Positions 1 through 24,046 of a stretch of DNA of 24,046 bases are shown here, one piece after another. The stretch lies in the IMG/VR virus record IMGVR_UViG_3300030107_003145, positions 1 to 24,046 of that record, one strand, 5' to 3'. Source of the DNA: a virus. Every line of letters starts with the position of its first letter. The first letter of the stretch is position 1. The notes below the pieces were generated by a model. It saw only the letters and a list, made by a program, of their open reading frames with translations, was not told the origin of the DNA and did not search any database. Both the position numbers and the translations under genes were made by a program.

Positions 1-590
1 ATCTCGCTCCAAACCAATAATTGACTAATATGCCCTGTTCCGTACAGCCCCGTCAAAGAAACAGGAGCATCGCCCGAAATACTTAAATCCCCAAGAGCGC
101 TAGTCCCAGCTAGGCCTGTTATTGAAATAACATTATTAGTTACCAGACTCAGGCTACCTAAAGCCGAAGTTCCCGCTAATCCAGTCGGATAAACATTGGC
201 AGCGCCTGTTACAGTTTCATCGCCTTGAGAAACTGTGGAAGCTGTGCCACTAACACCAACAAGAGCGACACCATTAGCAATAACCGTGCCAACCGCCCCT
301 GTTGCCGCTAGCCCTGTTTCTGAAACATTTGCATCACCACTGACACTTTCTGTGCCTAAAGCGGTGGTTCCAGCAAGTCCTGTAACAGAAAGATTGCAGA
401 CTCCTGTAACGGTAAGAGAGCCAACCGAACCTGTTGCTGCTACTCCTGTTTCTGAAACGTTTGCATCACAGGTAATGGTCAGTGAACTTACAGCACCAGT
501 GCCCGCTAGACCCGTTAGTTCAACGGGTACGGGATTACCCCATGTCCCAGAGTTCCAGGTACTCCGACCCCAGCCAGTGATATTAGCCAT
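1..590 (-). CDS. Repetitive tail protein, partial (C-terminus beyond window)
   Basis: The reading frame starts at ATG 590-588 and stays open to base 1, so the C-terminus lies outside the window. The N-terminus reads MANITGWGRSTWNSGTWG, a tryptophan- and glycine-rich head. Imperfect repeats of about 20-25 residues follow, built on TGLAGTSALG and SGDANVSETG (Thr, Gly, Ala, Val, Ser), with no charged stretches. Such low-charge beta repeats are typical of phage tail-fibre or tail-surface proteins, and the gene is the last of the leftward tail block. It follows the 143-residue gene by 9 bases. Its ribosome site is weak, so it may depend on coupling. Tail assignment is inferred from composition and position; the exact part (fibre, needle or surface protein) is unknown. 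Confidence 0.75.
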   Translation of the reverse strand, partial: MANITGWGRSTWNSGTWGNPVPVELTGLAGTGAVSSLTITCDANVSETGVAATGSVGSLTVTGVCNLSVTGLAGTTALGTESVSGDANVSETGLAATGAVGTVIANGVALVGVSGTASTVSQGDETVTGAANVYPTGLAGTSALGSLSLVTNNVISITGLAGTSALGDLSISGDAPVSLTGLYGTGHISQLLVWSE

Positions 591-599
591 TGGCTAACT

Positions 600-1031
600 C
601 TACGCTATTCTAATAACAGCGTTACTTGCGTCTGCGGTTGGGAAAGATATGGTAAAGCTACCTGCTGTGCTGGTTTTGTTTCCACCGAAATCAAACACTG
701 CAACTGCTGGATCACCAGTAGCTGTGTCATTATAAATCATGCAGCCTCTTGCCGTAATTGTGCAAGTACCAAACGTCAAATCAGAGAAATCAGTGAACGC
801 AGTTGTCCCCGATGTGCTCGGGTTGACATTTGTTAAAGCTGATCCGCCCGCACTATAGTTTGTGCCTGTTGCCTCTTGGTTAGTGGAATAAGCTGTGGTA
901 GAAGCACTCATAGTCGCAGAGCTAGTATATAAAGCGAGCTTGAAAGAATTTCCTCCAGATGCTTTAAAGTTATGTACCGCTTGCAGAAGCTCACTTTTGA
1001 AAGAAGTACACATTGCTTGTGTTATAGCCAT
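600..1031 (-). CDS. Putative tail/virion structural protein
   Basis: This 143-residue protein has an amphipathic N-terminal helix (residues 1-25) and then a Ser/Thr/Gly-rich beta-type region with few charges, as in phage tail or virion components. The motif FKLALYTSSAT near residue 30 and the closing segment with FPTADASNAVIRIA resemble proteins often found beside repetitive tail proteins in marine phages (recalled, not searched). Its ATG overlaps the stop of the upstream gene by one base (TAATG), with AGGAG eight bases ahead, so the two are translationally coupled. The precise function is unknown. Confidence 0.7.
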   Translation of the reverse strand: MAITQAMCTSFKSELLQAVHNFKASGGNSFKLALYTSSATMSASTTAYSTNQEATGTNYSAGGSALTNVNPSTSGTTAFTDFSDLTFGTCTITARGCMIYNDTATGDPAVAVFDFGGNKTSTAGSFTISFPTADASNAVIRIA

Positions 1032-1321
1032 TATAGTCTCCTAATAATTTCCGCAAGGTCCTTATGGCCCTGCGCCTCTAATTGATTACCTATTGTACAC
1101 ATGTGGTTTTTTATCGCCTCTTTCATGTAGTAGGTAATAACAAATTGACACGTTTTTTTAAAGGCATGGGCTTGTGCTCTAATTGGATCCGGCGCTGTGT
1201 CGCTCACCGAAACTAATTTATTAGTAGCCATTTCAGCAACTTCTTCTACTGTATGGCCTCTACCATGTGTTGTCTTTACTCCAAGGTTTCCTATGGAGAG
1301 TGTAAATGAATCAGTTTCCAT
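1031..1321 (-). CDS. Conserved hypothetical phage protein (96 aa)
   Basis: A small mixed-charge protein with a short beta-like N-terminus, then GRGHTVEEVAEMATNKL and a helical remainder (APDPIRAQAHAFKKTCQFVITYYMKEAI). It has no signal peptide or membrane segment. It is coupled on both sides by TAATG overlaps, to the 234-residue gene upstream and the 143-residue gene downstream. The position among adaptor and tail genes suggests a role in tail assembly or as a minor virion part, but nothing in the sequence proves it. Confidence 0.7.
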   Translation of the reverse strand: METDSFTLSIGNLGVKTTHGRGHTVEEVAEMATNKLVSVSDTAPDPIRAQAHAFKKTCQFVITYYMKEAIKNHMCTIGNQLEAQGHKDLAEIIRRL

Positions 1322-2025
1322 TAATATTTCTCTGGTTCCGGTGGACCAATGTCTTGTCTCCCTGAAATGCCAGAAGGCTTCTCTTCCTCCATGACATCGG
1401 AAAACTTTCCGACGACCAATTCACCTTTGTCTAAATATACTACAGGAGGGTTATCAAGTCTATGGTAGCCATAGAGCTTTTCCTTTAAAGGGATGTTCGT
1501 ATCTAGCATCGGGGAACGAGCGCCAATGGAAACGTCCATTCCTGCGTCCATGCACTTAGACAACCAAAACTCACAACACCCTCTCCCCGATTCTCCAAAA
1601 TAAACATTCGATTTATAAGCAAAATCTGCGCCAAAAACACTTAGTTTTCCTACCTTTTTCCACAAGGCAAAAGCAAGGGCATAAGCGATTGTGTTGTTCA
1701 AGTATGCGCAACCTAAGTCTTTAACAACTTCTTCTAATGGGAACAGTTTAATAGCTGGAACCCGACTATCGAGCTCACAAGAATATACTGGGATTTCTAG
1801 CCCTGGAAGAGTTTTTCTCATCACTTGAGTTTGTGGCCCTGCGTCAAATGTATCAAAGAAACGTGAAACAGGATCCATTATAAACACACGATCACACTTA
1901 GTAACTGCGCACATAGAATTAATGCCCCAAACCTCATCGTACTCCTGACTATGAGAAAGGCTCATGTGAAAATCCAGTTGGCTTTGCCCCATAGCAACCA
2001 GTGCAATGTGTTTATTTTCTAGCAT
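1321..2025 (-). CDS. Rossmann-type protein, DUF115 / sialyltransferase-42-like
   Basis: This 234-residue protein begins with a hydrophobic strand and turn, HIALVAMGQSQLDF (6-19), followed by YDEVWGINSM (29-38) and CDRVFIMDP (44-52). Residues 108-135 read LNNTIAYALAFALWKKVGKLSVFGADF. The layout of N/G-rich turn, long Ala-rich helix, then a strand ending in G-x-D-F resembles the DUF115/MptE-like fold and Cst-II-type sialyltransferases, which use nucleotide-activated substrates. The last 25 residues are charged and Pro-rich and look disordered. It sits between an adaptor gene and a small tail-region gene with coupled ends. It may modify a tail or host glycan, or be a catalytically dead structural copy. 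The family link is by eye and needs a profile search. Confidence 0.55.
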   Translation of the reverse strand: MLENKHIALVAMGQSQLDFHMSLSHSQEYDEVWGINSMCAVTKCDRVFIMDPVSRFFDTFDAGPQTQVMRKTLPGLEIPVYSCELDSRVPAIKLFPLEEVVKDLGCAYLNNTIAYALAFALWKKVGKLSVFGADFAYKSNVYFGESGRGCCEFWLSKCMDAGMDVSIGARSPMLDTNIPLKEKLYGYHRLDNPPVVYLDKGELVVGKFSDVMEEEKPSGISGRQDIGPPEPEKY

Positions 2026-2697
2026 CTACTGCTGTTGTTGTTGTCGCGGGTTGACAAAAACCCTTTGCCTATCAAAGCGGTTCTCGTCTCTCGTAGCTCT
2101 TCCTTCCATTAAAGCGGTTGTTCTAGCAAGATTTTCTTGAAAACGCTGTTCAAAAACATTGGTTTCATTAATGTCTTGCTTCATAAAAATACTGGCTTCT
2201 ACCAAAGACCCGTACAACAACAAGTCAGGCGCGTTGTCTGAAATCCAGGTTGTGCCGCTATCTCCAGCCGCTGTTAATGAAGCAGGCTGGTACAGATAAT
2301 GTAGTTCAAAAGTTAAATTAGCGTTAGGTGTTGGCGCTAAAATAAAGGTATCGTCATCGAATTGTCCATAATACTTAGGTACCCCGGTCGTTGAGGCTGC
2401 TTGGGTATAGCTGCGCATAAAACTAGGGTGTTTTAGCAATAAGTAAGTGTATTTACTGTCACTGTCCAACACAGCCAAGCTCAAAGGCGCAACAAAATCG
2501 GAAGGCGCAGACAGGTACTGGTTCCCTGATGAAGCGGTTCCGGTTACGTTTTTACGAAAAACATTAAGCTCAATTGTATTAAATATACGGTTTTCCGCTT
2601 GCTTAATAAATGTATCAAGCGTATTGGTAAAAGTTGTCTCAGAATTATCCATGTAATTCTGAATCGCTGTTTTCATTCCACTATAAGTAAAGCTCAC
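2026..2697 (-). CDS. Head-tail adaptor / connector-like protein (SU10 adaptor-like)
   Basis: The N-terminus, with TYSGMKTAIQNYMDNSETTFTNTLDTFIKQAENRIFNTI spread over residues 4-42, is the helical start seen in phage adaptor proteins that dock on the portal. A beta-rich middle follows, with FVAPLSLAVLD and YYGQFDDDTFILAPTPNANLTFELHYLYQP (spans within 68-135). The end is helical and finishes in NPRQQQQQ. Size (223 aa) and domain order match the SU10-type adaptor family as I know it. Its ATG overlaps the stop of the 253-residue gene by four bases (ATGA). Likely role: joining portal and tail. Confidence in a connector role is good; the exact family is inferred. Confidence 0.65.
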   Translation of the reverse strand: MSFTYSGMKTAIQNYMDNSETTFTNTLDTFIKQAENRIFNTIELNVFRKNVTGTASSGNQYLSAPSDFVAPLSLAVLDSDSKYTYLLLKHPSFMRSYTQAASTTGVPKYYGQFDDDTFILAPTPNANLTFELHYLYQPASLTAAGDSGTTWISDNAPDLLLYGSLVEASIFMKQDINETNVFEQRFQENLARTTALMEGRATRDENRFDRQRVFVNPRQQQQQ

Positions 2698-3455
2698 GAT
2701 GTTGGCCCTGCTGTTGCTGTAGATCCGCCACCGGTAATGTCTCCGGTTGTAGCGGTTCCTGTTGAAGTAAATTTATATTCGTTATCGTCCACAACTGTTA
2801 TTGTATATCCATTTGAGCTTTCAAGCACGGTTGTTGTTATTCCATCAAACGCTTCGGTGCTACGAAAACGAACTGTGTCGCCCGTGGTCCTGTTGTGCTT
2901 AAACTCGGTCACATGAATTATAGCATTTTCTCCCGAAGCCGCTGTTCTAAAAGGGTTTAAAGGCAATAGTGCCTGAGCGGGACCCACTGAAACAAAGGCT
3001 CCTCCGCCTCTTGCTCCACTTGTGCCTGTTCCAGCAACGGCTGAAAAAGTGTAGGTATCCGCGTCAACCTTTGTAATCGAATAAGCGTCTGGATCAACTA
3101 AAGTTCCACTGGTGAAGCCATCAAAAGCCTCTGCTCCTCTAAAACGTACTTTGTCCCCGGTACTTCTGCCGTGGTCGTCTTCAAAAACTTTAATAACCGC
3201 GCTTCCCGCTGTTGAAAGAAAAGGATTATTGGTCAGTAAAGCATCTGCCACCGGTTCTGTTCTAGCAGGACGTGGGTTGCGCAAAGCTTCCGCGTCCGCT
3301 GTAAAATGAGGTGGGTTTAATTGTGGGTGCTTAGGGCTCCACTGATCTGGGCCAACTAAAAATCCGTCCCAGGTCTTTTTCATGTCCCTTAAACGATAAC
3401 GAAACCCAGATATATCACAAATACCCCAAGCCTTTTTTCCGCTCGCAAAAGCCAT
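2694..3455 (-). CDS. Virion protein with duplicated beta domain
   Basis: This 253-residue protein opens with AWGICDISGFRYRLRDMKK, then WDGFLVGPDQWSPKHPQ. This resembles a phage N-terminal zinc-knuckle-like segment that normally carries CDICG, but the second cysteine is Ser here. Two copies of one domain follow, at about 77-157 and 167-247. Each starts NPF, then has TGDxVRFR, EAFDG, YxITxVDxxxYxF and a Gly-rich tail. The duplication is clear by alignment of these landmarks. The gene is coupled to both neighbours and lies between two adaptor-like genes, so a neck or tail-tube-associated structural role is likely. No enzyme motif is visible. Confidence 0.65.
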   Translation of the reverse strand: MAFASGKKAWGICDISGFRYRLRDMKKTWDGFLVGPDQWSPKHPQLNPPHFTADAEALRNPRPARTEPVADALLTNNPFLSTAGSAVIKVFEDDHGRSTGDKVRFRGAEAFDGFTSGTLVDPDAYSITKVDADTYTFSAVAGTGTSGARGGGAFVSVGPAQALLPLNPFRTAASGENAIIHVTEFKHNRTTGDTVRFRSTEAFDGITTTVLESSNGYTITVVDDNEYKFTSTGTATTGDITGGGSTATAGPTS

Positions 3456-4126
3456 TAGATAATTGTCCTAGACGGCAAAAAACGAGAGCTTACTGTATCT
3501 ATGTTTTCAGAGGCGGCTCGTGCCCATTCTTCGTCATAGATTTGTTTGAGCATTTGCACACGATCCGGAGTTCTTTTAATAGCTATATAATAAGCCAGTC
3601 CCGCTGCCATAGCTGGGAGAAACTCAAACGTTATTTCCAGTGTATTAGTAAAAACGCCCGCGTCTTGTATGCGAGTTAAAGCATAGTAACGAAAAACATC
3701 TGTGGAGTTTTCTGGTGCTGGATATAAATACAGCTTCGGCGTTATGCTTTTTTCTACATAAAACTGCGTCGGCCTTGATTTCGTACTCTTGTTTGGAAGA
3801 TAGTGGTAATCACTACGACTAATCCTGTCTACTTGATAATCGGTGGTTGTTCCCCCAGAAGTGCGACGAATAACAGCGGAGAGCACATTAACTAGATCCG
3901 TGTCAAGATCATAGCTGGTAGTGCCTTCTGTTAAAGACTCCGTTCTTTCAACAATAAGCCAAAGATTTAATCCGCGATTCGCCCACTCAGCGAACATAAG
4001 ATTAAGGGACCGCCTAGCTGTTTCCAGATCGTAGCCGGTCCTTAATTCTAGTCCACAACGTTCAAACGCTTCTTCGATCAACTCGTCGACGTTTAGATCG
4101 AACGTAGTTGTTCCTGACGTAGCCAT
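3455..4126 (-). CDS. Tail accessory / head completion protein (P22 gp4-like)
   Basis: A protein of 223 residues. Residues 10-60 contain DELIEEAFERCGLE, TARRSLNLMFAEWANRGLNLW and IVERTESLTEGTTSYDLD. The pattern of N-terminal helices, then 'RSLNLMFAEW..RGLNLW', then a beta sandwich (VNVLSAVIRR, PTQFYVE, PKLYLYPAPE) is characteristic of P22 gp4 / T7 gp11-type proteins that form the ring beneath the portal and stabilise packaged DNA. The C-terminal helix with MAAGLAYYIAIKR and RVQMLKQIYDEEWARA fits. It is joined to its neighbours by TAATG overlaps. The family assignment rests on recognisable motifs, not a search. Confidence 0.72.
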   Translation of the reverse strand: MATSGTTTFDLNVDELIEEAFERCGLELRTGYDLETARRSLNLMFAEWANRGLNLWLIVERTESLTEGTTSYDLDTDLVNVLSAVIRRTSGGTTTDYQVDRISRSDYHYLPNKSTKSRPTQFYVEKSITPKLYLYPAPENSTDVFRYYALTRIQDAGVFTNTLEITFEFLPAMAAGLAYYIAIKRTPDRVQMLKQIYDEEWARAASENIDTVSSRFLPSRTII

Positions 4127-4548
4127 TAGTTATTAGGTGCTTCGTAATACTTATTGAACTCACACCAAACGGTGTATTCGTTCCCTGCATCAGCGGTGGA
4201 CGGAACTACTAAGAGAACGTCTCCTGTGTATCCCGATGCTTCTGTATTAACTAGACCTCCAATTGAACTAAAGTCAAACATGTTGTCATAAGCTAAAGTC
4301 AAAAAAGTGACATTTGTAGTTGCGTCCCAATCAAGAGATGCAGGTGCGTCAGGCGCTCCACTACAGGTGTACCAGATTTTGTTCAGCGCTACATGAGCAC
4401 ATGTTTCTTTATTAGCAGACTGGTTCAAAGCGGAAACGTCAACTAATGTTGTGCTACTCCCTGTTCCGTCTGAATAAACAGAACAATATGTAACCAGCTT
4501 CTTATCGTAGTCGTATTGAATAGTTGGTCCTGTGACTGAATCAGCCAT
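4126..4548 (-). CDS. Hypothetical virion-associated protein (140 aa)
   Basis: A mostly beta-type, acidic, Ser/Thr-rich protein with no charged coiled coil, membrane segment or enzyme motif. It contains four cysteines (near YCSVYS, ETCAHVAL, WYTCSG and VWCEF). It begins after AGGAGGTGACACATG, one of the strongest ribosome sites in the block, which suggests abundant product. It lies between the decoration-like 168-residue protein and the gp4-like adaptor, so it may be a minor head or neck protein. Function not recognised. Confidence 0.65.
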   Translation of the reverse strand: MADSVTGPTIQYDYDKKLVTYCSVYSDGTGSSTTLVDVSALNQSANKETCAHVALNKIWYTCSGAPDAPASLDWDATTNVTFLTLAYDNMFDFSSIGGLVNTEASGYTGDVLLVVPSTADAGNEYTVWCEFNKYYEAPNN

Positions 4549-4558
4549 GTGTCACCTC

Positions 4559-5065
4559 CTACGAATCTGCGAATGGTGTTACTATAGTTCCTGATCCAAG
4601 AATGAGTCCTTCAACAGCATACTTAGCAGAAGCCATCGCAGTTACTTTTACAATACTGCCAGCAAGTCCGCCCTTAGTGCTTCCGTTCATAGTAATAACA
4701 TCGTTACTTGAGCCAGATATAAAGGTCTTCCCTGTTGAATCATCGACTCCAGTATAAAGGCCGCCCACAAACTTATCTGTGCCATCGGTCAATATATCCA
4801 TGTCTGTCGCCGCTGTAACAACTATAAATGTAAAGGTAGCGCCTAAGTTATTGGTTTGGTTAGGATCGTCGTCCGCGCCTGGTGCAGTCGCAACAATAGA
4901 AGGCAGTGTAAACTTGCCGTCTGCATCATTGGTTATTAAGACCTTACCGGCATGAGAAGCTACTGTCAAAGACGTATCAGCGGTCAAACTGACTACGTTA
5001 GCGTTCCCTGCGGAAATAAAACCAGCCAATGATTGAACTGGTCCCGAAAAGGTTGATTTAGCCAT
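4559..5065 (-). CDS. Putative capsid decoration / surface protein
   Basis: This 168-residue protein begins AKSTFSGPVQSLAGFISAG and continues with low-charge beta sequence rich in Gly, Ala, Thr and Val (ISAGNANVVSLTADTSLTV, GGLYTGVDDSTGKTFISG). This composition and N-terminus are familiar from proteins lying next to the major capsid gene in marine phages and usually read as head decoration proteins. It is the first gene after the capsid terminator and has its own strong ribosome site (CAGGAGGAAAATTATG). A stem with a T-run just upstream may control how much transcript reaches it. Decoration role inferred. Confidence 0.6.
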   Translation of the reverse strand: MAKSTFSGPVQSLAGFISAGNANVVSLTADTSLTVASHAGKVLITNDADGKFTLPSIVATAPGADDDPNQTNNLGATFTFIVVTAATDMDILTDGTDKFVGGLYTGVDDSTGKTFISGSSNDVITMNGSTKGGLAGSIVKVTAMASAKYAVEGLILGSGTIVTPFADS

Positions 5066-5080
5066 AATTTTCCTCCTGAG

Positions 5081-5132
5081 AAAAAAATAAGTCCTACCGT
5101 CTTGGCTTGTCTGCTAGGTCAGTCTGTAGGAC
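5081..5132 (-). promoter_or_regulatory. Stem plus T-run in leader of the 168-aa gene
   Basis: Read leftward, GTCCTAC (5132-5126) pairs perfectly with GTAGGAC (5097-5091) across a 28-base loop. It is followed by TTATTTTTTT (5090-5081) and, after three bases, the AGGAGG ribosome site of the next gene. The stem-then-T shape is that of a weak intrinsic terminator or attenuator. The long loop makes it weaker than the upstream hairpin at 5191-5210. It could instead be a stabilising or processing stem. Confidence 0.4.
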
Positions 5133-5153
5133 AAGTTACTCCTAGATACAATA

Positions 5154-5159
5154 ACTATA
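5154..5159 (-). promoter_or_regulatory. Possible leftward -10 (TATAGT) after capsid terminator
   Basis: Genes left of the capsid terminator need either read-through or their own promoter. The leftward sequence TATAGT lies between the terminator and the first downstream gene, but no good -35 hexamer stands at the right distance. The call is weak and rests mainly on position. Confidence 0.2.
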
Positions 5160-5180
5160 CTACTTGGAAAGACGTGAAAA

Positions 5181-5210
5181 AGAAAGAAAAAAGGGAGCCG
5201 AAGCTCCCTT
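5181..5210 (-). terminator. Intrinsic terminator after the major capsid gene
   Basis: Read leftward, AAGGGAGC-TTCG-GCTCCCTT (5210-5191) forms a perfect 8-bp stem closed by C-UUCG-G, the most stable common tetraloop, followed at once by a T-rich tract (TTTTCTTTCT). It ends 75 bases past the capsid stop codon. The strength and location suggest that most head-module transcripts stop here, separating abundant capsid mRNA from the neck and tail genes beyond. Confidence 0.9.
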
Positions 5211-5284
5211 TTCTGTAATACTGAGTAAGAAAGTCTGTTTGTACTACAAACAGTGTATTACCTCTTCCATATTTAGCTTGTTGC

Positions 5285-6193
5285 TTACGCTCCGGGGCTG
5301 CCAAAGACTGCTCGGGGGTCAGACCACCCAAACGAATATCTTTCGCGTGCCTTGTATCGTACATTACCGGTATCGAAATCCGCTTCCATTGAAGTCTTGA
5401 TTGGTGAACGGTTAAACATTTTAAATCCGTTTGGACAATCAGTCTTAATGAACCACGCATCTGTATCAGTAAGATAATGATTTACGGTATAGCCTTCAGG
5501 GACCATGCCCATGTTGCGTATAGCGTTAATATCATTATCAGAAGTAGCGACACGTCCCTGTGATTCCATCAAACGATCAGCGGTAAATTGAAGCTCTTTA
5601 GGAATAATTAGTTTCATTCCTTGAAGAGCGACTTTTAGTCCGCGTTCATCAGTAAATGCTGCAATATCAATCAGAGCTTGCTCTAACGAAGTTTCGTTAA
5701 GATCAGCCGAGGTAGAAAGCTCATTACGCAAATTAGCGCCGCCCACAGTTGGGTGGTCTGTTGCGCAAAGTTCTTTACCGTCGCCGCCTACATAACTTGA
5801 GTTAAAGGCTCTGTTTAATACAGAGGCAGATTTTACTTGCTTGGTGTTGCTCATACTTCTAGCAAGCGCACGAGTGTATCTTGCTGACAGTTTGTCATAA
5901 AGATTGTCCTCGATAGCTTCTTCAGTAATTGAAAACGCCAATGCAATCGTTTCATGGGTATACCGAGATGTGAAGGCTTCTTGTGCTTGATCGAATGCTA
6001 CTCCGGCTCCTTCCGATTTAACAGGTGCTGTGTCGAAACCAGTAAGCATAACCTCTTCTTCAAAAGCTCTGTCACTAGATTCCATGTCATAAATTTCTTC
6101 ATGTTCTTGGTCATAGCGACTGTACTCTAGTCCAAAGAGAGCATTCAAGCCAGGTAGCAATTCTTTTACGAGTTGCGCTCTACTTATAGCCAT
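5285..6193 (-). CDS. Major capsid protein (HK97-fold, Mu gpT-like)
   Basis: This 302-residue protein begins MAISRAQLVKELLPGLNALFGLEYSRY and goes on with FEEEVMLTGFDTAPVKSEGAGVAFDQ (residues about 44-69), FTSRYTHETIALAFSITEEAIEDNLYDKL (74-102) and a C-terminus KARERYSFGWSDPRAVFGSPGA. The E/F-loop-like acidic region, the 'Y.HETIALAFSITEEAIEDN' helix and the closing 'RERYSFGW.DPR' are typical of Mu gpT-related major head proteins with the HK97 fold. Size fits. It has an AAGGAG ribosome site seven bases before the ATG and is followed by a strong terminator, as expected for the most abundant virion protein. The co-chaperonin and scaffold genes are just upstream. Confidence 0.85.
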   Translation of the reverse strand: MAISRAQLVKELLPGLNALFGLEYSRYDQEHEEIYDMESSDRAFEEEVMLTGFDTAPVKSEGAGVAFDQAQEAFTSRYTHETIALAFSITEEAIEDNLYDKLSARYTRALARSMSNTKQVKSASVLNRAFNSSYVGGDGKELCATDHPTVGGANLRNELSTSADLNETSLEQALIDIAAFTDERGLKVALQGMKLIIPKELQFTADRLMESQGRVATSDNDINAIRNMGMVPEGYTVNHYLTDTDAWFIKTDCPNGFKMFNRSPIKTSMEADFDTGNVRYKARERYSFGWSDPRAVFGSPGA

Positions 6194-6205
6194 TATTTAT
6201 ACTCC

Positions 6206-6787
6206 TTAAGTTCCAGCTACAGGTCCTCTATAAGCATGTTCGTTAATTTGTACTACCAAATTAGCGTTATCTGCTGTGAGATCCCCATTAATATCGTCTT
6301 GAACCACGCCAATAATCTTGAGCTGAAGCCCTTGAGTTGTGGCGATTGTGCTTGAATCAAGCTCTCGAGTGCTTACGCCCGTTGTTGTACTACCGCCAAT
6401 ACCATCTGTGTCAGCATTTCTACCGATACAGGTCTGCGCTGAGGCACCATCTGCTTGTACGACAAACAGTTGGTTAGGGTCGTCATAGATATATGCTTCT
6501 ATTGCGCCACTTCCGAGTGCAGTTGTGCTGGCTGGGTAATAATTCTTAAAGGTCGGTGTGCCGTCAGTTGCAACATAGTAGCAATGCGAAAATACGCCAA
6601 CTAGGTTAGCAGAACTAGCTGCTGCCCTGTTGATAAACCCACTTGCGAATATAGTTAAGTCACCTTGAAAGATGCTTGTACCATATCCAGTGGTCACAAT
6701 ATTATATTTGTTTGCTTCTTGTACAGCCGAACCAACATTTAGACCTTTGTACGGACGAAGCCCGAAGGCTTTATCTACGTTTGCCAT
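6206..6787 (-). CDS. Putative head decoration / stabilisation protein
   Basis: A 193-residue protein starting MANVDKAFGLRPYKGLNVG, a start often seen in proteins directly upstream of Mu gpT-like capsid genes. The rest is beta-rich, with YNIVTTGYGTSIFQGDLTIF, GVFSHCYYVATDG and a C-terminal QLKIIGVVQDDIN...NLVVQINEHAYRGP. A single small beta-barrel is plausible. It is transcribed with the capsid gene (12 bases between). Its ribosome site AAGGAAC lies inside a small hairpin (6788-6806). Decoration or head-fibre role is inferred from context and recalled relatives. Confidence 0.65.
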   Translation of the reverse strand: MANVDKAFGLRPYKGLNVGSAVQEANKYNIVTTGYGTSIFQGDLTIFASGFINRAAASSANLVGVFSHCYYVATDGTPTFKNYYPASTTALGSGAIEAYIYDDPNQLFVVQADGASAQTCIGRNADTDGIGGSTTTGVSTRELDSSTIATTQGLQLKIIGVVQDDINGDLTADNANLVVQINEHAYRGPVAGT

Positions 6788-6806
6788 TTATTAAGTTCCT
6801 TAATAA
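6788..6806 (-). promoter_or_regulatory. Hairpin covering the ribosome site of the decoration gene
   Basis: Read leftward, TTATTAAG-GAA-CTTAATAA forms a perfect 8-bp, AU-rich stem with a three-base loop, ending next to the ATG at 6787. The Shine-Dalgarno bases AAGGAA span the stem top and loop. A second short palindrome, TTTACCGGTAAA, lies at 6819-6830. The structure could lower translation initiation or protect the mRNA. Confidence 0.4.
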
Positions 6807-6833
6807 CGATGAATTATATTTACCGGTAAAAAA

Positions 6834-7328
6834 TCAGTTTTTATCGACTGCTCTCTTACCGCCCAAAGTAACACGAGTTTGTCGGCTTGGTTTTGAAACC
6901 GACATAGAGGGATGTGTTCCGTCTCTGAAGTAATCGTTGTCGACTGCATCCATTTGACCTTCAGTTCTTTCGTCAAAGTGAGTTTGTCGTTCATGTACGG
7001 TTTCTTCAGGTATACGGGCCAATATCAGCCCTCCTACCCCAATACATCCTGCGTGTTTACCATCTTCAATGGTGGGAGCTTCAAAGTCTGGATATTCGTC
7101 TGCTCTCACAGGTTCATATCCTTCACGGAGTCTTGCTGACATGTTTTTTGTGTCAGATTGTCCGCGGACCTCTGTTCTTACCCATCTATGTCGATAGCCT
7201 TCAGGGGCTGGGGGTGCATCCAATGCGGATGGGGGAGACCAAGGTTTACGTCGAGATTGTTTTTCTCTAGTATCGGCCTCGCGTGAAGCTCGAGTTGTTT
7301 CTTTTACGTCTGTTGTGGTTTTAGCCAT
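6834..7328 (-). CDS. Conserved hypothetical head-module protein (164 aa)
   Basis: The protein is strongly charged. The N-terminus is Lys/Arg/Glu-rich (KETTRASREADTREKQSRRK), then WSPPSALDAPPAPEGYRHRW and VRTEVRGQSD, then SARLREGYEPVRADEYPDFE. A Gly-rich hydrophobic patch (GCIGVGGLILARIP) and a basic tail follow. The middle motifs RxRWVR and LREGYEPV recur in short proteins between scaffold and capsid genes of marine phages, as I recall them. It has no enzyme motif and no membrane helix. It lies directly after the scaffold-like gene with a two-base gap. A role in head assembly is likely but undefined. Confidence 0.65.
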   Translation of the reverse strand: MAKTTTDVKETTRASREADTREKQSRRKPWSPPSALDAPPAPEGYRHRWVRTEVRGQSDTKNMSARLREGYEPVRADEYPDFEAPTIEDGKHAGCIGVGGLILARIPEETVHERQTHFDERTEGQMDAVDNDYFRDGTHPSMSVSKPSRQTRVTLGGKRAVDKN

Positions 7329-7330
7329 TT

Positions 7331-8302
7331 TTACTCCTTCACGTATTTTGCGTACTCTTCTAGTGGCACACCTAATTTTTTAGCAATAGCAACCTGTGAC
7401 GGTGTGAGTCTCACAGTGTTTTTGCCGCGCCCTCTTTTTGGACTGCGTGTCGCAGAAGCCACCGTTTGGGCGGGACGGTTAATAGTTTCAAGAGAAGGTG
7501 TCTCTTCACCAAATTTATGTGGAAACTCTTCTCTCATTCTTTTATCTATCTCATCATAATACTCATCTTCTGTCCCGTCAAACCCTTCTTCCTCTGTTAG
7601 TTGGCGGTGATGAACAAAACTGGTCATGGTCATAGCGGCATCTGTGCCAAACCACCTGTTTTTTGATGCCCAAGCCTCTGCCTTTGGATCAGGGGGCTCG
7701 GGGGGTGTGGCTTGCGGCGAAGAAAACGTTTGTTCATTTTGTTGTTGTGCTTCAGCAGGGGTGCTCGCTTGGTTTTTTCTTTTGTCGTTCAGAGCCTTGA
7801 GGTTTTGTGCCTCCACTGCCAAACGCGCCAATTTTTGTTGGGCTTCTACTTGTTTGTCTACTTCATCGTTTTCTGTGGCCTGTCTTAGATCCGACTTCGC
7901 TGCCGCTGTTTCCGTAGTAATTCTATTGGCGTATTCTATAATGTAGTTTCCGTCAAGAGCGGTGTTTTGTGTTCTTAGTCCCTCGTTTTCTTTCTTCACA
8001 CTTTCCGCGTAGTCCGTGGCCGCCTTTTCTCTGCGCTCGGCTTCTCTTAATTTAGCCGTGAGCTTATTGATCCGTGTTTTAACGTTCTTACTGTAGTTTT
8101 CAAGCTCGTCCTGAGAGCTTTCCTGTGTCTCCTCTTGAACCTGCACTCTAGGGGTTGGTTCGGTTTCTTGGGCCGTCTCCTCTTGTTCGACTTCCGTGAT
8201 TACGGCGCCTTCTTGGGGTAGTTCGACATCAACGGCAGGACCGGAAACGTCTAGGTCCACCATTTTTTCTTCGTCAGTTTTAGTCAGTTCTTGTGCTGGC
8301 AT
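7331..8302 (-). CDS. Capsid scaffolding-like protein
   Basis: This 323-residue protein is dominated by Glu, Gln and Lys. Residues 1-65 are acidic and probably disordered. Residues about 66-175 form a long predicted coiled coil (NYSKNVKTRINKLTAKLREA onwards). A Gln/Pro-rich linker follows. The C-terminus is basic (SPKRGRGKNTVR) and ends in a short helix pair LTPSQVAIAKKLGVPLEEYA. This order (acidic coil, basic C-terminal helix that can grip the coat protein) and the position before the capsid gene match phage internal scaffolds. No protease is fused to it, and none is seen nearby. It is a role call from architecture, not from a named family. Confidence 0.65.
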   Translation of the reverse strand: MPAQELTKTDEEKMVDLDVSGPAVDVELPQEGAVITEVEQEETAQETEPTPRVQVQEETQESSQDELENYSKNVKTRINKLTAKLREAERREKAATDYAESVKKENEGLRTQNTALDGNYIIEYANRITTETAAAKSDLRQATENDEVDKQVEAQQKLARLAVEAQNLKALNDKRKNQASTPAEAQQQNEQTFSSPQATPPEPPDPKAEAWASKNRWFGTDAAMTMTSFVHHRQLTEEEGFDGTEDEYYDEIDKRMREEFPHKFGEETPSLETINRPAQTVASATRSPKRGRGKNTVRLTPSQVAIAKKLGVPLEEYAKYVKE

Positions 8303-8317
8303 GATTTCTTCCTCATG

Positions 8318-8797
8318 TTAATAATTATGCAGAATTGCTTCTGGGTCGTTTACTTTCGCAATGATTTCGTCGTCGTTCAATATTTTGACTTCACCGCCTT
8401 CTATATCAAAGCGGGAACCAGCATATCGCCCAAACAAAACCCAATCCCCGGCTTTACACCAAGGACCTGTTGGAAACTTATGTTCATCTTGATAAGCGAG
8501 CTCACCTGTTTTTAACACATAACCGAGGACCGTGGCTATTTGTTGACGCTCTACTGTTTTTTCTGTTAGGTGTATACCGCCCTCTGTTTGGCCTTGTCCA
8601 CGATAAGGGAGAATGAGAATGCGCCAGCCGGTTGGATCTGGAAGTTGGTCTAATAGATCAGAAGACAGTTTTTCCGGATTAAGTTTTTCCTTATCCGTCT
8701 TCTTGCTGCCAACTTTTTCGTAGGCTTTTTCTAAGGGAGACTTACTAGCCTCCTCCTGCGCCCATTTCTGTTCAAGGGCGGAAGTTGCGTCACTCAC
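8318..8797 (-). CDS. GroES-like co-chaperonin (Cpn10)
   Basis: Residues 55-150 carry the Cpn10 pattern: PTGWRILILPYRG, then a mobile loop with TEGGIHLTEKTVERQQ, then ATVLGYVLKTGELAYQ, AGDWVLFGRYAGSRFDIEGGEVKIL and DDEIIAKV. The loop tripeptide I-H-L after GG occupies the place of I-V-L in bacterial GroES, which contacts GroEL. Residues 1-50 are a charged helical extension absent from bacterial GroES, giving 159 residues instead of about 97. The start is GTG with AAGGAG nine bases ahead. Like T4 gp31, it probably replaces host GroES when host GroEL folds the capsid protein. It is encoded three genes before that protein. Confidence 0.85.
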   Translation of the reverse strand: MSDATSALEQKWAQEEASKSPLEKAYEKVGSKKTDKEKLNPEKLSSDLLDQLPDPTGWRILILPYRGQGQTEGGIHLTEKTVERQQIATVLGYVLKTGELAYQDEHKFPTGPWCKAGDWVLFGRYAGSRFDIEGGEVKILNDDEIIAKVNDPEAILHNY

Positions 8798-8801
8798 AGG
8801 T

Positions 8802-8990
8802 TTAATCTCCTTGTTTATCCAGTAACGTGTTTATCTCGGACCGCATATAAGCTAAAGCTTCTGTCTGTCCGGTCAAGTTGCGATAATGCTCCCAGTCTTT
8901 TACCTCGCCACTAAGCATCATCTGTTGAACTCGTTCTTGTTTTTCTTCAACTATTTTCAATAGTTTATAAGCAAAATCTATGGTGTCAAT
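8802..8990 (-). CDS. Small head-module protein with probable ATT start (62 aa)
   Basis: A frame of 62 residues fills the gap between the 466-residue gene and the co-chaperonin. It reads (M)DTIDFAYKLLKIVEEKQERV, then QQMMLSGEVKDWEHYRNLTG, then a helical end with AYMRSEINTLLDKQGD. Amphipathic helices and the 'WEHYRNLTG' turn look like real coding sequence. No ATG, GTG or TTG lies near its N-terminus, and an in-frame TAA closes it upstream. AAGGAG lies eight bases before ATT 8990, which makes ATT the best start. Its end overlaps the ribosome site of the co-chaperonin. Small helical proteins of this type occur in phage head modules; function unknown. Confidence 0.6.
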   Translation of the reverse strand: MDTIDFAYKLLKIVEEKQERVQQMMLSGEVKDWEHYRNLTGQTEALAYMRSEINTLLDKQGD

Positions 8991-9005
8991 GGTTTTGTCT
9001 CCTTA

Positions 9006-10406
9006 TTAGGTATTAGTGGACTGTTTCCAAGCTTCCCAAGACGCTTTGTCTTCTGGGGAAACCTCTCTACCGTAGTTTAAAAAATCGTCCCAAGAAATGT
9101 TTGTCCCCGTTGGGTAAAGTCCTGCCTGCGCTTCTACAGGGATAGCATAGTTATAAGTTAGAGGGTCTCCCAAAGGTAGTCCGCTTATTCCGCTCCCTGT
9201 GGCTGCTCCTGTGGTCGTTCCGCCACTAAAAGGTGTTGTCCCTCCAAACTGCTCTGGGCCCATAATATCATAAGGGTTTACTGACCCGTACGGGCTTGTG
9301 TAGTCAGTGTAGGGAGTGTAGCTTGTTGGAAGCGTGTAGTTAGGAGTGGGTGGAGGGGGTGTGTCTACAGGAGGTGTTTCTGGACTCACTCTTCCGCCAG
9401 CCCCTTGCATAGCTGCGGCTATTGCGGAGTTAATTGCTCCGCCTTCCCCTAAAGCAGCATCAAGAGCCGCTTGCACAGAAGCGTCCACCCCTGGTTGTCC
9501 TAAATACCCAGACTCTCCCATCATTTGCTGGATTTGCTCTCGTGTCATATAGCCAGTGTCACCAAGCATTTGTTGTACTTGGTCCATGGTCATGCCTCCA
9601 GCCATAGCTGCATCAATCATCTGTTGAACGGCGTCTTGGGTTAGGCCTTCCTCGCCTGCGCTTATGTTTTGGACCGCTGCATCAATCATTTGTTGTACTG
9701 TCTCAGGCGTTATTCCTTCAACAGGGTTGTCCACCAAATACTGCGCAATCATGTCTTGAATCTCTTGTGGGGAAAGTCCGTCCATTAGGGCCTGGTTAAT
9801 CATTTGTTGGATTTGTTCAACGCCAGGCATTGTTTCAGTAGCGGTATCAATCATTTGTTGAACTTGTTCCGGAGTAATTGTTCCTCCTGTCGCATCCAAA
9901 ATCATTTGTTGGATTTCCTCTGAGGTAAGTCCGCGAGACACAGCATCGTTTATCATGTTCTGGACCATGTCTTGTCCCACAAACTGTTCCGCCTGTTGTT
10001 CCCAGTCCTGTAGGCTCATATAATCTTCAAGGCCGAGACCCCCAAGTGCGTCGCTTATGGCTGACTGCACGTCCCCTGTTTGAGCATAGCCACTTAAATC
10101 AGGGCCTTCTAAATTGTATCCGGCAAGGGCTCCTGCAACAGCTTCGCCTAAATCACTTGTTTGGGCATAGCCGCTTAGATCGGGCTGTTCTCCTGCCAAG
10201 GCTTGAAAATAAGGAGAACCAGCAATTTGTTCAAGAACCGTGTTTAAATATTCTTCTTTTAATGTGCCGTCCGGATTTAAAAATGCTTCCGCCCCCGCCG
10301 AAGCATCGGGAGGAGGTCCTTGTGGGTCCCCAATTTTAGGGTCCTTGTCGTATTTAGGCGGGTCGTATAAAGGGTTGTCCCAAGGGTTTTCGTAAGAGAT
10401 TGGCAT
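9006..10406 (-). CDS. Repetitive Gln/Met-rich virion or morphogenesis protein
   Basis: This 466-residue protein has three parts. Residues 1-130 are Pro/Gly/Asp-rich with PDLSGYAQTxD twice. The middle holds about nine units of 20-30 residues centred on [IV]QQM[ILM], often preceded by LTxEE or ITPEQ (for example TSEEIQQMI, TPEQVQQMI, SPQEIQDMI, TREQIQQMM). The C-terminus is Pro/Tyr/Thr-rich (TPPPPTPNYTLPTSYTPY). The repeated short helices suggest a rod or a multivalent binding region. Its ATG overlaps the portal stop (TAATG), so it is made with the portal. It may be an internal head or portal-associated protein; no family recognised. Confidence 0.6.
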   Translation of the reverse strand: MPISYENPWDNPLYDPPKYDKDPKIGDPQGPPPDASAGAEAFLNPDGTLKEEYLNTVLEQIAGSPYFQALAGEQPDLSGYAQTSDLGEAVAGALAGYNLEGPDLSGYAQTGDVQSAISDALGGLGLEDYMSLQDWEQQAEQFVGQDMVQNMINDAVSRGLTSEEIQQMILDATGGTITPEQVQQMIDTATETMPGVEQIQQMINQALMDGLSPQEIQDMIAQYLVDNPVEGITPETVQQMIDAAVQNISAGEEGLTQDAVQQMIDAAMAGGMTMDQVQQMLGDTGYMTREQIQQMMGESGYLGQPGVDASVQAALDAALGEGGAINSAIAAAMQGAGGRVSPETPPVDTPPPPTPNYTLPTSYTPYTDYTSPYGSVNPYDIMGPEQFGGTTPFSGGTTTGAATGSGISGLPLGDPLTYNYAIPVEAQAGLYPTGTNISWDDFLNYGREVSPEDKASWEAWKQSTNT

Positions 10407-12883
10407 TATTTTCCTTTGTTTTTAGCTTGCTCCATTTTTTCACGGGAAATCTGAGCCCTAAGCGCTGCGATGTCTTCTTGACTTCGCATCTTCTCTTCGT
10501 CGGTTTCTTCCCTTACTTCCATTTTTTCTCGCTCAAGAGCTAATTTATCTTCAGCGATACGTTTATCGTCTTCGTTCTCTTTAGATCTTATCATAAGCTC
10601 TTGTTGCTTCAAGGCTAAAACACTATCATCATCACCGGAAACGTCCATAGCCTCATTAATTCTAGGCATTATTTCTTCTAATAAATCCGCTTCCACTTGC
10701 GCTTTTAGCTGCTCTCTTAAAGGGTTAGGCGGCATGGGTTGTGAGGTTCCTCCGCCGCCTTGTTGTAACATCATTTGCTGTTGCTGCATCATTTGCTGCT
10801 CTTGCATCAACTGTTGCTGTAATTGTGGATCCTCTTGCGCCAATTGTTGTAGTTGTTGTTCCGCGATCTCTTCCGCCTTAAGCGCAATGTGTTGAAAAAT
10901 ATCTGATAATAAAGACGTTGCCACCATAGGGTTCACTGTAGCCATAGGGTTTTCTAAAAACGTGATGTGCGATTCGATGTGCGCATCGTGGTCTTGTTCC
11001 GGAAACGCCTGTAAAGGTGCGCCCATTAAAGCGGCGGCATTTTCTAAAGCCGGGCTTGTGGGTTGCGGTGGAGGTGGATCAGGAACCAACAGAGCTTCAA
11101 TGTTCTGTGAGCCAAGCGCCGTGTACATTCGACGATACGCTTCTTTAATATTGTGTATTTCTGGATTGCTCTGCACCAATTGTAATTCTTGTTGCGCCAA
11201 AGAAATTCGTTGGGCAAAAGAGAAAAAGTTTGGATCAGAAACCGGAATAACATCAACACGATTATCAAAATCCGCTTGTTTTATCATTTGGTCGCCGCCG
11301 ACTACTTGATAAGGGTACTCTGGTGGAAGAAACTCTGAGAAAACTCTGGCTAATATTCTAAATTCTGTTTTTTGTGCGTAATGCAGTCGTTTGTGAACCG
11401 CGGACATGACCTTGGTCCCCTGTTCCATGAGCGCTAATGTTGTTCCGACTGCCGCTTGGTCATTACCTTCGCCCACTTGCATGTCTGTGATGGCCGCGAA
11501 CCGCTGACCGGCTTCCACACAAAAGCCCATTAATTGAAACAGAGTTCCACTTGGCTCTTTATAAGGGAGAGGCATCAAAGAATCTTTTAGCGCTCCGCCT
11601 GGTGCGTCTACATCTCTAAATTCTCCGGGTTCTAAAGGTGTCTCGTCGTCTCTTATTCTTATGCCCCGAGCTTTAAAGCCTGCGGGGAGGTTGGACAGGG
11701 TTCCTGCGTCTATGAGTTGTCTGAGGGCCGCTGTTGCGGTTCGAGAGAGTCCTCCGATCATGTGGATTAAACCAAAGCCGTAGAAACCCAGTCCTGGGAG
11801 AAACTTGTAGTGTACAAAATAAGCGATCTTTCTTTTTTGCGGAGCGTTTTCGTAATAGTTGCGTCGAATGGACAAAACCTGACTTGAGGTTCTATCAATA
11901 GTTACAATGAAAGGTAGGTGCAAACCATTAGGGTCTTCAAACCCCGGCATCTCCATTGAAACGTGAAACTCCAGTAGTTCATACATCATGTCGTTGCCCG
12001 AACCGCTAATGCCCTCGATCTCTTCGACCTTATCTTGCGTTACTGTCTGGGTGCTGGTGTAGGTTGGGGTAATTTCTATGTCTCGATAAAATCCGGACAA
12101 CTGTTGGCTACGAATCTCATTGTAGTTCATTTTTACAATGTGTGTAATTCTTGAACAGGTTTCCAAATCACTGGCCGCATACGGCACCACTAAATCTTCA
12201 ACTGGAACAAATTTGCTAACGGCTCTTTGTAGAGAAGGATCGTAATAGACTTTTTTGAAAGCAGAACCGGCAAGGGGCAAATAGAACAACAGTTGGTCCA
12301 TTTCCGGCGTGTATTCTTCCATGACTGTTGTAATCTGGTAATTCATAAACTCGCGCACACGATCAGCTTGCGCTTCCACTTCAGGGGTAGCTGCGCCAAC
12401 AATGTCCGTTTTTACCGGACCCTGTGCGGGCAGCAATTCTTTAAAAGCAGACGCTTGAAATTGAGTAACGGCTTCTGCCAATAATGGGTGAGTAACTCCA
12501 CTTGCGCCCGGGAAGGGTCGATCGCGGTCTTCGTACTTAAAGCCAAGAAGATCCAGTCCTTTGACATAGGCGTCTTCCCACTCGTCCCGACTCATGCGGT
12601 CTTCTTCAAAATCACCGAGCAATTGCGCGGCTATTGCACCGAGTTCCGACTCATCTATATAATCAGCTAGGTTGGCGTCAAAAGGAATCATTGCCTCTAC
12701 ACCTAATTCGTCCGGCATAAAATCAAGGACCGCGCTGCCGTCTCGGGCAAAATTAACTTCTACGTCCCCGTCTTCAGGGATAGGGGCGTCAATTTCAACC
12801 TCTTGTCCCGCTTCAATGTCCAAATCAATCAGGTCTGTGACCCGATCAATGTTGGTTGGTTTGTTCATTTCGTCTATAGCCAT
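10406..12883 (-). CDS. Portal protein
   Basis: The protein has 825 residues. After an acidic N-terminus it shows SRDEWEDAYVKGLDLLGF, DRPFPGASGVTHPLLAEAV and FQASAFKELLPAQGPVKT, a signature of large portal proteins in marine phages. The middle contains YLPLAGSAFKKVYYDPS, VPYAASDLETCSRITH, KFLPGLGFYGFGLIHMIGG and LIDAGTLSNLPAGFKARGI (wing, stem and clip regions in portal order). The C-terminal 150 residues are Gln/Met- and Glu/Lys-rich coiled coil, longer than in T7- or P22-type portals. It forms the DNA-translocating vertex ring and binds the terminase. Position four genes after TerL is standard. The ribosome site is poor, so it may rely on the preceding gene. Confidence 0.85.
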   Translation of the reverse strand: MAIDEMNKPTNIDRVTDLIDLDIEAGQEVEIDAPIPEDGDVEVNFARDGSAVLDFMPDELGVEAMIPFDANLADYIDESELGAIAAQLLGDFEEDRMSRDEWEDAYVKGLDLLGFKYEDRDRPFPGASGVTHPLLAEAVTQFQASAFKELLPAQGPVKTDIVGAATPEVEAQADRVREFMNYQITTVMEEYTPEMDQLLFYLPLAGSAFKKVYYDPSLQRAVSKFVPVEDLVVPYAASDLETCSRITHIVKMNYNEIRSQQLSGFYRDIEITPTYTSTQTVTQDKVEEIEGISGSGNDMMYELLEFHVSMEMPGFEDPNGLHLPFIVTIDRTSSQVLSIRRNYYENAPQKRKIAYFVHYKFLPGLGFYGFGLIHMIGGLSRTATAALRQLIDAGTLSNLPAGFKARGIRIRDDETPLEPGEFRDVDAPGGALKDSLMPLPYKEPSGTLFQLMGFCVEAGQRFAAITDMQVGEGNDQAAVGTTLALMEQGTKVMSAVHKRLHYAQKTEFRILARVFSEFLPPEYPYQVVGGDQMIKQADFDNRVDVIPVSDPNFFSFAQRISLAQQELQLVQSNPEIHNIKEAYRRMYTALGSQNIEALLVPDPPPPQPTSPALENAAALMGAPLQAFPEQDHDAHIESHITFLENPMATVNPMVATSLLSDIFQHIALKAEEIAEQQLQQLAQEDPQLQQQLMQEQQMMQQQQMMLQQGGGGTSQPMPPNPLREQLKAQVEADLLEEIMPRINEAMDVSGDDDSVLALKQQELMIRSKENEDDKRIAEDKLALEREKMEVREETDEEKMRSQEDIAALRAQISREKMEQAKNKGK

Positions 12884-12884
12884 T

Positions 12885-13769
12885 TTACATCCATTGTTTC
12901 AGTGCATAGTTTACACTACTTTGCACTTCTTCTGCACCAGGACTTTTCGCTTCTTCTGGACCCGTTATAGCGGTAGCTGCACCGGCCGCGGTTAGTTTTC
13001 GTATTTCGTTCTCAACTTTGCTTATTTCTCTCCTCAGTTTTTGAAGATTGGTGTTGCTCATCAGTCCGCCTTCTTGTTTAAGAATATTGTTTAAGTCGTA
13101 CAATCTGGTGTCTAAAGCATAAAGTTGTTCTTGTGTGTCTTTGACTGGTTTTGCTTTGGCTTTCGGTAAATCCATTTCCATTTGTACCGGCGTGTCAGAA
13201 AAACCTGTTTCCGTTTGTGCTTTCATAACCGCTTGATCGGTCTCGTCCACGTTTTTGCCGATGTTTTTAAGCGCATCGCGGACCGCTCTATATCCTTTGG
13301 GAGCATTTTGAATAACCACCTTTGCCAAAAAAGCAAGGTCTACACCTACTGTGGTCCAAAAAGATACGTCTTCTGCAATTTTTGATCGTTCGTTTCTTTC
13401 ATAACCAAAGGTTTTAAGAAACTCCTCTATTGCCTCGTCGTAGGTGCCGGAACGACCAGCAATTATGTTTCGTGCTTTTTCTTGAGATTCTTTATCGCCT
13501 AATGCGCCTTTAGAGCGTAAATCTAGTCGCGAAAGATAGTCCGCTGTTTTCCGGTCGGTATGGCGCTCAAGTCGGTCTCTTTGTTGTAATAACGAAGCCA
13601 TTGTCGCCTGACCCGCGGCTTCCCCTGCTAACCATGGCACACCAGCAAAAAGATCGACAATACCTAGTCCACGCGCAACTCCCGCTGCGCCGCCGCCATA
13701 TATGTCTTTCTGCGCATCGAGATATGCGTCTGCTTCTTCCTGGGTTATAAAAACCGGAGGCCCTAACAT
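12885..13769 (-). CDS. Hypothetical protein with hydrophobic helices and coiled coil (294 aa)
   Basis: Residues 1-22 are polar (EEADAYLDAQKD). Residues 25-62 form a Gly/Ala-rich hydrophobic stretch (GGGAAGVARGLGIVDLFAGV, then PWLAGEAAGQATMASLL). A second hydrophobic helix lies at 137-153 (FWTTVGVDLAFLAKVVI). A coiled coil spans about 213-262 (LYALDTRLYDLNNILKQ and LRREISKVENEIRKL). This mix of glycine-rich amphipathic segments and coils is seen in internal virion or ejection proteins that enter the host membrane. That role is an inference. It has a clear AGGAGG site, ends two bases before the portal ATG, and lies in the packaging-to-portal interval. Confidence 0.6.
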   Translation of the reverse strand: MLGPPVFITQEEADAYLDAQKDIYGGGAAGVARGLGIVDLFAGVPWLAGEAAGQATMASLLQQRDRLERHTDRKTADYLSRLDLRSKGALGDKESQEKARNIIAGRSGTYDEAIEEFLKTFGYERNERSKIAEDVSFWTTVGVDLAFLAKVVIQNAPKGYRAVRDALKNIGKNVDETDQAVMKAQTETGFSDTPVQMEMDLPKAKAKPVKDTQEQLYALDTRLYDLNNILKQEGGLMSNTNLQKLRREISKVENEIRKLTAAGAATAITGPEEAKSPGAEEVQSSVNYALKQWM

Positions 13770-13781
13770 GGTGCCTCCTAT

Positions 13782-13958
13782 CTAGTATACGCCAGTGAAA
13801 TTGGTGCCTCTTTCAGCGGATCCGCCGCCTCTGGACTTACCTTTTCCAGCGCCGGGCTGTGGTCCTTTGCTGGTTTTCATTTTCTTGGTTTTTGCATAAG
13901 GAACAAAGCCTTGACCTTTTACATCTAGGCCTTTATTGATTTTAGGTGCTTTCGCCAT
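13782..13958 (-). CDS. Small basic protein (58 aa)
   Basis: The frame reads MAKAPKINKGLDVKGQGFVP, then a Lys/Gly-rich region, a GRGGG-type turn and the end SAERGTNFTGVY. It is strongly basic and low in hydrophobic residues, so probably unstructured alone or nucleic-acid binding. A GGAG ribosome site stands eight bases before the ATG, and the gene fills the gap between the 338- and 294-residue genes exactly, which supports it. Possibly a small virion or DNA-condensing protein; function unknown. Confidence 0.65.
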   Translation of the reverse strand: MAKAPKINKGLDVKGQGFVPYAKTKKMKTSKGPQPGAGKGKSRGGGSAERGTNFTGVY

Positions 13959-13972
13959 TTTCTCTCTCCTGA

Positions 13973-14989
13973 TTAAAAATCTCTGTCGTATAGGGGGCCG
14001 TCAATTATACCGCCACCTGTTTTTTTCTTTAGTTTGTTTTTGCCTTCTAAAAACTTACCTCGAAGAGCAATTTCTTCGTCTATGGTTGGAGAAGCCCCGG
14101 TCCGCGGACCTGGGTCCGGGTTCCATCGAAACCCTTTTTCATCATAGACTGCATCGAGAGAAGGGTCCATAGGTTCCGTGGGGGTGTATTTGCCTTCTTT
14201 AGCCACATTTTTCACTTGGCTTTCGCTCCGTTGATGCAGTCGTTGGTTTTGTGGGTCGTACTCATAGTTTTCCTCCCAAAAATCCATGTCCTCCCCGGTG
14301 CCGGATGTCTTTTTGTGTTTTATCTGCGTCTCTGGAAGTGAGTTAAGGTGTCTTTTTGTTCCTCGAAGATTGTGCGCTAAATATTCGGGGGACATAGCTG
14401 CTCCCAACTCATCGACTACCGACGCGTCCATATAAGGAACATCGCCGCTGCTATAAGCGTTTGTATACATGTCGTCTACCGCGTCCACCAGCACATCCAA
14501 CCGTCCTTCGGGGTCCACGGTCATCATGTCATCTGCGAAAAATCCTCCGGACATGTCGTTAATGCTTTTTCTGTCTTGCAGTAGTTCCGGTAGCTCCTCG
14601 TTCAGAAATTCCTCGAGCAAAGATATTGATTCTTCCCCTGCGTTTTTTCTGCCTTTTAAAGCGTCTGCGCGTGCAGCAAAATCATCAATCACCGTATCAA
14701 TTTTTCTGTTGAACATGTTTGTCAAAACATCCTCGTCCATATATTTTCCGGCTTTAACCATGTCGTCCAGTTCCGAGTATTTACCGCCCAATGCGTGAAA
14801 AAGACGATCTTCCATGGTTTCCATTGCGTCGCGCCCAAAGATATTGTAAAGCTGGTCGTATTGTGCCTTTTCCGCCGTGGTGAGGTTGGTGTAGCCTTTC
14901 TGTTGCTGCTTCATTAAAATATCGTACATAGCGTCGTTGTCATAACGTCCGCGTTTCAGTAGTTCTCGTAGTGCTGCAATTCCTGACAT
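13973..14989 (-). CDS. Hypothetical acidic protein (338 aa)
   Basis: A mainly helical, acidic protein. Helices rich in Asp, Glu, Leu and Met fill residues 1-190 (LRELLKRGRYDNDAMYDILM, ISLLEEFLNEELPELLQD, LDVLVDAVDDMYTNAY). The C-terminal third is polar and probably disordered, ending in a Lys-rich segment and GGGIIDGPLYDRDF. There are no transmembrane helices, no cysteine motifs and no nuclease or protease signature. Its ATG overlaps the TerL stop (TGATG) with AAAGGAA upstream, so it is coupled to TerL. It could be a packaging accessory or virion protein; I do not recognise a family. Confidence 0.65.
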   Translation of the reverse strand: MSGIAALRELLKRGRYDNDAMYDILMKQQQKGYTNLTTAEKAQYDQLYNIFGRDAMETMEDRLFHALGGKYSELDDMVKAGKYMDEDVLTNMFNRKIDTVIDDFAARADALKGRKNAGEESISLLEEFLNEELPELLQDRKSINDMSGGFFADDMMTVDPEGRLDVLVDAVDDMYTNAYSSGDVPYMDASVVDELGAAMSPEYLAHNLRGTKRHLNSLPETQIKHKKTSGTGEDMDFWEENYEYDPQNQRLHQRSESQVKNVAKEGKYTPTEPMDPSLDAVYDEKGFRWNPDPGPRTGASPTIDEEIALRGKFLEGKNKLKKKTGGGIIDGPLYDRDF

Positions 14990-16488
14990 CAGTAATATTC
15001 CTTTCTTGGTGGTTTATAATCGCTATCCATTAGCTCATCTGATTCTAACGCAATAAACCCGCCTTGTCGATAACGCATTAACGCTTGTGTGGTCGAATCC
15101 ACCAAGTCGTCGTGGTCGCCAAACGGGAACGCGGCACATTCTTCAATCACCTCATCAGCCCACCGCTTGTCCGGGGCCCAGACCATACCGGCTTCTAAAA
15201 GTGGGGAAACGGCGTTGACTCGGGCAATTTTATCCTGTCCTTTGTTCGGCGAATAATTGAGCACCGGTATCCCGGTTTGTCTCAATTCGTGAGTAAGCGG
15301 CATACCACTGGCCTTGGCTTCAATAATCACAATGTCCGGTTCCCAATACTCGTATTGTTCAAAGGCTTCGTTTTTAAGTTCCGGAAAATTCCACCGTCCT
15401 TTGCGAGCATCGAGCAACAATAGGTTCGGTTCGCCGCCCTCTTCGGGGTAGAACACGCACCATGTCGTGATGGCTGAGAAATCCGCTGTTTCTTTCTTAC
15501 TAAACGCGGTGTCGTAACTTTGTATGACAAACTGCATATTGGGCACCCGATCCTCTTCCCAAATCCTCCACCACTCGCGTTTTAGGATTGCGCCTTCATC
15601 GGAGGTGGGGTTTTGCATCCACTGGGCTTCCCATTTGGACACCGGTAGGGAGGCTTTTACCCCCTCCAATTCGGGCAAAGTCCAGTATTCGGGCCATAAG
15701 GCGTCGTTACTGGGCATAATGGCTGGAAATTCCACCACTTCCCATTGATCGGCGTGCTCTTCCACCTGTTTACTGAGCAGTCTTCCGGTTAAATCTTTGG
15801 TGCTCCAACGCGTCATCACGATAATAATAGCGCCACCGGGTTGTAATCTTTGTCGTGGTCCTGAAGAGTAGTATTCCCAGGCATTGTCCAGAGCCGTTGG
15901 GGATAATGCGTCTTGTTCCGAGTGAATGTCATCGAGAACCAGAATATCCGCACCACGACCCGTGACCGCACCGCCAATACCCGAATAAAACGCCTCGCCG
16001 CCGCCGTTGGTTTCCCACCGTCCGGCAGACTTACTGTCCGCTTTAAGCGCCACGCCCGGGAAAACCCCTTGATAATCTTCCGAATCAATCAAGTCCCTGA
16101 CCCGTCGTCCAAAACGAAAGGCCAACTCCGCGGTGTGCGTGATTTGCATGATTTTTAACTTCGGATCGCGGCCCAAGGCCCACGAGGGGAAGTAAGTGGA
16201 GGCAAATTCAGACTTCGTGTGTCTGGGTGGCATGTTAATAATCAGGCGTTTTAGCTCTCCACGAGCCACTTTTTCCAGTTTTTCAGCAAAAATCTGGTGG
16301 TGTCGCCCTTCAATAAAATCAGGCCACATGTGTTTTACATAGGTTAAAAAACTATCCTGCCCTTCGCGCTGTAGTGTTTTAGATTTCAACGCTTCTTGAA
16401 GACCCAAAAGCTCTTTGGCGGCGTCCGGATAAAGTTCGGACAATTTTCCGGTGTTTATTTTAGTCGCAGACTTTACAGACTTCGGCAT
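14989..16488 (-). CDS. terL: Terminase large subunit
   Basis: This 499-residue protein has the two-domain layout of the DNA-packaging motor. ATPase: a Walker A-like NMPPRHTKSE (85-94), LKIMQITHTAELAFRFGRRV (111-130), Walker B ILVLDDIHSEQD (182-193) and a coupling-type IIIVMTRWS (221-229). Nuclease (RNase H fold): SYDTAFSKK (324-332), DIVIIEAKASG (385-395) and FGDHDDLVDSTTQALMRY (456-473), supplying acidic residues D326, E390 and D460/D461. It cuts concatemeric DNA and pumps it through the portal. A 53-residue gene overlaps its start by 29 bases. The Walker A has His-Thr-Lys-Ser instead of the usual Gly-Lys-Thr/Ser, as in several phage terminases. Confidence 0.95.
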   Translation of the reverse strand: MPKSVKSATKINTGKLSELYPDAAKELLGLQEALKSKTLQREGQDSFLTYVKHMWPDFIEGRHHQIFAEKLEKVARGELKRLIINMPPRHTKSEFASTYFPSWALGRDPKLKIMQITHTAELAFRFGRRVRDLIDSEDYQGVFPGVALKADSKSAGRWETNGGGEAFYSGIGGAVTGRGADILVLDDIHSEQDALSPTALDNAWEYYSSGPRQRLQPGGAIIIVMTRWSTKDLTGRLLSKQVEEHADQWEVVEFPAIMPSNDALWPEYWTLPELEGVKASLPVSKWEAQWMQNPTSDEGAILKREWWRIWEEDRVPNMQFVIQSYDTAFSKKETADFSAITTWCVFYPEEGGEPNLLLLDARKGRWNFPELKNEAFEQYEYWEPDIVIIEAKASGMPLTHELRQTGIPVLNYSPNKGQDKIARVNAVSPLLEAGMVWAPDKRWADEVIEECAAFPFGDHDDLVDSTTQALMRYRQGGFIALESDELMDSDYKPPRKEYY

Positions 16489-16621
16489 TGTTGTCCACCA
16501 ATTCGTCCTTGGCCAAAGTTTCTGCTACGCGACGTTGCAGTTCTTTGTCCCGGAAACCACGGTTGTACCAATATTGCCCTGCTTTTTCGGGCGTCATTTC
16601 GCTTTTCTTTTCAGAGGACAT
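16460..16621 (-). CDS. Small protein before TerL (53 aa)
   Basis: The frame runs from ATG 16621 and reads MSSEKKSEMTPEKAGQYWYN, then RGFRDKELQRRVAETLAKDE and ends NAEVCKVCD. It is helical and charged, with a final CxxC pair. GGAGAG stands seven bases before the ATG. It overlaps the 63-residue gene by 11 bases and the TerL start by 29, so the three are probably coupled. The position is where a small terminase subunit often lies, but the protein is far shorter than known ones, and no DNA-binding helix-turn-helix is obvious. Confidence 0.6.
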   Translation of the reverse strand: MSSEKKSEMTPEKAGQYWYNRGFRDKELQRRVAETLAKDELVDNNAEVCKVCD

Positions 16622-16802
16622 ACTTCTCTCTCCTTTGTATTTCTTTTTTATATTTATGGATTAATTTGGGTTTAGTGTTTGGATTTTCTATTGCTGCAAG
16701 GAGGTCTTTCATCGAAGTGGCTTTAATATAATTGTGTTGAACCTTGGTGATCCCGGTTCGTCTGTTGTAGAGTTTTTCCGTCGGCTTAAATTTAGTCGGC
16801 AT
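16611..16802 (-). CDS. Small basic conserved phage protein (63 aa)
   Basis: The protein begins MPTKFKPTEKLYNRRTG and continues with VQHNYIKATSMKDLLAAIEN, ending in Lys/Arg-rich helix (KYKKEIQRREKYVL). I recall near-identical small proteins next to terminase genes in marine phages, with no known function. It overlaps the HNH gene by 11 bases and the 53-residue gene by 11 bases, in the same direction. Basic charge would suit a DNA- or terminase-binding role, which is inference. Confidence 0.7.
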   Translation of the reverse strand: MPTKFKPTEKLYNRRTGITKVQHNYIKATSMKDLLAAIENPNTKPKLIHKYKKEIQRREKYVL

Positions 16803-17244
16803 TTTCTTTGTTGTGTACTACGTTTTTGCACCACCAGTAGAACTCACTTTCTCCCAAGGTGTGCTTCATTGTGTTTATTCGTTGTGTCACTAATTGGACG
16901 TTTCCTATTATATACCCTTTGTCCGAATTTTTCCTGTCGATACTGATATTAAGGTCCTGTCGTCCTTCGCCCCCGTGCCACGTCATAAACACCCCGGATA
17001 GCGCACAGCGTCCTTCTTGTTTGTGCCAAAGACACTTAACGTGGTCCAAATCAATGTCCCACTCCATGTCTTTCCGCGCAGCTTTGAGTTTGGAATAAAC
17101 CACAGCGACATAGGCTTCAGGGGAACTGTTGCGAGTTTGGTTTCTTTGCAGGGAAGTACAACGTCGGCAGACATTGCGGTTTTTAGTGTAGTCCTTTTTT
17201 GGTAACTCTCGTTTGCAAGTAATGCAAGTTTTTGTTTTTCCCAT
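16792..17244 (-). CDS. HNH-type endonuclease
   Basis: The start chosen is ATG 17244 (150 residues), because the extra upstream codons begin with TTG and add an unlikely six-residue leader. Residues 7-29 hold C7xxC10 and C26xxC29, a zinc-ribbon-like start. The C-terminal half shows the phage HNH pattern: EGRCALSG (77-84), SIDRKNSDKGYIIGNVQLV (101-119) and TMKHTLGESEFYWW (125-138). HNH proteins next to terminase are needed for specific packaging cleavage in HK97-like phages; a role with TerL here is inferred from the neighbourhood. A free-standing homing nuclease is the alternative. Confidence 0.8.
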   Translation of the reverse strand: MGKTKTCITCKRELPKKDYTKNRNVCRRCTSLQRNQTRNSSPEAYVAVVYSKLKAARKDMEWDIDLDHVKCLWHKQEGRCALSGVFMTWHGGEGRQDLNISIDRKNSDKGYIIGNVQLVTQRINTMKHTLGESEFYWWCKNVVHNKENAD

Positions 17245-17251
17245 ATTTTTT

Positions 17252-17257
17252 AGTATA
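17252..17257 (-). promoter_or_regulatory. Possible leftward -10 (AGTATA, reads TATACT)
   Basis: Read leftward, TATACT stands seven bases before the ATG of the HNH gene, inside AT-rich DNA. If it is a true -10, transcription would begin at or near the A of the ATG, giving a nearly leaderless mRNA. This would fit the lack of a clear Shine-Dalgarno site there. No convincing -35 element is visible. Confidence 0.3.
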
Positions 17258-17277
17258 CACAAATTTTTCCGGGGACC

Positions 17278-17348
17278 AGGGACTCCTAGAAAAAAATATA
17301 AAATTTTTCTGAGTAGGGACTCCTAACAAAAAAGTGCCAAATTTTTTC
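17278..17348. repeat. Two imperfect direct repeats, AGGGACTCCTA plus A/T tract
   Basis: Copy 1 (17278-17309) and copy 2 (17315-17348) each begin AGGGACTCCTA, continue with a run of A, and end in AAATTTTTC or AAATTTTTTC. A third AAATTTTTC sits just before copy 1 (from 17261). On the other strand each begins TAGGAGTCCCT. They lie just upstream of the HNH/terminase operon and may be protein-binding sites. Confidence 0.6.
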
Positions 17349-17375
17349 ACCAGAGAATTTATGTCTCGATCTTTC

Positions 17376-17435
17376 CCCTTGATGGATGAATTATCAAGCC
17401 TGCGGTTCGTTCCGAAATAATTCATCCATCAAGGG
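17376..17435. repeat. Large inverted repeat IR1 (19-bp perfect stem)
   Basis: CCCTTGATGGATGAATTAT (17376-17394) is the exact reverse complement of 17417-17435. The 22-base loop contains a second hairpin, TTCG-TTC-CGAA (17406-17416), which abuts the right arm. No T-run follows on either strand, so it is not a standard intrinsic terminator. TTGATGG in the arm and CGTTCCG in the loop are shared with the hairpin at 18357-18422. Confidence 0.85.
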
Positions 17436-17494
17436 CTTTCGCACCAAAGTTTGGCCAATAGGATCCCCATATCATTGTGGATTGTTGTTGGTGG

Positions 17495-17528
17495 ATAGAA
17501 TGAACGCACGGCCGTGCGTTCATTCTAT
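17495..17528. repeat. 34-base perfect palindrome (IR2)
   Basis: ATAGAATGAACGCACGG (17495-17511) is followed immediately by its exact reverse complement (17512-17528), with no spacer. The centre is CACGGCCGTG. A perfect dyad of this length could extrude as a cruciform or bind a dimeric or tetrameric protein. It is eight bases from the stop of the 26-residue gene and has no T-run. Confidence 0.85.
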
Positions 17529-17535
17529 TAGTGGG

Positions 17536-17616
17536 TTATCGGATTGTGGCCAGTATGCCGAGAATTGCAATCACGAACGCGATTGCAATAACAATTATAA
17601 ATGCGGTGTCAATCAT
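17536..17616 (-). CDS. 26-residue single-span membrane peptide
   Basis: The frame reads MIDTAFIIVIAIAFVIAILG plus ILATIR. It is one continuous hydrophobic helix of about 20 residues, with an acidic N-terminus and a basic C-terminal residue. Its ATG overlaps the stop of the 84-residue zinc-finger gene by one base (TGATG), so it can be translated by coupling; a GGGGTGG stretch lies upstream. Composition far from chance supports it as real. It could be an inner-membrane micropeptide such as a holin-like, antiholin or superinfection-exclusion factor; no role is proven. An inverted repeat, ATTGCAATC/GATTGCAAT (17564-17589), lies within it. Confidence 0.55.
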   Translation of the reverse strand: MIDTAFIIVIAIAFVIAILGILATIR

Positions 17617-17870
17617 CAGTCCCACCCCACATCCTTCTTAAGTTGGGCAATGGACTCTTGTTCCTCGCGATGTATCCTCAATCTCTCGGTTACGACTTCT
17701 TGATTGCACAGATCACAGCACTTAGATCCCTCGGGATAATGTGTGTCGCTTGTGTTCGGATTGTTCCCGTGTATCCAGTCTTTGTTAAAGGCCATGACTG
17801 CCAAAGGTTGGTCACAAATACAACAGTGTTGCTTGGGTGTTGGTTCTAGGTTTAGTTCTAATTGATTCAT
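17616..17870 (-). CDS. Small zinc-finger-like protein (84 aa)
   Basis: The protein reads MNQLELNLEPTPKQHCCICD at the start, with C16xxC19 and C52xxC55 about 33 residues apart and a possible extra cysteine beside each pair (CCIC, CCDLC). This is a two-knuckle zinc site. A charged helix follows (VTERLRIHREEQESIAQLKK). It starts after TAGGAG eight bases upstream and is the first gene leftward of the divergent promoter region. Small zinc proteins in this position are often host-takeover or nucleic-acid-binding factors; function here is unknown. Confidence 0.7.
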   Translation of the reverse strand: MNQLELNLEPTPKQHCCICDQPLAVMAFNKDWIHGNNPNTSDTHYPEGSKCCDLCNQEVVTERLRIHREEQESIAQLKKDVGWD

Positions 17871-17903
17871 TTTGTTTAACTCCTAAATTTGTTTAACACA
17901 TAT

Positions 17904-17909
17904 ATTGTA
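17904..17909 (-). promoter_or_regulatory. Leftward extended -10 promoter (TGG-TACAAT)
   Basis: Read leftward, TGGTACAAT is an extended -10 (TGn plus hexamer), 34 bases before the ATG of the zinc-finger gene. There is no good -35, which extended -10 promoters do not require. It forms a back-to-back pair with the rightward TATACT at 17931. Confidence 0.5.
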
Positions 17910-17930
17910 CCACTGTCCCATAAATAATGA

Positions 17931-17936
17931 TATACT
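17931..17936 (+). promoter_or_regulatory. Rightward extended -10 promoter (TGA-TATACT)
   Basis: TGATATACT has the extended -10 form and lies 32 bases before the ATG at 17969. It overlaps the upstream in-frame ATG at 17927, which argues against that ATG being the start of the first rightward gene. It probably drives the first genes of the rightward block. Confidence 0.5.
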
Positions 17937-17968
17937 TAATAGGTAATCAATTAATAGGAGTAAAGATT

Positions 17969-18292
17969 ATGAAACAACCAACTGAACCAATAAAACTACT
18001 GCTCGCTCACTTGATCGAGGAAGGGGAAACACCCGAAACAGCCAAGAAAATAGTGGACGCCATGCTCGGTGAACTGTGTGTAAAGTACGAACAGCTTAGA
18101 GCAAACAAAGGGGCCACAATTCTTGACCATATTTATGGTCCGCTTAATCGTTCTGATAATTACTTCCATGAAAAATGGGGTAAGTTTATCAATCAAGGAT
18201 ACGCTTTTGCTTGTCATTTAGACGGGGGCAATCGTCCTAGATTGGGAAAAGCTTTTCGTGAGTACATCGCAGAACAGGAGAAGTACGCATGA
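17969..18292 (+). CDS. Hypothetical protein, first rightward gene (107 aa)
   Basis: The ATG at 17969 follows TAGGAG by eight bases and is preferred over the in-frame ATG at 17927, which sits on the probable -10 element. The protein is a soluble, mostly helical, mixed-charge chain: EPIKLLLAHLIEEGETPETA, AKKIVDAMLGELCVKYEQLR, then GPLNRSDNYFHEKWGKFINQ and a basic/acidic end. No domain is recognised. As the first gene after the promoter it is likely expressed early. It ends in an ATGA overlap with a 24-residue frame. Confidence 0.7.
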   Translation: MKQPTEPIKLLLAHLIEEGETPETAKKIVDAMLGELCVKYEQLRANKGATILDHIYGPLNRSDNYFHEKWGKFINQGYAFACHLDGGNRPRLGKAFREYIAEQEKYA

Positions 18293-18363
18293 ACGAGGAA
18301 ACAAAAACAAACGGATCGGGGCCCTCGGGCCTCGGTTCATTTATGAGGGGGGTGTTTAATTGA
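18289..18363 (+). CDS. Possible 24-residue peptide
   Basis: The frame begins at ATG 18289, overlapping the stop of the previous gene (ATGA), with AGGAG eight bases upstream. It reads MNEETKTNGSGPSGLGSFMR plus GVFN. The start signals are good, but the product is short and simple, and its stop codon lies inside the left arm of the large hairpin at 18357-18422. It may be a coupled micropeptide or simply the leader into that structure. Confidence 0.4.
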   Translation: MNEETKTNGSGPSGLGSFMRGVFN

Positions 18364-18422
18364 TGGTAAAAGAACGGGCGTTCCGCCTTCCCACTGTCGT
18401 GGGGTTCTTTTACCATCAATTA
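18357..18422. repeat. Large inverted repeat IR4 with three-way-junction fold
   Basis: TAATTGATGGTAAAAGAAC (18357-18375) pairs perfectly with 18404-18422. The 28-base loop folds into two further hairpins, GGCG-TTC-CGCC (18377-18387) and CCCAC-TGTC-GTGGG (18390-18403), so the whole can form a T- or Y-shape. There is no T-run after it. A 27-base left part (18360-18386) matches that of the hairpin at 19164-19212 at 25 positions. Confidence 0.85.
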
Positions 18423-18448
18423 TATATAAAACATATCCCATATTTATG

Positions 18449-18454
18449 TATAAT
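18449..18454 (+). promoter_or_regulatory. Rightward -10 (TATAAT)
   Basis: A perfect TATAAT preceded by TG lies 40 bases before the 44-residue gene, just after the large hairpin. The -35 region is AT-rich with no good hexamer. The same TGTATAATA string recurs at 19693-19701. Confidence 0.5.
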
Positions 18455-18493
18455 ATAGATGTAAGTTAATTTTATTAAAACAAGGAAAAACAA

Positions 18494-18628
18494 ATGAAAA
18501 AGAAAGCAAACTGGGAACTAAGGAAAATTGTCCAAGCATTGTCTTTAATGCCTGTCTTAAATTCCAAAGACGAAAACAAACTACTTAAACAAGCTAAAGA
18601 AGAGCTAATAAAAAGGAGGGCTTGGTAA
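18494..18628 (+). CDS. Small basic hypothetical protein (44 aa)
   Basis: The frame reads MKKKANWELRKIVQALSLMP and ends in a Lys/Glu helix (LLKQAKEELIKRRAW). AAGGA stands eight bases before the ATG. Its stop overlaps the next ATG (TAATG), and the AGGAGG site of the next gene lies in its last codons. The helical, basic character and operon fit support it; function unknown. Confidence 0.6.
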   Translation: MKKKANWELRKIVQALSLMPVLNSKDENKLLKQAKEELIKRRAW

Positions 18629-19041
18629 TGAAACAAGAATATTACAAGAAGGACGAAATCAAAGAACACTTTGATGATTTCCTAGAAGATCGGGACGAAG
18701 ATTGGATAGAGGAAAACATTGATGATATCCACCACTACGCCTTTAATGAGGATTATTACATCATCGGCACTTATCGAGCAAAGCAATGGTGCGGTGATGA
18801 TGTGTTTAACATCATTGCAACCATACGAGAGTATGAGGACATGCACTTTGGTGAAGTCACTACAGATTTTTCTGATCCCGAAAAGGTTGTCAATATGTAC
18901 GCTTACATTGTCGGGGAAGAAGTGGTGGCTGAATGGCTAGAGAAAAGAGAATTGAAAAGCGCACTTCTTAACGAGGCTGAAAAGCGAGGCTTTAACAAAG
19001 ATCATTTAGATAAGCACCTAGAAGTTATAGCAGTGAAATAA
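18628..19041 (+). CDS. Acidic hypothetical protein (137 aa)
   Basis: The ATG at 18628 follows AGGAGG by about nine bases and is preferred over an in-frame TTG two codons upstream. The protein is very acidic and aromatic: EIKEHFDDFLEDRDEDWIEE, NIDDIHHYAFNEDYYIIGTY, then FNIIATIREYEDMHFGEVTT. The C-terminus is helical (KSALLNEAEKRGFNKDHLDK). It has no cysteine pairs or membrane segments. High negative charge is shared with later genes of the block. Acidic phage proteins can mimic DNA, but nothing specific shows this here. Confidence 0.7.
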   Translation: MKQEYYKKDEIKEHFDDFLEDRDEDWIEENIDDIHHYAFNEDYYIIGTYRAKQWCGDDVFNIIATIREYEDMHFGEVTTDFSDPEKVVNMYAYIVGEEVVAEWLEKRELKSALLNEAEKRGFNKDHLDKHLEVIAVK

Positions 19042-19052
19042 TGCCCATGGTT

Positions 19053-19094
19053 CGCGATCCGTTCAATAACTCCTATTTATCCCAACGGATCGCG
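19053..19094. repeat. Inverted repeat IR5 (11-bp stem)
   Basis: CGCGATCCGTT (19053-19063) pairs exactly with AACGGATCGCG (19084-19094) around a 20-base loop, twelve bases after the stop of the 137-residue gene. No T-run follows. It is less similar to the other large hairpins in sequence but alike in arrangement. Confidence 0.7.
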
Positions 19095-19163
19095 GACACC
19101 TATCCCAAAGAAAAAATAAAAATAAACATGCTGAAAGAACGAGCAACGGGTGTGTGTTTTTAT

Positions 19164-19212
19164 TTAATGGTGAAAGAACGGGCGTTCCGCTTTTTCCGTC
19201 TTTCACCATTAA
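19164..19212. repeat. Inverted repeat IR6 (14-bp stem), relative of IR4
   Basis: TTAATGGTGAAAGA (19164-19177) pairs with TCTTTCACCATTAA (19199-19212). The loop holds GCG-TTC-CGC (19182-19190). It abuts the stop codon of the leftward nuclease gene with no spacer and could act at the 3' end of that mRNA. Both base differences from IR4 in the stem are matched by changes on the opposite arm. Confidence 0.85.
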
Positions 19213-19623
19213 TCAAGGATTATTTACAGAATTATCTAAAAAAGTTTTTAATTCTTTCCAATTATGTGGGTACGAGAGAACAACGAGGGGTTTAATCCTT
19301 GTTCCCTGTTCGCTGATCTCTCGTATCTTCCCTCCACCATAGAGCAATATCTCAGATTTTCGAGGGTTACTCTCCGAGAACCGCTTGACCAAGATAAAAC
19401 ACGGACAATCTTCTCTTTCAACATGGAAGGCTATTTGGTGTGGTGAGATAGATATGCGATTACTTTTGCTTACTTTTAACTCAACCGTGAACAATCTTCC
19501 TTCCTCAGTAAAGCCCAACAAGTCAGGTACGCCTTGTGTTGCCCAAGATTCAATCCTAACCCAACGATATTTAGGCAGATTTTTCTTTACCTGTTGCCAA
19601 AAATTTGTCTCAGGATTAGCCAT
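19213..19623 (-). CDS. VRR-NUC / PD-(D/E)XK nuclease
   Basis: This 136-residue protein shows ATQGVPDLLGFTEEGRLFTV then ELK: PD at 33-34, E48-L-K50 and Gln63 in SPHQIAF. This is the catalytic layout of VRR-NUC and archaeal-resolvase-like PD-(D/E)XK nucleases, metal-dependent enzymes that often cut branched DNA. The N-terminal helix (ETNFWQQVKKNLPKY) and single-domain size also fit. It is the only leftward gene within the rightward block. Its ribosome site is poor. The large hairpin IR6 follows its stop directly. Likely roles are recombination-intermediate resolution or host DNA breakdown; which one is not shown. Confidence 0.8.
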   Translation of the reverse strand: MANPETNFWQQVKKNLPKYRWVRIESWATQGVPDLLGFTEEGRLFTVELKVSKSNRISISPHQIAFHVEREDCPCFILVKRFSESNPRKSEILLYGGGKIREISEQGTRIKPLVVLSYPHNWKELKTFLDNSVNNP

Positions 19624-19694
19624 AGTAAATTTTCATGGTTTAGTAAGCCTTTGTTTTATGGGATATATGAGTGGAAAAAGGCATAACTTGTCTG

Positions 19695-19700
19695 TATAAT
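19695..19700 (+). promoter_or_regulatory. Rightward promoter (-10 TATAAT, -35-like TGGAAA)
   Basis: TATAAT preceded by TG, with TGGAAA 17 bases upstream (19672-19677, four of six matches to TTGACA), lies 21 bases before the ATG of the 110-residue gene. It is the best sigma-70-type promoter in the window and likely drives the long train of small genes to its right. Confidence 0.6.
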
Positions 19701-19721
19701 AAAAGATAAAAAGGATAAATT

Positions 19722-20054
19722 ATGAAAACAATAAGAGTATATTACAAAAACGTATATGGCAACGAACTTTGCTATCCAAAGTGTGAGACTGCAAAGAAAT
19801 TAGCCAAGCTGACCAACAGCAAAACCTTCACACATGCTCACTTGAACGACCTTACCGATCTTGGTTATGAAATTCTTACCGTTCCCGAACATGTTTATTT
19901 TTCAAAGAAATCCCTTTTCCTAAACCAAGCACCTTCATACAATTTTGAATTGGACGAAGATCAACTATTGGAAAAAGCCTTAGAGGTTGGTTTCGTTTCA
20001 CAGGTTGGCGAAGATAAATATTTGATGAACGACAATTATGGGGGGTGTGTGTGA
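19722..20054 (+). CDS. Hypothetical protein (110 aa)
   Basis: First gene after the TATAAT promoter, with AAAGGA upstream. It begins MKTIRVYYKNVYGNELCYPK and continues ETAKKLAKLTNSKTFTHAHL, a beta-beta-helix start that suggests a small alpha/beta fold. The C-terminal part contains an acidic helix (LDEDQLLEKALEVGF) and a polar end. No catalytic motif is seen. It is coupled to the next gene by TGATG. Not recognised beyond a vague memory of similar marine phage proteins. Confidence 0.7.
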   Translation: MKTIRVYYKNVYGNELCYPKCETAKKLAKLTNSKTFTHAHLNDLTDLGYEILTVPEHVYFSKKSLFLNQAPSYNFELDEDQLLEKALEVGFVSQVGEDKYLMNDNYGGCV

Positions 20055-20461
20055 TGAGCAATAAGTGGACAAATGTTGAACAAGCCAAGCAAGACGATTC
20101 TGTGCGAACAGAAAGACTTAAGGTGTGGAGAGAAGGTGGGCGCAAAAAGTTTGAAGAAACCTGTAATTACCAAAAACCTTCCCACAACGACCCAGACGCT
20201 TTTAAAACATATCTTGAAGGAAAATCCTCCGACTATAAAAAAGGATTCATTACAGGAATGTTGTTTATTAAGGATATGCACAGCCGACCTAAACATAAAT
20301 GCAAAACTTGTTTAGATACTGGTTGGGTGAGAGAAATTACAGGTATGTTTTCTTTAAACAGAGACGAGGCAAAAGAAAGCTACAACAAAGGTGAGGCGGG
20401 GTCGCCAGACGGATTTCATTGTTATTCCGAGGCGAGAAAGTGTGAGGAATGTCAGCCATGA
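20054..20461 (+). CDS. Zinc-ribbon-like hypothetical protein (135 aa)
   Basis: The ATG at 20054 overlaps the previous stop (TGATG) behind a G-rich ribosome site and is preferred over a GTG three codons earlier. The N-terminal 80 residues are charged helix. The C-terminal part has C83xxC86 (HKCKTCLDTGWV) and C130xxC133 (RKCEECQP), the spacing of a DnaJ-type or ribbon zinc site with a CxxCxxTG turn. Such modules bind nucleic acid or protein partners. It ends in an ATGA overlap with the next gene. Confidence 0.7.
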   Translation: MSNKWTNVEQAKQDDSVRTERLKVWREGGRKKFEETCNYQKPSHNDPDAFKTYLEGKSSDYKKGFITGMLFIKDMHSRPKHKCKTCLDTGWVREITGMFSLNRDEAKESYNKGEAGSPDGFHCYSEARKCEECQP

Positions 20462-20913
20462 GTCTAACGGAAGAAATACATTTTCATTGGAAAGCCTTGT
20501 TGGGCGCAGACGAAACCGAGAACTTCAAAGGTTTGGGGTTGACGGAAACGGAATACCACATGGGCAAAATAATTGACCGAATACTGATTGATACAGGTCA
20601 TGGAAGAATGAAGATCAGAATACAGTTAGAACAGGGGGAAAAACGAGAGAGGAACACGTTTAAGCATAAAAACTATGTCATAGACATCTTCCCAGTAACA
20701 CCAGACACAGCATGGCTTGAATACGAAAAGACAGACGACATTTCCGTTTTAAGTGGGGAGGAAATAGGTCGATTTGGTTATCGTGTTTATGACCAAGAGC
20801 AAAACCTTGTCTATGAGGACTTATACAACATGGGCGATAAAGGTGCTTGTTTGGAAAACGCAAAAAATGAGATTAGGGTTTTAATAGAGGAGGCAAGTGA
20901 TGATATTAGTTAA
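20458..20913 (+). CDS. Hypothetical protein (151 aa)
   Basis: The ATG at 20458 overlaps the previous stop by four bases (ATGA). The N-terminus is polar and acidic (SLTEEIHFHWKALLGADETE). A beta-rich centre follows (GRMKIRIQLEQGEKRERN, YVIDIFPVTPDTAWLEYEK, GRFGYRVYDQEQNLVYEDL) and then an acidic helix at the end (NEIRVLIEEASDD). The alternating strands suggest a small beta domain. No catalytic motif or cysteine pair is visible. It overlaps the start of the next gene by 14 bases. Confidence 0.65.
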   Translation: MSLTEEIHFHWKALLGADETENFKGLGLTETEYHMGKIIDRILIDTGHGRMKIRIQLEQGEKRERNTFKHKNYVIDIFPVTPDTAWLEYEKTDDISVLSGEEIGRFGYRVYDQEQNLVYEDLYNMGDKGACLENAKNEIRVLIEEASDDIS

Positions 20914-21175
20914 GATTGGTGTCCAAGACGGAGAAAGAGAATATTCTGATTGGACTTATTACGAAAACTTTAATCAAACTGATTATTTAGAGGGAGAAAT
21001 AACTGATAGAGAAATTTTATCTGAGTTTTTGGGGTTTAGTCTTACTGACGATGATTACTTGGATAAAGATAGAGAGAAGTATTGGAATGATACAAGTGCT
21101 GTTTGGGTAAATAATGTTTTAAATATATCTGAACAGGACTTAAAAACTTTAAGACAATATGGAATTTTATATTAA
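20900..21175 (+). CDS. Acidic hypothetical protein (91 aa)
   Basis: The ATG at 20900 lies seven bases after GGAGG, better placed than the GTG one codon earlier. The protein has about 20 acidic against 8 basic residues and many aromatics (EYSDWTYYENFNQTDYLEGE, TDDDYLDKDREKYWND). Strong negative charge and compact size are the only clear traits. A DNA-mimic or inhibitor role would be speculation. Confidence 0.65.
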   Translation: MILVKIGVQDGEREYSDWTYYENFNQTDYLEGEITDREILSEFLGFSLTDDDYLDKDREKYWNDTSAVWVNNVLNISEQDLKTLRQYGILY

Positions 21176-21186
21176 GGGGAAGAATG

Positions 21187-21705
21187 ATGAGTGAACAAAA
21201 ACACTACGAATACTACATAGGCGGTTTTTACTATGAGGGCGAAAAGCCCGATGTAAGCCATGTGATTATTTTCAACAAAGAAGGCGAACCTATAGAGGAA
21301 AGCGAGGGGTTTTCTCACGACTATAACTGCACAGACGCAGACGGTGTTTGGGATTTTAGCAATGTTGCTTTAACCGAAGAACCTCACGATCATTGCGTTG
21401 TTGTTGAATATAAAACAAACAAGGTTTTAGGTTTGGTGGAGATATTTAGCGAAGAAGATAATGAACCAGTACATACAGGATATGAAATAGGTTATGAAGA
21501 AGAAGGTGCGTTGGAATATTTTTGGCAATCATTAGAAGATGACAAAGAAAAACGAGACGCTTATTTTGATGCAACCAAACACAAAATCGTCACTCACAAG
21601 TGGAAAGAGATCACAGACGCAGATGATGAGGCACAAGGTCTTAGAGATTGGGAGTGGTACATAGAAGTCTTTAAAATAAAGGAGGTGTCTGATGAAAACC
21701 TATAA
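21187..21705 (+). CDS. Acidic hypothetical protein (173-aa frame, 172 from second ATG)
   Basis: Two adjacent ATG codons (21184, 21187) follow AGGGGA. The second is better spaced and gives MSEQKHYEYYIGGFYYEGEK. The protein is acidic with beta-type segments (VSHVIIFNKEGEPIEESEG, HCVVVEYKTNKVLGLVEIF) and a helical acidic end. No known domain is recognised. The gene ends across the AGGAGGTGTCTG cassette of the next start, overlapping it by 14 bases. Confidence 0.65.
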   Translation: MSEQKHYEYYIGGFYYEGEKPDVSHVIIFNKEGEPIEESEGFSHDYNCTDADGVWDFSNVALTEEPHDHCVVVEYKTNKVLGLVEIFSEEDNEPVHTGYEIGYEEEGALEYFWQSLEDDKEKRDAYFDATKHKIVTHKWKEITDADDEAQGLRDWEWYIEVFKIKEVSDENL

Positions 21706-21919
21706 AAACAGTAGTGCTACCGATTTAATACATGGGCTGATGCTGATATGGAAACAGAAACTTGATGCTTGTTTAGATGAAGATGAGATAAAAGATTTTA
21801 TGGACGAAGAATATATTAAAGATTTACTGTTTGATCTAAGCAGTTTATGTGATGAGTATGCGGTTGACTTTAATCAACTGTTAAAAGAGCATCAAAAGTT
21901 TCACGAAGGAGGTGTCTGA
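21692..21919 (+). CDS. Acidic helical protein (75 aa)
   Basis: It starts right after GGAGGTGTCTG. The product is helical and acidic (about 17 Asp/Glu against 8 Lys): KQKLDACLDEDEIKDFMDEE, then DLLFDLSSLCDEYAVDFNQL. It ends by the same GGAGGTGTCTGATGA cassette, which supplies the next start. No family recognised. Confidence 0.65.
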   Translation: MKTYKNSSATDLIHGLMLIWKQKLDACLDEDEIKDFMDEEYIKDLLFDLSSLCDEYAVDFNQLLKEHQKFHEGGV

Positions 21920-22128
21920 TGAGTGAAATAACCGATAACCTAAAACATTTCCTAAAGGTACAGAGCCTTCAGTTTGACCAAGCCAGAATACAGGCAACGA
22001 AACAAGCTGACGATCTAGGACTAACACAACACGAGCCGAGAATGTACTTCATTCAACAGAGAATGGACGAGCTTCTGGGTGTTTATTCAAGATATTACTT
22101 TAAATTTGAGGGAGACAAAAATGACTGA
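21919..22128 (+). CDS. Hypothetical helical protein (69 aa)
   Basis: Coupled to the previous gene by TGATG after a GGAGGTGTC site. The sequence is helical and mixed-charge (NLKHFLKVQSLQFDQARIQA, PRMYFIQQRMDELLGVYSRY). It is less acidic than its neighbours. Possible small binding protein; function unknown. Confidence 0.6.
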   Translation: MSEITDNLKHFLKVQSLQFDQARIQATKQADDLGLTQHEPRMYFIQQRMDELLGVYSRYYFKFEGDKND

Positions 22129-22483
22129 CATAGGAAACAGATGTGTTCATTGTGGAGAGGACACTTCTTTTGGGAGCGGACGATTCGTGAACAGAATACC
22201 AGCAGACGCAGATTATGAGGCAACGGACAGCGAAGGCAAAATCATTTTCGCTGAGGGCGAATATCGAGACGGGTACGCTTGTCCAGATTGTAGTGGTTTC
22301 GACTGCGACAGGTGTGATGAGATGATCTACATAGATGAAGATTTAACGCCAGATTGTGTTTTTGAGTGGGAAAAAGGCGGGAACGGAGAGTTTTCAGACG
22401 GTGCTTTCAGAGTGCATGAGAAATGTTTGACCAAAGAAGAAAAACAGACTATGGAACGGAACATAGAATTGGGGGTGGTGTGA
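22121..22483 (+). CDS. Multi-cysteine zinc-finger protein (120 aa)
   Basis: The ATG at 22121 (site GAGGGAG) is preferred over upstream non-ATG codons; it overlaps the previous gene by eight bases. Cysteines come in pairs: C8xxC11, C54xxC57, C62xxC65, plus C79 and C102. These can form two zinc sites. Between them, NRIPADADYEATDSEGKI and FAEGEYRDGYACPDC form a beta-hairpin. The layout is that of a small phage zinc-binding protein, likely binding nucleic acid or a host factor. I recall similar genes in marine phages, none with a known role. Confidence 0.72.
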   Translation: MTDIGNRCVHCGEDTSFGSGRFVNRIPADADYEATDSEGKIIFAEGEYRDGYACPDCSGFDCDRCDEMIYIDEDLTPDCVFEWEKGGNGEFSDGAFRVHEKCLTKEEKQTMERNIELGVV

Positions 22484-22704
22484 TGAGTAATCCAAATTTT
22501 GAATACTGGGTTGATGAAGAAGGAAAAACGGACACCGAATTGTCCTTATCTAGTGATGGTTTTCTCGAGCTGACTGAAAAACTAGAGGGTCTTTTTGAAT
22601 CTTTTGGTTTAACTAGGGAAAAATCTGAGGATGAGTTTGCCTTTATCAGAGAAGATTTACTGCTCTGTTTTAATAAACAGGCCAATGAGGAGGTGTCCAA
22701 ATGA
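22483..22704 (+). CDS. Acidic hypothetical protein (73 aa)
   Basis: The ATG overlaps the previous stop (TGATG) after GGGGGTGGTG. The product is acidic and helical in the second half (LELTEKLEGLFESFGLTREK). Its last codons contain GAGGAGGTGTCC, the ribosome site of the next gene. No family recognised. Confidence 0.62.
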   Translation: MSNPNFEYWVDEEGKTDTELSLSSDGFLELTEKLEGLFESFGLTREKSEDEFAFIREDLLLCFNKQANEEVSK

Positions 22705-22928
22705 GTATTAAACACGAAGAACATTACTGGGAGGATAAAACCAAAGCGTTTTTACAAGGAATAGACTACGAAGATTTGATAACCATTGTAGAGGTTGCTC
22801 GAATTGCTTTAGAGGATACTGCTTGGCCTCATCTCCGTTCTGGTATAGGACATGAACTCGATCTCTCCGATGAAGAACTAGAGAGAGTTTATAAACTTAT
22901 CGAAATAGAGGAGAAGAATGATGAGTAA
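22701..22928 (+). CDS. Acidic helical protein (75 aa)
   Basis: It starts with ATGA overlap after GGAGGTGTCCAA. It is helical throughout (DYEDLITIVEVARIALEDTA, DLSDEELERVYKLIEIEEKN), acidic, and lacks cysteine or membrane segments. It overlaps the next gene by eight bases. Confidence 0.62.
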   Translation: MSIKHEEHYWEDKTKAFLQGIDYEDLITIVEVARIALEDTAWPHLRSGIGHELDLSDEELERVYKLIEIEEKNDE

Positions 22929-23136
22929 TGGCGCAAGAGTCACTTTTGATAGTGAAACAGGGAAAGGCAAAGTTTGGCTTGGTTGGGGTAGAGGTCATGT
23001 TCTTTTTGAAATAGACGAGCAAACGGGAGAACCTACAAACTGGGAAAACCCAAACGCTAACGCAAGAAAAAATGTCAGCGATCTGCTGATACAACGAGCG
23101 AAAAAGATTTTTGAGCAACAAATGGAGGATGATTAA
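22921..23136 (+). CDS. Hypothetical protein (71 aa)
   Basis: Of the two adjacent ATG codons (22918, 22921), the second is seven bases from GAGGAG. The product is beta-type at the start (NGARVTFDSETGKGKVWLGW, HVLFEIDEQTGEPTNWENP) with a helical end (NVSDLLIQRAKKIFEQQMED). It is less acidic than its neighbours. The fold may be a small beta-plus-helix domain; function unknown. Confidence 0.62.
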   Translation: MSNGARVTFDSETGKGKVWLGWGRGHVLFEIDEQTGEPTNWENPNANARKNVSDLLIQRAKKIFEQQMEDD

Positions 23137-23387
23137 TGTTAAATAAACACGAAGTTACTATTATTTGGGGAACAGACCGAGAAGAAGAAACTTCTTACGC
23201 TTTTGAAACTCAAGAGGAATTAGATGCTTTCCTTCTAGGCATAGCTGAAGGTGATGGGTGGTGGGAGTATGAAATTAAGGAGGAAGCTAAATGCACGGAT
23301 GGTTCAGACGACATAATAGAAGGTCGGGTTGAGTCTGCTAATGCTTTACTTGAGCAAATTAAAAAGTGGGAGGCGGGTGATGAGTAA
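23136..23387 (+). CDS. Acidic hypothetical protein (83 aa)
   Basis: Coupled by TAATG, with GGAGG eight bases upstream. The start reads HEVTIIWGTDREEETSYAFE, then a helix TQEELDAFLLGIAEGDGWWE, a strand and a C-terminal helix (ESANALLEQIKKWEA). The pattern beta, beta, helix, beta, helix is that of a small alpha/beta domain. Glu/Asp-rich. No family recognised. Confidence 0.65.
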   Translation: MLNKHEVTIIWGTDREEETSYAFETQEELDAFLLGIAEGDGWWEYEIKEEAKCTDGSDDIIEGRVESANALLEQIKKWEAGDE

Positions 23388-23592
23388 ACCAACAACAGAA
23401 GAAATGCGAGAGCAATTAGTCAATAACGAAGTGGACTATATAACAGAACTGGTTTTTAAAGACAGACATCAAGAGCTTTTTGATTTTGTCTACACTAATT
23501 CTAAAAACATAGACGATAACGATGTTATAGAGATGTATATGAACTTATATGGAGATATGTTTGACGAAGAGGAGGTGTCTGATGACAATTAA
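23380..23592 (+). CDS. Acidic helical protein (70 aa)
   Basis: The ATG at 23380 follows GGAGGCGGGTG and is preferred over upstream in-frame starts lacking a ribosome site. The product is helical and acidic (PTTEEMREQLVNNEVDYITE, DVIEMYMNLYGDMFDEEEVS). Its last codons carry the GAGGAGGTGTCTG cassette for the next gene, overlapping it by 11 bases. Confidence 0.62.
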   Translation: MSKPTTEEMREQLVNNEVDYITELVFKDRHQELFDFVYTNSKNIDDNDVIEMYMNLYGDMFDEEEVSDDN

Positions 23593-23806
23593 TTATAGCG
23601 AAAAACTGAAAGAAGTAGTTATCGATTATGTTAAAGACGAAAGATGTTCTACAGATGATGCTGAATATATCCCTATGGAAGTCGCTTTACCTAAAAAAGA
23701 ATACCCAAAAGAATACAAGAAATACAAAACAGATTGGGTAGATGAAGATGATTTTTTAGTAGGGTTTGAAGATATTATTAAAATTGTTGATGAGGAGGGT
23801 GTCTGA
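23582..23806 (+). CDS. Hypothetical acidic protein (74 aa)
   Basis: The ATG at 23582 follows GAGGAGGTGTCTG. The first part is a helix (YSEKLKEVVIDYVKDERCST), the middle is Lys/Tyr/Pro-rich (PKKEYPKEYKKYKTDWVDED) and the end is acidic. It finishes with GGAGGGTGTCTGATGAG, which starts the next gene. Not recognised. Confidence 0.62.
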   Translation: MTINYSEKLKEVVIDYVKDERCSTDDAEYIPMEVALPKKEYPKEYKKYKTDWVDEDDFLVGFEDIIKIVDEEGV

Positions 23807-23979
23807 TGAGTAGTGCTAAAGAAAGAGACTATAAAGACACAGACACTTTTGAGTTGTTTAAAAAAGACTTGGACAAGGTGTTAGAAAAACACTATCCAAA
23901 CACAGATTATGAATGGGATTATCTATCTGACAAATGGATTGAGTTAAGAGTGTGGATTAAGGAGTGGAAAGATGAGTAG
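23806..23979 (+). CDS. Hypothetical protein (57 aa)
   Basis: The ATG overlaps the previous stop (TGATG) behind AGGAGGGTG. The product is helical and acidic/aromatic (DTFELFKKDLDKVLEKHYPN, YEWDYLSDKWIELRVWIKEW). It overlaps the next start by eight bases, with AGGAG in place. Operon fit and strong start signals support it. Confidence 0.62.
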   Translation: MSSAKERDYKDTDTFELFKKDLDKVLEKHYPNTDYEWDYLSDKWIELRVWIKEWKDE

Positions 23980-24046
23980 AAGTATAGACGAACACAAACT
24001 CCTTGAAAAACTAAGAGAGGACGAGAACAAATCACTAAAGAGACTT
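23972..24046 (+). CDS. Hypothetical protein, partial (C-terminus beyond window)
   Basis: ATG at 23972 follows AGGAG by eight bases. The 25 codons visible read MSRSIDEHKLLEKLREDENK plus SLKRL and remain open at the window end. It is another small helical gene of the same train. Confidence 0.55.
   Translation, partial: MSRSIDEHKLLEKLREDENKSLKRL

Follow-up and report, generated by a model that had tools for sequence, protein, structure and literature searches.

The window, that is the whole 24,046-nt stretch of DNA analysed, carries a terminase large subunit gene (terL; 14989-16488, minus strand) that served to place the phage and to orient its relatives. The closest terL sequences, 57-62% identical, are those of phages psg01, HTVC027P, DSL-LC04 and HTVC023P, and the window is therefore taken as a fragment of an uncultured relative of the HTVC023P/HTVC027P type. 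Late genes run leftwards up to terL and an HNH gene (16792-17244, minus strand) with endonuclease VII-type PHROGs hits, early genes run rightwards from 19722, and an array of large hairpins lies between. The HNH gene borders this array on the terL side; its other border is a minus-strand gene (19213-19623) for a resolvase-like nuclease of the Hjc/RecU/VRR-NUC fold. An array flanked in the same way, by a homologue of the 19213-19623 gene and by HNH plus terL, is found in relatives G001, G003 (where the pattern spans the contig ends), G004, G005 and G006; the sole exception among the window and G001-G006 is G002, where the HNH gene is absent from the border.

Two of the window's hairpins share an arm. 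H1 (18357-18422, no strand assigned) is a large hairpin whose 19-bp perfect outer stem encloses two small hairpins, GGGCG-UUC-CGCC and CCCAC-UGUC-GUGGG by RNA folding; H2 (19164-19212, likewise without strand) has a 14-bp perfect stem and occupies a convergent gene gap. Direct reading and repeat scans bear out both hairpins and their common left part as the sequence-only reading had reported them, with 25 of 27 bases identical between 18360-18386 and 19164-19190, and the two differences (G18362/A19166 and A18368/G19172) are present and matched by the opposite-arm bases (C18417/T19210 and T18411/C19204). Folding gave -41 kcal/mol (z -9.4) for H1 and -25.8 kcal/mol (z -6.3) for H2, and 0 of 200 shuffles were as stable as either. 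A scan for perfect arms of at least 10 bp with loops up to 60 found six inverted repeats in the whole window, against 1, 0 and 0 in three shuffled versions. The existence of H1 and H2, their shared part and the compensated pairs are confirmed as far above chance. Two smaller points in that reading fared less well. It placed both hairpins directly after stop codons, whereas H1 begins 65 nt past the preceding stop (18290-18292) and H2 lies 123 nt past the plus-strand stop at 19041, while directly adjoining the stop codon, at 19213, of the minus-strand gene. It also saw no T-runs, but the 3' arm of H1 contains TTCTTTT; on the plus strand this follows the GC hairpins, and a lax terminator scan calls H1 because of it.

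Three further perfect inverted repeats, overlooked at first, fall in the same 2 kb as H1 and H2, none assigned to a strand. H0 (17376-17435) is a third large hairpin with 19-bp arms, in which TTGATGG is also present. It shares its gap with a palindrome of unrelated sequence and 15-bp arms (17495-17528); at the same place relatives L003 (8210-8241) and L009 (1924-1955) have quite different short-looped palindromes, perfectly paired over 14-15 bp. A hairpin with 11-bp arms (19053-19094) lies a short way past the stop codon of gene 18628-19041 and is possibly a terminator, though it has no clear T-run. The sequence just upstream of H2 (GAAAGAACGAGCAAC, 19137-19151, no strand assigned) probably duplicates half of the left arm, and clearer half-copies stand ahead of H1 in L001 and of H2 in L004. 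The gap around H1 is ordered as the stop at 18292, a GC-rich hairpin (CGGGGCC-CTCG-GGCCTCG, 18317-18334, plus strand) that is conserved in relatives and is a weak terminator candidate, H1, the promoter-like TCCCATATTTATGTATAAT immediately after it (18436-18454, plus strand), and the start codon at 18494. Among the structural genes of the window, AAAAGGGAGCCGAAGCTCCCTTTT at 5189-5212 resembles an ordinary bidirectional terminator, unlike the junction hairpins.

The H1 gap is conserved while the genes on both sides of it are exchanged. The block made up of GC hairpin, H1 and promoter (18311-18500, plus strand) is 83-96% identical in L001, L003, L004, L005, L006 and L009, yet in these six relatives the gene directly following it is one of at least five different ones, and the preceding genes vary too. 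Relatives have other genes in place of the two small plus-strand genes between H1 and H2 (18494-18628 and 18628-19041), and the small plus-strand gene left of H1 (17969-18292) is exchanged or truncated in them. In L004, a hairpin, a promoter and a gene replace most of the 17969-18292 homologue, leaving its promoter, start and about 16 codons; the truncated homologue, at 3277-3427 of the L004 reverse complement, is likely a gene-replacement scar. Some small genes (gene families 37, 46, 70 and 33) are not fixed in place: when L003, L005 and L131 are compared with the window, a gene that one phage has in the hairpin locus is part of the early operon, or is inverted, in another phage.

Four relatives with terL 90-98% identical (L049, L052, L053 and L056) are without the hairpin at 17376, so terL alone does not predict which type of hairpin a phage has. 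Homology to the window stops sharply at 17375 in all four, but here some 80 bp have been replaced locally, since homology resumes at CAATAGGATCCCCAT. Over all pairs, homology ends lie within 20 bp of hairpins at 12.3% versus 10.0%, and within 40 bp at 26.7% versus 16.5%. The excess within 20 bp is too small to support exchange exactly at the hairpin edges; since breakpoints gather only loosely near the hairpins, precise site-specific exchange is unsupported. Another short hairpin, AGCCCCCACATCTACTCAGGTGTGGGGGCT and variants, is reused near the same genes in L049, L052, L056, L057 and L116, forming a second repeated family of more terminator-like appearance.

The sequence-only reading proposed a small repeated element family in this phage, to be followed with a covariance search, and such a search did find further copies in relatives. 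An exact 17-mer of the part shared by H1 and H2 occurs in seven related viral contigs and in three unrelated sequences by chance. A covariance model built from 13 copies matches nothing in the window except H1 and H2 and finds homologues of both in relatives, with a third L004 copy (9492-9582, E 2e-10) that has the same outer stem and a different centre, and a weak match to a hairpin of the 17376 type in L005 (E 0.006). The family is repeated as proposed, but it is neither small nor restricted to this phage: recognised by position and architecture, the hairpins of many phages take up a locus of 2-5 kb, and their stem sequences are lineage-specific. When terL and nuclease relatives were scanned, many proved to have several large, perfectly paired hairpins whose sequences are different; their stem ends include GACAAGC, CAAGCAAGC, AAAGCGACGAGCC and ACAAGCGACAAGC.

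The many copies are concentrated at one locus. Across 83 terL-oriented contigs, whose counts are not independent because the contigs overlap in content, hairpins with perfect arms of at least 13 bp number 106 in the 193 kb upstream of terL and 1 in the 353 kb of terL plus downstream genes; shuffled upstream sequence from these contigs yielded none. Where at least 3.5 kb upstream of terL is available, 22 of 30 contigs have such a hairpin, and in six large relatives almost all large hairpins lie within a few kb beside terL. Stem ends are reused within a lineage: a 7-mer in the outer 14 bp is common to 33 of 99 hairpin pairs within a contig versus 18% between contigs, and this reuse is therefore a tendency, clearest in some lineages. 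Among the isolates, smaller repeats of this kind occur in DSL-LC04 (TACAAACA arms) and HTVC027P (one palindrome, at 18049-18100 of its record), and HTVC023P has mainly ordinary short hairpins. Such hairpins are not described for pelagiphages in the literature searched. A possible host clue from the stem of one lineage was discarded as chance, the bacterial genome scan having matched four unrelated bacteria. The early regions of G004 (21648-21700), G006 (23931-23983) and G005 (11733-11797) hold another kind of hairpin, in which TTCTGTCAGGTTAGG-like and CACCT units are repeated, perhaps a replication origin or an array of iterons.

Pairing is kept as the stems change. In the H1/H2 alignment of 10 distinct rows, three pairs are changed on both sides, some via G-U intermediates, and 93.7% of cells pair, versus 38-66% with the partner slid; this is the contrary of stems eroding without compensation in relatives, the outcome that the sequence-only reading had set against its own proposal. 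In the CAAGCAAGC hairpin of another lineage, variation affects 2 of 27 pairs, each of which shows double changes, one sequence being a mismatched intermediate, and the loop varies freely. The hairpins that the window, L003, L004 and L005 carry at 17376 have strongly different yet perfectly paired inner stems between conserved flanks, the inner stem of H0 being swapped with its pairing intact in all three relatives. Phage lineages tend to reuse their own stem-end sequence while inner stems change and still pair. Matched arms also arise when the template is switched within a palindrome or when copies undergo gene conversion. For that reason the two compensated pairs, which had been offered as strong evidence that the fold is kept, are on their own no proof of selection for a folded RNA, although the pairing is indeed kept in relatives; it would fit selection for pairing as well as mutational correction within palindromes.

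An RNA role, as an RNase III-type processing site or an mRNA 3'-end protector, draws on the strong RNA hairpins that the stems form and on the one-sided changes in H1/H2, which are G-U on the plus strand. The whole set behaves otherwise: its single mismatches show no preference for G-U (G-T 3, C-A 12, other 15; rows partly redundant), and Rfam returned no relevant match for the hairpins at either gathering or relaxed thresholds. Many hairpins, moreover, come after a terminator and before a promoter. Because of this position between a terminator and the next promoter, frequent where gene order is clear, a stable RNA, among the candidates named at the outset, is not the leading reading, and we regard an RNA element as clearly unlikely. 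Stable small RNA and plain terminator were both lowered as readings on the gap position and the weak U-tracts.

Promoters are frequently near. Of 175 hairpins, 53 have TATGGGA/TCCCATA no more than 120 nt away, versus 8% at random places, and a sigma-70 scan of the region gave chance level. H1 and many of its relatives have an adjoining promoter-like motif and H2 has none. Several G001 gaps read stop, terminator, hairpin, promoter, start, and elsewhere no separate terminator was seen. Hairpins lie in co-directional, convergent (H2) and divergent (G001 21012-21075) gaps. A U-tract at the stem base (6 T in 8) accompanies 36 of 151 hairpins with 22 expected, mildly above chance; one lineage has AAAAGCG...CGCTTTT arms. 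Arms reach 38 bp, far above the usual terminator length. The shared stem ends might instead be an operator bound by a co-evolving phage regulator, the hairpin shape being secondary, and identical ends do recur at several promoters of one genome and differ between lineages. That we hold to be very improbable, as the spacing of the conserved ends varies widely, pairing is maintained in the inner stems as well, and H2 sits in a convergent gap with no promoter.

The nuclease at the array's edge invites a reading at the DNA level. The predicted structure of the 19213-19623 product (pLDDT 91.5) has a resolvase-type fold, RecU, Hjc and VRR_NUC are among the best Foldseek matches, albeit at modest TM-scores, profile hits agree, and the GxPD, ExK and Q residues do not vary across 25 homologues; the model of the HNH product is of lower confidence. 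The modelled protein thus combines a resolvase fold with PD-(D/E)xK residues, junction cutting being a predicted activity. Related phage VRR-Nuc proteins cut four-way junctions (PMC4103454). Homologues of this nuclease were also present as ORFs not annotated as such in L191 (6217-6588; 16216-16587 of the HTVC027P record) and L190 (18925-19344; DSL-LC04).

The palindromes might accordingly be cruciform sites, extruding or folding during replication and bound or cut by the Hjc-fold resolvase and perhaps also by the HNH enzyme, whereby cassette recombination would be driven or branched DNA cleared before packaging. The fold and catalytic residues, the junction cutting by VRR-Nuc relatives and the position of both nuclease genes at the array borders speak for this, as do the long and perfect stems, the lack of strand bias in mismatch type and the single orientation of flank-matched repeats (7 of 7 in G004, 7 of 7 in G006). 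Nuclease genes adjoining terL are common in phages, however, isolates in which large hairpins are few or absent carry these border genes too, and homology does not end at the hairpins, which leaves cruciform sites rather unlikely. Further still from likely is a recombinase-free cassette platform in which cruciform-forming palindromes between exchangeable small genes would be substrates of the phage's own Holliday-junction resolvase at the array edge; if true, gene turnover would proceed by structure-specific cutting and not by site-specific recombination.

A selfish palindrome, REPIN-like or MITE-like, could copy itself into gene gaps with its functions supplied in trans. It would account for the three L004 copies with a common outer stem and different centres, for the left-arm half-copies, and for a palindrome with 17-bp arms nested in a junction-hairpin loop in G001 (19391-19483) and absent from L144 (4019-4099). 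REPIN/RAYT systems likewise have inverted conserved ends, a variable centre and a long hairpin, but the elements here keep to one locus and have no Y1 transposase: RAYT/Y1 (PF01797) was absent in 7 records, a search of phage records, and a host enzyme might act in trans. No target duplication was seen, and matched arms are not required of a selfish repeat, so that we think such copying improbable. Integron attC cassettes are similar in that small genes are separated by palindromic sites alike within a lineage, although attC has extrahelical bases whereas the arms here are perfectly paired, and H1 and H2 have no GTTRRRY core. A tyrosine recombinase (IntI, PF00589) was absent in the 7 records, the window record being a fragment, with positive controls.

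The PeSL (promoter early stem-loop) cassettes (Arbiol 2010; Comeau 2014) are reportedly mobile regulatory cassettes of T4-type phages, cited for example in PMC4503421. They pair a repeated intergenic stem-loop with an early-type promoter and are dense where small genes shuffle. The present locus is alike in that stem-loops are repeated in the gaps of a hyperplastic region and genes are exchanged while the gap cassette stays. It differs in that the window phage is not T4-type, the arms are much longer and perfectly paired, and the stem sequence is lineage-specific and confined to one nuclease-bounded locus beside terL; the PeSL stem-loop is regarded as an intrinsic terminator, and the hairpin here is a candidate one. 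Given the phages to which the window's terL is nearest, we describe the arrangement as working like PeSL and do not file it as one. In haloarchaeal virus HGTV-1 (PMC3950731), a conserved promoter-like motif and inverted repeat precede many ORFs, and its authors liken them to PeSLs; the combination is like the one here, in an archaeal myovirus. Phage morons with their own promoter and terminator are also small, apparently independently expressed genes in module gaps, but here the shared large hairpin is an extra constant part and several units stand side by side.

The locus is best read as a hyperplastic gene-cassette region between the resolvase-like nuclease gene and the HNH and terL genes. 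For H1 and H2 themselves we favour, tentatively and at slightly under even odds (about 0.45), the reading that they are the junction hairpins of a gene-swapping locus, in which gap cassettes of hairpin and promoter insulate the units and offer homology for swapping. Hairpin, neighbouring terminator and promoter together would insulate each gene unit, with the transcribed hairpin hindering read-through from either side. The repeated gap sequence would serve as homology for swaps of gene units, as proposed for PeSL, and the gaps probably offer recombination a harmless joining place between small genes. Insulation is supported by the short GC-rich terminator-like hairpins carried nearby by L049, L052, L053 and L056. 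It is weakened by U-tracts only mildly above chance, by the separate terminators that adjoin many hairpins, and by one hairpin in a divergent gap, which calls for no terminator. Arms of up to 38 bp and the lack of concentration of homology ends at hairpin edges also speak against the favoured reading. In isolate HTVC027P, gp33 and gp34 of the locus fall into an additional temporal cluster of expression; this is consistent with independent units and bears on the genes, not on the hairpin. The expression part can be examined, since time-course RNA-seq of this related isolate on SAR11 is published (PMC12753301).

These results point to a fixed locus where marine phages related to pelagiphages gain and lose small genes of unknown function, and a hairpin element seems to organise the turnover of these genes. 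A testable link is raised between the palindromes and the adjoining resolvase gene, and the PeSL idea would extend beyond T4-type phages.
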